This document shows positions 1 to 64,000 of a stretch of 64,000 bases of DNA, one piece after another (positions within the stretch are counted from its first letter, which is position 1; each line of letters starts with the position of its first letter). The stretch lies in the NCBI GenBank assembly GCA_949948895.1, contig CATLHE010000001.1:124001-188000 (forward strand). The letters are read 5' to 3'. The notes under the pieces are model-generated. The model did not search any database, was not told the DNA's origin, and saw only the letters and a program-made list of their open reading frames with translations. The translations under genes were made by a program, and so were the position numbers. This stretch comes from an uncultured Christensenella sp. GTDB taxonomy: Bacteria > Bacillota > Clostridia > Christensenellales > Pumilibacteraceae.

Positions 1-358
1 GATACAGGCGCAACCGCCCTCGAAAAAACTTCAGTCTATCACGCTTTTGTCGGGCGGCGAAAAGACGCTCACCGCCATTGCGATATTGTTTGCAATCCTT
101 AAACTGCGTCCCATGCCGTTCTGTCTTTTGGACGAGATAGAAGCGGCGCTCGACGACGCCAACGTCGGCAGATTCGCGAGCTATCTCAAAAAGTTTTCTC
201 AGGATACGCAGTTTATCGTTATCACGCACAGAAAACCCACTATGGAGCAGACAAACTCGCTTTACGGCGTGACTATGGAAGAAGAAGGCGTGTCGACGAT
301 AGTCTCCGTGCGTCTCGACGAAGCGGTGCGTTCCGCTGTGTCCGTATCGGCGGAGTAA
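1..358 (+). CDS. smc: SMC chromosome segregation ATPase, C-terminal end (5' truncated by window)
   Basis: This is the last ~118 codons of the SMC condensin ATPase; the reading frame is open from base 2 and runs off the left edge, so the in-frame TTG at 47 is internal and not a start. The visible part is the C-terminal ATPase lobe: the ABC signature LLSGGEKTLTA, then the Walker B/D-loop stretch CLLDEIEAALDDANV, then the switch histidine in FIVITHRK. SMC with ScpA/ScpB compacts and separates sister chromosomes. It lies 31 nt upstream of ftsY, the usual smc-ftsY arrangement of Firmicutes, and is probably cotranscribed with it. The family assignment is secure. Confidence 0.96.
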   Translation, partial: IQAQPPSKKLQSITLLSGGEKTLTAIAILFAILKLRPMPFCLLDEIEAALDDANVGRFASYLKKFSQDTQFIVITHRKPTMEQTNSLYGVTMEEEGVSTIVSVRLDEAVRSAVSVSAE

Positions 359-389
359 AGCGATTGCTGCCGTACTTTAAGAGGTTGAA

Positions 390-1295
390 ATGGGCTTTTT
401 TTCAAAGATAAAAGAAGGTCTTAAAAAGACCAAAGAGGCAATAGCCTATAAGCTTAACAAGCTGTTTACGGGCGGCGTTCTTACCGACGATTTTTACGAC
501 GAGCTCGAAGAGATACTCATTACGTCCGATATCGGCGCTGAAACTACAGATACCGTTATGGATAGGCTCAAGGGCGAGATAGACAAAAACCATGTGCGCG
601 ATACGGCGACAGTGCGGACTTTGCTCAAAAAAATACTCGTCGAGCTGTTGGAAGAGAACGAACAGCCCACGTACGAATACCCGCTCGTCATAATGCTTTC
701 GGGCGTGAACGGCGTAGGTAAAACCACGGCGATAGGCAAGCTCGCCAAAAAATTCAAAAAGGCGGGCAAGTCCGTTACGATCGCTGCCGCGGATACGTTC
801 CGCGCCGCCGCGGCCGATCAGCTTACCGTGTGGGCGGAGCGCGCGAATGTCAGGATAATCAAGCACACGGAGGGCGCAGACCCCGCCGCGGTCGTGTTTG
901 ACGCCGCGCAAAGCGTAAAAAGCAAAAACGGCGACGTTTTGTTGGTCGATACCGCGGGTCGGTTGCATAACAAAAAGAACCTCATGGAGGAGCTTAAAAA
1001 GATCTCGCGCGTAGTAGAGCGCGAGTTGCCCGACGCAATGGTCATGAACTATATCGTGCTCGACGCTACGACCGGTCAAAACGCTATCTCGCAGGTGGAA
1101 ATATTCAACGAGGCTATCGATATAGACGGCATAGTGCTTACCAAGCTCGACGGCACGGCAAAAGGCGGCGTAGTGCTTGCTATAGCGGGCGAACTCGGCG
1201 TGCCCGTAGTCTACGTCGGTGTCGGAGAGGGCATAGACGATCTCGAAGACTTTAACGCAGAAGAGTTTGTAAACGGAATAATGGACGAGCAGTGA
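390..1295 (+). CDS. ftsY: Signal recognition particle receptor FtsY
   Basis: FtsY is the membrane-associated SRP receptor GTPase that docks Ffh-ribosome complexes at the translocon. At 301 residues it is the short form, with an NG domain and almost no acidic A domain. Seen in order: the helical N domain (about 1-95), P-loop GVNGVGKTT (105-113), DTFRAAA (135-141), DTAGR (187-191) and TKLDG (251-255), with the C-terminal GVGEGIDDLEDF closing loop. The ATG is preceded by AAGAGG at good spacing. A Rho-independent terminator follows at 1328-1357, so smc-ftsY form one unit and ylxM-ffh the next. Confidence 0.97.
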   Translation: MGFFSKIKEGLKKTKEAIAYKLNKLFTGGVLTDDFYDELEEILITSDIGAETTDTVMDRLKGEIDKNHVRDTATVRTLLKKILVELLEENEQPTYEYPLVIMLSGVNGVGKTTAIGKLAKKFKKAGKSVTIAAADTFRAAAADQLTVWAERANVRIIKHTEGADPAAVVFDAAQSVKSKNGDVLLVDTAGRLHNKKNLMEELKKISRVVERELPDAMVMNYIVLDATTGQNAISQVEIFNEAIDIDGIVLTKLDGTAKGGVVLAIAGELGVPVVYVGVGEGIDDLEDFNAEEFVNGIMDEQ

Positions 1296-1327
1296 GCTTA
1301 AATCTTAAAAATACCGAGTAAATAGTG

Positions 1328-1357
1328 TCCGCGTTGCGTTGTGCGCGCGGATTTTTT
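1328..1357 (+). terminator. Rho-independent terminator after ftsY
   Basis: The arms TCCGCG (1328-1333) and CGCGGA (1346-1351) pair around a 12-nt loop and are followed directly by a run of six T (1352-1357). It lies 33 nt past the ftsY stop and separates smc-ftsY from the ylxM promoter. Confidence 0.85.
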
Positions 1358-1399
1358 GTGAAATATTTTTTAAAAATATTAAAATCGTGTAAAAAACGC

Positions 1400-1428
1400 T
1401 TGATATTGTAATTATAACGGTGTATAAT
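1400..1428 (+). promoter_or_regulatory. Sigma-A type promoter of ylxM-ffh
   Basis: TTGATA (1400-1405), 17 nt, TATAAT (1423-1428). The -35 box is preceded by AAAAAACGC, a flank shared with several other promoters of this window. The predicted start near 1435 gives a leader of only ~20 nt with no Shine-Dalgarno sequence ahead of ylxM. Confidence 0.8.
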
Positions 1429-1435
1429 AGCTGTA

Positions 1436-1449
1436 AAGTCATTTGACTT
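1436..1449 (+). promoter_or_regulatory. Palindrome AAGTCA-TT-TGACTT at the ylxM start, candidate operator
   Basis: A perfect 6+6 inverted repeat lies between the predicted transcription start and the ylxM ATG (1456). The same AAGTCA/TGACTT core recurs as a longer palindrome over the hpf promoter at 49982-50000, and its right arm contains TTTGACT, the complement of a CtsR heptad. A protein-binding role is inference. Confidence 0.4.
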
Positions 1450-1455
1450 AACAGT

Positions 1456-1779
1456 ATGGGTAAAGATCTTAGCATAAGCAGGTTGTGCGACGCGTACGGC
1501 GGCTTGCTGACCGAACATCGGCGCGATATCATTCGCAGTTACTATGACGACGATCTTTCGCTATCGGAAATAGCCGAAAACGGCGGAGTTTCGCGTCAAG
1601 CGGCGTTATGCAGTATACGCCAAGCGGAAAAGGCGCTCAAAGACTGTGAAAGCAAGGTTGGGTATATTAAAAAAGTCGATGCGATAACCGCGGAGCTTAC
1701 CGCGATCTCAAAAGCGCTCGACGACGGCGATGTGCAAACGGCAAAGTCGCGTCTCGATGCGATCATCAAAGATATATAA
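1456..1779 (+). CDS. ylxM: YlxM-family helix-turn-helix protein (SRP-associated)
   Basis: This 107-residue protein matches the YlxM/p13 family, small HTH proteins almost always encoded directly upstream of ffh and thought to modulate the SRP. The sigma-70 region-4-like HTH is visible at about residues 37-57 (LSLSEIAENGGVSRQA). The C-terminal half is helical and charged. ffh follows after 11 nt. There is no recognisable ribosome site before the ATG, and the transcript leader predicted from the promoter at 1400-1428 is very short, so initiation may be weak or unusual. The family call rests on size, the HTH and the neighbouring ffh. Confidence 0.88.
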   Translation: MGKDLSISRLCDAYGGLLTEHRRDIIRSYYDDDLSLSEIAENGGVSRQAALCSIRQAEKALKDCESKVGYIKKVDAITAELTAISKALDDGDVQTAKSRLDAIIKDI

Positions 1780-1790
1780 CGGAGCGTGAT

Positions 1791-3134
1791 ATGGGACTTT
1801 TCTCATCGCTTGCCGAAAAGCTCGGCAATGTGTTTTCCAAAATAACGTCGCGCGGTAAGCTTACCGAAGGCGATATAAAGCAGGCGATGCGCGAGATACG
1901 CATTGCGCTTTTGGAAGCCGACGTAAACTATGCGGTCGTAAAGGACTTTGTTTCCAAAGTTTCGGAAAAAGCCGTAGGCGAAGCCGTTTTAAAATCGCTT
2001 ACGCCCGGGCAACAGGTTGTAAAAATAGTAAACGACGAGCTCGTAGAACTCATGGGCTCGACAAACAGCAAGCTCGAAGTCTCGTCAAAACCGCCTACAG
2101 TAATACTTATGTGCGGTTTGCAGGGCGCGGGCAAAACGACTTTTTGCGGCAAGCTCGGCGGATATTTATTAAAGCAGGGTAAAAAACCGATGTTCGCGGC
2201 ATGCGACGTTTACCGTCCTGCGGCGATAAATCAGTTGCAGGTAGTCGGTAAAAAAGTCAATATACCGGTGTTCGAGCAGGGCGCTGGCAATCCCGTCAAA
2301 ATAGCGGCTAACGCCGTTGAAGAAGCGAAAAAGCTCGGCTACGACACGGTTATCGTCGATACGGCGGGTCGATTGCATATAAACGAGCAGCTTATGACCG
2401 AGCTCAAAGAGATCAAGCAAAAGACCGCTCCGACGGAGATATTGCTCACGGTCGATGCGATGACAGGTCAGGACGCGGTAAACGTTGCCAAAACGTTTAA
2501 CGACGAACTCGATATAACGGGTGTTATCCTTACTAAATTGGATGGCGACACGCGCGGCGGCGCGGCACTGTCAATAAGGTCGGTAACGGGCAAACCCATC
2601 AAGTTCTGCGGCACGGGTGAAAAGCCGACCGATATCGAGCCGTTCTATCCCGACCGTATGGCGTCGAGAATACTCGGCATGGGCGACGTGCTCACTCTTA
2701 TAGAAAAAGCGCAAAACGCCGTTTCCGAAGAGGAAATGAAAAAACTCGAAAAGCGTATGCGCGAAAACAAGTTTACGCTCGAGGACTTTTTGACGCAGTT
2801 CAAGTCGCTAGCCAAGATGGGCGATATCAACGACGTAGTGGCAATGATACCCGGCATGAACCGCGCCAACGTCGATTCGCGAGCGATAGACGAACGTATC
2901 AATAAATACAAATCGATAATACTGTCGATGACGCCGCAGGAACGCAATCATCCCGAAATAATCAAGTCATCACGCCGTAAACGCATAGCGGCGGGCAGCG
3001 GCACGACAGTGCAGGAAGTAAACGCATTATTAAAGCAGTACGACCAGACCCGCGAAATGATGCGCGCCGCAAACTCGGGCAAGCTCCCGCAAATGCAGCA
3101 AAAAATAGTCCGTCAAAAACGGCGGTTCAGATAA
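1791..3134 (+). CDS. ffh: Signal recognition particle protein Ffh
   Basis: Ffh is the SRP54 GTPase that binds 4.5S/6S SRP RNA and signal peptides on translating ribosomes. At 447 residues it is full length: N domain (1-~95), G domain with GLQGAGKTT (109-117), DVYRPAAI (139-146), DTAGR (190-194) and TKLDGDTRGGAAL (from ~246), and a methionine-rich M domain from ~300 with the RNA-binding SSRRKRIAAGSGT segment. The tail PQMQQKIVRQKRR is basic. The stop codon lies inside the first copy of a 37-bp direct repeat (3131-3167). Confidence 0.98.
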   Translation: MGLFSSLAEKLGNVFSKITSRGKLTEGDIKQAMREIRIALLEADVNYAVVKDFVSKVSEKAVGEAVLKSLTPGQQVVKIVNDELVELMGSTNSKLEVSSKPPTVILMCGLQGAGKTTFCGKLGGYLLKQGKKPMFAACDVYRPAAINQLQVVGKKVNIPVFEQGAGNPVKIAANAVEEAKKLGYDTVIVDTAGRLHINEQLMTELKEIKQKTAPTEILLTVDAMTGQDAVNVAKTFNDELDITGVILTKLDGDTRGGAALSIRSVTGKPIKFCGTGEKPTDIEPFYPDRMASRILGMGDVLTLIEKAQNAVSEEEMKKLEKRMRENKFTLEDFLTQFKSLAKMGDINDVVAMIPGMNRANVDSRAIDERINKYKSIILSMTPQERNHPEIIKSSRRKRIAAGSGTTVQEVNALLKQYDQTREMMRAANSGKLPQMQQKIVRQKRRFR

Positions 3135-3167
3135 AGCCGTTAGTCGGGTGTATAGTAAATATCACCA
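3131..3167 (+). repeat. 37-bp direct repeat, copy 1 (overlaps ffh stop)
   Basis: The copy reads ATAAAGCCGTTAGTCGGGTG and continues through TATAGTAAATATCACCA. An identical copy lies at 3219-3255, 51 bp further on. Its second to fourth bases are the ffh TAA. There is no third copy in the window. Confidence 0.9.
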
Positions 3168-3218
3168 CAACCCAAACGCTTGAAACGCCGAAAGACCGGC
3201 GACAAGAAATAAAAACAA

Positions 3219-3255
3219 ATAAAGCCGTTAGTCGGGTGTATAGTAAATATCACCA
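3219..3255 (+). repeat. 37-bp direct repeat, copy 2 (rpsP leader)
   Basis: It is identical over all 37 bases to 3131-3167. It sits 37 bp before the rpsP start codon, so it is within the rpsP leader if transcription reads through from ffh. The 51-bp spacer contains GCCGAAAGACCGGC, a small possible hairpin. Confidence 0.9.
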
Positions 3256-3292
3256 ACAAAAGTAAATACACGGCAAGTAAAAAGGAGAAAAC

Positions 3293-3583
3293 ATGGTTAA
3301 AATCAGACTCACACGCCTCGGCGATCACAAATCCCCGTTCTACCGCATAATCGTAGCGGACTCACGTTCGCCCCGCGACGGCAGATTCATCGAGGTGCTC
3401 GGCACGTACGATCCGCACCTTGACGACGGGCTCAAACTCGATGCCGACAAAGCCAAGGACTGGATCAAGAAAGGCGCGCAACCGACCGACACTGTTCGCT
3501 CGTTGCTTGTAGACGCGGGCGTATTGGAGACCAAAAAATCCACGCAAAAGACCAAAGTCGAAAAGAAAAAGAAGGCGGAATAG
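3293..3583 (+). CDS. rpsP: 30S ribosomal protein S16
   Basis: S16 (96 residues) stabilises the 5' domain of 16S rRNA during 30S assembly. The N-terminus [19 protein letters not shown] and the following [14 protein letters not shown] are diagnostic. The C-terminal tail is lysine-rich ([13 protein letters not shown]). AAAGGAG lies 6 nt before the ATG. It heads the rpsP-khpA-rimM-trmD group, with spacers of only 3 and 1 nt to the next genes. The 158-nt gap from ffh carries the 37-bp direct repeat pair and no clear terminator, so this group may be read through from ffh. Confidence 0.98.
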
Positions 3584-3586
3584 TCG

Positions 3587-3805
3587 ATGGTCGAGCTGGT
3601 TAAATACATGGTCGCTTCGCTTGTCGACAATACCGACGAGGTCAGCGTTACCGAGGAAGGCGAAACCGTTAGGATTCGCGTTGCCAAGGACGACGTCGGC
3701 AAGATAATCGGCAAGCAAGGCAGACTGATAAAGGCGATCCGTTCCGTTGTAAAGGCGGCTTCCGTCAAGCTCGGAAAAAACTATACCGTCGAAATCGACG
3801 AGTAA
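3587..3805 (+). CDS. khpA: KH-domain RNA-binding protein KhpA (YlqC)
   Basis: This 72-residue single KH-domain protein has the RNA-gripping GxxG loop as IIGKQGRLIKAIR in the middle. KhpA forms a complex with KhpB/Jag and binds many RNAs, affecting cell division and elongation in Gram-positive bacteria. Its position between rpsP and rimM is the standard Firmicutes arrangement. The gene is packed 3 nt after rpsP and 1 nt before rimM. Confidence 0.94.
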   Translation: MVELVKYMVASLVDNTDEVSVTEEGETVRIRVAKDDVGKIIGKQGRLIKAIRSVVKAASVKLGKNYTVEIDE

Positions 3806-3806
3806 T

Positions 3807-4313
3807 ATGTTGATCGGGCAAATTTTAAAACCACAAGGCATACGCGGCGAACTCAAAGTCAAACCCATGACTTCCGATCCGTCGCGTTTTTGCGTGCTTG
3901 AAACGGTAAGCATAAAAGGTAAGCCGTACAGGATAGCAAAAGCGCGCGTAACGGGCGGCGACGTGTACATAACGCTTGACGGCGTGATAGACAGAAACGC
4001 GGCGGAGCTTCTTCGCGGCGCTGATATCGAGATAGAGCGCGAAAACGCTGTAAAGACCGAAAAAGGCGAGTTTTTTATAGCCGACCTTATCGGCTGCGCG
4101 CTTGTTGCGCGCCGTAACGGAGCATTGGAGCGCATAGGCGTGATAGACCGCGTCGAGTCATTCGGCGCGGCGGACGTTTTTACGGTAAGCACGGAGCGCG
4201 GCGGCATGTCGTTTGCTTTTATCAAGGCGCTTGGCGCCGAGTACGATGAGAATACCCGCACGTTTTTTGTAGACGGCGACGCGCTCGATACGGTGGCGGT
4301 CTATGAAGATTAG
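3807..4313 (+). CDS. rimM: 16S rRNA processing protein RimM
   Basis: RimM (168 residues) is an S19-binding factor for maturation of the 30S head. The N-terminal barrel begins LIGQILKPQGIRGELKVKP, the family hallmark; the C-terminal PRC-barrel-like half (about 95-168) includes a YDENTRTFFVDGDAL segment. It starts 1 nt after khpA and overlaps trmD by 11 nt, so translation of the four genes is likely coupled. No unusual features are seen. Confidence 0.95.
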   Translation: MLIGQILKPQGIRGELKVKPMTSDPSRFCVLETVSIKGKPYRIAKARVTGGDVYITLDGVIDRNAAELLRGADIEIERENAVKTEKGEFFIADLIGCALVARRNGALERIGVIDRVESFGAADVFTVSTERGGMSFAFIKALGAEYDENTRTFFVDGDALDTVAVYED

Positions 4314-5022
4314 AGTATTGACGCTGTTTCCCGCCATGTTCGACGCGCTCGGCGAGAGCATTATGGGAAGAGCCATAAAAAAAGGCGTTATCGATTTTAA
4401 AGCGGTGGATATCCGAGCGTACAGCAAGGACAAGCACGGTAAGTGCGACGATACGCCGTATGGCGGCGGCGCGGGCATGGTAATGACCCCGCAGCCCATT
4501 TACGACTGCATAAACGCGATAGACCCCGACCATGAGTATCTGAGGATATTCACTTCGCCCGTAGGCGACAGGCTGTGCGACGGCATGGCGCGCGAGCTCG
4601 CTCAGACAGACAAGCTGATGATACTGTGCGGGCATTACGAAGGCGTCGATCGGCGCGTTATCGATCTATGTATCGACAGGGAGATTTCGATAGGCGATTA
4701 TGTACTTTCGGGCGGCGAGCTTGCCGCTATGTGCATAGTGGACGCCGCTGCGCGGTTTGTCGACGGCGTTTTGGGCAAAAGCGAATCGCACGAAACCGAG
4801 AGCTTTTCCGACGGGTTGTTGGAATATCCGCAGTATACCCGTCCGCCCGAATTTATGGGCTTGAAAGTCCCCGAAGTTTTGCAGAGCGGCGATCATAAAA
4901 AAGTGGACAAGTACCGCAGAGAATGCAGCGAGCGTCTTACAAAAGAGCGCCGCGCCGACCTGTGGGAAAAACTGCAAAACGAAAAAAAGCTCGGTGACAA
5001 GGACAGCGGTGGAGGCGTATGA
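4303..5022 (+). CDS. trmD: tRNA (guanine-N1-)-methyltransferase TrmD
   Basis: TrmD (239 residues) methylates G37 of tRNAs using SAM to prevent +1 frameshifting. Seen: the N-terminal MKIRVLTLFPAMFDALGES, the knot-forming SAM site YVLSGGELAAM, and the conserved SHETESFSDGLLEYPQYTRP region. It overlaps rimM by 11 nt, and its TGA overlaps the rbgA start. In many Firmicutes rplS sits between trmD and rbgA; here it is absent and is found alone at 30987. Confidence 0.97.
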   Translation: MKIRVLTLFPAMFDALGESIMGRAIKKGVIDFKAVDIRAYSKDKHGKCDDTPYGGGAGMVMTPQPIYDCINAIDPDHEYLRIFTSPVGDRLCDGMARELAQTDKLMILCGHYEGVDRRVIDLCIDREISIGDYVLSGGELAAMCIVDAAARFVDGVLGKSESHETESFSDGLLEYPQYTRPPEFMGLKVPEVLQSGDHKKVDKYRRECSERLTKERRADLWEKLQNEKKLGDKDSGGGV

Positions 5023-5864
5023 TGGAAATAAATTGGTTTCCCGGGCACATGGCAAGATCGACGCGCGAGATCGAGTCGAGTTTGAAAGCGTGCGATTGTG
5101 TAGTATACGTGCTCGACAGCCGCGCTGTGCGCTCGTGCTTCAATCCCAAGTTCGACGGCATGATAAACGCGCCTATCGTGTATCTGCTCAATAAGTGTGA
5201 TACCGTCGAGCGGACTGTTACCGATGCGTGGGTCAAGACCCTTACAAACGGCAAAAACACCGCTATCGCGACAAACGGCACTGACGCGGGATGCAGAAAG
5301 AAACTGATCGCGGCTATCAAAAACGCGTGTCGTGAAACGTTGGAACGGCAAAAGCGAAGAGGTCTGAACGCGCATGCTCGCGCCGTGGTAGTCGGCGTTC
5401 CAAATACGGGAAAGTCCACAGTAATAAACACGCTTTGCGGCAAAGCAAGACTCGATACGGGCAACCGCGCGGGCGTTACGCGCAGCGTCGTATGGGCGCG
5501 CGTTGACGAAACGCTCGACGTTTTGGACACGCCGGGCACGCTGTATCCCAAAATATCGGATAGGCGCGTCGGCGAAAACCTAGCCATTATAGGAAGCATA
5601 AAAGACGAAGTATTAGACAAAACGGAGCTTGCGCTCGCGCTTATCGAGCGATTGAACGGTATCGACGTCAATATTCTGCAAACCCGATACGGCCGAGCGG
5701 TGGAAGCCTGCGACGGTTTGGAGACGATAGCATTGTCGCGAGGGTTCAAGATCCGCGGCGGTCAGCCCGATACCGAGCGCGCTGCGGCGATCATTCTCGA
5801 CGATTACAGAAAATGCAGGCTCGGAAAAATAGCATTGGAAAAGTGTGAGGACTATGAAGGATAA
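5022..5864 (+). CDS. rbgA: Ribosome biogenesis GTPase RbgA (YlqF)
   Basis: RbgA (280 residues) is a circularly permuted GTPase needed for late 50S assembly. The N-terminal INWFPGHMARSTREI is characteristic. The G motifs come in permuted order: G4 NKCD (57-60), then G1 GVPNTGKST (125-133), then G3 DTPG (169-172). The ATG at 5022 is preferred over the adjacent one at 5019; GGAGG lies at 5010-5014. It overlaps the trmD stop and runs into rnhB, matching the conserved ylqF-rnhB pair. Confidence 0.95.
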   Translation: MEINWFPGHMARSTREIESSLKACDCVVYVLDSRAVRSCFNPKFDGMINAPIVYLLNKCDTVERTVTDAWVKTLTNGKNTAIATNGTDAGCRKKLIAAIKNACRETLERQKRRGLNAHARAVVVGVPNTGKSTVINTLCGKARLDTGNRAGVTRSVVWARVDETLDVLDTPGTLYPKISDRRVGENLAIIGSIKDEVLDKTELALALIERLNGIDVNILQTRYGRAVEACDGLETIALSRGFKIRGGQPDTERAAAIILDDYRKCRLGKIALEKCEDYEG

Positions 5865-6504
5865 CGCGGCGGTGATTGCGCGAGCGGAAGAGCTTGCGCG
5901 CTTTGACGACGGCTACGGCAAGCTTGTTTGCGGTGTGGATGAAGCGGGACGGGGTCCGCTTGCGGGACCGCTTTCGGTATGCGCGTGCATTATGCCGCAC
6001 GACGCGCTTATCGCGGAGATAGACGACAGTAAGAAACTGAGCGAAAAAAAACGCGAGGAATTGTTTGACAAGATAACCGCCGTCGCAGATTACTGCGTGG
6101 TGCTTATAGACGAGCGCACGATAGATAAAATAAATATTTTGGAAGCGACCAAACTCGGCATGAAACGCGCGATAGAAGGTCTGAAAAAACGCCCCGATCA
6201 CGCGGTCGTAGACGCGGTAAAAGGTCTCGATACCGTCGTGCCGTACAGTTCAATAGTCAAGTGCGACGCCAAGAGTTATGCGACCGCCGCCGCATCGATA
6301 ATTGCTAAGGTAACGCGCGACAGATTGATGCGCGAACTGCACGAAAAATACCCGCAGTACGGGTTTATAAAGAATAAAGGGTACGGCACTGCGGAGCATA
6401 TAGCGGCGTTAAAGGCGTTTGGCGCGACGCCCGTGCACCGAGTAAGCTTTATCGGTCATTTTGTCGACGCGGAAAACGAGCAAAACGCAGGCGACGGAGC
6501 ATAG
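5854..6504 (+). CDS. rnhB: Ribonuclease HII
   Basis: RNase HII cuts the RNA strand of RNA-DNA hybrids and removes misincorporated ribonucleotides. The catalytic DEAGRGPLAGP motif is near residue 30, followed by the DDSKKLSEKKRE segment, the metal-binding aspartate in AVVDAVKG, and NKGYGTAEHIAALKAFGATPVHR. I chose the ATG at 5854 because GAGGA lies just upstream; a GTG at 5845 is a less likely alternative. It overlaps rbgA by 11 nt and is followed by yraN after 1 nt. Confidence 0.96.
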   Translation: MKDNAAVIARAEELARFDDGYGKLVCGVDEAGRGPLAGPLSVCACIMPHDALIAEIDDSKKLSEKKREELFDKITAVADYCVVLIDERTIDKINILEATKLGMKRAIEGLKKRPDHAVVDAVKGLDTVVPYSSIVKCDAKSYATAAASIIAKVTRDRLMRELHEKYPQYGFIKNKGYGTAEHIAALKAFGATPVHRVSFIGHFVDAENEQNAGDGA

Positions 6505-6505
6505 A

Positions 6506-6883
6506 ATGAAAGACAGAAAAAAACGTGTAAACAAGAGCGGAAAAACGGGCGAGGATATCGCCGTAAAATATCTGGAAACGCACGGCTATCGAGTGCTTGA
6601 CAGGAATTTTACGACCGATATAGGCGAGGTCGATATCTTTGTAACGGACGACCGTACGCTCATATCCGTCGAAGTAAAATCGAGACTGTCGCTCGAATAC
6701 GGCAAGCCCGTCGAAGCGGTTGGTCACGACAAAGTAAAAAAGATAACACAGGTGACTTCGCAGTATATCAAGAAATATAGGTTGTTCGGCGTTCCCGTGC
6801 GCTTCGACGTCGTGGAAGTATATCTCGAGGATAAAACAGTCAATCACATTAAAAATGCGTTTGACAGTTATCTCAATTATTGA
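6506..6883 (+). CDS. yraN: YraN family (UPF0102) endonuclease-like protein
   Basis: This 125-residue protein has the YraN restriction-endonuclease-like fold signature: GEDIAVKYLETHGYRVLDRNF, then GEVDIF and VEVKSR, the D...ExK-type residues of the PD-(D/E)XK superfamily. Its cellular role is unresolved, although an rnhB-yraN pairing is common. The ATG at 6506 follows CGGAGC; an upstream in-frame ATG at 6461 lies inside rnhB and lacks a ribosome site. It is the last gene of this operon; 130 nt separate it from atpB. Confidence 0.93.
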   Translation: MKDRKKRVNKSGKTGEDIAVKYLETHGYRVLDRNFTTDIGEVDIFVTDDRTLISVEVKSRLSLEYGKPVEAVGHDKVKKITQVTSQYIKKYRLFGVPVRFDVVEVYLEDKTVNHIKNAFDSYLNY

Positions 6884-7017
6884 TAAGTGTTTTAGTCTGA
6901 CAGTATATAAACGTGCCGCTTAGTCTCGGCTGTTGATAAATAGTAAGCGAGAAAAATTTTTACGCGCGTTTTTAAACAGTTGACTTTTTATGCGGAGGAG
7001 TGCTATATTATTCGGCG

Positions 7018-7677
7018 ATGGGAGAATTGCCTTCAATCGCACCCAAGGTGCTTTACAGCGTAGGAGATTTCGACTTTACGGTGACCATGTTTACGACATT
7101 GGTCGTTTCCGCGTTGCTTATTATTTTTGCCGTGGTCGTGCGCGTCGCTTGTATACCGCGCTGGGAAAAAGATTTTAAGCATACGTCGGTCTTAAGGTCG
7201 TTTCTAGAATGGGCAGTCGGAATGTTCTCGTCCAATTCGGACGAGATGACCGACAAGTACTCGCGCGCAGTAGGTCCGTTGTATTTCGGGTGTTCGGCAT
7301 TTATCATGTTCGGCGTGCTTGCCGAGCTTTTTGGGCTCAGATCGCCGTTGTCCGATCTTAACTGTGATATCGTTTTGGGCGCCGTAACGTTTGTTATGGT
7401 GCAAACTCTTGGCATATTAAAGCATAGAGCGAGACGGCTGAAACACTTTGCGCCCGTCATACCGCTCGTGACAGATTGCGTCGTTCCGTTCTCTATGGCG
7501 CTGAGACTTTTCGGCAGCGTGTTCTCCGGATATTTGATAATGGAGATAGTTTACGGATTTTGTCCGTACATTCTGCCCGTTGCGCTGGAACCGTTATTCA
7601 CGCTGTTTCACGCGCTCATTCAATCGTACGTATTTATGTTCTTATCGATGAACTTTATCAACGAAGCCATCGAATAA
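7018..7677 (+). CDS. atpB: F-type ATP synthase subunit a
   Basis: Subunit a is the membrane stator half-channel that passes ions to the c-ring. Five or more hydrophobic helices are visible, and the essential arginine is in SMALRLFGSVFSGYLIM. The start is uncertain: GGAGG at 6994-6998 abuts a GTG at 7000 and lies 19 nt before the ATG at 7018 used here. It heads the operon atpB-E-F-(H')A-G-D-C. No atpI/atpZ is seen upstream; the 130-nt gap holds a CGCTTA/TAAGCG inverted repeat but no convincing promoter. Confidence 0.93.
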   Translation: MGELPSIAPKVLYSVGDFDFTVTMFTTLVVSALLIIFAVVVRVACIPRWEKDFKHTSVLRSFLEWAVGMFSSNSDEMTDKYSRAVGPLYFGCSAFIMFGVLAELFGLRSPLSDLNCDIVLGAVTFVMVQTLGILKHRARRLKHFAPVIPLVTDCVVPFSMALRLFGSVFSGYLIMEIVYGFCPYILPVALEPLFTLFHALIQSYVFMFLSMNFINEAIE

Positions 7678-7689
7678 CAGGAGGTAATT

Positions 7690-7956
7690 ATGCAAGCAAT
7701 TATAAATGCGATCATGCCCATCGTCTCGATGCTTGGCGTTGACGGATTCGCGGCAGTCGGCGCGGGTCTTGCCGCGCTTGCGTGTATCGGCGCGGGTCTC
7801 GGTATGGGTATCTCTACAGGTAAGGCGGTAGAGGGCATAGCGCGTCAGCCGGAAGCGCATAAGCAGATACGGTCTACGCTGTTCATAGGTTTGGCGTTTT
7901 GCGAAACGACGGCTATATACGGCGTGTTCATAGCGATCATGCTGTTGGTAATGTGA
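7690..7956 (+). CDS. atpE: F-type ATP synthase subunit c
   Basis: Subunit c (88 residues) is the rotor hairpin. Helix 1 is glycine-rich ([12 protein letters not shown]), the loop is ARQPEA, and the ion carrier is Glu72 in FCETTAIYG. Thr73, Thr74 and Tyr77 align with Ser66, Thr67 and Tyr70 of the Na+ site of Ilyobacter tartaricus, but the Gln32 position is Met39 here. The coupling ion therefore cannot be read from sequence alone. GGAGG lies 6 nt before the ATG, the strongest ribosome site of the operon, as expected for the most abundant subunit. Confidence 0.96.
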
Positions 7957-7980
7957 TAGCCGTTCGTTGAGGTCGCGTAT

Positions 7981-8496
7981 ATGTTTATTTCGGCAAACAT
8001 ATTTGAAGCATTGGGGCTTGATTGGCGTTCGATGCTGTTTTATTTGGGCAATCTGATAATACTGATTGCCGTATTGGTGCTTGTGTTGTACAAGCCCATT
8101 AAAAAAATGCTCGCAAATAAGCGAAAGAGCATTCAGGAAACTTTCGAGGAAAACGAAAAGCTCAAAACGGAAAGCGAACAGCTTAAAGCGGAATACGAAA
8201 AAAGATCGGAAGAGCTTAAATCCGAGAGCGCGCGCATTTCCGCCGAAGTCGCCAAAAACGCGCAGGACCGTGCCGACGCCATAGTAGCGGAAGCTCAGGA
8301 ACAGGCTAAAGTAATAGTGGACGCCGCAAAAAAAGACGCGGTGTATCAAAAAGAACAGCTTAAAAACGAGTATCGCGACAGCGTGAACACTCTCGCCGTG
8401 CAAGTCGCCCAAAAATTATTGGAGCGAGAAATTTCGGATGCGGACAATTCCGCACTTATAGAACAAGTCCTTTCCGATTGGGAGGACGGTGATTGA
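7981..8496 (+). CDS. atpF: F-type ATP synthase subunit b
   Basis: Subunit b (171 residues) is the peripheral stalk. One transmembrane helix near the N-terminus (about 19-37, LFYLGNLIILIAVLVLVLY) is followed by a long charged coiled coil (about 45-150). The length is normal for a stand-alone b subunit, so the missing N-terminal domain of delta is not fused here. Its TGA overlaps the ATG of the delta-alpha fusion (8496). Confidence 0.95.
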   Translation: MFISANIFEALGLDWRSMLFYLGNLIILIAVLVLVLYKPIKKMLANKRKSIQETFEENEKLKTESEQLKAEYEKRSEELKSESARISAEVAKNAQDRADAIVAEAQEQAKVIVDAAKKDAVYQKEQLKNEYRDSVNTLAVQVAQKLLEREISDADNSALIEQVLSDWEDGD

Positions 8497-10374
8497 TGAA
8501 AGACAAGACATGCGAAACGGCGGTAATCACAGTCACTTCCGCCGCGCCGCTTTGCGACGTCGATAAAAAACGTGTGGAGTCCGTGTTCTCGGCTAAGCAT
8601 AAAGGCGAGAAGACGGAGTTTGTCTATAATATAGACAAAGCGCTTATCGGCGGTATACTCGTCGTGGACGGCGATAAATATTACGACGGAACGGTCAGAT
8701 CGCAGATAGACAAGATCGATCCCGATTTTGTTATGAGCGAAAAGTTTGTCGCGTCCGCTACCGCGTCGCTTACAGAAAAGGGCAAAAAGCGTAAGCGCAA
8801 GAAAGGCGCGACTGCGGAAGCGGTTTCGGAAATCGAACCTCAAGCGACAGCCGAGACCGCGGAACAGATCAAAAAACGCGTAGACGCGGAGCTTAAAAAA
8901 AGCGTGTCGTCGTTTGAAAAGAGTTACGATGTGCGGCGCGCGGGGCGTATAGAGTTTTGCGGCGACGGCGTAATACGCGCAAGCGGGCTGTCGGACGCCG
9001 AGTACGGCGAAATGCTGCAAATAGAAAACGGCGCGCAAGCCATAGTTTTGAGTTTGGAAAACGACGGTGTGGGCGCGATAGTCTTGGACGATGAGGACAA
9101 GGTTTCCTCGCACATGCTTGTAAAGACAACGGGTATGATAGTTTCCGTGCCCGTCGGCAATAAGCTGCTCGGCAGGGTCGTCAATCCGCTCGGCAAGCCC
9201 ATTGACGGCTTGGGCGAGTTCGAAGTGGATAAGTACAGACCTATAGAAGCTTCCGCGCCGCCCATCAAAGACAGAGACAAAGTGAATACGCCGCTTTCGA
9301 CGGGTATACTCGCAGTGGACGCGCTCGTTCCCATAGGAAGAGGTCAGCGCGAGCTTATAATAGGCGACAGGCAGACGGGTAAAACGTCCATAGCCGTCGA
9401 TACCATAATCAACCAGAAAGGCAAAGACGTGATATGCATTTATGTGGCGATAGGTCAAAAATCTTCGTCGGTCGCGTCGGTCGTAAACACACTTACAGAG
9501 CACGGCGCAATGAGCTATACCGTAATGGTGTGCGCCACAGCGCGCGACAGCGCGCCGCTTCAGTATATCGCTCCGTATGCCGGTTGCGCCATCGCGGAAG
9601 AATTTATGTATGCGGGCAAAGACGTGCTTATCATATACGACGATCTCAGTAAGCACGCAGTCGCATACCGCGCAATGAGTCTTTTGCTCAAACGCCCGCC
9701 GGGACGCGAAGCGTACCCCGGCGATATATTCTATCTTCACTCGCGGCTCTTGGAGCGCGCCGCAAAACTCAATAAGGAGTGCGGAGGCGGGTCCATGACC
9801 GCTCTGCCCATAGTGGAGACGCTTGCGGGTGATATTTCGGCATACATTCCGACCAATATAATTTCCATAACCGACGGTCAGATATATTTGGAGAGCAATC
9901 TGTTCAACGCGGGCACGCGCCCCGCTATAAACGTCGGACTTTCCGTTTCGCGCGTCGGCTCGGGCGCGCAAAGCCGCGCTATGAAAAAAGTTGCGGGTAA
10001 GCTCAGGCTCGATCTATCGCAGTATCGCGAGCTTGCGGTGTTTGCTCAGTTCGGCGCCGATCTCGACGAGACCACGCTGCGGGCATTGGAACAAGGCAAG
10101 CGCGCTACGGAAGTATTGAAGCAGGACGTGCACTGTCCTATGAGCGAAGCGCATCAGATAGTATTGCTGTATATCATAACCAAAGAGCTGTTAAGATCGA
10201 TACCGCCGACCCGCGTCGCGGATTTTGCGGATAAGTTTATCAAATACTTCGACGTAAACCATGCCGACGTATTAAAAAGCTTGGCGCGCGGCGAAGAAGT
10301 CACCATGGATATGGGCATTACCATCGAGGAGGCTGTGGAAACGTTCTTGCTGTTCTTCTTAAAGGACGGCGGCA

Positions 10375-10382
<8 letters not shown>
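8496..10382 (+). CDS. atpA: F-type ATP synthase alpha subunit with N-terminal delta C-terminal-domain fusion
   Basis: This 628-residue protein is about 125 residues longer than a normal alpha subunit. Residues ~8-75 match the C-terminal domain of delta (AtpH): VTSAAPL, then DKALIGGILVVDGDKYYDG followed by TVRSQ. A lysine-rich linker follows (~80-130, with KGKKRKRKKG), then a complete alpha: beta-barrel GDGVIRASGL, Walker A GDRQTGKT (290-297), YDDLSKHAVAYR, and the arginine-finger region AGTRPAINVGLSVSRVGS. The N-terminal helical domain of delta, which normally grips the alpha N-termini, is missing and no atpH lies elsewhere in the operon. GGAGG lies 10 nt before the ATG. The reading frame is continuous, so this is a fusion and not a frameshift. 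Confidence 0.93.
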
Positions 10383-13012
<2,630 letters not shown>

Positions 13013-13059
13013 TTGGCACACGATCGGTCGCAAATGCATAAACACTGTCGAGGTGAATT

Positions 13060-14061
13060 ATGCAGCTCGTGATCGATTTGAGTAAGTTACGCGGTAACAT
13101 AAGGCGCATTCGCGCGAGGATCCCCGTGCGATTTTGCGCCGTGGTCAAAGCCGAAGCGTACGGGCACGGACTTATGGTCGCGCCGTACATAGAACCTATA
13201 GTGGACAGCTTTGCCGTAGCTACTTGCGACGAGGCCATGGAGCTTGCCGTATCGGGAGTTAAAAAGCCAATACTCGTACTCGGCGGCGAACTGAAAAAAT
13301 GTTTGTACTACGGTTGCGCGCCGCAAATAGTGCCGACGGTAAACACCGTCAAAGATGCGGAGACTTTACTTGCCGCGGGAAAACGTAATTTTTCGGTAGC
13401 TGTAAACACGGGCATGAACAGACTCGGCGCGGACGGTGCGGAGCTCGATTCGATAGTCGGCGTGTGCAAGAATTACGGCGTAAAGCCTTGGTCGGTGTAT
13501 TCGCATATTTACGGCGGGATATCGACGGCGGGAGAACAGTCGGAAGCGTTCGACGCCATGACCAAAGACGCTATACTGCGCGGCAACAGGCATTTATACT
13601 GTTCTTGCGCTCTCGACGTTGCAGAGAACTATATGTTCGATATGACGCGCATGGGTATAGCTATGTACGGATATTCGAACTATACGGATATCGCACTTAC
13701 CGCTCGGGCGAAGATCGTGGAGATATCACGCGTCGCGCGCTGCAGTCACGTCGGTTACGGCGATTTCGTGCTCGACCGCGACGCGATAGTAGCGACTGTC
13801 AGGTGCGGTTATGCAGACGGATTCAGGCGTTGCGATAAGCCGCTTTATATGACGGTGCGCGGAGTGAAGTGCCCCGTGCTCGGTCAGCCGTGCATGGATC
13901 TTACCATGATAGACGTAACGAATGTAGTGTGCCGCGTGGGCGAAAACGCTTACGTCATTAGAGAAAAAGCCGACGCTTTGTATCTTGCAAACGTGTACGG
14001 AACCATAGTCTACGAGGTGCTTACGGGATTCAACGCCCGAGCGGAAAGGATATATGTATAA
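13060..14061 (+). CDS. alr: Alanine racemase
   Basis: This is a PLP-dependent fold-type III racemase making D-alanine for peptidoglycan. The PLP lysine is in VVKAEAYGHG near residue 29; TRMGIAMYGY gives the phosphate-contact region; the catalytic tyrosine is in HVGYGD; and GYADGFRR and QPCMDLTMIDVT close the C-terminal barrel. At 333 residues it is shorter than the usual 360-390. CGAGGTG precedes the ATG. It overlaps the next gene by 8 nt. Confidence 0.92.
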   Translation: MQLVIDLSKLRGNIRRIRARIPVRFCAVVKAEAYGHGLMVAPYIEPIVDSFAVATCDEAMELAVSGVKKPILVLGGELKKCLYYGCAPQIVPTVNTVKDAETLLAAGKRNFSVAVNTGMNRLGADGAELDSIVGVCKNYGVKPWSVYSHIYGGISTAGEQSEAFDAMTKDAILRGNRHLYCSCALDVAENYMFDMTRMGIAMYGYSNYTDIALTARAKIVEISRVARCSHVGYGDFVLDRDAIVATVRCGYADGFRRCDKPLYMTVRGVKCPVLGQPCMDLTMIDVTNVVCRVGENAYVIREKADALYLANVYGTIVYEVLTGFNARAERIYV

Positions 14062-14611
14062 AGATAAAAACCTATTAAGGCGCGAGCTTATAGCTTTGCG
14101 CAAAAATATATCGGACAAGCATGAGCGCGAGCAAGCCGCGACGCGTATCGCGCTTTCGTTATTGCGCGGGAACGTGCTCGTCTATGTTTCTATGGGGAGC
14201 GAGCTTTCTACGGACAAGCTTATCGCGGAGCTTTTAAAAAGGAGCGACAGCGCGGTTTTTGCGCCGTACACTGTCAACGGCGTTATTACTCCCAAAAGAT
14301 TGGCGCACACGGGCAAGCCCGATAGCAACGGGAATTTGCCTAACGACTGCTACGGCGAAGCGTGTGATATGAAAATCGATTTTTGCGTGACGCCGCTTTT
14401 GGGCTTTAACGGAGACGGTTACCGTATCGGTTACGGCAAGGGTTGTTATGACAGATTTTTCCGCGCCGATCTTTGCGGCGGGGTGCGGATCGGGCTCGCT
14501 TTCGACTGTCAGCGTGTTGAGTTTGTAAACGAAAAGCACGACGAGCCGCTCGACTGTTGCATTACCGAGAGCGGTGTGATATACTTTAACAATGCGAGTA
14601 ATATCGGGTAA
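14054..14611 (+). CDS. 5-formyltetrahydrofolate cyclo-ligase family protein
   Basis: The 185-residue protein matches the 5-FTHF cyclo-ligase (methenyl-THF synthetase) family, which returns 5-formyl-THF to the active folate pool with ATP. The N-terminal KNLLRRELIALRKNIS and the C-terminal active-site stretch YRIGYGKGCYDRFF with DCCITESGVIYF are diagnostic. It overlaps alr by 8 nt and rsmD by 20 nt. Confidence 0.9.
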   Translation: MYKDKNLLRRELIALRKNISDKHEREQAATRIALSLLRGNVLVYVSMGSELSTDKLIAELLKRSDSAVFAPYTVNGVITPKRLAHTGKPDSNGNLPNDCYGEACDMKIDFCVTPLLGFNGDGYRIGYGKGCYDRFFRADLCGGVRIGLAFDCQRVEFVNEKHDEPLDCCITESGVIYFNNASNIG

Positions 14612-15152
14612 GTACAAAGGAAGAAACCTTTTCGCGCCTCGAGGCGTAGTGCGGCCTACGACCGATCTTGTCAAGGGCAGTTTGTTTTCCATTCTCGAAA
14701 ATCACGGGTTGTTGGACGGCGCGGAAGTTTTGGACGTGTTTTGCGGCACGGGCGCGCTCGGTATAGAAGCGATATCGCGCGGCGCGGCGTCTTGCGTGTT
14801 TGCGGATGCGGATACGCGCAACGTTCAAAAAAATATCGATGCGCTCAAAATACCTGCGCGGCTCGTGAGATCGGATTTTCGACGGGCGCTCAGGCTTCTT
14901 CGCGAGCAGAAGTTCGATTTGATATTTTGCGATCCGCCGTACGACAGCGGTTTTGCAGACGCCGCTCTCGAATTGATTTTAAGATACGACATGATTAAAC
15001 AAAACGGGGCGATAATTATCGAACATAGTAGCTCAAATAACTTGATAAACGTACCGAAAAACTGTATAATAGACAAAAGAGTTTTCGGTGTAACGGCTCT
15101 TGAAATAATTATGAGAGGCGATAATGAAAGCGGTTTTGGCGGGAGCGTTTGA
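14592..15152 (+). CDS. rsmD: 16S rRNA (guanine966-N2)-methyltransferase RsmD
   Basis: RsmD methylates G966 of 16S rRNA. The protein (186 residues) begins MRVISGKYKGRNLFAP, the RsmD hallmark, then RPTTDLVKGSLFSIL, the SAM-binding VLDVFCGTGALGIEA and the catalytic FCDPPYDS. It overlaps coaD by 29 nt; rsmD-coaD adjacency is widespread in Gram-positive bacteria. Confidence 0.96.
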   Translation: MRVISGKYKGRNLFAPRGVVRPTTDLVKGSLFSILENHGLLDGAEVLDVFCGTGALGIEAISRGAASCVFADADTRNVQKNIDALKIPARLVRSDFRRALRLLREQKFDLIFCDPPYDSGFADAALELILRYDMIKQNGAIIIEHSSSNNLINVPKNCIIDKRVFGVTALEIIMRGDNESGFGGSV

Positions 15153-15606
15153 TCCTTTTACTTGCGGACATCGCAATTTGGCGGAGCGCGCTCTTTCGGT
15201 GTTTGGAGAAGCGATGATCGCGGTGGCGGAAGATACGGGAAAATCCACGGCGAGCCTTGCCGACAGACTCGAGCTTGTAAAGCTGTCCGTTGCGGGGTTA
15301 GACGGCGTAAAGATAGTCACTTTTACGGGGCTTTTGTCCGAATTTTTGAAACGTCAGTCGCCGTGCGTGCTGATTAGAGGGCTTCGCGGCGCTCGGGATT
15401 ACGAGTATGAGCGCGACCTTTCGCGCGTGTATAACGGACAGTGCGACAACGAATGCGTGTATCTTATGTCCGACGCGCAAACGGAACATGTTTCGTCTAC
15501 GGTCGTGAGACAGCTTGCGGGATTAGGCGCGTCGCTTGACGGTTACGTAGTAGGCGATGCGCAACAAAAAACGTACTCTGTGTACGGTAAGCGAGGGAAC
15601 GTTTAA
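15124..15606 (+). CDS. coaD: Pantetheine-phosphate adenylyltransferase CoaD
   Basis: CoaD (160 residues) transfers AMP to 4'-phosphopantetheine, the penultimate step of CoA synthesis. The nucleotidyl-transferase motif GAFDPFTCGH is at the N-terminus (TxGH-type), with IRGLRGARDYEYE and the VSSTVVRQL segment near the C-terminus. The ATG is preceded by GAGAGG. coaBC at 23743 supplies the earlier CoA steps. Confidence 0.96.
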   Translation: MKAVLAGAFDPFTCGHRNLAERALSVFGEAMIAVAEDTGKSTASLADRLELVKLSVAGLDGVKIVTFTGLLSEFLKRQSPCVLIRGLRGARDYEYERDLSRVYNGQCDNECVYLMSDAQTEHVSSTVVRQLAGLGASLDGYVVGDAQQKTYSVYGKRGNV

Positions 15607-16071
15607 ATGAAAGATCAAAATACGGCGCTCGATATTCTTCAATCGCTCAGAGAAGAGCTTAATTCTTCGCACGGATTTTTTTCCAAAAAGCCCGACATCG
15701 CGCTTTGTTGCGATCTTTGCGACAAACTGGCAAGGGTATTGCCCGAATCGCTCGAGGAAGCGGAATACGTCAAGCAAAAGCGCAAGGAGATACTTGCCAA
15801 CGCCGACGTGGTGGCTAAAAACACTATACGTGCGGCGGAGGAACGCGCGGAAAAGCTTGCGAGCGAATCCGAAGTAGTGCGGCAAGCGCAGACAAGCGCA
15901 AAACAGATAATAGAAAGCGCTTACGCGCAGTGCGATAATCTCATGCTGCGCACCAAAGCGCACCTAGACGAGGTGTTCAAAGAGACCGAGCAGTTCTTGC
16001 TGACTACGCTGTCGCTCGTTCGGACCAATCGCGAGGAACTTCGTACCTCGTATACGGAAGAAAAGAGATAA
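15607..16071 (+). CDS. Coiled-coil protein, DivIVA/ATP-synthase-b-like, function unknown
   Basis: This 154-residue protein follows the coaD stop directly. From about residue 55 it is almost one continuous charged coiled coil (AEYVKQKRKEIL, TIRAAEERAEKLASESEVV), with no membrane segment or catalytic motif. It resembles the helical part of ATP synthase b or DivIVA-like scaffolds only in composition. A cytoplasmic structural or adaptor role is a guess from the shape. Confidence 0.7.
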   Translation: MKDQNTALDILQSLREELNSSHGFFSKKPDIALCCDLCDKLARVLPESLEEAEYVKQKRKEILANADVVAKNTIRAAEERAEKLASESEVVRQAQTSAKQIIESAYAQCDNLMLRTKAHLDEVFKETEQFLLTTLSLVRTNREELRTSYTEEKR

Positions 16072-16082
16072 AGGAAAACAAA

Positions 16083-17123
16083 GTGCGAATGTTTGAAACG
16101 ATACGGTCGATCATGTCGCCCGAAGAAATACGTAAGATCGAGCCGTTTTCCGATTCGCTCAAAGCGAAAAAGGCGGAAGCGGAACGCAATATTTCCGACA
16201 TATTGACGGGTAAAGACAAAAGAAAACTTTTTATCGTAGGTCCGTGTTCGGCGGACAACGAGGATGCGGTATGCGATTATGCGTGCCGTCTTTCGCGCGT
16301 TGCGGAAAAAATAAAAGACAAAGCCTACGTATTGGTGCGCGTTTATACCAATAAACCGAGGACGCGCGGCGAGGGCTATAAGGGCATGTTTCACAGCCCC
16401 GATCCGCATGTCGAAGCGACGGATATCCAAGGCGGTATTCTGTCGCTCAGAAAAATGCATATTCGCGTGGTAAAAGAGAGTGGATTGCTTACGGCGGACG
16501 AAATGCTGTATCCCGATAATTCTGACTATATCGACGACGTTTTGGGCTATATCGCGGTCGGCGCGCGTTCGTCCGAGAACCAAATGCATCGGCTTGTAGC
16601 AAGCGGTATAGACGTACCCGTCGGCATAAAAAACCCGATGAACGGAAGCATTCCGGTACTGCTCAATTCGATTTATGCCGCGCAAATATCAAACGAGTTC
16701 AAGTATAACGACAAACAGGTGAAAACGCCCGGCAATCCGCTCGCGCACGCAGTGCTTCGCGGAGCGGTGGACGTTTACGGAAACAATATATCCAATTATC
16801 ACTTTGAGGACGTGATAAGACTGCACGAAATGTATATAGAGCAGGGGCTCAAAAATCCCGCGGTCATCATCGACACGAACCACTCGAACAGCGGCAAGCA
16901 CCCGTTTGAGCAACCCAGAATAGTCAGAGAGGTTTTGAACAACGCTAGAGAATCGGAGATAATCAACGAGTTTGTCAAAGGTTTTCTTATCGAGAGTTAT
17001 ATCGAGGACGGCAATCAAAAACCGACGGACGGCGTTTACGGCAAGTCCATAACGGACGCGTGCTTGGGTTGGGAAAAGACCGAGGAATTGCTGTTGAGCG
17101 CCGCCGACCGCATACGGCTTTGA
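16083..17123 (+). CDS. aroF: 3-deoxy-7-phosphoheptulonate (DAHP) synthase, class I
   Basis: DAHP synthase joins PEP and erythrose-4-phosphate at the start of the shikimate pathway. The 346-residue length and motifs FIVGPCSADN, VRVYTNKPRTRGEGYKG, and IIDTNHSNSGKHPFEQ fit the AroFGH (Ialpha) type. Alternative starts are GTG at 16083 (after AAAGGA) and ATG at 16089. No ACT or chorismate-mutase domain is attached, and which amino acid inhibits it cannot be read here. No clear terminator follows; a weak GACC/GGTC repeat lies near 17137. Confidence 0.93.
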   Translation: MRMFETIRSIMSPEEIRKIEPFSDSLKAKKAEAERNISDILTGKDKRKLFIVGPCSADNEDAVCDYACRLSRVAEKIKDKAYVLVRVYTNKPRTRGEGYKGMFHSPDPHVEATDIQGGILSLRKMHIRVVKESGLLTADEMLYPDNSDYIDDVLGYIAVGARSSENQMHRLVASGIDVPVGIKNPMNGSIPVLLNSIYAAQISNEFKYNDKQVKTPGNPLAHAVLRGAVDVYGNNISNYHFEDVIRLHEMYIEQGLKNPAVIIDTNHSNSGKHPFEQPRIVREVLNNARESEIINEFVKGFLIESYIEDGNQKPTDGVYGKSITDACLGWEKTEELLLSAADRIRL

Positions 17124-17207
17124 GGAGTACGGCATGACCGCGATTTAGGTCGCAAACGCACTAGTTGGGTCGAATAAACAAAAACGCATATCAAGCCGAT
17201 AAAAACA

Positions 17208-17216
17208 TGCTATACT
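17208..17216 (+). promoter_or_regulatory. Possible extended -10 promoter before the pcrA-ligA unit
   Basis: TGC-TATACT is an extended -10 element in the 160-nt gap after aroF. No good -35 hexamer lies at the right distance, so the call is tentative. GGAGG before the gene at 17284 is a normal ribosome site. Confidence 0.35.
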
Positions 17217-17283
17217 GCCCATACCGATAAATTCCGAGCGCTTATGTTTGGCGTCAAGGGATAAAAAACAAGCGGAGGGCAGA

Positions 17284-17658
17284 ATGTCACGTAAACAATC
17301 GGGCGAGCTTAAAAAACGCGCGTGGCTGGCAAAACAGCGGCTGAAAATGGGGTATTGGGACTCGGTCAGATCGGACGAAGGAACGTTTGCGAACGGCGCT
17401 GAAGTAAAGCCGACGCGAGTGCCGATAAACTCGGCGGTATCGGTATCGAAACGCAATCTTTCCGACGAGCGCATGTACGAGCGCGTTTGCGAAATGCTCG
17501 ATCGCGACGAGGCAACGCTCAATCCCATAGGACAGCTGATTGACGGCGAGGTATACAATAAACTCGACGCGACGGCAAGGCAGCGTTATATATTGGAGCT
17601 TTCCAATAAGTTTCGCGAGCTTAAAGAACGATACTACCGCGAACGCACGGGCGCGTAA
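17284..17658 (+). CDS. Hypothetical protein upstream of pcrA
   Basis: I do not recognise this 124-residue soluble protein. It is highly charged and predicted helical, with an N-terminal basic segment (MSRKQSGELKKRAWLAKQR) and a C-terminal part MLDRDEATLNPIGQL followed by VYNKLDATARQRYILEL that looks like a conserved helical unit. Start chosen at ATG 17284, 6 nt after CGGAGGG. It lies 30 nt before pcrA in the same direction, so a link to DNA repair is possible but unproven. Confidence 0.75.
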   Translation: MSRKQSGELKKRAWLAKQRLKMGYWDSVRSDEGTFANGAEVKPTRVPINSAVSVSKRNLSDERMYERVCEMLDRDEATLNPIGQLIDGEVYNKLDATARQRYILELSNKFRELKERYYRERTGA

Positions 17659-17688
17659 ATATTTTCGGATCAAATATCAGAGGACGAA

Positions 17689-19992
17689 ATGCACGGGATA
17701 GAAGAACTTAACGACGTACAGAAACAGGCGGTACTCGATACCGAAGGCGCGGTATTGGTCACCGCGGGCGCAGGCAGCGGCAAAACGCGGCTGTTGACTC
17801 ACCGCATAGCGCACCTTATTACCGATCTTGATATAAAACCGTACAATATCCTTGCCATAACGTTTACCAATAAAGCGGCAAACGAAATGCGGTCGCGTTT
17901 GGAGACCATGCTGGACGCCGAAGGTATCTGGATATTTACGTTTCATGCCGCGTGCGTAAGGATCTTGCGCGGTTATATAGATAAGCTCGGATATGATAAG
18001 AACTTTACCATATACGGCGATGCCGAGATTAAAGCGATAGTAAAGCGCATATGCAAAAAACACAACTATGAGGACGACTTTAATAAGCGTCTTTTATCCG
18101 CTATATCCGATGCTAAAAACAAAGGGATATCGCCCGACGAATACGAAGCTGTGTATAAGTTTGCCGACGACGCGGATATTGTTGCAGAAGCGTACGGGGA
18201 ATATCAAAAGGCGCTCAAAAGCGATAATGCGCTCGACTACGACGACCTTTTGATACTCACGCTTAAACTGTTGCAGACAAGCGCCGAAGCGCGTGAGTAT
18301 TATCAAAATAAATTCAGATATATACATATCGACGAGTTTCAGGACACCAATAAAATACAGTACGACATAGTCAAGATACTCGCGCAAAAGCACGGGAATA
18401 TTTTTGCCGTCGGAGACGAGGATCAGTGCATATATACTTGGCGCGGCGCGTCCATTGCCAATATTTTCGATTTTCAGCATGATTTTTCATGCAAGGTATA
18501 CAAGCTTGAACAGAACTACCGCTCCACGAGCAATATTCTGCAAGTAGCGAATAGGATAATAAAAGGCAATACTCAGCGCCTCGATAAAAAACTATGGACG
18601 GAAAACGCCGACGGCAATAAAGTCGTTTGTTTTTGCGCGGATACGGACGGGTTTGAAGCCGACTATGTGGTGAGAACGATTTTGGAACTGACACACCGCG
18701 GTGATTTCAATTATTCCGACTGCGCCATTTTGCTCAGGCTCAACGCGCTCTCGCGGCACTTCGAAGAACGGTTTTTACAGTACGGCATTGCGCATAAAGT
18801 GTACGGCGGTTTTAAATTCTACGACAGAAAGGAAGTCAAGGACGTGCTTGCGTATGCGCGGCTCGCCGTAAATACATACGACGACGAGGCGGCGTTTCGC
18901 ATAATCAATTTTCCCAAGCGTCAGATAGGCGAAGCGTCGATAGAAAAACTGAGAGAGTATACCGAATCGGTCGGGAAGTCGGTTTATGACGTTGTGACGG
19001 GCGACGTCATGCCGTTTAATGCCGCGCTGTCGGGTAAGCTCCATGCGTTCGGAAACACGCTTAAAGTTTTACGCGAAAAGGCGATGGGTGATATTTTGGA
19101 CTTTTTCAGGTATCTTCTCAACGACGTGTTGCGCGTGACCGATCTTTTTGCTGACGATTCGGAGGGCGAGGCGCGGCTTGAAAACTTGAACGAGCTAATC
19201 GGCTCCGTGCGCGAATTTGCCAAAAACAACGAGGGCGCGGGACTTTCCGACTATTTGCAAATGGTGTCTTTATACAGCGATACCGACGAAATGGACGACG
19301 ACAACGCGGTGACGATAGCCACTGTGCACAGCGCAAAAGGCTTGGAGTTTCCGGTCGTGTTCGTAGTCGGGCTAGAGGACGGACTGTTCCCGTCGTTACG
19401 CAAAAACGAGAGCGCTGCCGATCATATCGAGGAAGAGCGGCGGCTCATGTACGTTGCCGTCACGCGCGCAAAAAAGTGGCTGTATCTCACGTATGCGAAG
19501 TCGAGGTATTTGTACGGCGAAACTCAGTATAAGCTACCGTCGCGGTTTTTGACGGAAGCGGGGCTCGTGGAACGCCCGTTGGCGGCTCGCGACTTGGATT
19601 CCGCGTGGCGCGGCAGTGCGTTCGGCGGATACGGTTCCGCAGGCGGAAGCCGCGGCGACAGTGGTTACGGCTATTCCCGCGACAGCGCGCGTAGAGAGCC
19701 GTTCGGCGGCGGTACGTACTCGGCGGGCGGCGACGGTATAGAAAACGGTAAGTTTGTCGGCGGATATAAAAGCGGCTACGGGAAGAAACCCGAACCCGCC
19801 GAAAAAAGCTCCGCCGCGTCCGCTACGGATATACGGGTGGGCGTTATCGTCAAGCATAAAAGACTCGGTAAAGGCAAAGTCATCGGTCTCGAAAAATTGG
19901 GCAATAATGTATACGCCAAGATCGATTTCGAAACGGGCGGCGTTATGCAGCTCGCCGTCGGTTTTGCGCCTATCACGGTTGTTGAGGAGTAA
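17689..19992 (+). CDS. pcrA: ATP-dependent DNA helicase PcrA/UvrD
   Basis: This is an SF1A 3'-5' helicase of 767 residues. Q motif LNDVQKQAV, Walker A AGAGSGKT (26-33), motif II IDEFQDT (about 215), motif III VGDEDQCIYTWRGA, motif V TVHSAKGLEF and motif VI RRLMYVAVTRAKK are all present. Between ~640 and 700 lies a Gly/Ser/Tyr-rich low-complexity linker (FGGYGSAGGSRGDSGYGYSR). The C-terminal ~55 residues form the KOW/Tudor-like domain that binds RNA polymerase in PcrA (VGVIVKHKRLGKGKVIGLE). It overlaps ligA by 1 nt, the classic pcrA-ligA pair. Confidence 0.97.
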   Translation: MHGIEELNDVQKQAVLDTEGAVLVTAGAGSGKTRLLTHRIAHLITDLDIKPYNILAITFTNKAANEMRSRLETMLDAEGIWIFTFHAACVRILRGYIDKLGYDKNFTIYGDAEIKAIVKRICKKHNYEDDFNKRLLSAISDAKNKGISPDEYEAVYKFADDADIVAEAYGEYQKALKSDNALDYDDLLILTLKLLQTSAEAREYYQNKFRYIHIDEFQDTNKIQYDIVKILAQKHGNIFAVGDEDQCIYTWRGASIANIFDFQHDFSCKVYKLEQNYRSTSNILQVANRIIKGNTQRLDKKLWTENADGNKVVCFCADTDGFEADYVVRTILELTHRGDFNYSDCAILLRLNALSRHFEERFLQYGIAHKVYGGFKFYDRKEVKDVLAYARLAVNTYDDEAAFRIINFPKRQIGEASIEKLREYTESVGKSVYDVVTGDVMPFNAALSGKLHAFGNTLKVLREKAMGDILDFFRYLLNDVLRVTDLFADDSEGEARLENLNELIGSVREFAKNNEGAGLSDYLQMVSLYSDTDEMDDDNAVTIATVHSAKGLEFPVVFVVGLEDGLFPSLRKNESAADHIEEERRLMYVAVTRAKKWLYLTYAKSRYLYGETQYKLPSRFLTEAGLVERPLAARDLDSAWRGSAFGGYGSAGGSRGDSGYGYSRDSARREPFGGGTYSAGGDGIENGKFVGGYKSGYGKKPEPAEKSSAASATDIRVGVIVKHKRLGKGKVIGLEKLGNNVYAKIDFETGGVMQLAVGFAPITVVEE

Positions 19993-19994
19993 TG

Positions 19995-21932
19995 ATGAAC
20001 GAACTCGAAAAAATGCGCGCGCTTGTCGACAAGCTGAACGACCTTGCGTACAGGTATTATGTGCTCGACGAGCCGATTGTTTCCGATAAAGAATACGACG
20101 CGATTTACGACGAGCTTTGCGCTTTGGAAAAAGCGACGGGTGTAGTGCTTTCCGATTCCCCGTCCAAGCGTGTGGGCGGCGAGCCACTCAAAGAATTCGA
20201 GAGCCATACGCATATAAACAGGCTGTACAGTTTGGATAAGTGCAATAGTTTCGAGGCGCTTCGCGAGTGGTTCAATAAGCTAGTAAAAATGCTCGGTTAT
20301 GCGCCGATGTGCACGCTCGAGTATAAGCTCGACGGGCTTACGATATGCCTCACGTATCGCGACGGCGAGCTCGTTACGGGCGCGACGCGCGGCAACGGCG
20401 AGGTCGGTGAGAACGTAACGGAACAAGTAAAGACCATTCGTACCGTGCCGCTCAATATCCCGACAAAAGGCGTTATAGAGGTGCAGGGCGAGGGCATCAT
20501 GCGCATCAGTGCGCTCAATAAATACAACGAGACTGCCGCCGTACCGCTCAAAAACCCCCGAAACGGAGTGGCGGGCGCGATACGCAATCTCGACGCGCGA
20601 GAAACGGCAAAGCGCAATCTCGACGTGATTTTTTACAACGTGAACTATCTCGACGGCGATCCAGAGCTCGGTCAGCGCGAACAAATAGAGTTTCTCGATA
20701 AAAACAGATTCAAAACAGCGGTGTGCTTCGCGTCGGACGATATAGAAAAGATAATAGAGCAAATACAAAACGTAGACAGAAATGCGCTCGATTTTGCTAT
20801 CGACGGTATGGTCGTCAAAGTGGACGATTTTAAGATACGCGCCAAGCTCGGCTATACCGATAAGTTCCCGAGATGGGCTATCGCGTATAAGTTCGAGGCG
20901 GAAGAGACGACCACTGTTTTAAACGAAATAGTTTGGCAGGTCGGACGCACGGGCAAGCTTACGCCGCTCGCGCTGTTGGAACCCGTAGAGCTTTGCGGCG
21001 CGACGGTGCGCCGCGCTACGCTCAATAACTACGGAGATATCTTGCGGAAAAAAGTGACCGTAGGCTCGCGCGTGTTTATAAGGCGCAGCAACGACGTCAT
21101 TCCCGAAATACTCGGCGTGGCGGAATCCGATGAAAAAGCGACGACGCCCGATAAGCCTGCGGTATGTCCGGGGTGCGGCAGCGAACTTTATGAAGAAGGC
21201 GCGAATTTATTTTGTCCAAATTTTTATGGTTGCCGTCCGCAGGTAGTCGCGCGGCTTGTGCAGTTCTGTTCCAAGGAATGTATGGATATAGAGGGCGTGA
21301 GCGACAAGACTGCGGAGCAGCTTTACGACGTGATCAACGTGCGCTCGGCAACCGAACTGTACGAGCTTAAAGCGGAGGACTTATCCAAGCTCGAAGGTTT
21401 TAAAGTCAAAAAAATAGCCAAATTTATAGCGCAGATCGATAAATCGAAGTCGGTCAATCTCCCGCATTTTATAAACGCGCTTTGCATAGATAACGTGGGC
21501 AGAAAAACGGCGAAAGATCTTGCCGAGAATTTCGGTTCGATAGACGCACTTCGTGCGGCGACTGCGGAAGAACTAACGGCTATACCAGACATAGGCGATA
21601 TCGTCGCGCAGTCGATAGTCGAATACTTCGAACGGCACGGCGAAGTGGTTGATAAGTACAAGGCTTTGGGCATCGATCCAAAGTACGAAAAGACTACGGG
21701 CGGCATTGTGTCGGGCATAAAATTCGTGCTTACGGGTACGCTTCCCACGCTCAAACGCGACGAAGCGCGAGCCATGATAGAAGCCGCGGGCGGCATAGTC
21801 CAAAGCTCGGTATCTAAGCAGACCGATATAGTCGTAGCGGGTGAAGCGGCGGGCTCCAAGCTCGATAAAGCGAGTGCGCTGGGCATAAAAATAATAGACG
21901 AAACCGAATTAAAAAATATGTTAAACACTTGA
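19995..21932 (+). CDS. ligA: NAD-dependent DNA ligase LigA
   Basis: LigA seals nicks in replication and repair. The adenylated lysine is in EYKLDG (about residue 111). The N-terminal Ia domain (YRYYVLDEPIVSDKEYD) binds NMN; the OB fold, Cys4 zinc finger (CPGCGSELYEEG ... LFCPNFYGC), HhH repeats and a C-terminal BRCT domain (FVLTGTLPTLKRDEA) follow. 645 residues is normal. ATG at 19995 is preferred because GAGGAG is better spaced than for the ATG at 19992. Confidence 0.97.
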   Translation: MNELEKMRALVDKLNDLAYRYYVLDEPIVSDKEYDAIYDELCALEKATGVVLSDSPSKRVGGEPLKEFESHTHINRLYSLDKCNSFEALREWFNKLVKMLGYAPMCTLEYKLDGLTICLTYRDGELVTGATRGNGEVGENVTEQVKTIRTVPLNIPTKGVIEVQGEGIMRISALNKYNETAAVPLKNPRNGVAGAIRNLDARETAKRNLDVIFYNVNYLDGDPELGQREQIEFLDKNRFKTAVCFASDDIEKIIEQIQNVDRNALDFAIDGMVVKVDDFKIRAKLGYTDKFPRWAIAYKFEAEETTTVLNEIVWQVGRTGKLTPLALLEPVELCGATVRRATLNNYGDILRKKVTVGSRVFIRRSNDVIPEILGVAESDEKATTPDKPAVCPGCGSELYEEGANLFCPNFYGCRPQVVARLVQFCSKECMDIEGVSDKTAEQLYDVINVRSATELYELKAEDLSKLEGFKVKKIAKFIAQIDKSKSVNLPHFINALCIDNVGRKTAKDLAENFGSIDALRAATAEELTAIPDIGDIVAQSIVEYFERHGEVVDKYKALGIDPKYEKTTGGIVSGIKFVLTGTLPTLKRDEARAMIEAAGGIVQSSVSKQTDIVVAGEAAGSKLDKASALGIKIIDETELKNMLNT

Positions 21933-21957
21933 AATCGTCTGCGGTCTATGATATAAT
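21929..21957 (+). promoter_or_regulatory. Sigma-A type promoter of the yicC-gmk-rpoZ operon
   Basis: TTGAAA (21929-21934), 17 nt, TATAAT (21952-21957). The -35 box overlaps the ligA stop codon. Predicted transcription starts near 21964, giving a ~75-nt leader. Confidence 0.85.
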
Positions 21958-21976
21958 ATAAAAGTCGAATTATAGT

Positions 21977-22017
21977 GTTCGCGTTTTTCGCGAACGGCGA
22001 TCGAGTCCAAACGATCG
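21977..22017 (+). promoter_or_regulatory. Structured leader with two stem-loops ahead of yicC
   Basis: GTTCGCG-TTTTT-CGCGAAC (21977-21995) is a perfect 7-bp hairpin. It is followed by two CGATCG hexamers (21998-22003 and 22012-22017) that can pair across an 8-nt loop. Both lie between the predicted transcription start and the GGAGGAG ribosome site of yicC. No U-run follows, so they are not simple terminators. Confidence 0.5.
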
Positions 22018-22039
22018 GGATCGGCATGCGGAGGAGCTT

Positions 22040-22915
22040 ATGAAAAGTATGACGGGCTACGGACGCGGCGTTGCGACAAGAGACGGTCGTACCGTAAGCG
22101 TCGAACTTAAATCTGTTAACAACAGATTTTTGGACGTTTCATGCAAGCTTCCCAAATCCCTTGCTTATCTCGAAGAGACCGTTCAAAAAGGCGTAAAGCA
22201 AAAGATATCCCGCGGAAACGTAGACGTATTTTTAACTTATGAAAATCTTACCGAATCGTCCAAAAAAGTCAATATCGACAAGGCTTTGGCGGCGGAATAC
22301 GTAGCCGCGGCAAAAACGCTGAGAGCCGAGTTCCGATTGGAAGACGATTTCGACGTCACGGCGCTATTGCGTACGCCCGAAGTCGTGTCGGTGTCCGTTC
22401 CCGAAGACTCCCGCGAGGTCGTGGCGGAGCTGACTAAGCTGGCTGTCGAGCAGGCTGTCGAGCGCTTGGAAAACATGCGCAAGACGGAGGGCGACGGGAT
22501 ATACGCCGACTTGACCAAGCTTATCGGCAATCTCGAAAAACTTTTGAAGCAAGCGGTGATCCGCGCGCCGCAGGTGGTCGCGGATTACAAAAAAGGCTTG
22601 ATAGCGAGAGTAAAAGAGCTATTGGACGGATATGAGCCGGACGAGTCCAAACTGTTAAACGAAGTGGCGTTTTTTGCGGACAAAGCCGACGTCAACGAGG
22701 AAATATCGCGACTTGCTTCGCATATAGGTCAGTTCCGAGCAATATGCAAAGAAAATGCGCCGCAAGGTCGCAGGCTCGATTTCCTGTCTCAAGAAATGGT
22801 GCGCGAAGTAAACACCATGGGCAGTAAGTCAAACGACATTACGCTTACGGGTTACGTAGTCGCTATGAAAAACGAAGTGGAAAAAATCAAAGAACAAATA
22901 AGGAACGTGGAATAA
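22040..22915 (+). CDS. yicC: YicC/YloC family endoribonuclease
   Basis: The 291-residue protein begins MKSMTGYGRG and carries VELKSVNNRFLDVSCKLP, the YicC_N signature, with a C-terminal DUF1732 half (VREVNTMGSKSNDITLTGYVVAMKNEVEKI followed by REQIRNVE-type ending). E. coli YicC is reported as an RNase acting on sRNA. yicC-gmk-rpoZ is a conserved Gram-positive order. GGAGGAG precedes the ATG; the stop overlaps gmk by 1 nt. Confidence 0.95.
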   Translation: MKSMTGYGRGVATRDGRTVSVELKSVNNRFLDVSCKLPKSLAYLEETVQKGVKQKISRGNVDVFLTYENLTESSKKVNIDKALAAEYVAAAKTLRAEFRLEDDFDVTALLRTPEVVSVSVPEDSREVVAELTKLAVEQAVERLENMRKTEGDGIYADLTKLIGNLEKLLKQAVIRAPQVVADYKKGLIARVKELLDGYEPDESKLLNEVAFFADKADVNEEISRLASHIGQFRAICKENAPQGRRLDFLSQEMVREVNTMGSKSNDITLTGYVVAMKNEVEKIKEQIRNVE

Positions 22916-23517
22916 TGGACAAAGGATTACTTGTTGTCATTTCGGGACCTTCGGGTGCCGGAAAAGGAACCATCTATCGCGACGTAATAGCGCGCACGGG
23001 TATGGAGCGTTCGGTGTCTGTCACTACAAGAGCGCCGCGCCCCGGTGAGCGCGAGGGCGTAGACTATTTCTTTCGCACCGAAGAGCAGTATCAGCAAATG
23101 ATAGCCTCGGGCGAGTTTTTGGAGACCGCCGCCGTTTATAATAATTTTTACGGCACTCCCAAAGCTCCCGTGTTCGCCAACTTGGAAAACGGCAAGGACG
23201 TGTTGTTCGAAGTAGACGTTCACGGCGCGCGTTCCATAAAGCAAAAGTACCCCGACGCCGTTGCGATCTTCGTCATGACGCCTACATTCGAGGATCTCGA
23301 AAGCAGACTGCGAGGGCGCGGTACCGAGACCGAATCGAGCGTTTTGACGCGGTTATCGTCCGCAAGACACGAGCTCGGAAAGTACAATCTTTTCGATTAC
23401 ATAGTGTTCAACGATGACGTCGAGCAGGCTACGCAAGAAGTTATCGGGATCATTAATGCGGAAAAGAACCGCATGAAAAACAATTTAAACAGGGTCAAAG
23501 CCCTTCTCGAAAAATAA
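22915..23517 (+). CDS. gmk: Guanylate kinase
   Basis: Guanylate kinase (200 residues) phosphorylates GMP to GDP. The P-loop GPSGAGKG is at 11-18, followed by the GMP-binding SVTTRAPRPGEREGVDYFF and the lid region RLRGRGTETESSVLTRL. It overlaps yicC by 1 nt and is followed by rpoZ after 24 nt. Confidence 0.97.
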   Translation: MDKGLLVVISGPSGAGKGTIYRDVIARTGMERSVSVTTRAPRPGEREGVDYFFRTEEQYQQMIASGEFLETAAVYNNFYGTPKAPVFANLENGKDVLFEVDVHGARSIKQKYPDAVAIFVMTPTFEDLESRLRGRGTETESSVLTRLSSARHELGKYNLFDYIVFNDDVEQATQEVIGIINAEKNRMKNNLNRVKALLEK

Positions 23518-23541
23518 ATCAACTTTAAAAGAGGTATAAAT

Positions 23542-23739
23542 ATGTTAGTAGATCCGCCTATCGATAAGCTGGTCAACAAAGTAGGCAACAAGTACGCAGT
23601 AGTCGGGCTTTTGTCCAAGCGCGCGAGAACGCTCATGGAAAAACGTTCCGATTATCTCGAACAGCAAAATCTCAACGCCGTATCGCTCGCGGCGCAAGAA
23701 GTCGTTGACGGAAAAGTCGAGGCAGTCGAAGAGGATTGA
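23542..23739 (+). CDS. rpoZ: RNA polymerase subunit omega
   Basis: Omega (65 residues) is a chaperone for the beta' subunit. The N-terminal MLVDPPIDKLVNKVGNKYA and RARTLMEKR and the LNAVSLAAQEVVDGKV helix match the short Firmicutes form. AAAGAGG lies before the ATG. It sits in its usual place between gmk and coaBC. Confidence 0.94.
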   Translation: MLVDPPIDKLVNKVGNKYAVVGLLSKRARTLMEKRSDYLEQQNLNAVSLAAQEVVDGKVEAVEED

Positions 23740-23742
23740 TCG

Positions 23743-24930
23743 TTGGGCGAGCTTAATGGAAAAACCGTACTCGTAGGAGTGTGCGGCGGAATAGCGGCAT
23801 ACAAGACGTGCACGCTCGTGTCAAGGCTTGCGCAAAGCGGCGCGACCGTTCACGTAGTAATGACAAAGAACGCGACGGAATTCGTCGCGCCTTTGACTTT
23901 TGAGACTTTGTCGCATAACCGCGTTACGGTAGATACTTTCGATCGGGATTTTCCGTGGGAGACCGAACATGTGGCGCTCGCAAAAGCGGCGGACGTCGCC
24001 ATTGTCGCACCCGCTACGGCAAACGTTATAGCCAAGCTCGCGTGCGGGATATGCGACGATTTTCTTACGACCACGCTTCTTGCGTGCAAGTGTAAAATAC
24101 TGCTTGCGCCCGCAATGAATACCGCCATGCTCGAGAACCCCATAACCGTATCAAATATCGATAAGCTGTCCGCTCGCGGCATGCAGATGATATACGGCGG
24201 CGATGGGTATTTGGCATGCGGCGATCGCGGCGGCGGACGCATGGCTGAGCCCGACGCGCTTTATGCGGCGGTGTCGTCCGTGTTTGATACGGAAAGAGAC
24301 TATGCAGGTAAGACCGTATTGGTAACTTCGGGCGCGACGAGGACTCCGATAGACCCCGTCAGGTTTTTGACAAACCGTTCGAGCGGCAAAATGGGCTACG
24401 CCATAGCAAAAGCCGCTTTCGAGCGCGGCGCGAACGTTATCTATATAAAAGGCATAACTACCGTAGCGCAGGAGATACCTGCGGCATGGAGGACTGTGTC
24501 GGTCGAAACCACGTCGGAGCTTTTGGAAGCCGTAAAAGCCGAATTGGAGCATGCCGACGCCGCTATCATGGCGGCTGCGCCGTGCGATTACGATATTGCA
24601 CCAGCCGAGCAAAAGATAAAGACCAAAACGGTAAAGCTCGATTTTAAAAAAGCGCCCGATTGCGCGGCGTGGGTCGGCGCGCATAAAAAAGATAAAAAGC
24701 TCGTTATTTTTGCCGCCGAGACTACCGACGGCGAGACAAACGCCAAGAACAAGCTGATAGCTAAAAATGCGGATATGGCGGTACTGAACGACGTTACTGC
24801 GGTCGGCGCGGGGTTCGACGTAGATACGAATATCGCCACGCTCATAACGAGTTCGGGCGCGGAACGGCTTGAACTTATGAGTAAAAGCGCCCTTGCCGAC
24901 GTTATTTTGGACAGACTGAAAGATTTATGA
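23743..24930 (+). CDS. coaBC: Bifunctional phosphopantothenoylcysteine decarboxylase / phosphopantothenate-cysteine ligase
   Basis: CoaBC (395 residues) performs two steps of CoA synthesis. The N-terminal flavoprotein half (CoaC) shows GVCGGIAAYKTCTLVSRL, the catalytic histidine region ETEHVALAKAADV and PAMNTAML; the C-terminal CoaB half shows VLVTSGATRTPIDPVRFLTN and IMAAAPCDYD. The apparent start is TTG at 23743, 9 nt after AGAGG. It overlaps priA by 4 nt. Confidence 0.95.
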   Translation: MGELNGKTVLVGVCGGIAAYKTCTLVSRLAQSGATVHVVMTKNATEFVAPLTFETLSHNRVTVDTFDRDFPWETEHVALAKAADVAIVAPATANVIAKLACGICDDFLTTTLLACKCKILLAPAMNTAMLENPITVSNIDKLSARGMQMIYGGDGYLACGDRGGGRMAEPDALYAAVSSVFDTERDYAGKTVLVTSGATRTPIDPVRFLTNRSSGKMGYAIAKAAFERGANVIYIKGITTVAQEIPAAWRTVSVETTSELLEAVKAELEHADAAIMAAAPCDYDIAPAEQKIKTKTVKLDFKKAPDCAAWVGAHKKDKKLVIFAAETTDGETNAKNKLIAKNADMAVLNDVTAVGAGFDVDTNIATLITSSGAERLELMSKSALADVILDRLKDL

Positions 24931-27125
24931 TCGCAAAAGTCATAGTAGACATTTCCGCGAGCGACGTCGATCGCGTGTTCGATTACAACACGATCGACGG
25001 TGTGGAAAAAGGCTCGCGGGTGAACGTGCCGTTCGGCAATCGCGACATAGAAGGTTATGTTATCGATTTTGCCGAAACCACGGATGTGCCGCCCGAAAAG
25101 CTAAAGAGTATTTCGGGCGTTATTGACGATAGACCGATCATATCGGAAGAACAGTTAAAACTTTGCGACTATATGACGGCGCGTTTTCACCTGCGCAAGG
25201 TGGACGTTTTGCGCCTGTTGTTGCCGTCAAAAATGCGCGGCGGAAGGATCAAGTCGCTTGAAAAAAATATCGTATATATTTCTCCCGAATATATAGACGA
25301 AGACGTTACGCTTTTTATAAAAAAGTCGGCGGCTTCGCAAATGAGCGTTTACGAATACGTGCGCGAGGTCGAAAGCGCCGAGCAGAGCTACCTCAACGCC
25401 AATTATTCCGCCGCCGCCGTGCGCAATCTCATTAACCGCGGCGTGTTTTGCGTAAGGAAAGAAACGGTTCTCAGAAAGCCTTACGCCGGCGTAGTGCAAA
25501 AAGACGACGCGGTCACGCTTACCGACGCGCAAAATTCGGCGGTGCAAGCGATAATGACCAACGACCGCCCGACGCTGCTATTCGGCGTAACTGGCAGCGG
25601 CAAGACCGAAGTGTATCTGGACTGCATACGCAAAACATTGGAGCGCGGAAAGACCGCCGTCATGCTTGTGCCAGAGATTTCGCTCACGCCGCAGGTAATG
25701 CGCGTGTTCAGATCGAGGTTCGGCGACGAGGTTGCGCTGTTGCATTCGGGCTTGAGCGACGGCGAGCGGTACGACGAGTGGCGACGGTTATTGAGGGGCG
25801 AGGCGCACGTGGCGGTCGGAGCGCGTTCGGCGATATTCGCGCCGCTCACCGATATAGGGCTTATCATAATCGACGAAGAGCACGACGGGTCGTATGTTTC
25901 CGAATCCAACCCGAGATACGTGACGCGCGAGGTCGCGCTGTTTAGAGCGTCATATTACGGCGCAAAGGTCGTTATGGGTTCTGCGACGCCGTCGATGGAA
26001 AGCTATCGATGCGCGGTCACTGGCGAGTATGCTATAGCTAAACTTCCAGAGCGAATAAACAAAAGGCAAATGCCGGAAATAGAGATAGTCAACATGTGCA
26101 ACGAGGTCTCTTACGGCAATTCCGGCATGTTTTCCGCCAAGCTTGTAAACGCGCTCGACGAATGTTTGAAAGCGGGCAATCAAGCGATCTTGTTTTTGAA
26201 CCGTCGCGGGTACAGTTCATACGTTATGTGCAAAAAGTGCGGGTATGTGGCTAAGTGCGAAGACTGCGACGTGTCGCTCGTTTACCACAAGGAAGAAGAC
26301 GTATTAAAGTGCCATTACTGTCAGCGCAGATATAAAAACTTGGACGTTTGTCCCGAGTGTAAGAGCTCGCATATCCGTCAAGGCTTTATGGGTACGGAGC
26401 GTATTGCGGAAGCCGTTAAAGCTCTGTTCCCGTCCGCGCGCGTCATTCGCATGGATAACGATACGACAAGGACGAAAGACGCGCACCTGAGACTTTTGGG
26501 CGAGTTTGCAAACGGCAATGCCGATATCTTGGTCGGTACACAAATGGTGGCGAAAGGACACGATTTTTCCAACGTGACGTTGGTCGGCATAGTCGATGCG
26601 GACATGAGCTTGCACTTTTCCGATTACCGCGCGGTGGAGCGCACTTTTCAGCTTATCACGCAGGTAGCGGGGCGCGCGGGACGCGAAAGTAAAGCGGGAC
26701 GCGTGATATTGCAAACGTATTCGCCGTCGCATTATGTTTACCGTTATGCAAAAGAATACGATTACGTAGGGTTTTACGAAAAAGAAATAAACCTTTTGCA
26801 AACGACCAAGTTTCCGCCGTTTTCGGTGATTTTGAGAATACTCATAAGCAGCGAAAACGAGGGAATGGCGCTCGACGCTACGCAAGAGGCTACTATATCA
26901 GTGCGCGAGATAGCGGCATGCAATCCCGAGGCGTTTATATATCTCAACGCGATGCGCGCGCCAAAAAAGCGCATACAGTCAAAGTACCGAATGCAGGTAC
27001 TTATGCGAATAGCGCCCGCGCGCGACGATATAATTTCTTTGGTATACAAAGTAGCGGACAATGTGATAGCGCACTATCCGCATGTAACGTGTTTTACGGA
27101 AATCAATCCCAACGATTTAAGTTAG
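24927..27125 (+). CDS. priA: Primosomal protein N' (PriA replication-restart helicase)
   Basis: PriA (732 residues) reloads the replisome at stalled forks. N-terminal 3'BD, then helicase motifs Walker A GVTGSGKTE (220-228) and DEEHD (316-320), then the zinc-binding insert with paired cysteines (CKKCGYVAKCEDC, CHYC, CPEC), and motif VI QVAGRAGRE. It begins within the coaBC stop (ATGA) and is followed by def after 9 nt, the conserved coaBC-priA-def-fmt order. Confidence 0.97.
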   Translation: MIAKVIVDISASDVDRVFDYNTIDGVEKGSRVNVPFGNRDIEGYVIDFAETTDVPPEKLKSISGVIDDRPIISEEQLKLCDYMTARFHLRKVDVLRLLLPSKMRGGRIKSLEKNIVYISPEYIDEDVTLFIKKSAASQMSVYEYVREVESAEQSYLNANYSAAAVRNLINRGVFCVRKETVLRKPYAGVVQKDDAVTLTDAQNSAVQAIMTNDRPTLLFGVTGSGKTEVYLDCIRKTLERGKTAVMLVPEISLTPQVMRVFRSRFGDEVALLHSGLSDGERYDEWRRLLRGEAHVAVGARSAIFAPLTDIGLIIIDEEHDGSYVSESNPRYVTREVALFRASYYGAKVVMGSATPSMESYRCAVTGEYAIAKLPERINKRQMPEIEIVNMCNEVSYGNSGMFSAKLVNALDECLKAGNQAILFLNRRGYSSYVMCKKCGYVAKCEDCDVSLVYHKEEDVLKCHYCQRRYKNLDVCPECKSSHIRQGFMGTERIAEAVKALFPSARVIRMDNDTTRTKDAHLRLLGEFANGNADILVGTQMVAKGHDFSNVTLVGIVDADMSLHFSDYRAVERTFQLITQVAGRAGRESKAGRVILQTYSPSHYVYRYAKEYDYVGFYEKEINLLQTTKFPPFSVILRILISSENEGMALDATQEATISVREIAACNPEAFIYLNAMRAPKKRIQSKYRMQVLMRIAPARDDIISLVYKVADNVIAHYPHVTCFTEINPNDLS

Positions 27126-27134
27126 AGGTGTAAT

Positions 27135-27593
27135 ATGGCAAGAAGAAACATTTATCAAGTAGGCGACAGCACGCTCCGCGAAGTCAGTAAGCCCGTAACG
27201 GAGTTTGACGACAAGCTCGCGCTTCTCATAGACGATATGCGAGACACGCTCATCTATGCGGACGGAGCGGGGCTTGCCGCGCCGCAAGTGGGCGTATTAA
27301 AGCGAGTGTTTGTCGCAACGTTCGACGGCGGACGCACCATTATCGAGGCTGTCAATCCCAAGATAGTCAAGGCTAAGGGTAAGCGCGTCGCGCCAGAGGG
27401 GTGTCTGTCCATTCCCAATATCAACGAGAAAGTAGAACGCCCGCGCCACGTGACGGTAGAAGCATTCGACCGCCACGGCAATCCGATAGTGCTTAAAGGC
27501 AACAACTTCGAAGCGGCGTGTTTCTGTCACGAGATTGACCATCTCGATGGCGTGCTTTTCACGGACAAGTCAATTAAAAACGGTAAGGCATAG
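27135..27593 (+). CDS. def: Peptide deformylase
   Basis: Peptide deformylase (152 residues) removes the formyl group from nascent N-terminal methionine. All three metal-site motifs are present: GAGLAAPQ (44-51), EGCLS (88-92) and HEIDH (132-136). AGAGG lies before the ATG. It is 1 nt from fmt, which makes the formylated initiator tRNA. Confidence 0.98.
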   Translation: MARRNIYQVGDSTLREVSKPVTEFDDKLALLIDDMRDTLIYADGAGLAAPQVGVLKRVFVATFDGGRTIIEAVNPKIVKAKGKRVAPEGCLSIPNINEKVERPRHVTVEAFDRHGNPIVLKGNNFEAACFCHEIDHLDGVLFTDKSIKNGKA

Positions 27594-27594
27594 C

Positions 27595-28518
27595 ATGAAG
27601 ATATTATTTATGGGTACGCCCGAGTTTGCCGTACCGAGCCTAAAAGCGCTTGTTGCTTCACGCGAACACGAAGTGGTAGGCGTTGTAACTCAGCCCGACC
27701 GAGCGGTAAAGCGCGGTAAGACCGAGCCGAGCGCCGTCAAACTCGCGGCGGAAAAACTCGGTATCCCCGTGTTTCAGCCGCAAAAGATACGCGACGAAAT
27801 ACAGACGGTCTCGGCGTTCGGCGCAGATATAGGCGTTACCGCGGCGTTCGGACAGATACTAACTGCAGAAGTTTTGAATGCGTTCCCGCGCGGCGTAATA
27901 AACGTGCACGCGTCGCTGTTGCCCAAATACCGCGGTGCTTCTCCGATAAACGCCGCCATAGCAAACGGCGAGACCGAAACGGGCGTGACAATAATGCAGA
28001 CCGCGCTCGGGCTCGATACGGGCGATATTCTTTCCGTAGCGGCGACCGAGATAGCAAAGACCGAAACGGCGGGAGAGCTTACCGCGAGGCTTTCGGAAAT
28101 CGGCGCGGCGTTGCTTGTAAAAACGCTCGATAACTTCGACTCGATCACGCCGATAAAGCAAGACGAGACTAGAGCTACAAAGTGCAGGACAATTAAAAAA
28201 GACGAGCTTTTTATCGATTTTTCGTCGAGCGCCCAAAAAGCAGTCGATCATATCCGCTCGCTGTCCCCGTCGCCTTGCGCGAGAACAGTGATAGGCGGCG
28301 AGACTTACAAAGTGTATGGGGCCGCGGTTGAGCAACACGACGGCGAAAAGGGCGTATGCGGCGAGATCTTGCGTTGCGACAGTAAGCTCGTTATTGCTTG
28401 CGGCGACGGCGCGTTGAGTATTTTGCGGTTGCAAGCGCCGGGGAAACGCGCGCTCGATATTGCCGAGTTTTTGCGCGGCAAAAAATTCGCGGTAGGTACG
28501 ATCTGTGGAAAAGAATAA
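27595..28518 (+). CDS. fmt: Methionyl-tRNA formyltransferase
   Basis: Fmt (307 residues) formylates Met-tRNAi using 10-formyl-THF. The start MKILFMGTPEFAVPSL is typical, as are VTAAFGQIL, NVHASLLPKYRGASPINAAI and the C-terminal OB-like domain. The ATG at 27595 is chosen over the longer in-frame extension lying inside def. It overlaps rsmB by 14 nt. Confidence 0.97.
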   Translation: MKILFMGTPEFAVPSLKALVASREHEVVGVVTQPDRAVKRGKTEPSAVKLAAEKLGIPVFQPQKIRDEIQTVSAFGADIGVTAAFGQILTAEVLNAFPRGVINVHASLLPKYRGASPINAAIANGETETGVTIMQTALGLDTGDILSVAATEIAKTETAGELTARLSEIGAALLVKTLDNFDSITPIKQDETRATKCRTIKKDELFIDFSSSAQKAVDHIRSLSPSPCARTVIGGETYKVYGAAVEQHDGEKGVCGEILRCDSKLVIACGDGALSILRLQAPGKRALDIAEFLRGKKFAVGTICGKE

Positions 28519-29767
28519 AAGACGCATAAATACGGAAGCTGCGGCGTATGCGGACAAGCTTATCGACCGCGCTGTATACGACGCATTGTTCGATGTTTTC
28601 GTAAACGGCGCGTTTTGTGCGCGCGCGCTCACGGCAGCTCTTAAAACTTTGCGCGACGAACGCTCTCATGCGTTTGTAACGAGCGCATTTTACGGTGTGC
28701 TGGATAAAAACGTGCGACTCGATAAAGTCATAGCATGTCTATGCGATAAGCCTCCGCAAAAAGCGGCGGCGGTCGTGCTTAAAATCGGATTGTTTTACGT
28801 GGGCTATGCGAATATGCCGCCCTATGCCGCGGTCAATCGCACGGTGGAACTGTCCAAAACCGTAGGCGGCGTGTTCAGCGGGTTTATCAATGCCGTGCTT
28901 AAAAAATCGATAGGCTTTCAGCCGACTTATAAAAGCGAGCTCGAGCGCTTTTCTTACGAATACAGCACGCCCGAATGGCTGTGCAAAACGCTTATAAGCG
29001 ATTATTCGGAGATACGCGCGGCGGCTATACTCGGCGCGGAGATACCCGATAAAACGCATATACGCCCCGTAAAAGGCAAGATCGGACTCGAAGATCTATG
29101 TAAAACGGTTGGCGGAGAAAGGTCGGAATACGGATGTTATTGCGACAGAGCCGCTATGGACCGGCTTGCCGCGGGGAGTTATGCCGTACAGTCGCTGTCG
29201 TCCGTAAAAGCGGTGAGAACGTACGTCGACGGTATCGACGGCGGCAAAGTGTTGGATCTTTGCGCGGCGCCCGGCGGCAAAGCCGTTTACGTTAGCGAGC
29301 TCGGTAAGTTCGACGTGACGGCTTGCGACGTGTATCCGCACAAAATAGACCTTATGCGCGGGTATGCGAAAAAACTCGGGGCAAAGATAAAAACGGTGCT
29401 TAACGACGCGACTGTAAAAAACACCGATTTTATCGACGGATTCGACTTGGTTATTGCCGACTGTCCTTGCAGCGGCACGGGCACGCTCAAATCCAAGCCG
29501 GATATCATGCTCAGGCGCAAGCCATCCGATATAGCCGAACTCAACCGCTTGCAGACGAAAATATTGGACAATGCCGCCGTGTATTGCAAGCGCGGCGGTG
29601 TGCTTTGTTATTCCACGTGTTCGGTTCTCAAAAGCGAGAACGAGCGCATATCGAAGGCTTTTTTGCAAGCGCATAAAAACTATACGATGATGGACGAGCG
29701 CACGCTTTTGCCCGATACTGATAAATGCGACGGGTTTTACATAGCAAGATTCAAACGGGAGCAGTAA
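28505..29767 (+). CDS. rsmB: 16S rRNA (cytosine967-C5)-methyltransferase RsmB
   Basis: RsmB/Sun (420 residues) methylates C967 of 16S rRNA. An N-terminal NusB-like helical domain (about 1-140) is followed by a Rossmann fold: VLDLCAAPGGKAVYVSE, the catalytic cysteine motifs ADCPCSGTGTL and LCYSTCSVLKSENE. The start is GTG at 28505, inside fmt. Its TAA overlaps the rlmN ATG by 1 nt. Confidence 0.95.
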   Translation: MEKNKRRINTEAAAYADKLIDRAVYDALFDVFVNGAFCARALTAALKTLRDERSHAFVTSAFYGVLDKNVRLDKVIACLCDKPPQKAAAVVLKIGLFYVGYANMPPYAAVNRTVELSKTVGGVFSGFINAVLKKSIGFQPTYKSELERFSYEYSTPEWLCKTLISDYSEIRAAAILGAEIPDKTHIRPVKGKIGLEDLCKTVGGERSEYGCYCDRAAMDRLAAGSYAVQSLSSVKAVRTYVDGIDGGKVLDLCAAPGGKAVYVSELGKFDVTACDVYPHKIDLMRGYAKKLGAKIKTVLNDATVKNTDFIDGFDLVIADCPCSGTGTLKSKPDIMLRRKPSDIAELNRLQTKILDNAAVYCKRGGVLCYSTCSVLKSENERISKAFLQAHKNYTMMDERTLLPDTDKCDGFYIARFKREQ

Positions 29768-30807
29768 TGAAAACTCCGCTTTGCGACTTCGATCACGAAA
29801 AACTTGCCGAACTCATGCTGAGCATGGGCGAGCCAAAGTACCGCGCCGATCAGATCATGCGGCACGTTGTCGCGTTCGATCGGTACGATGCGTATACCGA
29901 TATCCCGACGAGGCTTATAGCCGCACTTAAAGAAAAGTACGCAGACGTTCCGCTCACGGAAAAAACGCGAGTGGAAGCCTCTGACGGCGCGGTCAGATAT
30001 TTGTTTGAAACGCTTGGCGGCGATCTCGTCGAATCGGTGTTTTTGCCGCATAATTACGGCAACAGCGTTTGCGTTTCATGCCAAGTAGGTTGCGCTATGG
30101 GTTGCGTATTTTGCGCTTCCGGGTATTACGGGTTCAAGCGCAATCTGTCGGCGGGCGAAATATTGGCGCAGGTATTGTATATCGCGCGCGACAAGAAGTC
30201 ATGCGGCGGTGTGAAAAAAGTAGTTATGATGGGTAGCGGAGAACCGCTTGCAAACTACGACGAAACGGTCAAGTTCATCCGCCTTGTCACTTCGCCGAGC
30301 GGCATAAACATAGGTATGCGTTCCGTATCGGTGTCCACGAGCGGTATCACCGATAAGATAGAAAAACTCGCGAACGACGGTTTTTGCGGCACGCTGTCGC
30401 TGTCACTCCATGCCGCTACCGACGAAAAGCGCAAAAAGATAATGCGCGTCGCGGAAAGGTACTCGGTCAAAGAGACGATAAACGCCATGAAAAAGTTTTT
30501 CGATAAAACGCGCAGGCGAGTGGTGATCGAGTACATTCTCATAGGCGGATTTAACGACACGCCCGCCGATGTCATACAAGTAAAGTCGTTGCTCAAAGGT
30601 CTTTGCTGTCACGTAAACCTCATACCGCTCAATCCAACCGATAACTGCGATTTGAAACCGTGTTCGAGAAAGCATGCGTATGAATTTTGCAAGATGCTCA
30701 ACGACGCGGGCGTTTCGGCTACTGTGCGTAGATCCATGGGCTCGGATGTGGCGGGCGCATGCGGACAGCTAAAAAATCGCACGGTCTTGGAAAGTAAAAC
30801 AAAGTAA
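29767..30807 (+). CDS. rlmN: 23S rRNA (adenine2503-C2)-methyltransferase RlmN
   Basis: RlmN (346 residues) is a dual-specificity radical SAM enzyme methylating A2503 of 23S rRNA and A37 of tRNAs. The 4Fe-4S motif CAMGCVFC (Cys109, 113, 116) is preceded by VCVSCQVG, and MMGSGEPLANYD binds SAM. The methyl-carrier cysteine is in GSDVAGACGQL near the C-terminus. The start at 29767 overlaps the rsmB stop. It closes the yicC-to-rlmN operon; no strong terminator is seen in the 66 nt before the rplS promoter. Confidence 0.97.
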   Translation: MKTPLCDFDHEKLAELMLSMGEPKYRADQIMRHVVAFDRYDAYTDIPTRLIAALKEKYADVPLTEKTRVEASDGAVRYLFETLGGDLVESVFLPHNYGNSVCVSCQVGCAMGCVFCASGYYGFKRNLSAGEILAQVLYIARDKKSCGGVKKVVMMGSGEPLANYDETVKFIRLVTSPSGINIGMRSVSVSTSGITDKIEKLANDGFCGTLSLSLHAATDEKRKKIMRVAERYSVKETINAMKKFFDKTRRRVVIEYILIGGFNDTPADVIQVKSLLKGLCCHVNLIPLNPTDNCDLKPCSRKHAYEFCKMLNDAGVSATVRRSMGSDVAGACGQLKNRTVLESKTK

Positions 30808-30873
30808 CGCGCTCTTTTTGAAAAATATAAGAAAAAGCCCGCAAAAAATCTTTGAAAAAGCCGTTAAAAACGC

Positions 30874-30902
30874 TTGCCATATCTTGTGCAATATGATACA
30901 AT
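30874..30902 (+). promoter_or_regulatory. Sigma-A type promoter of rplS
   Basis: TTGCCA (30874-30879), 17 nt, TACAAT (30897-30902), preceded by AAAAACGC like the ylxM promoter. The leader to the rplS ATG is ~78 nt, long enough to hold an autoregulatory structure, though I could not define one. Confidence 0.82.
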
Positions 30903-30986
30903 AATCTTCGCAAATATCGTAATCAGACTTCGCTTTTCACCGATATAGGCGAATATGCGGAGTTTTCGTAAGCATAGGAGGCTGTC

Positions 30987-31328
30987 ATGAGCAACATTAT
31001 CGCCGAAATCGAAAAAGAATATATGAAGTCCGATATCCCCCAATTTAACGTGGGTGATACCGTTCGTGTATCGGTAAAAGTCAAAGAGGGTAACCGCGAG
31101 CGTATTCAGGCGTTCGAGGGCATCGTTATCGCCAAAAAGAACGGTTCGGTTCGCGAAACGTTCACCGTTCGCCGCGTATCGTTCGGCGTAGGTATCGAGC
31201 GCACGTTCCCGCTTCATTCGCCGAGGATCACCGATATCGCCGTCGTAAAGCACGGCAAAGTCCGTCGCGCAAAACTTTATTACTTGCGCAATCTTTCCGG
31301 TAAAGCGGCTAAGATCAAAGAAAAATAA
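30987..31328 (+). CDS. rplS: 50S ribosomal protein L19
   Basis: L19 (113 residues) lies at the 30S-50S interface. The signatures [22 protein letters not shown] and [10 protein letters not shown] plus [20 protein letters not shown] are exact. AGGAGG is 8 nt before the ATG. Unlike most Firmicutes it is not between trmD and rbgA but forms a single-gene unit with its own promoter and a strong terminator. Confidence 0.98.
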
Positions 31329-31334
31329 AATCAC

Positions 31335-31360
31335 AAAATCGGCGGCAACGCCGATTTTTT
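31335..31360 (+). terminator. Rho-independent terminator of rplS
   Basis: AAAATCGGCG (31335-31344), GCAA tetraloop, CGCCGATTTT (31349-31358) and further T residues form a perfect 10-bp stem with a stable GNRA loop, 7 nt after the rplS stop. Confidence 0.95.
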
Positions 31361-31421
31361 ATGCCGTTTTTTTGAGCGGTCGGTATCAACATCATCATCG
31401 CGGGCAATAATCGTTTTCACG

Positions 31422-34400
31422 ATGGAAAGCGTTGTTTCGGCGGTCTGCGTGATACTTACCGCTGTTATTGTATACTATGCGATAGAAAAACCGTATCGTC
31501 CGAAGCTTGTTATCGGCTGTCGCCGTGCGCCCGGATCAGTTATTTTTTGCACCGCGTTGCTTTCTCGAGAATGCGCGCGAGGCGAGCGCGGTCACGGCGT
31601 TAATTGCGGACATGTTTTTTATGTATTAAGACGCGAGATAAAGTCGATAGACAAAAAACTCAGGGGCGGTATACGACTTTCGGATACCGAAAAGATTTTT
31701 TATGAAACAAGCGAGCGATTGACCGCGGCAATCGAGTGCGCTTTACGATTGTTTGACGACAGCGCAAGCCTTCCGCACGTGCGCGGAATACCGCGCGTTT
31801 TTTTATTCTGTGAAAAACTTGTCGAATGGACAATGGGCGCTTTCAGCGATGATTTACTCAGAGACGCTGTTGCCGAATTTTGTAAGAACGCAGAACTCGA
31901 ACGCCGAGAGCGTCGCTTGCTCCCGCACGCATTAAGAGTTTGTCTTGTGTGTGAGATGCTTGCGGTCATAAAGCGCGTTCGCGCCCGCGAAGAAGAGTTC
32001 GCGAGGGGCGCTTCCGACGGGAAAGAAGGGCGCGTCGATCTGAGCGCGCTCGGTTGTCACGAGTATATATATGGCGCGGCATCATCCGACAGTGCGGAGC
32101 TTATGCGGCTGACCGATATAAACGGCGTATCTGCAGGCGACGCGGAGCTTGCCTACAAAAAAGAAACAGCGCTCGACTTTTCGGCTATGTCGTCTATGCT
32201 CGACGCGTTTAGCGTAGTCGACGGTTTAGCTATAGTCGACGCCGACGACGGTAAGGATATACGCTCGACCCGAGCGACGATAAAGGATAAGTTTATTCAT
32301 TGCTTGCCGTGTATAATGTCGTTTATATGCGGTGTGCTTTTGGTTTTACTGAATGCGCTTACGGCAGGATATTTAATAGTTGACATAATCGGCGCGGCGT
32401 TATTGTCGGGAGCGTTCGCTCCGTTATTCGCACGAAAGATATATAATATATCGCGACAGCAGTTTTTACGCAACAGAAAAACAAAACATGCAAATGTTCA
32501 AGAAAAAGATTTGCGTTTATCCTATTTCGGCGGAGAGAGCGAATATAGGACCAATGAACTTATCGCTTTGGGAACTTCCGTCCTCACGGATAATCGCGGC
32601 GGCGTTTCATTTGCGGCAGACGGTAAAGTCGCATGCGATATAGCTATTGCCGTCGAGTGCAATGGGCGGACGGCAAAGCTTTGCGAGTTTGACGGCGTTT
32701 ACGAAGAGCATCGCACAGTCTATCGATTGGCGACGGATACGGCTGAGTATATAGCCGAAGTGATCGCGACCGTAAGCGGCGGCGCGTTGGCTGTCAAAAT
32801 GACGGTTATCAACCGTACCGATAGCGATATATGCGTTAAAAAGGCTCTATCGTGCGCGCCAAAGCCCGCTAACACCGTGTGCGGTAAATTGCGCGAGGTA
32901 AGAAAAAGCGGCGCGGCGCTACCTTGCGGCATCTGTGAAACAGCAATCTTTTGCGACGCACCGTCCGAATTTTTCACCAAAAAGAACGTAGACGGCGTCG
33001 ACGGTCAAACGGCTTTATTCTGTAATTGCTCGATCACGGCGTCGGCGTTTTCTTCCGTTTCCGTAGTTTTTGTTGTCGTCGTTACCGCTCTCAACGTGCC
33101 GTTGTATAACATATTCGATCTTATGCGTGACGTGTATTTCGACCGCGAGCGATACGCCGCGTGCGCTTTTGCAAAACTAAATAAAAAGCAATCGGAAGAA
33201 GTGCCTGAAACCGAGCAGGTATTATTAAACGATCCGTCGCGCTTCCGCGGTGCGAAAAAATCGGAAAGCCGCTTTAAACGCGTGCTATCATTACAGGAGC
33301 ATGAGGGCGAGCGTGAAGCTTTGATAGATGACGGAATCGCTGTTTTATCGGCGGACTGCAAAAACATTCTGACCGACGGCGAGTTTTGCGCCGAGGTTTA
33401 TGCCAACGGGAACAGCGAAGAAAGCTATTCGGGGGAGAGGATCACGGGCGAGTCTGTTGGCGGACTGAGGTCGATAACCGTAAGCGTATGCGAAGACGGA
33501 TATATTTGGTCGCCGTATGACGGCGGCGAGACATTGTTCGGTCGCGGCTTTTGCCAAAACGTTTGCGGCGAAAACGGATGCGTAACAACGCTGAAACGTT
33601 TTATTGCGCGAGAAAAGCGCGCCGAGGTGTTTTTGCTTTGTGTCGAGGATAAAAGCGGGCAGAGCAGGCGGCTTTCGGTCATGTTTTCGGTCGCGGCGAG
33701 CGGAATGCGCGCGTTTGAAAAAGATAACGCCGTATACGCCATGCGCGACGGTGAAAGGCGTGGGTTCGCTATATTTTCGTCCGAAAAGATTTCCGAATAT
33801 ACGGCGTATGCCGAGGGCTTTTTTCGTCGCGGCGTCATAGATAGGACTGCAGGTTTTTTGCCCGGCGGAAGCACTTGCGCGCCCACTGTTTCCGTAGAGT
33901 TCGACGTTCCGCCCAACGGCTCGAAAAATATAGCGTTTTGTTTGGCGGTGTTCGATAACGGCGTTAAGCTCGACGGTATAAGCGTCGAGTCCGCGCGTGA
34001 GTATGAAAGAATCGAAAGAGAATATTATAACGGCTATTCGCGTATCAAGCTGTGCTCGACAGACGAAACGCTTAACGTTGCGCACGCGTATTCGCTATAT
34101 GCCGCATACACTTCGTTTTTGCGCGATAAAAACAACGGGCGGCACGGTCGCGCGCTTGCCGAGTGCTTTGCAGCTAAGTACGCCGATAGCTTTGCCGTAG
34201 GCGATTATTTACGAGAACTGTGTAAGATCCAAGAGCCGTGCGGGCGCGTTTCCGAAAAAGATTTGACGGCAACGCTTTTGTTGCCGCTCGCAGTTAAGGA
34301 CTATGTCGACTACTCTTGCGACGGATTATTTTTGACGGAAGAGTTGTCGTTTAAGAATGTGGGCGGTATAACCACGCGGCGATCCGACGTATTGGAGCAC

Positions 34401-35042
34401 TGTCTTCGCGCGATAGATTATGCTATGCTTGTTGCCGCTCAAAGTCGCGCGGCAAACAAGCCGTTTCGCCATGCTCCGTTGCTGTATGCCGCCGTGCGCA
34501 CGTTTTTGCCGTATCTACCTATATCAAACCGCCGAAAACAGTATTCCAAGATATTATCCGAGCTTCGAGCCGCTGTTGTTCAAACGCGGAGAAAAATAGC
34601 CTCGGCAGATATAGAGTTTGACGCGCTCGGCGGCGCGACTGCGTTTTCACGGTACGCTTTGGGCGACGACGAAGGCGGTTACGAAGTTATAAAAGAACTC
34701 ATAACGTGCGGCGTAGAAAACGCTGTCGGACAGCGATTTTTCTCTGATGACGGAGTTGCTTCGTCGCTCGTGTTTGTAGCAATCACCGAGAAATTATTGG
34801 GAGTCGGTATTCGCGGCAGTAGGGCGAAGATCTCGCCGAAAACGACTGCGGGCACGCCGCATATCGAGTTTGAGCTCGATTACGGCGAGACTTCGACGCA
34901 CATAACGGTGGACGACACGGAAGAGTTTGGGGCTTGGCAAATAAATGCGGACAGAGTTACGTATGCGACCGATTGTATCAAACTGACGGAGCAGCAAGAT
35001 ATTCCTATAATATTCAGGCGCAGCGGCGTTAAATCATTGTAG
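31422..35042 (+). CDS. Large membrane protein with degenerate GH94/cyclic-glucan-synthase-like domain
   Basis: This 1206-residue protein has a hydrophobic N-terminus (about 3-21) and a two-helix hairpin at about 290-342 (IMSFICGVLLVLLNALTAGYL). From ~370 it resembles the phosphorylase-type half of NdvB-like cyclic beta-glucan synthases: beta-sandwich regions (VYFDRERYAA, EEHRTVYRLATDTAEYIAEV), then an alpha/alpha barrel with DLTATLLLPLAVKDYVDY and DVLEHCLRAIDYAML (~990), and a C-terminal GVGIRGSRAKISPK cap. The acid-catalyst motif GDWNDGM expected just after EHCLRALD is absent, and there is no GT84 synthase domain. It is probably a non-catalytic relative or a carbohydrate-binding scaffold. 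No ribosome site precedes the ATG, so the start is uncertain. The homology call is from motif memory. Confidence 0.6.
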   Translation: MESVVSAVCVILTAVIVYYAIEKPYRPKLVIGCRRAPGSVIFCTALLSRECARGERGHGVNCGHVFYVLRREIKSIDKKLRGGIRLSDTEKIFYETSERLTAAIECALRLFDDSASLPHVRGIPRVFLFCEKLVEWTMGAFSDDLLRDAVAEFCKNAELERRERRLLPHALRVCLVCEMLAVIKRVRAREEEFARGASDGKEGRVDLSALGCHEYIYGAASSDSAELMRLTDINGVSAGDAELAYKKETALDFSAMSSMLDAFSVVDGLAIVDADDGKDIRSTRATIKDKFIHCLPCIMSFICGVLLVLLNALTAGYLIVDIIGAALLSGAFAPLFARKIYNISRQQFLRNRKTKHANVQEKDLRLSYFGGESEYRTNELIALGTSVLTDNRGGVSFAADGKVACDIAIAVECNGRTAKLCEFDGVYEEHRTVYRLATDTAEYIAEVIATVSGGALAVKMTVINRTDSDICVKKALSCAPKPANTVCGKLREVRKSGAALPCGICETAIFCDAPSEFFTKKNVDGVDGQTALFCNCSITASAFSSVSVVFVVVVTALNVPLYNIFDLMRDVYFDRERYAACAFAKLNKKQSEEVPETEQVLLNDPSRFRGAKKSESRFKRVLSLQEHEGEREALIDDGIAVLSADCKNILTDGEFCAEVYANGNSEESYSGERITGESVGGLRSITVSVCEDGYIWSPYDGGETLFGRGFCQNVCGENGCVTTLKRFIAREKRAEVFLLCVEDKSGQSRRLSVMFSVAASGMRAFEKDNAVYAMRDGERRGFAIFSSEKISEYTAYAEGFFRRGVIDRTAGFLPGGSTCAPTVSVEFDVPPNGSKNIAFCLAVFDNGVKLDGISVESAREYERIEREYYNGYSRIKLCSTDETLNVAHAYSLYAAYTSFLRDKNNGRHGRALAECFAAKYADSFAVGDYLRELCKIQEPCGRVSEKDLTATLLLPLAVKDYVDYSCDGLFLTEELSFKNVGGITTRRSDVLEHCLRAIDYAMLVAAQSRAANKPFRHAPLLYAAVRTFLPYLPISNRRKQYSKILSELRAAVVQTRRKIASADIEFDALGGATAFSRYALGDDEGGYEVIKELITCGVENAVGQRFFSDDGVASSLVFVAITEKLLGVGIRGSRAKISPKTTAGTPHIEFELDYGETSTHITVDDTEEFGAWQINADRVTYATDCIKLTEQQDIPIIFRRSGVKSL

Positions 35043-35066
35043 TTGTATATTATTCACATAAAACGC

Positions 35067-35096
35067 TTGTAATATAGTGCTCTCTTGTGGTAAAAT
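35067..35096 (+). promoter_or_regulatory. Promoter of the ABC exporter operon
   Basis: TTGTAA (35067-35072), 18 nt, TAAAAT (35091-35096), again preceded by AAAACGC. It lies in the 72-nt gap before the ATPase gene. Confidence 0.65.
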
Positions 35097-35114
35097 TAAA
35101 TCATCGGAGGGATT

Positions 35115-35834
35115 ATGCTTGAAATAGAACATGTATCGATGTCGTATGCAAACGGGAGCGTAAAGGCTGTTGACGATCTTTCGCTGTCGCTTCATGCAGG
35201 AGAAATATTCGGGTTTCTCGGCGCAAATGGCGCGGGAAAAACGACTACGATCAAAATGGCTACCGGAATACTGCCTATCAAGACCGGAAGTATCAAAATA
35301 TGCGGATACGACGTTACAAACGATCCGCTGAACGCCAAACGCAAGTTTGGATTCGTACCCGATTCGCCTATAGTATTCGAAAAATTTACGGGCCGCGAAT
35401 ACGTCGATTTTATGGGCGATATTTACGGCGTGTCTACCGAAGAGCGTCGTCGCGTGAGTTCGGAACTTTTGGAAGTGTTTTCATTGACAAACGATTTCGA
35501 CAAGCGCATAAGCGGTTACTCGCACGGTATGAAGCAGAAGATAGCTATCATCGGGGCATTGATACATAGTCCGTCGCTTTGGATATTGGACGAACCGATG
35601 ATGGGACTCGATCCGCCCAGCGCGTACGCGCTCAAAGAATTGATGAAAGCACAGCGCGATGCGGGCAAGACCGTGTTTTTTTCGACGCACGTATTGGACG
35701 TCGCCGAAAAAATATGCGATCGCGTGGCGATTATCAATAAAGGCAAGCTTGTTCTTTGCGGGAATATGGACGAAATCAAAGCCGCAAAGGGTGACGAGAG
35801 TCTCGAAGATATCTTTATGTCAGTGGCAGGTTGA
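35115..35834 (+). CDS. ABC transporter ATP-binding protein
   Basis: This 239-residue ABC ATPase powers an exporter with the permease encoded next. Walker A GANGAGKTT (36-44), signature loop ISGYSHGMKQK (a YSxGM variant common in ABC-2 exporters such as the CcmA/YxlF type), Walker B LWILDEPMMGLDP and the switch histidine in FFSTHVLD are present. TCGGAGGG precedes the ATG. The substrate is unknown. Confidence 0.93.
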   Translation: MLEIEHVSMSYANGSVKAVDDLSLSLHAGEIFGFLGANGAGKTTTIKMATGILPIKTGSIKICGYDVTNDPLNAKRKFGFVPDSPIVFEKFTGREYVDFMGDIYGVSTEERRRVSSELLEVFSLTNDFDKRISGYSHGMKQKIAIIGALIHSPSLWILDEPMMGLDPPSAYALKELMKAQRDAGKTVFFSTHVLDVAEKICDRVAIINKGKLVLCGNMDEIKAAKGDESLEDIFMSVAG

Positions 35835-35836
35835 TC

Positions 35837-37516
35837 ATGAGCGAATCTGTCGGGAGCGGTAAAGCTCTTTTAAAAATATTAGCCGCATTGTTCAAGAACA
35901 AACTGCGGTTTGGCGATAATGCGTCAAAGAGTAAGCGTGTCGGTACGCTTGTCATATTCGGTCTTGCGTATGCCTTGATCTTGGCGTTTTCGATATCTAT
36001 GAGCGTATTGCTCGGCATAACATTGCGTGAATCGAACGAAGCGCGTATGGCGTTTTATTTTATGGCGTTGTTTACGGGTTCTTTGGTCGTGCTGGTTTTC
36101 GGCGTTATACACTTGATATCGACGCTGTTTTTATCCAAGGACACCGATTTTTATTCGACCCTGCCCGTTAAGTCGTGGGTCGTGTTTGCTGCGAAACTAC
36201 TGTATGTGTATATTTCCGAGACGGCTATAGTAATAGCCGTATTGTTGCCGGCGCTTATGGTTTACGGCGGCGTAGTCGGCGCATGGGCGGGTTATTATAT
36301 AATCACTTTGCTTACGCTGTTTATAGTGCCCGCATTCCCGCTCGGCGTTGCCGCAATAATATCGATACCCGTTATGTTCATCGCGGGCAAGCTCAAAAAC
36401 AGAGGCATTATCGCGATAGTGTTTTACGTTTTGATGTTTGCGACGATGTTCGGCATATATTTCTATTTCATGTTCACTCTGTTGAGCATGCAGGAAACAA
36501 TAAGCGACGAGCAAATTATAAGTTTATTGAATTTTATCAAAGTAGTCGAATATATCCTGTACCCGTACGTCGCGTTGACGTCCGCCGCTTTCGGTATCCC
36601 GTCGTTCGGATATTCGGCGGGAGTATCGGTAGCGATCAATCTTTTTATTTTCCTTGTAATATCTATAGGACTGTTTGCGATACTTTTGATACTTGCTCGG
36701 TTCATGTATTCGATGAGTACAAAAGCGAACAATCAAACAAACAATTCACGAGCAAAGCAGGGTGAGTTCAAAACAGGCGGGGCGCTCAAGGCACTGATAA
36801 AACGCGAGTATGCGATATCGCTGAGGACTACTCAGACTACGTTTCAATGTTTTGTCGTATTCCTTTTGCCGATATTGTTTTCCGTGATATTCGGCATTAT
36901 GATGAATAAGCTTGCGCCCATCGTCGCGCAAAACACCGGGATGTTCGCAAACCCGACGCTGTTTTCATGTACCGTCATTTCGGTCATGCTGGCGTCTACC
37001 GCCAATGCGTCTTTCACCGCGTTCTCGCGTGAAGGCGAGAGCGTCGAATCGTTAAAGACGCTACCGCTCACGCCCAAGAAAATAGTCGGAGCAAAGGTTT
37101 TGGCGTGGCTTACGTTTGCTTTTCCTTCCGCGGTAATATCGGCGATAATATTAAACGCTTTCGCTTTCGAGCCGCTCAACTTTACGATGTCGGTTATCGG
37201 CTTTCCGCTCCTTGCTACGGTGTTCGTGATATTCGGCACGCTGTGGGATATGAAATCGCCCAAGCTCAAATGGACCGATCCGTCGCAAGCAATAAAACAT
37301 AATTCGCACGCTACTATCGGCATGCTGTTGTGCATGGTGTGTGGGATAGTTCTTATGATATTGTACATGAATCTTTTCGATAACCTCGGTTTGGACAAAA
37401 ACGCACTGTTTGCCGTTGTGTGGGGTGTAATATTTGCGGAGATTTTGACTTTTGGCATAGTTGACGTTATTTTATATAAAAAGCTTGACATATACTACGC
37501 TAGAATGAGGGTGTAG
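35837..37516 (+). CDS. ABC-2 type exporter permease
   Basis: This 559-residue polytopic membrane protein has about 10-12 hydrophobic segments (VIFGLAYALILAFSISMSVLL, LVFGVIHLISTLFLS, and so on). The second half restarts with ALKALIKREYAISLRTTQTTFQ, so it appears to be two six-helix halves in one chain. The motif VESLKTLPLTPKKIVGAKV is typical of ABC-2/putative ABC exporter permeases. The ATG at 35837 follows the ATPase stop by 2 nt. Substrate cannot be inferred. Confidence 0.88.
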   Translation: MSESVGSGKALLKILAALFKNKLRFGDNASKSKRVGTLVIFGLAYALILAFSISMSVLLGITLRESNEARMAFYFMALFTGSLVVLVFGVIHLISTLFLSKDTDFYSTLPVKSWVVFAAKLLYVYISETAIVIAVLLPALMVYGGVVGAWAGYYIITLLTLFIVPAFPLGVAAIISIPVMFIAGKLKNRGIIAIVFYVLMFATMFGIYFYFMFTLLSMQETISDEQIISLLNFIKVVEYILYPYVALTSAAFGIPSFGYSAGVSVAINLFIFLVISIGLFAILLILARFMYSMSTKANNQTNNSRAKQGEFKTGGALKALIKREYAISLRTTQTTFQCFVVFLLPILFSVIFGIMMNKLAPIVAQNTGMFANPTLFSCTVISVMLASTANASFTAFSREGESVESLKTLPLTPKKIVGAKVLAWLTFAFPSAVISAIILNAFAFEPLNFTMSVIGFPLLATVFVIFGTLWDMKSPKLKWTDPSQAIKHNSHATIGMLLCMVCGIVLMILYMNLFDNLGLDKNALFAVVWGVIFAEILTFGIVDVILYKKLDIYYARMRV

Positions 37517-37518
37517 TT

Positions 37519-40221
37519 ATGGAAAATTGGTACAATAAAACGAGCGAAGAGGTCTTTTCCGATCTCGGTACGTCCGAGCGCGGTTTGGATCAGGCGGAAG
37601 CTGAAAAGCGCCTGGCAAAAAATGGCGAGAATAAACTGCAAGAGGGTAAAAAAGATCCCGTAGTCAAAAAGTTTTTCATGCAGTTTACCGACGTCATGGT
37701 AATAGTGCTCATTGCCGCGGCGATAATCTCCGCGGTTGTCGCCGTTGTCGAAAAGCAGTATTCCGATTTCATAGACGTGGGTATAATCCTCGCCATTGTC
37801 GTGCTTAACGCCATAATCGGCACGGTGCAGGAATGTAAAGCCGAAAAGGCGATGGAATCGCTCAAGCGAATGAGCGCGCCATATTGCAAAGTCAGGCGCA
37901 ATGGCGAGATAAAAAAGATAGAGACCACTCAGCTCGTCGTTGGCGATATAGTTATTCTCGAAGCGGGCGACGTAGTCCCCGCCGATATGCGGCTTATAAA
38001 ATCGATGTCGCTCAAAGCCGAATCGGCAACGCTCACGGGCGAGTCGGTGTCCGAAGAAAAGTATGTTAAGCCCATTACGGGCGCAGAGGTTGCGCTTGCC
38101 GATCGCGACAATATGCTGTTTCAGTCGAGTACAGTCACTTACGGCAGAGGCGAAGGCGTTGTTACGGCTACGGGCATGAACGCGGAAATAGGCAAGATAG
38201 CGTCCATGCTCAACACCAAAGAAAAAAGCGTCACGCCGCTCCAAAAAAAGCTAAACGCTACGGGCAAGTTTATCTCGATAGCCGTTCTTATCATTGCCGC
38301 CGCGGTGTTTATCGTGGGCATACTTTCCGCCGTCGGCACGGGGTCGGTGTCCGTTGATACCGTTCTCGACTCGTTTATGACGGCGGTCGCTCTAGCTGTC
38401 GCGGCGATACCCGAAAGTCTTACTGCGGTCATTACTATCATCATGGCGCTCGGCGTACAAAAATTATCGAGAGAAAACGCCGTTATCAAAAAGCTTCCCG
38501 CAGTCGAGACGCTCGGCAGTACCAACGTTATTTGTTCTGACAAAACGGGCACGCTCACACTCAATCGCATGACGGTCAAAAAGATCTACGCCGACGGTAT
38601 ATTCGATCCCGACTCGCACGGCGAGACGGTGGACGCGCTTTTTAAGTGCATGTGTTTTTGCAACGATACTATAGTCAAAGACGACAACGGCGCGTTTACC
38701 ACAATGGGCGACCCCACGGAGACCGCGCTCGTCGATTATGCGCATAAGCACGGCACAGATAAACGCGTGCTTGACGGCAAGTTCCCGCGCGTGGACGAGA
38801 TACCGTTCGACTCCGAACGCAAGCTCATGACTACGGTCGTACGTGAGAGCGCGGGCGATACGATATATACAAAGGGCGCTGCAGACGAGCTTATAAAACG
38901 CTGTTCGCATATACTTGAAAAAGGTAAAGTGCGAAAGATAACACCTCAGGACGTAGCGGCGATAGAAACGGCTAATAAGAGCATGGCGGACTCTGCGCTT
39001 CGCGTGCTTGCATACGCGTTTAAGCCGAGGAAGAGCGGCAACAGCGACGGGTATGAAAAAGACCTCACGTTTATCGGGCTTTCGGGCATGATAGACCCGC
39101 CGCGCGAAGAAGTAAAAGCCGCGGTCGAGCTTTGCCACGGCGCGGGCGTCACCGTCGTCATGATAACGGGCGACAATCTCAATACGGCGGTCGCTATCGC
39201 TACGACGCTCGGTATATGCACCGATCGAAAGCAAGCGATAACGGGCGCGGAGCTCGAACGCATGTCCGACGAAATGCTCACTAAGCGCGTCGACGAATTC
39301 CGAGTATACGCGCGAGTTTCGCCCGAGCATAAAGTCCGCATAGTCAAGGCGTGGAAAGCCAACGGCAAGATCGTTGCCATGACGGGCGACGGCGTGAACG
39401 ACGCGCCGAGTATCAAGTCCGCAGACATCGGTATCGGCATGGGCATCACCGGTACGGAAGTCACAAAGGAAGCGGCGGATATGGTGCTTGCCGACGACAA
39501 TTTCGCGACGATAGTCACGGCGGTCAAAGAAGGTCGTACTATATTTGCAAACATGCAAAAAACCATACAGTACCTGCTCGCCGCTAACATATCCGAAGTT
39601 TTGTCGTTATTCCTCGCGACCGTGATATTCGCATTTTCCCGCGAGCCGATAGTGTTCTTACTGCCTTTGCAAATTTTATGGGTCAATCTCGTGACGGACA
39701 GTCTGCCCGCGCTCGCGCTCGGCTTGGAGCCGCCCGAAGGCGACGTAATGAACAGCCCGCCGAGAGAATCGAAAGACAATCTGTTTGCCGGTCAGGTCGG
39801 CGTAAATATCATATATCAAGGCATACTTCAAACGATAATCGTACTCGGCGTGTTTTTGGGTTGCGCGCTTACGGGTTGGGGACACGACGTAGGCACTACC
39901 ATGTCGTTCCTTACGCTCTGTCTCACTCAGTTGTTCCACAGCTTTAACGCGCGCAGTCTCACTCATTCCATATTCAACAAGAATTTCTTTAAAAACAAGT
40001 TCATATTTATCGCGTTTTTTGTCGGCGCGGCGCTTACCGTCGGGCTCGCGTGCCTGCCCGTCACCCATGACGTGTTCGCGCTTCAATGGCTCGACGGCAT
40101 GCAATGGCTTACCGTAGTGTTGTGCTCTATCTCCATTATCCCCGCAGTTGAGCTTGTAAAGCTGTTTCAAAACTTGTTGTCCAAGCGTAGATCGGCAAAA
40201 AAAGAGACAGTCGCCAAGTAA
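37519..40221 (+). CDS. P-type cation ATPase, Ca2+ (SERCA/PMCA) type
   Basis: This 900-residue P2-type ATPase probably exports Ca2+. The N-terminal cation-ATPase domain, the actuator TGES (173-176), the phosphorylation site DKTGTLT (Asp341), the hinge MTGDGVNDAPSIK and ten membrane helices are seen. M4 carries AVAAIPESLTAV, the ion-binding PExL with Glu, where most Ca2+ pumps have PEGL. It follows the ABC permease after 2 nt, so it may share its transcript. Confidence 0.9.
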   Translation: MENWYNKTSEEVFSDLGTSERGLDQAEAEKRLAKNGENKLQEGKKDPVVKKFFMQFTDVMVIVLIAAAIISAVVAVVEKQYSDFIDVGIILAIVVLNAIIGTVQECKAEKAMESLKRMSAPYCKVRRNGEIKKIETTQLVVGDIVILEAGDVVPADMRLIKSMSLKAESATLTGESVSEEKYVKPITGAEVALADRDNMLFQSSTVTYGRGEGVVTATGMNAEIGKIASMLNTKEKSVTPLQKKLNATGKFISIAVLIIAAAVFIVGILSAVGTGSVSVDTVLDSFMTAVALAVAAIPESLTAVITIIMALGVQKLSRENAVIKKLPAVETLGSTNVICSDKTGTLTLNRMTVKKIYADGIFDPDSHGETVDALFKCMCFCNDTIVKDDNGAFTTMGDPTETALVDYAHKHGTDKRVLDGKFPRVDEIPFDSERKLMTTVVRESAGDTIYTKGAADELIKRCSHILEKGKVRKITPQDVAAIETANKSMADSALRVLAYAFKPRKSGNSDGYEKDLTFIGLSGMIDPPREEVKAAVELCHGAGVTVVMITGDNLNTAVAIATTLGICTDRKQAITGAELERMSDEMLTKRVDEFRVYARVSPEHKVRIVKAWKANGKIVAMTGDGVNDAPSIKSADIGIGMGITGTEVTKEAADMVLADDNFATIVTAVKEGRTIFANMQKTIQYLLAANISEVLSLFLATVIFAFSREPIVFLLPLQILWVNLVTDSLPALALGLEPPEGDVMNSPPRESKDNLFAGQVGVNIIYQGILQTIIVLGVFLGCALTGWGHDVGTTMSFLTLCLTQLFHSFNARSLTHSIFNKNFFKNKFIFIAFFVGAALTVGLACLPVTHDVFALQWLDGMQWLTVVLCSISIIPAVELVKLFQNLLSKRRSAKKETVAK

Positions 40222-40241
40222 CGGTAAATTCAAAAAACATA

Positions 40242-40270
40242 TTGCAAACGAAAGAGAATAGTGGTATAAT
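40242..40270 (+). promoter_or_regulatory. Sigma-A type promoter of the dCMP deaminase gene
   Basis: TTGCAA (40242-40247), 17 nt, TATAAT (40265-40270), followed by AAAGGAG before the ATG at 40306. Confidence 0.82.
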
Positions 40271-40305
40271 CTTATCTATCACGTTCTGTATACAAAGGAG
40301 TTATA

Positions 40306-40788
40306 ATGGGAAACAAATGGGACGATAGGTTTATGGATATCGCGCGCACGGTCGCGTCTTGGTCGAGCTGTTTTCAGGAAAACCGACAGGTCGGCGCGGT
40401 GATAGCAAAGAATAAACGTATTCTTACTACGGGCTACAACGGCGCGAGTTCGGGCGTAAAAAACTGCAAGGAACGCGGTTACTGTTTGCGGCGCAAGCTC
40501 GGTATAGAATCGGGCACTCGTCACGAGATATGTTATGCGACGCACGCCGAGCAAAACGCTATAATACAAGCCGCGCGCATGGGTATATGCATTGACGGCG
40601 CGACTTTATATTGCACGCATCAGCCGTGTTCCATTTGCACCAAAATGATAATCAACAGTGGGATAAAACGCGTATTGTATGAGCAAGGCTATCCCGACGA
40701 TTTCTCGCTCGAACTTTTTAACGAGGCGGGCGTAGAAATTATTAAGTACGATAAAAATGCCGACGGCGCAAGTCCTGCCGATAAATAA
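40306..40788 (+). CDS. comEB: dCMP deaminase (ComEB-like)
   Basis: This 160-residue zinc enzyme converts dCMP to dUMP for thymidylate synthesis. Zinc ligands are His80-Ala-Glu82 (HAEQNAI) and Cys108/Cys111 (PCSICTKMI). The upstream insert with CKERGYCLRR and the ligand-like H73 is typical of dCMP deaminases. It has its own promoter. A perfect palindrome follows at 40805-40826. Confidence 0.94.
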   Translation: MGNKWDDRFMDIARTVASWSSCFQENRQVGAVIAKNKRILTTGYNGASSGVKNCKERGYCLRRKLGIESGTRHEICYATHAEQNAIIQAARMGICIDGATLYCTHQPCSICTKMIINSGIKRVLYEQGYPDDFSLELFNEAGVEIIKYDKNADGASPADK

Positions 40789-40804
40789 CGCATAATACAT
40801 AGGC

Positions 40805-40826
40805 AGGCGGGATTCGAATCCCGCCT
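40805..40826 (+). repeat. 22-bp perfect palindrome between comEB and the next gene
   Basis: AGGCGGGATTC followed by its exact reverse complement makes a 22-nt palindrome with no spacer. The centre GGATTCGAATCC mimics a tRNA T-arm. It lacks a U-run. It may act as a weak terminator or as part of the leader of the gene at 40836, whose GGAGG site begins 3 nt later. Confidence 0.6.
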
Positions 40827-40835
40827 AGGGAGGCG

Positions 40836-41327
40836 ATGATGAGATTTTGTAATAACTGCGGCACGGAGCTTGATGATTCCGCTAAGTTTTGCGCCAAGTG
40901 CGGAAATAAAATAGCGCAATACGGAGAGGACGGTCAGCTTATTGAAGAACAAATAAACGACACGACACAGACAACCGACGCGCCCAAAGCGTCGAAAAAA
41001 AAGACTTACAATTATTCCGACATGTTTAAACGTTGGTTTTGGTTCGCGTATATTACTTTTGGGCTGTGTTCGGTGCTTATGATCGAGCTTGGCTTTAAGT
41101 TCGTGTGGACGGGCGGAAAATCTCTCATGATAATTTGCGGGATATTCGCCATTCTTTCTGCGATGGTCTTTCTTGCTTACGGCATAATCAATAAGATCGT
41201 TTCGAGCAAGGAAAGTGGGGAAGAAACCCCTAAGCGCGCACAAAACGCCAACATATTGCTTGCTATAAGCATTATAGTATTTGTGTATGTATTTGTTGCG
41301 GGCTTGGCGTTGTTCAATATTTTTTGA
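40836..41327 (+). CDS. Zinc-ribbon membrane protein
   Basis: This 163-residue protein starts with a zinc ribbon (FCNNCGTELDDSAKFCAKCG, the zinc_ribbon_2 type) followed by an acidic linker and three hydrophobic helices (about 68-88, 93-118 and 143-163). Such zinc-ribbon/TM proteins are common in Clostridia with no defined role. The start is ATG at 40836 or 40839, after GGGAGG. It is the first gene of a lower-GC accessory segment running to about 45.1 kb. Confidence 0.75.
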   Translation: MMRFCNNCGTELDDSAKFCAKCGNKIAQYGEDGQLIEEQINDTTQTTDAPKASKKKTYNYSDMFKRWFWFAYITFGLCSVLMIELGFKFVWTGGKSLMIICGIFAILSAMVFLAYGIINKIVSSKESGEETPKRAQNANILLAISIIVFVYVFVAGLALFNIF

Positions 41328-41372
41328 TTTATAATTAAGTAAAATTAAAACGTTTTTTGGAGAATTTATTTA

Positions 41373-41705
41373 ATGTGTAAATATGAGATTCCAAAACGAC
41401 TCGGGTATCCTAAAACAGTTTTTTATGACGATGCAATTATCCTTAGCTACAAGAATGGGATTGATGTCAAGATCAATCCGAATGATATTGATAGAATAGA
41501 GTATGTAAAACCTAGCGTATTGTCATATCTTAGTGCGTTGGTTTGGTTCGGCGGCACATTTCCGGGGCGAATGGAAGTATATATGAAAAGCAATACGTTA
41601 TTAAATCCTTCCATTACTAAAAAAATGTACTTAATTAAAATTTCATATAACGATATTTTAAAGCTGCCAAATATATATAAAGAAAAGATGGGATGGCAAG
41701 TATGA
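41373..41705 (+). CDS. Small protein with PH-like beta segment, unknown
   Basis: I do not recognise this 110-residue protein. Its middle (ILSYKNGIDVKINPNDIDRI, then EYVKP) resembles the segment ITICKDNKILFKIKMSDIKS, then LVYKKP, in the protein at 42548, suggesting a shared PH-like beta domain. Here the two N-terminal membrane helices of the longer relative are missing. One moderately hydrophobic stretch follows (VLSYLSALVWFGG). AT-rich codons contrast with the flanking core genes. Its stop overlaps the next ATG (ATGA). Confidence 0.6.
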   Translation: MCKYEIPKRLGYPKTVFYDDAIILSYKNGIDVKINPNDIDRIEYVKPSVLSYLSALVWFGGTFPGRMEVYMKSNTLLNPSITKKMYLIKISYNDILKLPNIYKEKMGWQV

Positions 41706-41944
41706 GGTTTCTTTTACATTGCATCTTTGCTTTTATAAGTGGTATACTTAGTCCTCCGTGTGAATATTCTTGGTGGGAAGTTTTAATAGGATTTCTCGAA
41801 ATTGCGTCTATAATTGCAGTTTTCGTAGTGTCGATTATATTTCTGGCATGGTATTATGCGATTGCGATCGCCATAGGCTATATTGCTGTCGTTTGTATTA
41901 TCGCTGTAATAATCGATAAAATACGTAAAAATATTAAGCAGTAA
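41702..41944 (+). CDS. Small three-helix membrane protein, unknown
   Basis: This 80-residue, nearly all-hydrophobic protein has about two to three membrane helices (FLLHCIFAFISGIL, EIASIIAVFVVSIIFLAW, AIAIGYIAVVCIIAVIID) and a basic tail (KIRKNIKQ). It starts inside the stop of the preceding gene, so the two are translationally coupled. No family recognised. Confidence 0.6.
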   Translation: MRFLLHCIFAFISGILSPPCEYSWWEVLIGFLEIASIIAVFVVSIIFLAWYYAIAIAIGYIAVVCIIAVIIDKIRKNIKQ

Positions 41945-41960
41945 TATAAAGGAATAGCAT

Positions 41961-42485
41961 ATGAATAAATTATCAGATATAGATATCTCCTTAAGTCAAG
42001 GACAATTGTATAGCCGAAAACATTTTATAGTATTATGGTTAGCTTTAATTTCTTCATCATTACTTATTGTTCTCGGAATAATTTCCTTGGTGTTATCCTG
42101 TATTGAGTGGGATAGAGAGATATTATTTGTCGCAATTCTGTGTATATTAATAGGAATCGCATTTTTGGTCGTTTTGGTATATTGCTTTGTGAAAGATAGA
42201 AAGATTAAAAGGCGAGTTATTATATGGCTTGAAGATGCCGTAAAACTGACGGCTATGGCAAACAAGGTTGATGAGTTTAGAGCTGGGTTTCAACTTTTAA
42301 GCGTTAAGTTGCGCGTGGAGTTTAATTTGAACGGTGTGCCTCATGTTTGCGAAAGTAGTGCGAAATGCTTTGGGGGTAAACCCGGATATCTCGGTGCGTT
42401 TAGACGTTACGTTGATAAGAAAATAGATATCTTATATTCTCCGAAGTATGATGAAGTATTGATATTAAAGGCAACCGAATTGTGA
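41961..42485 (+). CDS. Two-helix membrane protein with DUF3592-like C-terminal part
   Basis: This 174-residue protein has two membrane helices (about 25-48 and 54-77). The C-terminal half, with RYVDKKIDILYSPKYDEVLIL, resembles DUF3592-type domains in which a YVxxKVxVYYNPxxP stretch is common. AAAGGAATAG precedes the ATG. AT-rich codon use matches the neighbours. The function is unknown; its setting beside an RHS remnant would fit an immunity or orphan polymorphic-toxin accessory, but this is inference. Confidence 0.6.
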   Translation: MNKLSDIDISLSQGQLYSRKHFIVLWLALISSSLLIVLGIISLVLSCIEWDREILFVAILCILIGIAFLVVLVYCFVKDRKIKRRVIIWLEDAVKLTAMANKVDEFRAGFQLLSVKLRVEFNLNGVPHVCESSAKCFGGKPGYLGAFRRYVDKKIDILYSPKYDEVLILKATEL

Positions 42486-42547
42486 AATGCTAATATATGC
42501 AATTTACATAGAGAAAGCAAAATATTTGAGGAGGTAAAAGCAAACAA

Positions 42548-43114
42548 TTGAAAAATTCGACAAGAATAAAAATAGGTAAAAATTATCGTATAACATTTGC
42601 GGTATACGGTGCTATGCTATTTACAATTTGTGCGGAGCTTATTGGCGGCATCGTTTGTGCAATACATACAGATATCAATGATTTCGTAATGATTCAATTT
42701 GTTGTTTTAGGATTTATAGGTTTATGTGCTTTGGGATATATAATTTCCGAATTTGTTAGCAGAGATATATGCACTGTTGAAAAAGATGAAATAACAATAT
42801 GCAAAGATAACAAAATCCTATTCAAAATTAAAATGTCCGATATAAAAAGTTTAGTATATAAAAAACCAACCATTCCAATGCGATTACTGTTTTTGCCGGG
42901 TATTATTGTTGGCATTCCGTTAGTGGGATTACTTTCTATTCGTTATTATACGGCTGAAATTGTAGAACAGCCCAATAGATATGGTAGAGGACCTATTATT
43001 ACTTTGGAAGATTATGAGAGGCAATCCGGATTAAAAGAATATGTGTTAATGTTAGGAAAAAAAGAAATAAAGAAAATCATGGACGTTTCTTCAAAAAGTA
43101 TTTCATATATATAA
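42548..43114 (+). CDS. Two-helix membrane protein with PH-like domain, unknown
   Basis: This 188-residue protein probably starts with TTG at 42548, after GAGGAGG. Two membrane helices (about 17-38, 45-66) are followed by a PH-like beta domain (ICTVEKDEITICKDNKILF, then KIKMSDIKSLVYKKP), a further hydrophobic segment (LLFLPGIIVGIPLVGLLSI) and a charged tail. The same architecture recurs at 43584, and a shortened form at 41373. Function unknown. Confidence 0.62.
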   Translation: MKNSTRIKIGKNYRITFAVYGAMLFTICAELIGGIVCAIHTDINDFVMIQFVVLGFIGLCALGYIISEFVSRDICTVEKDEITICKDNKILFKIKMSDIKSLVYKKPTIPMRLLFLPGIIVGIPLVGLLSIRYYTAEIVEQPNRYGRGPIITLEDYERQSGLKEYVLMLGKKEIKKIMDVSSKSISYI

Positions 43115-43160
43115 TAAGTAAAGTATATTAATAAAATCTCGACTTAGTGAAATTTCATTT

Positions 43161-43193
43161 GAGCGCCCACACGTGTTTCGCGTGTGGGCGCTC
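43161..43193 (+). repeat. Perfect 13-bp hairpin beside the RHS remnant
   Basis: GAGCGCCCACACG (43161-43173), 7-nt loop TGTTTCG, CGTGTGGGCGCTC (43181-43193). It lies 47 nt after the preceding gene and ends 4 bases before the first sense codon of the RHS fragment. It has no U-run. It may terminate transcription poorly, or mark the breakpoint where the RHS fragment joined. Confidence 0.75.
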
Positions 43194-43197
43194 GTAA

Positions 43198-43512
43198 TAC
43201 GATACGCTCGGCAACCCTACCAAGTACCGCGACAAAACGCTGACGTGGAAGAACTGCAGACAGCTCGTCAAGTACGACGGAACAACGTTCGACTACGACG
43301 GACAGGGCAGACGTATAAAGAAAGGCAATATATCTTTCACATACGACAGCAACGGCAGACTGTTGAAACAAAGCAACGGGCTGAGCTTTATGTACGATAA
43401 TACGGGAGTAGTAGGACTTACCTATAACGGTTCTACATACTTCTACAGAAAGGACGTACAGGGGAATATAATAGCCATACTTGACAGCACGGGCAGGGTT
43501 GTGGTAGAATAA
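43198..43512 (+). pseudogene. RHS/YD-repeat protein, 3' core fragment
   Basis: The frame from 43198 to the TAA at 43510 encodes 104 residues of the RHS core: it starts YDTLGNPTKYRDKTLTWKN, continues with YD repeats (FDYDGQGRRIKKGN, FTYDSNGRLLKQ, FMYDNTGVVGLTYNG) and ends FYRKDVQGNIIAILDSTGRV. An in-frame TAA sits just before the first codon, there is no plausible start, and the stop falls where intact proteins continue into YTYDAWG and a variable toxin tip. RHS proteins are large secreted or surface polymorphic toxins. This is a decayed or displaced remnant in a 469-nt gap otherwise holding only the hairpin at 43161-43193 and AT-rich sequence. Confidence 0.85.
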
Positions 43513-43583
43513 AAGTAATATTGGTTAGGTATGATTTCGGTATATTCAACTTTTAAGCGATATTCTTTTCAAGGAATTCAGTA

Positions 43584-44102
43584 ATGAAAGTAGACAAAGA
43601 ATATAAAAAAAATACTGTAAAAGTTCATCCGATGCCTATAGTTGCAGTTGGAATAATTAGTTGCGTATTATTGGATGTAGCAATAGTATTATTTTGTATT
43701 CTCTATCCTAAAGAGCCGCTAAAAATAATAACTTGGATTATTATATCAGTATGTGCTGTTATTTTACCTATAACAATGGTTTTGTTTACAGCACGTCGTG
43801 TCTTTTCTACAATATCTATAAACAAACATGGCATAAAACGCACATGCTTAAAGGTATTCTACAAACTTGAAATGCCGTGGGATGGGATAAGGGAGATACG
43901 GTACTGTGAAAGAATAGGTCCGTACTTAATGATTTCCAAGACCGAATCGATAGAGAAGTGGACTTTTGAGAACATGATTAAACGAAAAGATATTTTGCAA
44001 ATAGCACTTACCCCTAAAGTGTATAAGGCGATTAAACCATACTTACAGCAGCCTATACTCGGGTTAACGGAAGAAAAAATAAAGACATTAAAGCTCGAAT
44101 GA
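43584..44102 (+). CDS. Two-helix membrane protein with PH-like domain, unknown
   Basis: This 172-residue protein has two membrane helices (about 18-40 and 47-70) and a C-terminal PH-like part (ISINKHGIKRTCLKVFYKLE, MPWDGIREIRYC), the same plan as the gene at 42548. The domain ends with a helical ALTPKVYKAIKPYLQQ. AAGGA lies before the ATG. AT-rich codons. It lies 72 nt after the RHS fragment. Unknown function; an immunity-type role is only a guess from location. Confidence 0.62.
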   Translation: MKVDKEYKKNTVKVHPMPIVAVGIISCVLLDVAIVLFCILYPKEPLKIITWIIISVCAVILPITMVLFTARRVFSTISINKHGIKRTCLKVFYKLEMPWDGIREIRYCERIGPYLMISKTESIEKWTFENMIKRKDILQIALTPKVYKAIKPYLQQPILGLTEEKIKTLKLE

Positions 44103-44127
44103 CGTAATGAATAAGAACATTCAAATA

Positions 44128-44152
44128 ATCCCCACACTGATGGTGTGTGGAT
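44128..44152 (+). repeat. Inverted repeat ahead of the nitroreductase gene
   Basis: ATCCCCACAC-TGATG-GTGTGTGGAT pairs at 9 of 10 positions. It lies 26 nt after the previous gene and 9 nt before the AAAGGAG site of the nitroreductase. It could end the upstream transcript or shape the leader of the next gene. Confidence 0.4.
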
Positions 44153-44173
44153 ACTATTATAAAGGAGTTTTTT

Positions 44174-44680
44174 ATGCTACACACAATAGAAACCCGAACT
44201 TCGGTTAGACTGTACAAGAAACAGCCAATCGAACAGGAAAAGCTCGACACTATCCTACAATCGGCTATTCTTGCGCCGAGCGCCAAAAACTTTCAGCCGT
44301 GGCGTTTCGTTGTTATACAGAAAAACAAAGAGATTATCTACGGCATAGCAGATTTAATGCAACGCAGCACGTTTGTAAAAACTGCCGATTGCCTGATTTG
44401 CGTGTTCTTAGACAAAGACAGCGGTTTCGATCAAGTCAAAGACTGTCAGACTATGGGCGCGTGCATAGAGAATATGTTGCTCACAGCGACATCGCTCGGC
44501 ATCGGTTCTTGTTGGATAGGCGAGATACTCGACAAACAAGCCGAAGTCAAAGAATTGTTGCAAGTGGACCAAGCTCGCTACGACCTACAAGCTATAATTT
44601 CTCTCGGTTATCCATTACGCGAGAACGGTACAAAAGTGTCTCGAAAGCCGTTGTCCGAAGTAGTATTGGGCTATAAATGA
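44174..44680 (+). CDS. Nitroreductase family protein
   Basis: This 168-residue FMN-dependent oxidoreductase has the N-terminal phosphate-binding TRTSVRLYKKQPI, APSAKNFQPWRFVV and the C-terminal GIGSCWIGEI and ISLGYPLRENGTK. It is short and lacks extra domains; substrates may be quinones, nitro compounds or flavin-linked acceptors. The ATG at 44174 follows AAAGGAG; the upstream extension at 44147 runs through the ribosome site. Codon use is nearer to the core genome than its left neighbours. Confidence 0.9.
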   Translation: MLHTIETRTSVRLYKKQPIEQEKLDTILQSAILAPSAKNFQPWRFVVIQKNKEIIYGIADLMQRSTFVKTADCLICVFLDKDSGFDQVKDCQTMGACIENMLLTATSLGIGSCWIGEILDKQAEVKELLQVDQARYDLQAIISLGYPLRENGTKVSRKPLSEVVLGYK

Positions 44681-44714
44681 GATTAAAATCAAATGATCAA
44701 TCGGGAGGATTGTC

Positions 44715-45128
44715 ATGAGAAAAAAACGCATGAAAAACGACGGTCATATTACATATGATAGCTTGGGAAGGTCGGATAAACATATTTTGCGAATGAACGG
44801 CTATGATAAATTGCCGTCGTCACTACAAGAAAAATGGATCGACTATGATTTTAATCAAACTCTGATGGGAAAAAAGCTATGCGATTTTTTTACATGGGAT
44901 GAGTATTATATATTGCTTCGCGATTTAACAATGATGTATTGCTTTTCTTATCGCGACCGTATGTACGTCATTATGAAAGACGGTGGAGCACGAGGATATC
45001 AATACAGCTTTTACAGTGAAGATGCGGAGTTTTGTTTGCGCGCGAAGACTTTGGATATTTTGTTGGAATTTGCGGCGATAGACGGTAAGCACATTAGTGA
45101 AATTTACGACGAATTGCTTGATTGGTAA
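44715..45128 (+). CDS. Hypothetical protein
   Basis: This 137-residue soluble protein has no motif I recognise. It is rich in aromatic residues (MGKKLCDFFTWDEYYILLRD, RDRMYVIMKDGGARGYQYSF) and ends in an acidic helix. GGGAGG precedes the ATG at 7 nt. It lies just before the ctsR promoter and ends the accessory segment. A compact single domain of the immunity-protein size class is possible but unsupported. Confidence 0.6.
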   Translation: MRKKRMKNDGHITYDSLGRSDKHILRMNGYDKLPSSLQEKWIDYDFNQTLMGKKLCDFFTWDEYYILLRDLTMMYCFSYRDRMYVIMKDGGARGYQYSFYSEDAEFCLRAKTLDILLEFAAIDGKHISEIYDELLDW

Positions 45129-45160
45129 AAGAAAATTTTGTAAAAAATCATTAAAAATAC

Positions 45161-45189
45161 TTGACAACGTAATAATATGGGTATATACT
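45161..45189 (+). promoter_or_regulatory. Sigma-A type promoter of the ctsR operon
   Basis: TTGACA (45161-45166), 17 nt, TATACT (45184-45189). It is the best -35 match in the window, as expected for a heat-inducible promoter held off by a repressor. Confidence 0.88.
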
Positions 45190-45199
45190 TTGGATAAAG

Positions 45200-45216
45200 T
45201 TTGACTTTCTTTGACT
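45200..45216 (-). promoter_or_regulatory. CtsR operator (direct heptad repeat)
   Basis: On the minus strand the site reads AGTCAAA-GAA-AGTCAAA, an exact fit to the CtsR consensus RGTCAAA-NAN-RGTCAAA. It starts 11 nt past the -10 box, over the transcription start, so bound CtsR would block initiation. A further heptad AGTCAAA lies at 45228-45234 on the plus strand. This gives negative autoregulation of ctsR-mcsA-mcsB-clpC, relieved by heat when McsB/ClpC act on CtsR. Confidence 0.92.
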
Positions 45217-45258
45217 TTAAACCAATAAGTCAAACGAATGACTGAGGAGGTGTACGGC

Positions 45259-45726
45259 GTGAATGTAAGCGATATAATAGAGCAGTTTCTGATAGAGACG
45301 CTCGGCGACGAGTTGTCGGTGAATTTCAACCGCAACGAGCTTGCCGCATATTTTTCGGTCGCGCCGAGCCAGATAAATTACGTGCTCAGCACGAGATTTA
45401 CGCCGGAGCGCGGGTTTTTGATAGAGAGCAGGCGCGGCGGCGGCGGATCGGTAAAGCTTATTAAAGTTAGCGATGATGCGGACGACGTGATAATACGGTA
45501 TATCGAAGACACCTTGGCTGAAGGTATAGAGTACGGAAAGGCGTGTCAAATAATCGACCGACTGACGGACGACGGGGTTTATACGCCGTCGGAGGGCGGA
45601 CTGATAAAAGCGGCGATATCGGATAAAGCTTTGGTCGCGCCTACGGTCATCAAGTCGAGGCTTCGAGGTTCAATACTTAAAAGTGTGCTGCTTGAAACAT
45701 TAAAAAACCAAAGCGGCAAGGAATGA
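45259..45726 (+). CDS. ctsR: Class III heat-shock repressor CtsR
   Basis: CtsR represses clp genes and senses heat through a glycine-rich wing. Seen: the N-terminal VSDIIEQFLIETLG, the winged HTH with RNELAAYFSVAPSQINYVLSTRFT, and the thermosensing ESRRGGGGSVKLI loop. I chose GTG at 45259, 8 nt after GAGGAGG, since this gives the usual N-terminus; the ATG at 45238 lies upstream of the ribosome site. 155 residues is normal. Confidence 0.95.
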   Translation: MNVSDIIEQFLIETLGDELSVNFNRNELAAYFSVAPSQINYVLSTRFTPERGFLIESRRGGGGSVKLIKVSDDADDVIIRYIEDTLAEGIEYGKACQIIDRLTDDGVYTPSEGGLIKAAISDKALVAPTVIKSRLRGSILKSVLLETLKNQSGKE

Positions 45727-45765
45727 GACAAAGTAGCTTATTCAAAATTTTCGGGAGGGAATAAT

Positions 45766-46290
45766 ATGCTGTGTACTAAATGCGGACTGCGCGAATCGAC
45801 TACTGAAGTCGTTCAGCGGATCAACAATCATATAGAAAAAATGTATCTTTGCGACGAGTGCGCAAAAGATTTCAGACCGGAAGCGTTCGACGATTTCGAC
45901 GTTATAAACAAGCTAATCAAAGGTTCGTCGATGGGTATTCTTTCGGGGCTTGTTAATATGCTCGACGCGCCCACGACGCGCTCCCTCGTTTGTCCCGATT
46001 GCAAGACGACGGGCGACGAGTTTCTTAAATCGGGCTATGTGGGCTGTCCTCGGTGTTACGAGGTTTTCGAGCCGCTCATTGCCCAAACGGTCAAAAAGTT
46101 GCAGCAGTCGGATAAGCATGTGGGAAAACATCCGCTTGCCGCTAACGAGGACGCTCGTGGCGCGTCCGTTGCCGTCGAGCGCGAGCGATTGCGAGCGGAA
46201 CTTCAATCTGCGATAGACAGTTTCGATTACAAGAGAGCGAGCGCAATAAGCACAAAGCTCGACGCATTGGACGGAAAAGGAGAGGCGTGA
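45766..46290 (+). CDS. mcsA: McsA, activator of protein arginine kinase
   Basis: McsA (174 residues) binds McsB and stimulates its arginine kinase activity, coupling CtsR and ClpC. Four CxxC pairs form two zinc-binding modules (Cys3/6, Cys29/32, Cys76/79, Cys94/97), followed by a C-terminal UVR domain (~135-170, RAELQSAIDSFDYKRASAIS). GGGAGGG precedes the ATG. It is 1 nt from mcsB. Confidence 0.95.
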   Translation: MLCTKCGLRESTTEVVQRINNHIEKMYLCDECAKDFRPEAFDDFDVINKLIKGSSMGILSGLVNMLDAPTTRSLVCPDCKTTGDEFLKSGYVGCPRCYEVFEPLIAQTVKKLQQSDKHVGKHPLAANEDARGASVAVERERLRAELQSAIDSFDYKRASAISTKLDALDGKGEA

Positions 46291-46291
46291 C

Positions 46292-47293
46292 ATGGAAGAT
46301 TATACGATAGTTTCTACGCGCGTGCGGCTTGCCCGCAATGTGGACGGTTTTCCGTTCCCGCACAAGCTTAACGAAATGAATTCGCGAAAGATCGCGGACG
46401 GCGTTATGCGCGCGCTTATGCCCGTAGATAAATTTACGCGATACGATATATCCGATCTTTCTCAGCTTGACGGTACTATTCTGCAGGAAAAGCATTTGAT
46501 AAGCCGCGATCTTCTGAGCGAGTCGCCGTTCGGATCGGTGTTGATAAGTGCTGACGAAAACGTTTCGGTAATGGTCAACGAAGAGGACCATATCCGCGAG
46601 CAGGTCATACTTTCGGGGCTGTCGCTCGATCAGGCGTACGACCGTATCAACCGTATCGACGACGTGCTCGGCGCTAATCTCAAGTTCGCGTATTCGCCGA
46701 GGTTCGGATATCTTACTTCGTGCGCTACAAACGTAGGTACGGGTATGCGCGCTTCGGTCATGATGTTTTTGCCCGCGCTCACAATGATGGGGCTTATGGA
46801 CGAGTGCATAAACGACGTAGGACGGCTCAATATGACTGTTCGCGGCGTATACGGCGAGGGCAGTAAAGCCGACGGGTTCTTATACCAAGTGAGTAATCAG
46901 CGCTCGCTCGGGCTTACCGAAAACGATATTTTGGATTCGGTAAAGAGCGCGATAACGCATATAGTCGAGTCGGAGCGGCGCGCAAGGCAGTTGTTGCGAC
47001 GTAACGAGCCTGAGCTCAAAGACCGCATTTACCGCGCGTACGGCGTTCTTACAAACGCATACAAGCTTGCGACGGACGAGGCTATGCAGCTTCTCGCTAT
47101 GATACGCTTGGGCGCATACTACGGATATATGGCAGTGAGCGACCCGTCGCATTTGCAGGATCTTATAACCAACTGTCAGCCCGCCAATATGCAGCGCATC
47201 AGCGGTAAGAATATAAGCGTGGACGAGCGCGACGTTTTGCGGGCGCGCTACGTTGCCAACAAACTCGGCAGTATTGTAAAAAAACAGGTATAA
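46292..47293 (+). CDS. mcsB: Protein arginine kinase McsB
   Basis: McsB (333 residues) phosphorylates arginines and marks proteins for ClpCP. The phosphagen-kinase-like fold shows STRVRLARNVDGFPFP, DISDLSQLD, ILSGLSLDQAYDRINRIDD, FGYLTSCATNVGTGMRASVM (the substrate/ATP region) and VRGVYGEGSKADGFLYQVSN with QRSLGLTE. These are all McsB hallmarks. ClpC follows after 44 nt. Confidence 0.96.
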   Translation: MEDYTIVSTRVRLARNVDGFPFPHKLNEMNSRKIADGVMRALMPVDKFTRYDISDLSQLDGTILQEKHLISRDLLSESPFGSVLISADENVSVMVNEEDHIREQVILSGLSLDQAYDRINRIDDVLGANLKFAYSPRFGYLTSCATNVGTGMRASVMMFLPALTMMGLMDECINDVGRLNMTVRGVYGEGSKADGFLYQVSNQRSLGLTENDILDSVKSAITHIVESERRARQLLRRNEPELKDRIYRAYGVLTNAYKLATDEAMQLLAMIRLGAYYGYMAVSDPSHLQDLITNCQPANMQRISGKNISVDERDVLRARYVANKLGSIVKKQV

Positions 47294-47337
47294 CAATTGG
47301 GTTTTAACTTATATAAAGGATATCACGGGAGGTAATT

Positions 47338-49776
47338 ATGTCAACTTATCCTATGGACGAGAGCGCAAAAAATGCGTTTGATATTGCGAGAGAGACCGCG
47401 GCAAAGTATTCCAACGAATACACGGGCACCGAGCATTTGATGTACGGTATACTCAAAACGGAGTGCGCCGCCGCCAATATATTCAAAAACAACCGTTTGG
47501 ACTGCGAGAAGCTTGTCGAGATATTTAAAGAAGAGCGCGCGGTTGCGGGCAGTCCCATAGATTCGCCGCGCATACAAAATATACCGTTTGCGGCGTACAG
47601 CATAGCTTCGGGACTGAACGCGTCGCGTATAACAGCCGATCATTTGATGTTGGCGATATTGGAAGAAACCGCGAGCTTTGCCGTGACTGCGCTTTATCGA
47701 ATTTTTAATGTAGACATCAATCTTTTCAGGCGCAGTATACTCAATATGATAGCAAACGAATTATCGCAAAAACAATTTCAGCCCAAATTCGCTTTCAGAA
47801 ACGAAAACGGCGGAGAAATGCGCCAAGGCGATAACGCTTTGCCCGCTCAGCTCGAAGAATTGGGCGTTGACGTTACCAAAAAAGCGCGAGAAAACAAGCT
47901 CGATCCCGTTATAGGAAGGGAGCAGGAAGTCGAGCGTATTATAGAGATTCTGTGCCGCAAGACAAAAAACAACCCTGTTCTTATAGGCGAACCGGGCGTA
48001 GGCAAGAGCGCGATAGTGGACGGACTCGCGCGCGCTATCATAGACGGGCGGGTGCCGCGTCAGCTTCAAAACCACATTGTATTCTCGTTTAATATCGGCT
48101 CGCTTATGGCGGGCACAAAGTACCGCGGTCAGCTCGAAGAACGGCTCAAAGAAGCGGTGGAGCTTATCATAAACCGCGGCGACATAATAGTTTTTATAGA
48201 CGAATTGCACACGCTCATGCAAGCGGGCTCTAAAGAGGGCGAAGTTTCGCCCGCGGATATCTTAAAGCCGTATCTTGCGCGCGGTGAAATGCAGACTATC
48301 GGCGCGACGACTACCGACGAGTATCGTAAGTATATCGAAAAAGATAAAGCCATGGAGCGCAGGTTCCAACCCATAATCGTTGAGCCGCCTACGGTAGAAC
48401 AAGCCATAGAGATACTGAAAGGCTTGCGGCAAAACTATGAAAACTATCATAAAGTAAAGCTCTCGGACGAAGCGATAACTGCCGCCGTCAAGCTTTCCGA
48501 TAAGTATATAGCGGACAGGTTTTTGCCCGATAAGGCGATAGACCTTATAGACGAGGCGATGAGCTGTGCGAAAGTAAGCGTTTCCACCGATTCCGCCGAC
48601 GTAAAGAAAATGGTGGCGGAGCGCGACGAGTGCTTTAAAAAGATGAACGAGTGCGCAGACCGTCACGAGTTTTCTCAAGCGGAAGAGCTCAAAAAGAAAT
48701 ACGAAGAGCTCGACGCAAAGATCAAGTCGGAGTCTTTCCGAGCGGCGGCGGAAAACGAAAAAATATCCAAAACGATAGTTGCGGACGATATTGCCGATAT
48801 TGTTTCGCGCTGGACCAAGATACCCGTCAGCAAGCTCACAGAGACGGAAAGCGAAAGACTGCGCAATATGGAATCGCTTTTGCATAAGCGCGTGATAGGT
48901 CAGAGCCGCGCCGTGGAAGCTGTGGCAAAATCGATCCGCCGCGCGCGTGCGGGGCTTAAAAGCGACAATCGTCCGATCGGTTCGTTTATATTCCTCGGCC
49001 CTACAGGCGTCGGCAAAACGGAGCTTACAAAAGCGCTGGCGGAAGCTATGTTCGACGACGAGGACTCTATCATAAGGCTCGACATGAGCGAGTTTATGGA
49101 GTCGCATTCGGTATCTAAGCTTATAGGCGCGCCTCCCGGGTACGTCGGATTCGACGACGGCGGACAGCTTACCGAAAAAGTGCGCCGCCACCCGTATTCG
49201 GTCGTTTTGTTCGACGAGATAGAAAAAGCGCACCCCGACGTGTTTAACGCATTGCTTCAGATACTCGACGACGGCAGACTTACGGATTCGCGCGGGCGCA
49301 CCGTATCGTTTAAAAACACGATCATCATTATGACGAGCAACGTCGGCGCGAGCGAGGCGAGCGTCAAGCGCGAGATAGGCTTTAACGCCGTTGGAAAACG
49401 CGACGACGAGGTGCGCGACGAAGTTTATATGAAAGCGTTGCGCTCTATGTTCCGTCCCGAGTTTCTCAACCGTATAGACGTGATATGCGTATTCGACAAG
49501 CTGACCAAAGAGGATGTGGCGGAGATCGCGCAAAAGATGTTGAGGCGCGTCGAAAATACGCTCAAAGACAAGAATATCACGCTTTCGGTAACGCAGAATG
49601 CGCTCGATTGGCTTGTCGATAAGGGCTACGATGCGGAATACGGCGCGCGTCCGCTTCGCAGGGTGATCGAGCAGTACGTGGAGGACGAGATAGCCGAAGG
49701 CATTATAGACGGCAGGATATCCGAAAACAGCACTGTCCGAGTGGACAGCGACGGAAAGGGTATCGTGTTGTCGTAA
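47338..49776 (+). CDS. clpC: ClpC AAA+ unfoldase
   Basis: ClpC (812 residues) unfolds substrates for ClpP and acts with McsB-marked proteins. Two Clp_N repeats (about 1-145), D1 Walker A GEPGVGKS (217-224), a middle UVR segment (EFSQAEELKKKYEELDAKI), D2 Walker A GPTGVGKT (554-561), and the ClpP-loop-containing C-terminal region are present. It is the last gene of the CtsR operon, followed by a long GC-rich hairpin. Confidence 0.96.
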   Translation: MSTYPMDESAKNAFDIARETAAKYSNEYTGTEHLMYGILKTECAAANIFKNNRLDCEKLVEIFKEERAVAGSPIDSPRIQNIPFAAYSIASGLNASRITADHLMLAILEETASFAVTALYRIFNVDINLFRRSILNMIANELSQKQFQPKFAFRNENGGEMRQGDNALPAQLEELGVDVTKKARENKLDPVIGREQEVERIIEILCRKTKNNPVLIGEPGVGKSAIVDGLARAIIDGRVPRQLQNHIVFSFNIGSLMAGTKYRGQLEERLKEAVELIINRGDIIVFIDELHTLMQAGSKEGEVSPADILKPYLARGEMQTIGATTTDEYRKYIEKDKAMERRFQPIIVEPPTVEQAIEILKGLRQNYENYHKVKLSDEAITAAVKLSDKYIADRFLPDKAIDLIDEAMSCAKVSVSTDSADVKKMVAERDECFKKMNECADRHEFSQAEELKKKYEELDAKIKSESFRAAAENEKISKTIVADDIADIVSRWTKIPVSKLTETESERLRNMESLLHKRVIGQSRAVEAVAKSIRRARAGLKSDNRPIGSFIFLGPTGVGKTELTKALAEAMFDDEDSIIRLDMSEFMESHSVSKLIGAPPGYVGFDDGGQLTEKVRRHPYSVVLFDEIEKAHPDVFNALLQILDDGRLTDSRGRTVSFKNTIIIMTSNVGASEASVKREIGFNAVGKRDDEVRDEVYMKALRSMFRPEFLNRIDVICVFDKLTKEDVAEIAQKMLRRVENTLKDKNITLSVTQNALDWLVDKGYDAEYGARPLRRVIEQYVEDEIAEGIIDGRISENSTVRVDSDGKGIVLS

Positions 49777-49788
49777 ACCGTATCGATG

Positions 49789-49842
49789 CGGCGCGGAGTT
49801 TGATAAACTTTTAAAGAGGTTTGTCGCTCCGCGCCGTAATTT
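49789..49842 (+). terminator. Terminator-like long hairpin after clpC
   Basis: CGGCGCGGAG (49789-49798) pairs perfectly with CTCCGCGCCG (49827-49836). Inside it GATAAAC pairs with GTTTGTC, extending the stem. It is followed by TAATTTTAT, a weak U-run. It starts 13 nt past the clpC stop. Confidence 0.75.
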
Positions 49843-49866
49843 TATATTAAAATTTTCAAATACCCA

Positions 49867-49895
49867 TTTACAAAAGAATTTTTATTTGGTATAAT
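49867..49895 (+). promoter_or_regulatory. Upstream promoter P1 of hpf
   Basis: TTTACA (49867-49872), 17 nt, TATAAT (49890-49895). The -10 box and following bases TATAATACAAGTGAA are repeated exactly at P2 (50013-50027). Confidence 0.65.
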
Positions 49896-49901
49896 ACAAG
49901 T

Positions 49902-49929
49902 GAAAATGCTTGCTTGCAAGAGCATTTTC
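49902..49929 (+). other. Stem-loop in the P1 transcript
   Basis: GAAAATGCT at 49902 pairs with AGCATTTTC ending at 49929, with the self-complementary CTTGCAAG within the loop. It would form the 5' end of RNA made from P1, upstream of P2. The 319-nt gap between clpC and hpf holds only this, the clpC hairpin and the two promoters. Confidence 0.5.
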
Positions 49930-49981
49930 GCGCTGTATTTCAACAAAAAAGCGTATTGCGAAGCAACACCCGCGACAGCGG

Positions 49982-50000
49982 AAAAAGTCATTGACTTTTT
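49982..50000 (+). promoter_or_regulatory. Palindromic operator-like site over the hpf P2 -35 box
   Basis: AAAAAGTCA-T-TGACTTTTT is a perfect 9+9 inverted repeat whose right arm contains the -35 hexamer TTGACT. A repressor bound here would block P2. A shorter palindrome of the same core lies at the ylxM start (1436-1449). Confidence 0.6.
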
Positions 50001-50018
50001 GCTTTTTAATGTTATAAT
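49991..50018 (+). promoter_or_regulatory. Downstream promoter P2 of hpf
   Basis: TTGACT (49991-49996), 16 nt, TATAAT (50013-50018). Transcription would start near 50025, leaving a ~70-nt leader that contains CGTAG/CTACG just before the GGAGGG ribosome site. Confidence 0.75.
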
Positions 50019-50095
50019 ACAAGTGAACTTATAAGTAGAGTAAGTTCGCCTATAAATAGTATTAAATCGTAGTGTCAACTACGTCGGAGGGAAAT

Positions 50096-50641
50096 ATGAA
50101 AATCGAATACTTATGCAAAAACTACGACGCAAGCGATAAGCTGAAAACCGTCATCGACAAAAAAGTCCAAAAGCTCGATAAATTTTTCGATGACGATACG
50201 CGCATAAAGATCGCGCTCAAAAAAGGCAACACCAGAAACACCGACGATTTGTTTACGTTGGAGCTTACCATTATTCTCGACGGCGTCGTTATGCGCGCGG
50301 AAGTGACAAGCGACAACATGTATTCCAACATAGACCTCGCTATTCCCAAATTGGAAAAGCAGATAATACGTCATCACAAAAAGATAGAAAGCAAGTCCAA
50401 AAAGTTCAGAGCGAAGAATTTTGCGCCCGAAGCGGACGTTGTGGAAGAGGTTCAGGAAGAAAAGGCGCTTGTGCGCTCTAAGTGCTATACGCTTATACCC
50501 ATGTCCGTGGACGACGCGATAGAAGAACTCGAACTCGTCGGGCATAATTTTTACGTATTCTTGAATAAAGCAACGAGCTCGATAAACGTGCTCTATGTGC
50601 GTAACGACGGCAACTACGGACTTATAGAAACCGTAGTGTGA
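50096..50641 (+). CDS. hpf: Long-form ribosome hibernation promoting factor
   Basis: Long HPF (181 residues) binds the 30S decoding site and dimerises ribosomes into 100S particles in stationary phase or stress. The N-terminal S30AE domain (about 1-100) has DKKVQKLDKFFDDDTRIKIA; the C-terminal dimerisation domain (about 125-181) has LVRSKCYTLIPMSVDDAIEE and FYVFLNKATSSINVLYVRND. The ATG at 50096 follows GGAGGG. It is controlled by two tandem promoters with a palindrome over the second. Confidence 0.95.
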   Translation: MKIEYLCKNYDASDKLKTVIDKKVQKLDKFFDDDTRIKIALKKGNTRNTDDLFTLELTIILDGVVMRAEVTSDNMYSNIDLAIPKLEKQIIRHHKKIESKSKKFRAKNFAPEADVVEEVQEEKALVRSKCYTLIPMSVDDAIEELELVGHNFYVFLNKATSSINVLYVRNDGNYGLIETVV

Positions 50642-50678
50642 TCGGAGTTTATCAATCCTTGATTTTGTAATCATAGAT

Positions 50679-50725
50679 AGGCAGTGCTCGGACTAGACTG
50701 CTCGCGGTCTGTTCGGACACTGCCT
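50679..50725 (+). terminator. Long hairpin after hpf, probable terminator
   Basis: AGGCAGTG (50679-50686) pairs with CACTGCCT (50718-50725). Within it TAGAC pairs with GTCTG and TCC/GGA-type pairs extend the stem. It is followed by TAAATATT, not a strong U-run, so termination may be partial. It precedes the pgi promoter by 32 nt. Confidence 0.6.
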
Positions 50726-50757
50726 TAAATATTACCGAAAAAACGGCTTTTTTTCGC

Positions 50758-50786
50758 TTGCATTTATTTGCACGGCGCGGTATAAT
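50758..50786 (+). promoter_or_regulatory. Sigma-A type promoter of pgi
   Basis: TTGCAT (50758-50763), 17 nt, TATAAT (50781-50786), preceded by TTTTCGC. The leader to the ATG is about 34 nt. Confidence 0.82.
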
Positions 50787-50826
50787 ATGTTTGAATTTAG
50801 ATGCGTTAAAAATAAGGAGACGTGTT

Positions 50827-52221
50827 ATGAAACTCAGATTCGATTACAACAACATGATGACCTCGTCTATCGGTTCGCACGGTATTAAACCGTCCGAGAT
50901 CGACAAAGCGCAAAAGGCTCACACCGCCGCTTTTAACGAAGTTATCGGCAACAGCGGCAAGGGCTGGCAGGAATGGACGGAAACGCCTCTTCTCGACAAA
51001 GTCGCGATAGACGTTCTCAACGCGTTCGGCAAGAGCGTGCGCGAAAAAGCGTCGGCTTTTGTTGTGCTCGGTATAGGCGGTTCGGCGCTCGGTCCTATCT
51101 GCGTTTGCAACGCGTTGTTGCACTTGCATCATAACGAGTTGTCGAAGTCGGCGAGAAAAGCGCCCAAGCTTTACGTTGAGGATAATATCGATCCCGAGCG
51201 CATGGCTTCGCTTCTTGACGTTATCGATTTAAAGACTACATATTTCAACGTAATAACCAAATCGGGCGAGACCAGCGAGACGCTCAGCCAGTTCCTTATT
51301 TTGTACAATCTGCTCAAAGAAGCAGTCGGTGAGGACGCGGCGAAAGAGCATATATTCGTGACCACTACCGTGGGCAAAGGCTCGCTGTATGCCGTTGCGC
51401 AAAAGGAAGGATTTAAAGTATTCGGTATCCCTGCCGGCGTCGGCGGACGCTTTTCGGTGCTGTCCAACGTAGGACTTGTGCCGTTTGCCGTTATGGGTAT
51501 AGATATAGAAAGTCTGTTGTATGGCGCGCGCAACATGCGCGAAGCGTGCGAACGCCCCGATATACATGCTAATCCCGCGCTTATGACGGCGTTTTTGCAA
51601 GTGCGCTCGATGAAGGACGGTAAAAATATTTCTGTCATGATGCCGTATGCCGACGGGCTTCGCACAATGGCGGATTTCTACTGTCAGATATGGGCTGAAT
51701 CGCTCGGCAAAGCGGTAAACAAAGCGGGCAAGACGGTCAACTGCGGTCAGACTCCCGCCAAGTCGCTCGGCGTAACCGATCAGCACAGCCAAGTTCAGCT
51801 TTATACCGAAGGTCCGTACGATAAAGTCGTTACGTTTATAGGCGTGGATTCATTCGGCAAGAGCGTGGATATTCCCAAGGAAGAAAGTGCGGATATCGGA
51901 GATTTCCTCAAAGGTCATACGCTTAACGAGCTCATCAACGCCGAACGCAAATCGACTGAGTTTGCTCTTACCAAAGCGGGAAGGTCCAACTTCACGATAC
52001 TTATGCCGTCGGTCACCGCCGAAACGGTCGGCGAACTTCTTATGTACTTTATGTACGAGACGGCGTTTGCCGGCGCGTACCTCGGTATCGATACGTTTAA
52101 CCAACCGGGCGTAGAAGAAGGCAAGAAAGCCACGTTTGCAATGATAGGACGCGAGGGCTACGAGAAAAAGCTCGAAGAGCTCAACTCGGTAAAGAAAGAC
52201 GATTCGTTTATAATTAAATAA
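50827..52221 (+). CDS. pgi: Glucose-6-phosphate isomerase
   Basis: Pgi (464 residues) interconverts glucose-6-phosphate and fructose-6-phosphate. Sugar-phosphate motifs VVLGIGGSALGP and VITKSGETSETLSQF are seen, as are VGGRFSVLSNVGLVP, the catalytic GVTDQHSQVQLY stretch and the C-terminal LGIDTFNQPGVEEGKK (SIS/PGI signature 2). The ATG at 50827 is preceded by AAGGAGA; a longer in-frame extension overlaps the promoter and is rejected. Confidence 0.97.
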   Translation: MKLRFDYNNMMTSSIGSHGIKPSEIDKAQKAHTAAFNEVIGNSGKGWQEWTETPLLDKVAIDVLNAFGKSVREKASAFVVLGIGGSALGPICVCNALLHLHHNELSKSARKAPKLYVEDNIDPERMASLLDVIDLKTTYFNVITKSGETSETLSQFLILYNLLKEAVGEDAAKEHIFVTTTVGKGSLYAVAQKEGFKVFGIPAGVGGRFSVLSNVGLVPFAVMGIDIESLLYGARNMREACERPDIHANPALMTAFLQVRSMKDGKNISVMMPYADGLRTMADFYCQIWAESLGKAVNKAGKTVNCGQTPAKSLGVTDQHSQVQLYTEGPYDKVVTFIGVDSFGKSVDIPKEESADIGDFLKGHTLNELINAERKSTEFALTKAGRSNFTILMPSVTAETVGELLMYFMYETAFAGAYLGIDTFNQPGVEEGKKATFAMIGREGYEKKLEELNSVKKDDSFIIK

Positions 52222-52248
52222 GTCTAAGCGGTTAATGCCGTAAAACTA

Positions 52249-52277
52249 TTGATTTTTATAAAGCTTTGTGCTAAAAT
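52249..52277 (+). promoter_or_regulatory. Promoter of the HPr-like gene
   Basis: TTGATT (52249-52254), 17 nt, TAAAAT (52272-52277), then TTGGAGGG before the ATG at 52306. Confidence 0.7.
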
Positions 52278-52305
52278 ACTGTAAATAAAGCCTTTGGAGG
52301 GTGTT

Positions 52306-52536
52306 ATGAAATCAGTCAAAGTTCATTTTGCAACGACCGAGAGCGTCAAGGACTTCGTAAACGCCGTATCGCGCTATCCGTACGAAGTCGACCTTCATAA
52401 CGGAAGATACGTAGTAGACGCCAAGTCTTTGCTTGGTATATTTTCGCTCGATCTTGCCAAACCCATAGTTTGCGAGATCTACAACGATAATTGCGACGAA
52501 CTTATCGCGGATATCGCTAAATTCATTACGAAATAA
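52306..52536 (+). CDS. HPr-family protein lacking the phosphocarrier histidine
   Basis: This 76-residue protein aligns with HPr along its length: the Ser46 region is kept as DAKSLLGIFSLDLAKPI. The active-site loop normally reading GIHARPA is TTESVKDFV here, so the histidine that takes phosphate from enzyme I is missing. It cannot act as a PTS phosphocarrier. The retained serine leaves open HPr-kinase phosphorylation and a purely regulatory role; its own promoter and terminator and the adjacent pgi suggest carbon-flow sensing, which is inference. Confidence 0.85.
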   Translation: MKSVKVHFATTESVKDFVNAVSRYPYEVDLHNGRYVVDAKSLLGIFSLDLAKPIVCEIYNDNCDELIADIAKFITK

Positions 52537-52555
52537 TTGATAAGTCAGCCGATGT

Positions 52556-52584
52556 CGAGCGGGGAATATCTCCGCTCGGTTTTG
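52556..52584 (+). terminator. Terminator after the HPr-like gene
   Basis: CGAGCGGGGA (52556-52565), ATA loop, TCTCCGCTCG (52569-52578), with one G-U pair, followed by GTTTTGGTT. It ends 17 nt before the next ATG, so it also lies in that gene's leader. Confidence 0.75.
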
Positions 52585-52601
52585 GTTGCGATTGGAGAAA
52601 T

Positions 52602-53339
52602 ATGCGCCGAGAACTATCAGACAGCATGACGACAGATGGATTCGGTGAGTTTTTATTTGCTTGTTCGGATTTAAAAAATAGCAAATACATTCTTGCCGAG
52701 AGCAAGATCACCGCGCTTTTAAAGGCTGTTGCCGATAATAAGCAATTATACTCTATGTTTGCCGCCGCACTTTACGGCTTTGATTATTCTGAAGTATTCG
52801 GCGAATGCGTTTCCGATAATACGTTTGTTTTACCGTCCGATCCCAAGATAGCTATAGCTATGGTGTTTAGGATATTGGTGGATATCGACGGCGGGAAAAT
52901 GACGCTTCGGAATTTTTTGGAAGCGTATTTTTACAGTGAATCTATAAACGAGTCGTTTGCTCGGTTCGTTTTGGAAGTTATTGTTCCGTTTGAGGCGTAC
53001 TGCCGTATGTTTTTCTCTCAAGCCGACGCATTGGCGGACGAGCGGCGCTCTGCTGTCAATGATAAGTACAGGAGCGATCTCAGGACGGACGCGCTCGGCT
53101 GTATCGCGTCGCTATTGGCTAGCGGAGACAAAATGATTACAGGTATCTACGACAGATCGGAGTATTCGGCTTGCTTGAACGGGCTTGTAAGAAGCATCAA
53201 GTCCGACGACGGCGACGGAATAATATCGGCGTTTGTTGGAGTTAAGTATGCGATATCATACTTTTTTAAATCCGATGAAGAAGTCGCGCAAATATTCAAA
53301 AAGCTCGACTACGATATAAAGCATTTGGTAAGCGAATAA
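52602..53339 (+). CDS. Hypothetical protein, 245 residues
   Basis: I do not recognise this soluble, mostly helical protein. It is acidic with scattered aromatic residues (FAAALYGFDYSEVFGEC, FRILVDIDGGKMTLRNFLEAY) and no signal peptide, membrane helix or catalytic motif. GGAGAAAT precedes the ATG closely. It shares the direction of the HPr-like gene but is separated by a terminator-like hairpin; a converging terminator follows. Confidence 0.7.
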   Translation: MRRELSDSMTTDGFGEFLFACSDLKNSKYILAESKITALLKAVADNKQLYSMFAAALYGFDYSEVFGECVSDNTFVLPSDPKIAIAMVFRILVDIDGGKMTLRNFLEAYFYSESINESFARFVLEVIVPFEAYCRMFFSQADALADERRSAVNDKYRSDLRTDALGCIASLLASGDKMITGIYDRSEYSACLNGLVRSIKSDDGDGIISAFVGVKYAISYFFKSDEEVAQIFKKLDYDIKHLVSE

Positions 53340-53347
53340 CAAATTAA

Positions 53348-53375
53348 AATGCCTCGCAAAGATTTGCGGGGCATT
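53348..53375. terminator. Bidirectional terminator between convergent genes
   Basis: AATGCCTCGCAAA (53348-53360) pairs with TTTGCGGGGCATT (53363-53375) with one G-U pair. On the plus strand it is followed by ACTTTT; on the minus strand by TTTAATTTG. It lies between the convergent gene ends at 53339 and 53406. Confidence 0.85.
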
Positions 53376-53405
53376 ACTTTTGAGTGATTTTCATAATGTT
53401 TCGGC

Positions 53406-53930
53406 TTATAGATTTATTGTGTTTTCGTCGTCTCGGATCAGATTTACGTTGAATATGAATAGGCGACGGGTAACAAAATTGTATATGAAAACTATAAATT
53501 GCACTACGAGTTTTGTGAGCCAAAGATTGCAGCCCAAGACGTCGTAGCCTAACCAGCTGCCCAATGACGTTATACCGAGACCGATTACCGAAAATATGAC
53601 GAACTTAATAAATCCGCGTTTGTTCTTGCCTACGTTGCCATATTTGAATACGAAAACAGACGATAGAAAATAGTTGACGAGTACCGCGCTTATAAAGCCT
53701 ATAACGGTAGCCGTTATGTAGACCGAAGTCGCCGGTTCATAACTGCCGCCGACCGTAGCTCCCGTAAAAACGCCGATAAATCCGTCGTACTGAGCATGTC
53801 CGTAGGCATACAAAAAAACGGCGGTCAACAAAAAATCAACAGCGTTGGACGCAAGTCCGACGGCTATCGATTTTAAAAGTTCGAGCGTCGTTTGTTTATT
53901 TTTGAATGCCTCGAAAAAACCTTTCTTCAT
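53406..53930 (-). CDS. GtrA-family membrane protein
   Basis: This 174-residue protein has four membrane helices and the GtrA signatures (SNAVDFLLTAVFLYAYG, VLVNYFLSSVFVFKYG, LVVQFIVFIYNFVTRRLFIF). GtrA proteins are linked to movement of lipid-linked sugars or to teichoic-acid and O-antigen modification. It is cotranscribed with the upstream GDPD gene (14-nt gap), which suggests a role in lipid or polyol-phosphate polymer turnover at the envelope. Its precise substrate is unknown. Confidence 0.87.
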   Translation of the reverse strand: MKKGFFEAFKNKQTTLELLKSIAVGLASNAVDFLLTAVFLYAYGHAQYDGFIGVFTGATVGGSYEPATSVYITATVIGFISAVLVNYFLSSVFVFKYGNVGKNKRGFIKFVIFSVIGLGITSLGSWLGYDVLGCNLWLTKLVVQFIVFIYNFVTRRLFIFNVNLIRDDENTINL

Positions 53931-53944
53931 AAGTTAGATCGCGG

Positions 53945-54688
53945 TTATGCGTTGTCGCTTTTTACTTCGGGAATAAACCCTTCGAAGATATAATTGGAGC
54001 AGATCTTTTCCGCCTGTTGCGCTTGCAGTTCGCTTTTGACCGTCCAGCCGATAACGGGAAGTCCCGCGTTCTTTACGTATTTATTGGGTAGATTGGTTAT
54101 TTTGTACGCGATAAAGTCGGGGCGCGAAACGTCGTTGTATTTAAGCTTTTTCAAGCGCATTTTTTCGCGGTGCGACGCGTCTATATCCGCGTGATGAAAG
54201 TACGAGGCGAGTTGTCCGCGCATGATCTGCGGCGCATTTTTGTAATAATACTCCAAAGAGAACGGGTCGAAAGATTCTACCGCATAATCGCCGTTGTAGC
54301 CTTTGAGCATTTCTATAAGGCGTTCTTCTATCGTGTAGGACTTTTCGGCTTTTTTGATCTCGATAAGTATAGGCACGCGTCCGTTTACCGTTTCGAGGAC
54401 TTTTTCAAACGTCGGAATGGAGTATTCCGTTTTCTTGAGTTTGAGGTTGTCGAGATCTTCGAGCTTGAGGTTGGATACATAGCCGTCGCAGTCTGTCATG
54501 CGACTGAGTTTTTCGTCGTGGAACACTATGATGTTGTTATCTGCGGTAAGACGAACGTCCAATTCTATGGCGAATCCGTGCTCGGCGGCGTTATCGAAAG
54601 CGGGGATCGAATTTTCGGGGAAATCGAAATTATGCAGTCCTCGGTGCGCGATGGGCACGTTTATGAGCCAAGAAGTTTTGGTTTCCAT
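53945..54688 (-). CDS. Glycerophosphodiester phosphodiesterase family protein
   Basis: This 247-residue GDPD hydrolyses glycerophosphodiesters to glycerol-3-phosphate and alcohol. The catalytic and metal motifs are AHRG with ENSIPAF, ELDVRLT and FHDEKLSRMTDCDG, then ILIEIKK. No signal peptide is evident, so it is cytoplasmic. It starts the minus-strand operon with the GtrA gene, from its own promoter. Confidence 0.93.
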   Translation of the reverse strand: METKTSWLINVPIAHRGLHNFDFPENSIPAFDNAAEHGFAIELDVRLTADNNIIVFHDEKLSRMTDCDGYVSNLKLEDLDNLKLKKTEYSIPTFEKVLETVNGRVPILIEIKKAEKSYTIEERLIEMLKGYNGDYAVESFDPFSLEYYYKNAPQIMRGQLASYFHHADIDASHREKMRLKKLKYNDVSRPDFIAYKITNLPNKYVKNAGLPVIGWTVKSELQAQQAEKICSNYIFEGFIPEVKSDNA

Positions 54689-54703
54689 TAAATTTCCTTT
54701 ACG

Positions 54704-54730
54704 ACCGATATCGCGAGCGCGATATTCGGT
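54704..54730 (-). promoter_or_regulatory. Inverted repeat in the GDPD leader
   Basis: ACCGATATCGCG pairs with CGCGATATTCGGT (one bulged base) in the leader between the minus-strand promoter and the ATG. A strong hairpin here could modulate translation or be an operator. Confidence 0.5.
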
Positions 54731-54767
54731 AGTTGATTCATAGTAACGGGCATGACGCCGTTTGTTA

Positions 54768-54796
54768 ATTATATCACTAATTGAAAATTATTACAA
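54768..54796 (-). promoter_or_regulatory. Minus-strand promoter of the GDPD-GtrA operon
   Basis: On the minus strand: TTGTAA (54791-54796), 17 nt, TATAAT (54768-54773). The leader is about 75 nt. Confidence 0.8.
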
Positions 54797-54864
54797 TAGT
54801 TTTTCGCCACTTTTAAGAAAATGCAGTAATTTTAAGTGAAATTTTTGCAAATAGCATAAAATTA

Positions 54865-54893
54865 TTGCCGTTTTTCATGTATTGTGATATAAT
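54865..54893 (+). promoter_or_regulatory. Promoter of lepA with -10 box 6 nt before the start codon
   Basis: TTGCCG (54865-54870), 17 nt, TATAAT (54888-54893). The expected transcription start is at or within 1-2 nt of the ATG (54900), which implies a leaderless mRNA. No Shine-Dalgarno sequence is seen. Confidence 0.75.
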
Positions 54894-54899
54894 TTTTGC

Positions 54900-56705
54900 A
54901 TGGACAAACAAAAATACATTCGTAATTTTTGCATAATTGCGCATATAGATCACGGTAAATCCACGCTTGCGGACAGGCTTATGGAGGCTACGGCAACGCT
55001 TACCAAACGCGAACTTACCGATCAAATGCTTGACAGTATGGATATAGAGCGGGAACGCGGTATTACTATCAAGCTTACTCCCGTGCGCATGTTTTACGAA
55101 TATGAAGGCGAACGGTACACGTTTAACCTTATCGATACGCCCGGACACGTAGACTTTACTTATGAGGTATCGCGTTCGCTCGCGGCGTGCGAAGGCGCTG
55201 TTTTGGTAGTGGACGCCGCGCAAGGCGTGGAAGCTCAAACGCTAGCAAACGTATACTTGGCGCTCGACAACAATTTGGAAATAGTGCCCGTTATCAATAA
55301 GATCGATCTGCCTGCGGCACGCCCCGACGAAGTAAAGGCTGAGATCGAGGACGTTATCGGATTGCCCGCCGACGACGCGCCCTGTATTTCGGCAAAAGAG
55401 GGGCTCAATATCGACGACGTGTTGCGCGCCGTTGTCAAAAATATGCCGCCGCCGAGCGGTGATCCCGAGAAGCCGTTAAAAGCTTTGATATTCGATTCGT
55501 ACTACGATAACTATAAAGGCGCGGTATGCTTGGTGCGTGTTATAGACGGCTCGGTCAAAGCGGGCGACAAGATAACTATGATGGCAAACGGCAAATGCTA
55601 CGACGTGACGGAAGTGGGAGTTTTTCAGCCAAAAGCCGTCGCGATAAACGGTTTATTTGCGGGCGACGTCGGGTACGTATGCGCTTCCATAAAATCCATA
55701 GCCGACACCGCGCCGGGCGATACTATTACGCATGCCGACAACCCGACGGCAGAACCGTGCCCCGGCTACAAAAAAGTCAAGCCCGTCGTGTATTGCGGTA
55801 TTTATCCCGCCGACGGCTCGCGCTATGACGATTTGAAGGACGCGCTCGAACGGCTTAAACTCAACGATGCGTCGCTGTTTTACGAGCCCGAAACCTCGTC
55901 GGCGCTCGGGTTCGGTTTCCGATGTGGCTTTTTGGGGCTCTTGCACATGGAGATAATCGAGGAGCGTTTAGAACGCGAGTTCGATTTGGACATAATAACG
56001 ACCGCGCCGGGCGTTGTGTACAAGGTATATACGGCTAACGAGATGGTCGAAGTAACCAACCCCTCTAATCTTCCGCCGATAGGCGAGATCGAGTACATGG
56101 AAGAGCCGGTCGTAAAAGCGTCCATATTCACGCCGCCAGAGTATATCGGACCGATAATGGATCTGTGCCAGGACAAGCGCGGCGAATATATCAATATGAC
56201 GTATATAGAAAAAACACGCGTGCTCTTGACTTACACAATGCCGCTGAACGAGATAGTCTACGACTTTTTCGACGGGCTCAAAAGCCGTTCGCGCGGTTAT
56301 GCGTCGTTTGATTACGAACAAGACGGCTACAAAAAAAGCGAGCTCGTAAAGCTGGATATATTGCTTAACGGCGAAGTATGCGACGCGCTCAGCATTATCG
56401 TTCACAGAGACAAGGCATACGGCAGGGGCAGAGCCATGGCGGAAAAGCTGAAAGACGTTATACCGCGTAAGCTTTTCGAGATACCCATTCAGGCGGCGAT
56501 TGGCGGCAAAGTTATAGCGCGCGAGACTATAAAAGCGCTGCGTAAGGACGTTTTGGCAAAGTGCTACGGCGGCGACGTGACGCGCAAAAAGAAACTTTTG
56601 GAAAAACAGAAAGAAGGTAAAAAGCGCATGCGGCAGTTCGGGTCGGTGGAGATCCCGTCTGAAGCGTTTATGTCGGTATTGAAACTCGATAACGATCGAA
56701 AATGA
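54900..56705 (+). CDS. lepA: Elongation factor 4 (LepA)
   Basis: LepA (601 residues) is a ribosome-binding GTPase that back-translocates stalled ribosomes or aids 30S biogenesis. The N-terminal [16 protein letters not shown] contains G1 (AHIDHGKST, 14-22), G3 DTPGH (79-83) and G4 NKID (133-136), and the C-terminal domain ends in [14 protein letters not shown]. The start is set by homology ([10 protein letters not shown]) and has no ribosome site; the promoter places it at the 5' end of the RNA. It overlaps hemW by 4 nt, a conserved lepA-hemW pair. Confidence 0.97.
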
Positions 56706-57874
56706 CAAAGCGCGATTATAAATACAGCGAAAACGTATCGAGTGCAGTCGATATCGACGGTATAAAATTTTCAAAGTCGGAAGATTACGGGATATATGTG
56801 CATATCCCGTTTTGCCGTTCCAAGTGTTCTTACTGCGCGTTTTGCTCTACGACCGAGCTCGGATTGCAAAACGCATATATCGACGCGCTTGAAAAAGAAA
56901 TACTGTCGTTTGGGCGCATAGACAAACTTACCGCCGATACCGTATATATAGGCGGAGGAACGCCGTCGTGCTTGTATGACGGCGCGATAACTCGTATTTT
57001 CGAAGCGCTCGGTAAAGCGTTTAATATATCGAAAAACGCGGAGATCACGGTGGAGATGAATCCAGAAAGCTGTACACGCGAGCTTTTGACAGAGTGTCGG
57101 TCTTGCGGCGTTAATCGCGTGAGTATGGGCATGCAATCTGCGGACGACGGCGTTTTGCGCGCGGTAAACAGGATACACGACTTTAAAACATATTTGTCCG
57201 CGATAGAATTGCTCAAGGCGGAAAACTTCGATAATATTTCCACCGATTTCATTTTGGGCTTGCCTAATCAAACCGTCGCCGATATAGAAAAATGCATAGA
57301 GGTTGCGGGCGCGCATTGCTCGCACGTTTCGGTGTACGCGCTCACGGTCGAAGAGGGTACTCCGCTTTATTTATCCGAGTATCGCCCCGACGACGATATT
57401 GTTGCCGATATGTACGATCTGGCGTGCGAACGCTTACAAGAAAACGGATTTATCAGGTATGAGGTGAGCAATTTTGCCAAAAACGGCAGAGTGTCGCGGC
57501 ATAACAGTAAGTATTGGCGATGCGTTCCGTATTTGGGTTTGGGCGTGGCGGCGCACGGTTACGACGGCGATAGGATCAGGTATTCGCATACGACCGATAT
57601 AAAAGCGTATATCGGCGGCGCGGCGGTGGAAGTCACGCAATTGACCGATAAAGATATGTACAACGAATATATCATGCTCGGACTGCGTACGTCGGGCGGC
57701 ATTTCGCGCGAGGCGTTCAAGGCGCGGTTCGGATGCACGCTTGACGAGCGTGCGGGAAATAATCTGAGCTTACTTGTAAGACATGGACTTTTGATAGACG
57801 ACGGCGCGTCGGTGCGTATTTCGCACAATAAATTGTTCGTCATGAACGGCATTATCGAAGATCTGATGATATGA
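56702..57874 (+). CDS. hemW: Radical SAM family heme chaperone HemW
   Basis: HemW (390 residues) resembles coproporphyrinogen III dehydrogenase but functions as a heme chaperone. The cluster motif is Cys38-x3-Cys42-x2-Cys45 with Cys48 ([14 protein letters not shown]), followed by IGGGTPSCL and the C-terminal HemN-like domain. It begins within the lepA stop. True HemN has a longer N-terminus, so HemW fits better. Confidence 0.93.
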
Positions 57875-57895
57875 GCCGTCTAGTGAGGAAAGCGT

Positions 57896-58474
57896 ATGAA
57901 AAAGGAATATGTATATAAGGCGATAGCTCGTTTGGATATGATAAACGTTAAAAACGGGCTTATCAAAAAACTCAATTCTTTTGCCGTTATCGCGATACTT
58001 GTCGGTAATGCGCTTGCAATGCTGTTGAATTATTTATTCAGAATGCGCGGCGAGGCGGGCGGTATGTATTTTTTATACGGGCTTTGCGGCGCGGTATTGT
58101 GCGTTTTGTATATATATCTGCACGAGTTCACGCATGCCGTGGCGATACTGCTCGTAAAGCGCACCGTTCCCGAAATTCGGTTCGGCAAGCTTGTCGCGTC
58201 TTGCGGCGCGCCGATGACGGTGTTTTCAAAAGCTCAATACTTTTTTGTAGCGTCGTTTCCGTTCTTTTTATACTGCGCGGCGCTCATCCCGTTATGTATA
58301 TTTATCCCAGCCGTATTTTTTCCGCTGCCGTTTATGCCGCTTTGCTATAACGTCTTCGGTTCGCTCGGCGATATGTATATGATAGGAAGAATGATGATCG
58401 TTCCGCGTCGTTGCGTCATAGTAGATAACGGTACGGAAGTTGCGGCGTATGCTCCGATCTCGGCGTTGAAATAA
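57896..58474 (+). CDS. DUF3267-like putative membrane zinc metallopeptidase
   Basis: This 192-residue protein has about four membrane helices, and HEFTH (76-80) fits the HExxH zinc motif in a helix, as in DUF3267 zincins. The third ligand may be in NVFGSLGDMYMIGR. It follows hemW after 21 nt and precedes the hrcA promoter. Role unknown; it might process a membrane protein. The family call is from the motif and helix pattern. Confidence 0.78.
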   Translation: MKKEYVYKAIARLDMINVKNGLIKKLNSFAVIAILVGNALAMLLNYLFRMRGEAGGMYFLYGLCGAVLCVLYIYLHEFTHAVAILLVKRTVPEIRFGKLVASCGAPMTVFSKAQYFFVASFPFFLYCAALIPLCIFIPAVFFPLPFMPLCYNVFGSLGDMYMIGRMMIVPRRCVIVDNGTEVAAYAPISALK

Positions 58475-58579
58475 TAATATTATTATGTAACAATTAGCAT
58501 ATATTGTGTTTGCAAAATCGAGTACGTACTATTTTTGGAAAAAGATATAAAATTTATGGGAAATATTACCCAAAAACGA

Positions 58580-58608
58580 TTGACAAAGATAAAGGCGTAT
58601 GTTAAACT
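58580..58608 (+). promoter_or_regulatory. Promoter of the hrcA-grpE-dnaK operon
   Basis: TTGACA (58580-58585), 17 nt, TAAACT (58603-58608). The CIRCE repressor site begins 5 nt later, over the transcription start. The upstream 58475-58579 is AT-rich with small palindromes (ATAATAATATTATTAT). Confidence 0.85.
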
Positions 58609-58612
58609 GCTT

Positions 58613-58639
58613 TTAGCACTCAGCGGTTTTGATTGCTAA
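58613..58639 (+). promoter_or_regulatory. CIRCE element (HrcA operator)
   Basis: TTAGCACTC (58613-58621), 9-nt spacer, GATTGCTAA (58631-58639). The consensus is TTAGCACTC-N9-GAGTGCTAA, so one base of the right arm differs (T for G). HrcA binding here gives heat-inducible autoregulation of hrcA-grpE-dnaK-dnaJ. Confidence 0.94.
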
Positions 58640-58670
58640 TTCGCGACCGATGGCGGTTTGTCTGTTTGCA

Positions 58671-59765
58671 ATGGGATTAACGAGTAGGAAAGAAAAAATA
58701 TTACAGGCAATTGTTGACGGGTACATAGAAAATTGTCAGCCTGTATCAAGCGCCGAAATAAAAGACAAGCATTTGCCCGCGTTGTCGTCTGCGACTATTC
58801 GCAACGAAATGGCGGCGCTTGAAGAAATGGGGTATCTTACTCAGCCGCATACGTCTTCCGGGCGTATACCCACTGCGGAAGCTTATCGTTTGTACGTCGA
58901 GAAATTGATGCCGCGACGCAAGCTGTCAAGATCGGAACTTAAGATAGTAAAACGTTATTTCAATAAAAAAGTGACCGAGCTTGACGATATGCTCAAAAGT
59001 ACCGCCAAAGTTATTTCGGAGATAACCAACCTCACTTCGGTAGCGTATGTGCAAAGCGCGGACGACGCGACGGTAACAAATATCAGGATTGTGAGAATTT
59101 CCGACGCCTCGGCGCTCATAATAATAGTTACTGATTTGGGCGTATTAAAGGATTCGACGGTAAATATCGGCAGCGGCGTTACCGACGAGTATTGCGAGCA
59201 GGCGTCAAGGTTTGTGACCGAAGTATTCGGCGGGCACAAGATAAGCGAAATCAACAAGCCAAAGTCGCTCGTCAAAGAAGTAAAGCGCGAATACGAACAG
59301 GTTTTTAAAACCGTCTTGCGTATATTCAAGAATTACTCTCACGAAGAAATGCTTTCCGACATCGTGTTGGAAGGAAGCGCTAAGATCCTCGAACAGCCCG
59401 AGTATTCCAATCTGCAAAAAGCGAAAGCGATGCTTGAGTTTTTGGACGCCAAAGAAGAGCTTGTACCGGTTTTGCAAAATTCGGACGATATGAACATTTC
59501 CATCAAGATCGGCAAGGATAACGAGCTTAGAGACGGGATGCCCGAGTGCGCGATAGTTACAGCCAGCTACAATATCAACGGTGTGACTGTAGGCAATGCG
59601 GGCGTTATAGGTCCGATAAGAATGGATTATTCCAAAGTTGTGTCGGTTTTGGATTACTTATCGAAAACCGTGCAAATGTTGCCTGCGGGCGAATCGGCTT
59701 CCGACGACGAAGCTCAGCCCGACGACGGTTTGGAAAGTTCCGACAGCGTGTCGGATGAAGAATAA
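58671..59765 (+). CDS. hrcA: Heat-inducible transcription repressor HrcA
   Basis: HrcA (364 residues) binds CIRCE and needs GroEL for activity. The winged HTH is MGLTSRKEKILQAIVDGYI and SSATIRNEMAALEEMGYLTQ, followed by HTSSGRIPT and the C-terminal GAF-like domain; the end is an acidic tail (EAQPDDGLESSDSVSDEE). The ATG at 58671 is chosen from the family N-terminus; the ORF extends upstream into CIRCE, which cannot be coding here. No clear ribosome site precedes it. Confidence 0.94.
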   Translation: MGLTSRKEKILQAIVDGYIENCQPVSSAEIKDKHLPALSSATIRNEMAALEEMGYLTQPHTSSGRIPTAEAYRLYVEKLMPRRKLSRSELKIVKRYFNKKVTELDDMLKSTAKVISEITNLTSVAYVQSADDATVTNIRIVRISDASALIIIVTDLGVLKDSTVNIGSGVTDEYCEQASRFVTEVFGGHKISEINKPKSLVKEVKREYEQVFKTVLRIFKNYSHEEMLSDIVLEGSAKILEQPEYSNLQKAKAMLEFLDAKEELVPVLQNSDDMNISIKIGKDNELRDGMPECAIVTASYNINGVTVGNAGVIGPIRMDYSKVVSVLDYLSKTVQMLPAGESASDDEAQPDDGLESSDSVSDEE

Positions 59766-59791
59766 GCCTTAGTGGATTGACGGAGGTCATA

Positions 59792-60349
59792 ATGGACGAC
59801 AAGACAAGAGAACGCACACGCGAGCTACCGATGGTGGAGATGCAGCAGGAGGAGTATAAAGCGCTCCAAAACCAACTGGCTACCATCACGCAACAGCTCA
59901 GTATAGCGCAAGCTATTGCCGTTAAGGAAAAATCGCGTTCGGAAGAGCTTTCCAATTTGGTCAATCGTATGCAAGCGGACTTTGACAACTACCGCAAGCG
60001 TATGAATGAAAACAACAAAAAGCTCAAAGAAGACGGTATCTGCGCAGTACTCGAAAAGTTTATTCCCGAACTCGATGTATTGAAGCAAGCCATACAAAGC
60101 ATTCCCGACGAGAAGGTCGCGGAAGGCGTCAAAATGATATACCGTCAGATAGTGGATATACTTACCGCGTTCGGCGTGGAAGAGATACCCGCGCTCGGCG
60201 AGCAGTTCGATCCCAACTTGCACAATGCGGTCATGCAAGTCAAGACAAACGACCCGACTAAAATCAATATGGTTGTCGAGGTCTTTAACAAAGGCTATAG
60301 ATTGGGCGACAGAATACTTAGACACAGCGTTGTCAAAGTCGCCAATTAG
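59792..60349 (+). CDS. grpE: Nucleotide exchange factor GrpE
   Basis: GrpE (185 residues) promotes ADP release from DnaK. An N-terminal coiled coil (about 20-75) is followed by NRMQADFDNYRKRMNEN, a four-helix region and the C-terminal beta cap ending GYRLGDRILRHSVVKVAN, which is typical. ACGGAGG lies 6 nt before the ATG at 59792. The dnaK gene follows after 37 nt. Confidence 0.96.
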   Translation: MDDKTRERTRELPMVEMQQEEYKALQNQLATITQQLSIAQAIAVKEKSRSEELSNLVNRMQADFDNYRKRMNENNKKLKEDGICAVLEKFIPELDVLKQAIQSIPDEKVAEGVKMIYRQIVDILTAFGVEEIPALGEQFDPNLHNAVMQVKTNDPTKINMVVEVFNKGYRLGDRILRHSVVKVAN

Positions 60350-60386
60350 CACATAAATTTAAAATTATTTTCGGAGGATTTATATT

Positions 60387-62189
60387 ATGGGTAAAATCAT
60401 CGGTATCGACTTGGGTACTACCAACTCGTGCGTTTCCGTTCTGGAAGGCGGCGAGCCCGTCGTTATTCCCAATGCCGAAGGCGGACGTACAACGCCCTCG
60501 GTCGTAGGCTTTGCCAAAGACGGCGAGCGTCTCGTCGGCCAGGTAGCCAAGCGCCAAGCGGTAGCCAACCCCGATCGTACTATAATATCGATTAAGCGCG
60601 ATATGGGTACGACCAAAAAGGTCAACATCGATAAAAAGGATTATTCGCCTCAGGAAATTTCCGCAATGATCCTTACCAAACTGAAAAAAGATGCGGAGAG
60701 CTATCTCGGCGAATCGGTTTCGCAAGCGGTCATAACCGTTCCCGCGTACTTCAACGACTCGCAGCGTCAAGCGACCAAAGACGCCGGACGTATAGCCGGT
60801 CTCGAAGTCTTGCGTATAATAAACGAGCCCACTGCCGCGGCGCTTGCTTACGGTCTCGATAAGGGACAGAACGCGAGCCAAAAAGTATTTATCTTCGACC
60901 TCGGCGGCGGTACGTTCGATATTTCCATATTGGAGATAGGCGACGGCGTTTTCGAAGTTATCGCAACGTCCGGCGACACGCGTCTCGGCGGTGACGACTT
61001 CGACCAAGTCATTATCGACTACCTTGTTCAGCAGTTCAAAAACGATAACGGCGTAGACCTCAGCAAAGACCGTATGGCTATGCAGCGTCTCAAAGAAGCT
61101 GCCGAAAAAGCCAAGATCGACCTTTCGGGTATGCAGAAAACGACCGTCAGCCTTCCGTTCATTTCGTCGGGCGCGGCGGGTCCTTTGCACCTCGAATACG
61201 AGATCACTCGCGCCAAGTTCGAAGCGCTTTCCGCAAAGCTCGTCGATCGCACGATCGAGCTTACCAAAAAAGCAATGAACGACGCGGGTTATTCCAACAA
61301 CGATATAGACAAAGTTATAATGGTCGGCGGTTCGACGCGTATTCCCGCTGTCGTCGAAGCTGTTCGCAAGCTTTCGGGCAAAGAGCCGTTCAAGGGCATC
61401 AACCCCGACGAGTGCGTTGCTGTCGGCGCGGCTATACAGGGCGGCGTTCTTGCCGGCGAAGTCAAAGACGTATTGCTTCTTGACGTTACGCCGTTGTCGC
61501 TCGGTATCGAGACCGTCGGCGGAATATTTACGAAACTTATTCCCAGAAACACGACCGTTCCTACCAAAAAGTCGCAGGTCTTCTCGACGGCAACCGATAA
61601 CCAGCCGTCCGTCGATATTCACGTTTTGCAGGGCGAGCGCGAAATAGCCGCTCACAATAAGACGCTTGCGCGTTTCGAGCTCGGCGGTATACCGCCTGCA
61701 CCCCGCGGCGTTCCTCAGATCGAAGTTACGTTCGATATCGACGCCAACGGCATAGTCCACGTATCCGCAAAAGATAAGGGAACGGGCAAAGAACAGCGCG
61801 TTACCGTTACGGCTTCCACCAATCTTACAGAGGCTCAGATACAGCAGGCTATCAAAGACGCCGAGAAGTTTGCAGACGAGGACAACAAGCGCAAAGAGAT
61901 CGTCGACGCGAAGAACCAAGCGGATATGCTTGTATTCTCCATCGAGAAGTTCCTCAACGAAAACGGCGACACGATCTCCGCAGACGACAAAGACGCTCTC
62001 AACAAAGAGATGGTCAACGTCAAAGAAGTTCTTAAGACCGAGGATATCGAGGCTATTCGCGACGCAGTCGAAACGTTGCACAAACTCTCCAACAGCATAT
62101 TCTCCAAACTGTACGAAAACGGCGGCGCGGCGCAGCCTCAGGACGATATCGAGGTAGACAACGCCGAAGTCGTTGATGACAACAACTGA
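60387..62189 (+). CDS. dnaK: Molecular chaperone DnaK (Hsp70)
   Basis: DnaK (600 residues) is an ATP-driven chaperone. The N-terminal [11 protein letters not shown] is Hsp70 signature 1, [14 protein letters not shown] is signature 2, and [13 protein letters not shown] is signature 3; the interdomain linker [15 protein letters not shown] and the C-terminal lid follow, ending in the acidic tail [13 protein letters not shown]. It is about 10-35 residues shorter than most, through a short tail. CGGAGG precedes the ATG. Confidence 0.98.
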
Positions 62190-62503
62190 TAATGTAATAA
62201 AAACCGATAGCGCCGTCCTCATCGCGAGGACGGTAGCTGTCGTCGTTGTTGCACGATAGGTGCGGTAGCGGATATTAAAACGCGTTCTGCGTTTTGAGGT
62301 GCATTCCGAACGATAAGCATACGCCGTATAGCGTTTTTGCGTATTTCGTTTTTGAGTAATATGTTTGATTTGTGACCGAAAGGCGCACAATTCGGCATAA
62401 TGTATCGTGTAGTCAGTTGAGCGTGTCGTATGATCGTCGCGTATAATTATTGATTCTATCGATTCTGCCACTTACGCGAATGTCCCTTGGGAGTTTTATA
62501 AGC
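62190..62503 (+). other. 314-nt dnaK-dnaJ spacer with hairpin and weak promoter
   Basis: The spacer contains CCGTCCTC-ATCGC-GAGGACGG (62213-62233), a perfect 8-bp hairpin with no U-run, which may slow transcription or protect the dnaK mRNA 3' end. A weak promoter candidate is TTGAGC (62417-62422), 19 nt, TATAAT (62442-62447). No ORF or recognisable RNA was seen. Most Firmicutes have a much shorter gap here. Confidence 0.55.
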
Positions 62504-63607
62504 ATGGCAAAAAATTTTTACGAAACACTCGGTGTTACAAAAACGGCTTCGGAAGACGAGATAAAATCGGCTTTCCGTAAGCTTGCGCGCCAATATCACC
62601 CGGACTTACATCCGGGCGACGAGGTCGCGGCTAATAAATTCAAAGAAGTCAACGAAGCGTACGAAACGCTGTCCGACCCGCATAAGCGCGCCGAATACGA
62701 CGCCTTGCAATCGGGCGGCGGCAGCGGAGCTTTCGGCGGACAAGGCGGAGGCGGTGGTCATCACGGCAGCAGCTTTTTCGATGAGTTCGTCAATATGTTC
62801 GGCGGCGAACAGCGCGGTGGCGACGAGTCTAGGAGCAGCGGCGGCGATATAAGCCTTAACGTGACGCTCAGTTTTGAGGAAGCGGCTTACGGCACGCAAA
62901 AAGAGATAGCCGTCAACCGTTTCGAGCCGTGCGCGGCATGTCGCGGCACGGGTGCAAAAAACGGCACGCAGTTTGTTAAATGTACCAATTGCGGCGGAAC
63001 GGGTAAAGTTCGTTACGCTCAGGAAACACCGTTCGGAAGAGTTGTCAGCATGAAGCCGTGTAACGTATGCGGCGGCATCGGACGCATAATCAAAGAACCG
63101 TGCACCAACTGCGGCGGCAGAGGTTCGCTCAGAAAAAATTCCAACCTGCGCATCACGTTCCCGCCCGGCGTAGAACCCAATCAAATAATGACCATCCCGG
63201 GCGAAGGCGAGCGCACGAGAACGGGAACAAAAGCCGGTAATCTTATTTTGACGATAACCGTGCTCCCGCATAAAATGTTCAGGCGTAAAGGTCTCGACCT
63301 TCTCGTCGATATACCCGTAACGTTTACGCAGGCGCTTCTCGGCGATAAAGTTCTTGTGCCCACGTTAAAGGGTAATAAAATAGCGTTCCCGCTGCCGGAA
63401 GGCGCGCAGAGCGGTATGACTTTCAAGTTGAAAGAACAGGGGCTTGAAAACCCCAAAAAGCAGATAAAGGGCGATCTTCTCGTTACGATAGATATAGAAC
63501 TGCCCAAAAATCTGTCCAAAGACCAAAGACAAAAGATAAAAGAACTTCACGAAAGCTTTAAACCCGAGCAATACGATAAAGCGCGTGAATTCATGAAAAA
63601 ACAATAA
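62504..63607 (+). CDS. dnaJ: Chaperone protein DnaJ
   Basis: DnaJ (367 residues) stimulates DnaK ATPase and delivers substrates. The J domain contains HPD (32-34), followed by a G-rich stretch ([20 protein letters not shown]), four CxxCxGxG zinc repeats ([32 protein letters not shown]) and the C-terminal peptide-binding domains. The ATG at 62504 gives the standard [11 protein letters not shown] start; GGGAG lies upstream. Confidence 0.97.
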
Positions 63608-63621
63608 ACAAAAACCGGCAG

Positions 63622-63645
63622 CGACCGCCGAAGTCTCGGCGGTCG
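63622..63645 (+). terminator. Hairpin after dnaJ, probable terminator
   Basis: CGACCGCCGA (63622-63631), AGTC loop, TCGGCGGTCG (63636-63645) is a perfect 10-bp stem 14 nt past the dnaJ stop, followed by TTACATTT. The U-run is poor, so read-through into ackA is possible. Confidence 0.7.
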
Positions 63646-63666
63646 TTACATTTGGGGGAGATAATC

Positions 63667-64000
63667 ATGAAAGTTTTAGTAATCAATGCAGGAAGTTCCT
63701 CGCTTAAATACCAACTTATCGAAACGGATAACGAATCCGTTTTGGCAAAAGGCGTTTGCGAGCGTATAGGTATCGAGGGTTCGTTGCTTACGCACAACGG
63801 CAAGAAAACCGTTAAGATCGAAAAGCCTATGCCTACACATAAGGAAGCAATCAACCTTGTGCTTGATGCGCTTATCGATAAAGAGCACGGCGTGATTTCG
63901 GATATGTCCGAGATTGCGGCGGTAGGTCACAGAGTGTTGCACGCGGGCGAAGCGTTTAACGGCTCTACGCTTATCACGCCCGAAACGCTCAAAAAGATAG
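63667..64000 (+). CDS. ackA: Acetate kinase (3' truncated by window)
   Basis: The first 111 codons of acetate kinase, which makes ATP from acetyl phosphate, run off the right edge. [15 protein letters not shown] is the ASKHA phosphate-binding motif, and [13 protein letters not shown] is the substrate region. GGGGGAG is 7 nt before the ATG. It lies 59 nt after dnaJ with a hairpin between, and no separate promoter is obvious. Its presence suggests fermentation to acetate. Confidence 0.96.

What the first reader, a model, noticed from the sequence alone, without database searches (positions are those of the whole stretch)
8496..10382. ATP synthase alpha subunit carrying the C-terminal domain of delta; no N-terminal delta domain
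Seen: residues ~8-75 match the delta C-terminal domain (DKALIGGILVVDGDKYYDG), followed by a Lys-rich linker and a full alpha subunit. atpF is normal length and the operon has no atpH. Known: delta is one copy per F1 and its N-terminal helical domain caps the three alpha N-termini, while its C-terminal domain holds the b stalk. Inference: three delta C-domains per F1, each covalently tethered, would replace the usual clamp and change stator stoichiometry. Mycobacteria have a b-delta fusion, but I know of no characterised delta-alpha fusion.
Basis: partly seen in the sequence, partly recalled or inferred. Interest (0 to 1): 0.88.

Follow-up and report, generated by a model that had tools for sequence, protein, structure and literature searches.

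The report
ATP synthase half-delta fused to alpha
This bacterium has lost half of a clamp protein of its ATP-making rotary motor and joined the other half to a subunit present in three copies, a design that engineers recently built to give such a motor extra struts and a lower gear, and which many of its relatives share.

Summary
Window 8496-10382 encodes 628 aa: a delta (OSCP) C-terminal domain (Pfam E 3.8e-12, model positions 97-168 of 172), a Lys-rich linker and a complete alpha subunit. The genome shows no other delta and no delta N-terminal domain (controls). It is not an assembly error: in the window's family the 40 of 74 genomes with alpha are the same 40 with delta, C-domain only, fused to alpha in 29 and stand-alone in 11. 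The same architecture was engineered in Bacillus PS3 (PMC12229609; PDB 9jc1); that enzyme gained peripheral stalks and a-subunits (about two by SDS-PAGE, up to three by cryo-EM) and doubled its H+/ATP ratio. Its authors noted natural fusions in Acidaminococcus fermentans and two UniProt entries, so the window gene is a new member of a type noticed in print but, as far as searched, not characterised natively. New here: N-domain-less delta is widespread in this order (apparently that of Christensenella), fusion or fission recurred (at least 13 changes on an alpha tree), and relatives carry b-delta-C-alpha triple fusions and tandem C-domains. Most likely mechanism: up to three b2 stalks per F1 and a higher ion/ATP ratio; inferred, not measured.

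The parts
8496..10382 (+). delta C-domain-alpha fusion gene, 628 aa plus stop; start ATG overlaps the atpF stop by one base (TGATG), gggagg at 8480-8485 as likely Shine-Dalgarno
8502..8717 (+). delta/OSCP C-terminal domain, residues 3-74
   Evidence: Pfam PF00213 positions 97-168, E 3.8e-12; AlphaFold2 model and Foldseek; 67% mean pairwise identity in 16 sequences of the genus
8718..8858 (+). variable Lys/Ala/Glu-rich linker, residues 75-121
   Evidence: 28% mean pairwise identity in the genus; block pLDDT 50-73, with short helices predicted at 76-80 and 82-94
8859..8942 (+). retained N-terminal helix of alpha, residues 122-149
   Evidence: single predicted helix; TIGR00962 match starts at residue 129, model position 7
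8943..10379 (+). alpha subunit barrel, nucleotide-binding and C-terminal domains
   Evidence: PF02874, PF00006, PF00306; TIGR00962 732 bits, cut-off 484
7981..8496 (+). atpF, b subunit, 171 aa, ordinary length
   Evidence: PF00430 E 9.8e-21
7690..7956 (+). atpE, c subunit
   Evidence: PF00137
7000..7677 (+). atpB, a subunit
   Evidence: PF00119
10375..11232 (+). atpG, gamma subunit
   Evidence: PF00231
11229..12635 (+). atpD, beta subunit
   Evidence: PF00006
12632..13012 (+). atpC, epsilon subunit; only the beta-sandwich domain matches
   Evidence: PF02823

Best explanation
This is the only delta and, as far as found, the only F-type alpha of the organism, made as one polypeptide. SHOWN from sequence: the delta N-domain, which normally sits on the threefold axis of F1 and, by PMC12229609, limits the enzyme to one stalk, was not found in the genome, and the b-binding C-domain is joined to alpha. 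INFERRED: each F1 therefore carries three C-domains, each able to seat a b2 dimer, so the enzyme assembles with more than one peripheral stalk (up to three) and one a-subunit per stalk. More ions then pass per turn of the c-ring, which lowers the ion-motive force needed for ATP synthesis; that would suit a cell with a weak gradient (an Rnf/Nqr-type gene is present). Fusion and N-domain loss: about 0.98. Multi-stalk mechanism: about 0.6, the figure given below.
For: Domain and architecture. No N-domain; the N-domain profile finds 8 of 8 held-out whole-delta genomes at E <= 4.1e-23 and gives no hit below E 0.1 in 32 N-domain-less genomes. The C-domain is conserved and the linker is not, 67% against 28%, so the domain is under selection. 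PS3 engineered to this design gained a and b by SDS-PAGE (2.2x and 1.8x), showed up to three stalks by cryo-EM, and H+/ATP 5.8 against 3.0 (PMC12229609). A natural F-type enzyme with two a, four b and two delta per three alpha is in the PDB, by chain counts, for Chloroflexus aurantiacus: 18 entries with 36 a and 72 b chains, 6 entries with 12 delta and 18 alpha chains. Relatives: in 5 genomes of family f11 a b-type N-terminus, delta C-domain and alpha form one chain, which would put one b anchor on every alpha; in 2 genomes of f15 tandem C-domains come with a b whose C-terminal segment is repeated. Starts that could make a separate alpha are not enriched. Rnf/Nqr-type gene in the genome.
Against: No stoichiometry of a native enzyme of this type was found. 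In the engineered enzyme cryo-EM showed 0/1/2/3 stalks in 15/51/26/8% of particles, mean 1.26, so single-stalk particles were the commonest; its authors blame dissociation. The window's linker (about 44 aa; the sampled fusions range from about 0 to 54) is longer than in the PS3 construct, called short, so its C-domains need not sit as in PS3. Eleven family genomes keep the C-domain as a free protein, so covalent linkage is not essential. G204 has tandem free C-domains with an ordinary b. The genome also has a V/A-type ATPase I subunit, so the role of the F-type enzyme is unsettled.
Confidence: 0.6

Rival explanations
1. One stalk only. The fusion tethers F1 to a single b2 and a single a; the two other C-domains are spare. 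The fusion saves a gene and prevents loss of the clamp.
For: Single-stalk particles were the commonest class in the engineered enzyme (51%). The long, variable linker in this genus lets a C-domain reach b from many positions. One atpF and one atpB gene in the operon.
Against: No N-domain that would break the symmetry was found. Engineered SDS-PAGE and H+/ATP data give about two a-subunits on average. Triple b-delta C-alpha fusions in relatives would put a b anchor on every alpha.
Confidence: 0.27
2. An unrelated protein, or the alpha N-termini themselves, has replaced the delta N-domain on the threefold axis, so stoichiometry stays at one stalk.
For: The alpha N-terminal helix is kept and predicted as one helix of 28 residues (122-149) although its usual partner is gone; three such helices could cap F1.
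Against: No extra gene inside the operon. The profile finds recognisable N-domains only, so a replacement would be missed.
Confidence: 0.08
3. Mixed product: internal initiation or proteolysis also gives free alpha, so that on average about one C-domain remains per F1.
For: 21 of 77 fused genes have an in-frame start with a Shine-Dalgarno match of 4 or more bases in the linker region; in the window it is one GTG with 4 bases, and three related f24 genes (G121, G237, G096) share a GTG near the same place with 4-6 bases.
Against: Such starts are rarer there (0.69 per 100 codons) than inside alpha (1.42), and I see no place shared across families. Proteolysis cannot be tested here.
Confidence: 0.04
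4. Assembly error or decaying gene.
For: The genome is a draft of 24 contigs.
Against: Same fusion in the 19 of 20 genus genomes in which alpha was found, and conservation of the C-domain.
Confidence: 0.01

Closest known systems
Engineered Bacillus PS3 deltaDeltaN-alpha F1Fo (Ueno et al. 2025, PMC12229609; PDB 9jc1)
   Same: Same domain order: delta residues 105-178 joined to the N-terminus of alpha, N-domain deleted. Sequence match to the delta part E 6.8e-5; Foldseek E 6.5e-3, TMq 0.38.
   Different: Engineered, short linker, epsilon C-domain removed; here natural, linker of about 44 residues, in a lineage where the fusion is usual.
Natural delta-alpha fusion of Acidaminococcus fermentans (and UniProt G4Q3K6, A0A1I2C5T3) noted in the Discussion of PMC12229609
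   Same: For A. fermentans: delta fused to alpha, delta N-domain missing, by the paper's statement; the two UniProt entries are said to show similar features.
   Different: Another organism; its sequence was not examined here; the paper gives no native characterisation.
Chloroflexus aurantiacus ATP synthase (PDB 9itj and sister entries)
   Same: Natural F-type enzyme with more than one stalk, by PDB chain counts: two a, four b, two delta per three alpha.
   Different: Delta is a separate chain of 157 aa, two copies, not fused to alpha. Its paper was not found in the library.
Mycobacterial b-delta fusion (PDB 7jg5_d and others)
   Same: A delta C-domain carried on another stator subunit.
   Different: Fused to b, not to alpha; one b-delta chain per entry (40 entries, 40 chains).

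Membership tests
F-type ATP synthase | a, b, c, alpha, beta, gamma, epsilon genes together | tested here: met
   adjacent genes on one strand
F-type ATP synthase, canonical | separate full-length delta (N-domain plus C-domain) | tested here: not met
   controls
deltaDeltaN-alpha fusion type (engineered PS3; A. fermentans) | delta C-domain joined in frame to the N-terminus of alpha | tested here: met
deltaDeltaN-alpha fusion type | no delta N-domain in the genome | tested here: met
   genome 94.5% complete, so a missing piece is not fully excluded
Multi-stalk F1Fo | more than one b2 and a-subunit per F1 | not testable with these tools
   needs purified enzyme
Multi-stalk F1Fo | raised ion/ATP ratio | not testable with these tools
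   needs proteoliposome assays

The most novel reading that the evidence does not exclude
[quoted passage not shown] They arose by loss of the delta N-domain followed by repeated fusions of its C-domain to alpha; some lineages made one stalk per alpha obligatory by fusing b, delta C-domain and alpha into one chain.
Probability: 0.45. Interest if true: 0.88.

Novelty: new member of a known kind. Interest (0 to 1): 0.68.

Why it matters
F1Fo is commonly described as having one peripheral stalk and one a-subunit. An engineering paper concluded in 2025 that the delta N-domain enforces this and proposed that nature may have dropped it. The lineage found here has dropped it, keeps the C-domain under selection, has joined it to alpha probably several times over, and appears to include the cultured genus Christensenella, so the proposal that ATP synthase gearing can evolve through stalk number can be tested in native enzymes.

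Tried and rejected
Considered and rejected: assembly error or chance (same fusion throughout the genus); a hidden atpH or lone N-domain; internal initiation of a short alpha (it finds weak starts in 21 of 77 genes, fewer per codon than inside alpha). The hits that seemed to span delta and alpha are mostly two adjacent genes: the long alpha frame appears only in L001 (the window gene itself), L002, L003 and L041 among the loci where my alpha motif was found; some loci had no motif match. L041 is a different case, a full-length delta fused to alpha. OSCP matches that start before position 84 in the lists and are over the cut-off read through a stop codon into atpF or, once each, similar upstream sequence, and are not N-domains in an open frame; the exceptions are whole deltas. 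G011 has two extra matches below the cut-off (positions 12-131, E 0.0018, in a 2215-codon frame; 75-145, E 0.0047, in a 461-codon frame), taken as chance and not followed.

Led nowhere: the mixed alignment A4 placed free C-domain fragments wrongly and was not used for folding; literature searches for Christensenella ATP synthase delta and for the Chloroflexus enzyme gave no paper; one search listed 15 of 79 papers, of which only PMC12229609 concerned stalk number in one enzyme by its listing. The pdb_via library was not on hand.

In the f15 test I chose the two segments by eye before shuffling one of them.

Full report
OBSERVATION. The 628-residue ORF at 8496-10382 sits between atpF and atpG. 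Pfam finds the OSCP family at residues 3-74, positions 97-168 of 172, E 3.8e-12, then the three alpha domains; NCBIfam calls it atpA with the alpha match starting at residue 129. Residues 1-126 match solved delta chains, best PS3 delta, E 1.1e-5. An AlphaFold2 model of residues 1-151 on 38 rows (mean pLDDT 79.9, pTM 0.47) shows a confident domain (block pLDDT 90-95 for residues 11-70), a weak linker and a helix at 122-149. Foldseek's 36 matches with E up to 0.001 are all chains of ATP synthase entries; those that also appear are named delta, OSCP or b-delta; the engineered fusion 9jc1 comes further down at E 6.5e-3. The start ATG overlaps the atpF stop by one base.

NO OTHER DELTA. Own genome: one OSCP match, this one. 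A profile of 19 delta N-domains from the order finds nothing at E <= 10 in the own genome. In a controlled run it finds 8 of 8 whole-delta genomes not used in the profile at E <= 4.1e-23, and in 32 N-domain-less genomes only five scattered hits at E 0.12-0.33.

NOT AN ARTEFACT. Of 74 genomes in the family, 40 have an OSCP match at E <= 0.01 and the same 40 have alpha. In open frame each match over the cut-off covers the C-domain only; G011 has two further matches below the cut-off. By frame length 29 are fused to alpha (19 of 20 in the window's genus, G000 included; the twentieth, G018, 78% complete, shows neither) and 11 are stand-alone frames of 71-93 codons. In 16 of the 19 fused sequences of the genus the C-domain is 67% identical on average, the linker 28%, the alpha helix 57%, the rest of alpha 83%.

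HOW WIDESPREAD. In the order, 186 of 396 sampled genomes match OSCP at E <= 0.001. 33 of the listed matches are whole delta; the other listed ones start at position 84 or later, or start earlier only by running through a stop codon (the list was cut). I fetched loci for many of the listed N-domain-less genomes and for 12 of the whole-delta ones. Of the 132 alpha rows in the first tree, 77 are fused (70 single, 5 triple, 2 tandem), 39 stand-alone (one of them tandem), 15 whole and 1 whole-and-fused; four rows (L022, L041, L060, L079) are outgroup loci. This is not a random sample. Outside the order, 44 genomes were rerun, nearly all chosen for weak OSCP scores. Twenty were fetched: 18 carry a C-domain-alpha fusion (my own C-domain profile finds the domain in 17, several weakly, up to E 0.006; in G525 it rests on Pfam, E 1.3e-5), one has a delta with a shortened N-domain fused to alpha (G665), and one an unfused delta of 153 aa whose N-terminal part my profile does not recognise (G808). 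This sample gives no prevalence; whole delta leads the list in the class.

NAMES. Its genus-mates G218, G164 and G146 fit C. timonensis, Catabacter (now Christensenella) hongkongensis HKU16 and C. intestinihominis in rounded size and contig number. I infer that genus g49 is Christensenella and that the window lies in its order. All six g49 loci examined are fused. The window's own genus is unnamed; two genus-mates equal in contig length to records titled uncultured Clostridia bacterium.

HISTORY. On the alpha tree (132 rows, quick method, SH-aLRT only) fused and stand-alone states need at least 13 changes among 116 N-domain-less rows; 20 label shuffles gave 25-38. With 156 rows the count is again 13 among 123; well-supported branches alone force 8 changes for the label fused against all other rows and 7 for stand-alone. 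N-domain presence needs 1 change in the first tree and 2 in the second. The root is not inferred, so fusion cannot be told from fission, operons may have moved between lineages, and a stand-alone row (L187) sits among the whole-delta rows.

TELLING VARIANTS. Five genomes of f11 encode one chain of a b-type N-terminus, delta C-domain and alpha (739-754 aa); the three operons looked at upstream also hold a separate short b gene of 142-143 aa. The b part is divergent: of three tested, Pfam gives 24 bits in one (below the cut-off of 28) and nothing in two, but hhalign of the five N-termini against 14 b subunits gives 97% probability, E 9.8e-11, over 47 membrane-proximal columns. G330 carries this gene and also a whole delta. 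In f15 two tandem C-domains precede alpha, and b has a C-terminal extension resembling its own end (0 of 2000 shuffles as good in each of two genomes, segments picked by eye). G204 has a stand-alone tandem C-domain with an ordinary b, so the two duplications do not always go together.

MECHANISM. In PMC12229609 (abstract, passages and sections 6, 9, 10 and 13 read) deletion of the delta N-domain and fusion of its C-domain to alpha in PS3 gave 2.2 and 1.8 times more a and b, H+/ATP 5.8 against 3.0, and up to three stalks by cryo-EM (0/1/2/3 stalks in 15/51/26/8% of particles). The authors conclude that the N-domain restricts stalk number and note natural fusions in A. fermentans and two UniProt entries. 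A natural F-type enzyme with two a and four b is also deposited: PDB chain counts for Chloroflexus aurantiacus; I did not see its paper. The window enzyme meets the sequence conditions for multiple stalks, but its stoichiometry is not known. The long linker and the many single-stalk particles in the engineered sample keep the single-stalk rival alive. Searches for 'multi-stalk' with 'ATP synthase' and for Acidaminococcus with ATP synthase and peripheral stalk returned only that paper; most subscription papers and preprints are not held. PMC5709465, where I read passages only, reports delta-b fusions; those passages mention no protein fusion of delta with alpha.

PHYSIOLOGY. The genome has an Rnf/Nqr-type D/B subunit (E 4.3e-60) and a V/A-type ATPase I subunit (E 3.1e-19). 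A low-gear F-type enzyme would fit a weak Rnf-type gradient, but this is conjecture.

VERDICT. Observation confirmed; the fusion type is already noticed and engineered, so the window gene is a new member of a known kind. Its wide distribution, the stand-alone C-domains and the triple and tandem variants were not met in the literature searches, which cover open-licence papers only.

Noticed in passing
L173 4237-6456 (-), L174 4340-6604 (-), L175 4292-6535 (-), L176 2430-4670 (+), L229 1000-3243 (+): b-type N-terminus, delta C-domain and alpha in one chain of 739-754 aa; L173-L175 have a second short b gene upstream; G330 (L175) also has a whole delta elsewhere.
   Followed up: partly
L171 3519-5561 (-) and 5554-6303 (-); L172 3322-5352 (-) and 5345-6046 (-): Two tandem delta C-domains before alpha, with a b subunit whose C-terminal segment is repeated.
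   Followed up: partly
L181 2840-3235 (+): Stand-alone protein of two tandem delta C-domains (131 aa), with an ordinary b.
   Followed up: partly
L041 7698-9773 (+): Firmicutes UBA3932: full-length delta (N- and C-domain) fused to alpha, 691 aa, a separate kind of fusion.
   Followed up: partly
L293 656-2695 (+): Delta with a shortened N-domain fused to alpha, 679 aa; six genomes of family f48 show the same frame length; it branches at the base of one fused clade.
   Followed up: partly
34 of 74 family genomes: No F-type alpha and no delta found, among them 12 of the 43 genomes that are at least 90% complete and at most 5% contaminated.
   Followed up: no
L288 526-2442 (+): The fusion frame begins with three near-identical copies of a repeat of about 21 residues before the delta C-domain; the true start was not determined.
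   Followed up: no
window 7690-7956: The c subunit carries ETTAIY around the likely ion-binding glutamate (recalled motif); whether it binds H+ or Na+ was not worked out.
   Followed up: no
G006, G004, G077, G126, G134 and others: OSCP matches run on upstream through a stop codon, so the end of the upstream gene (atpF by position) weakly resembles the delta N-domain profile.
   Followed up: no
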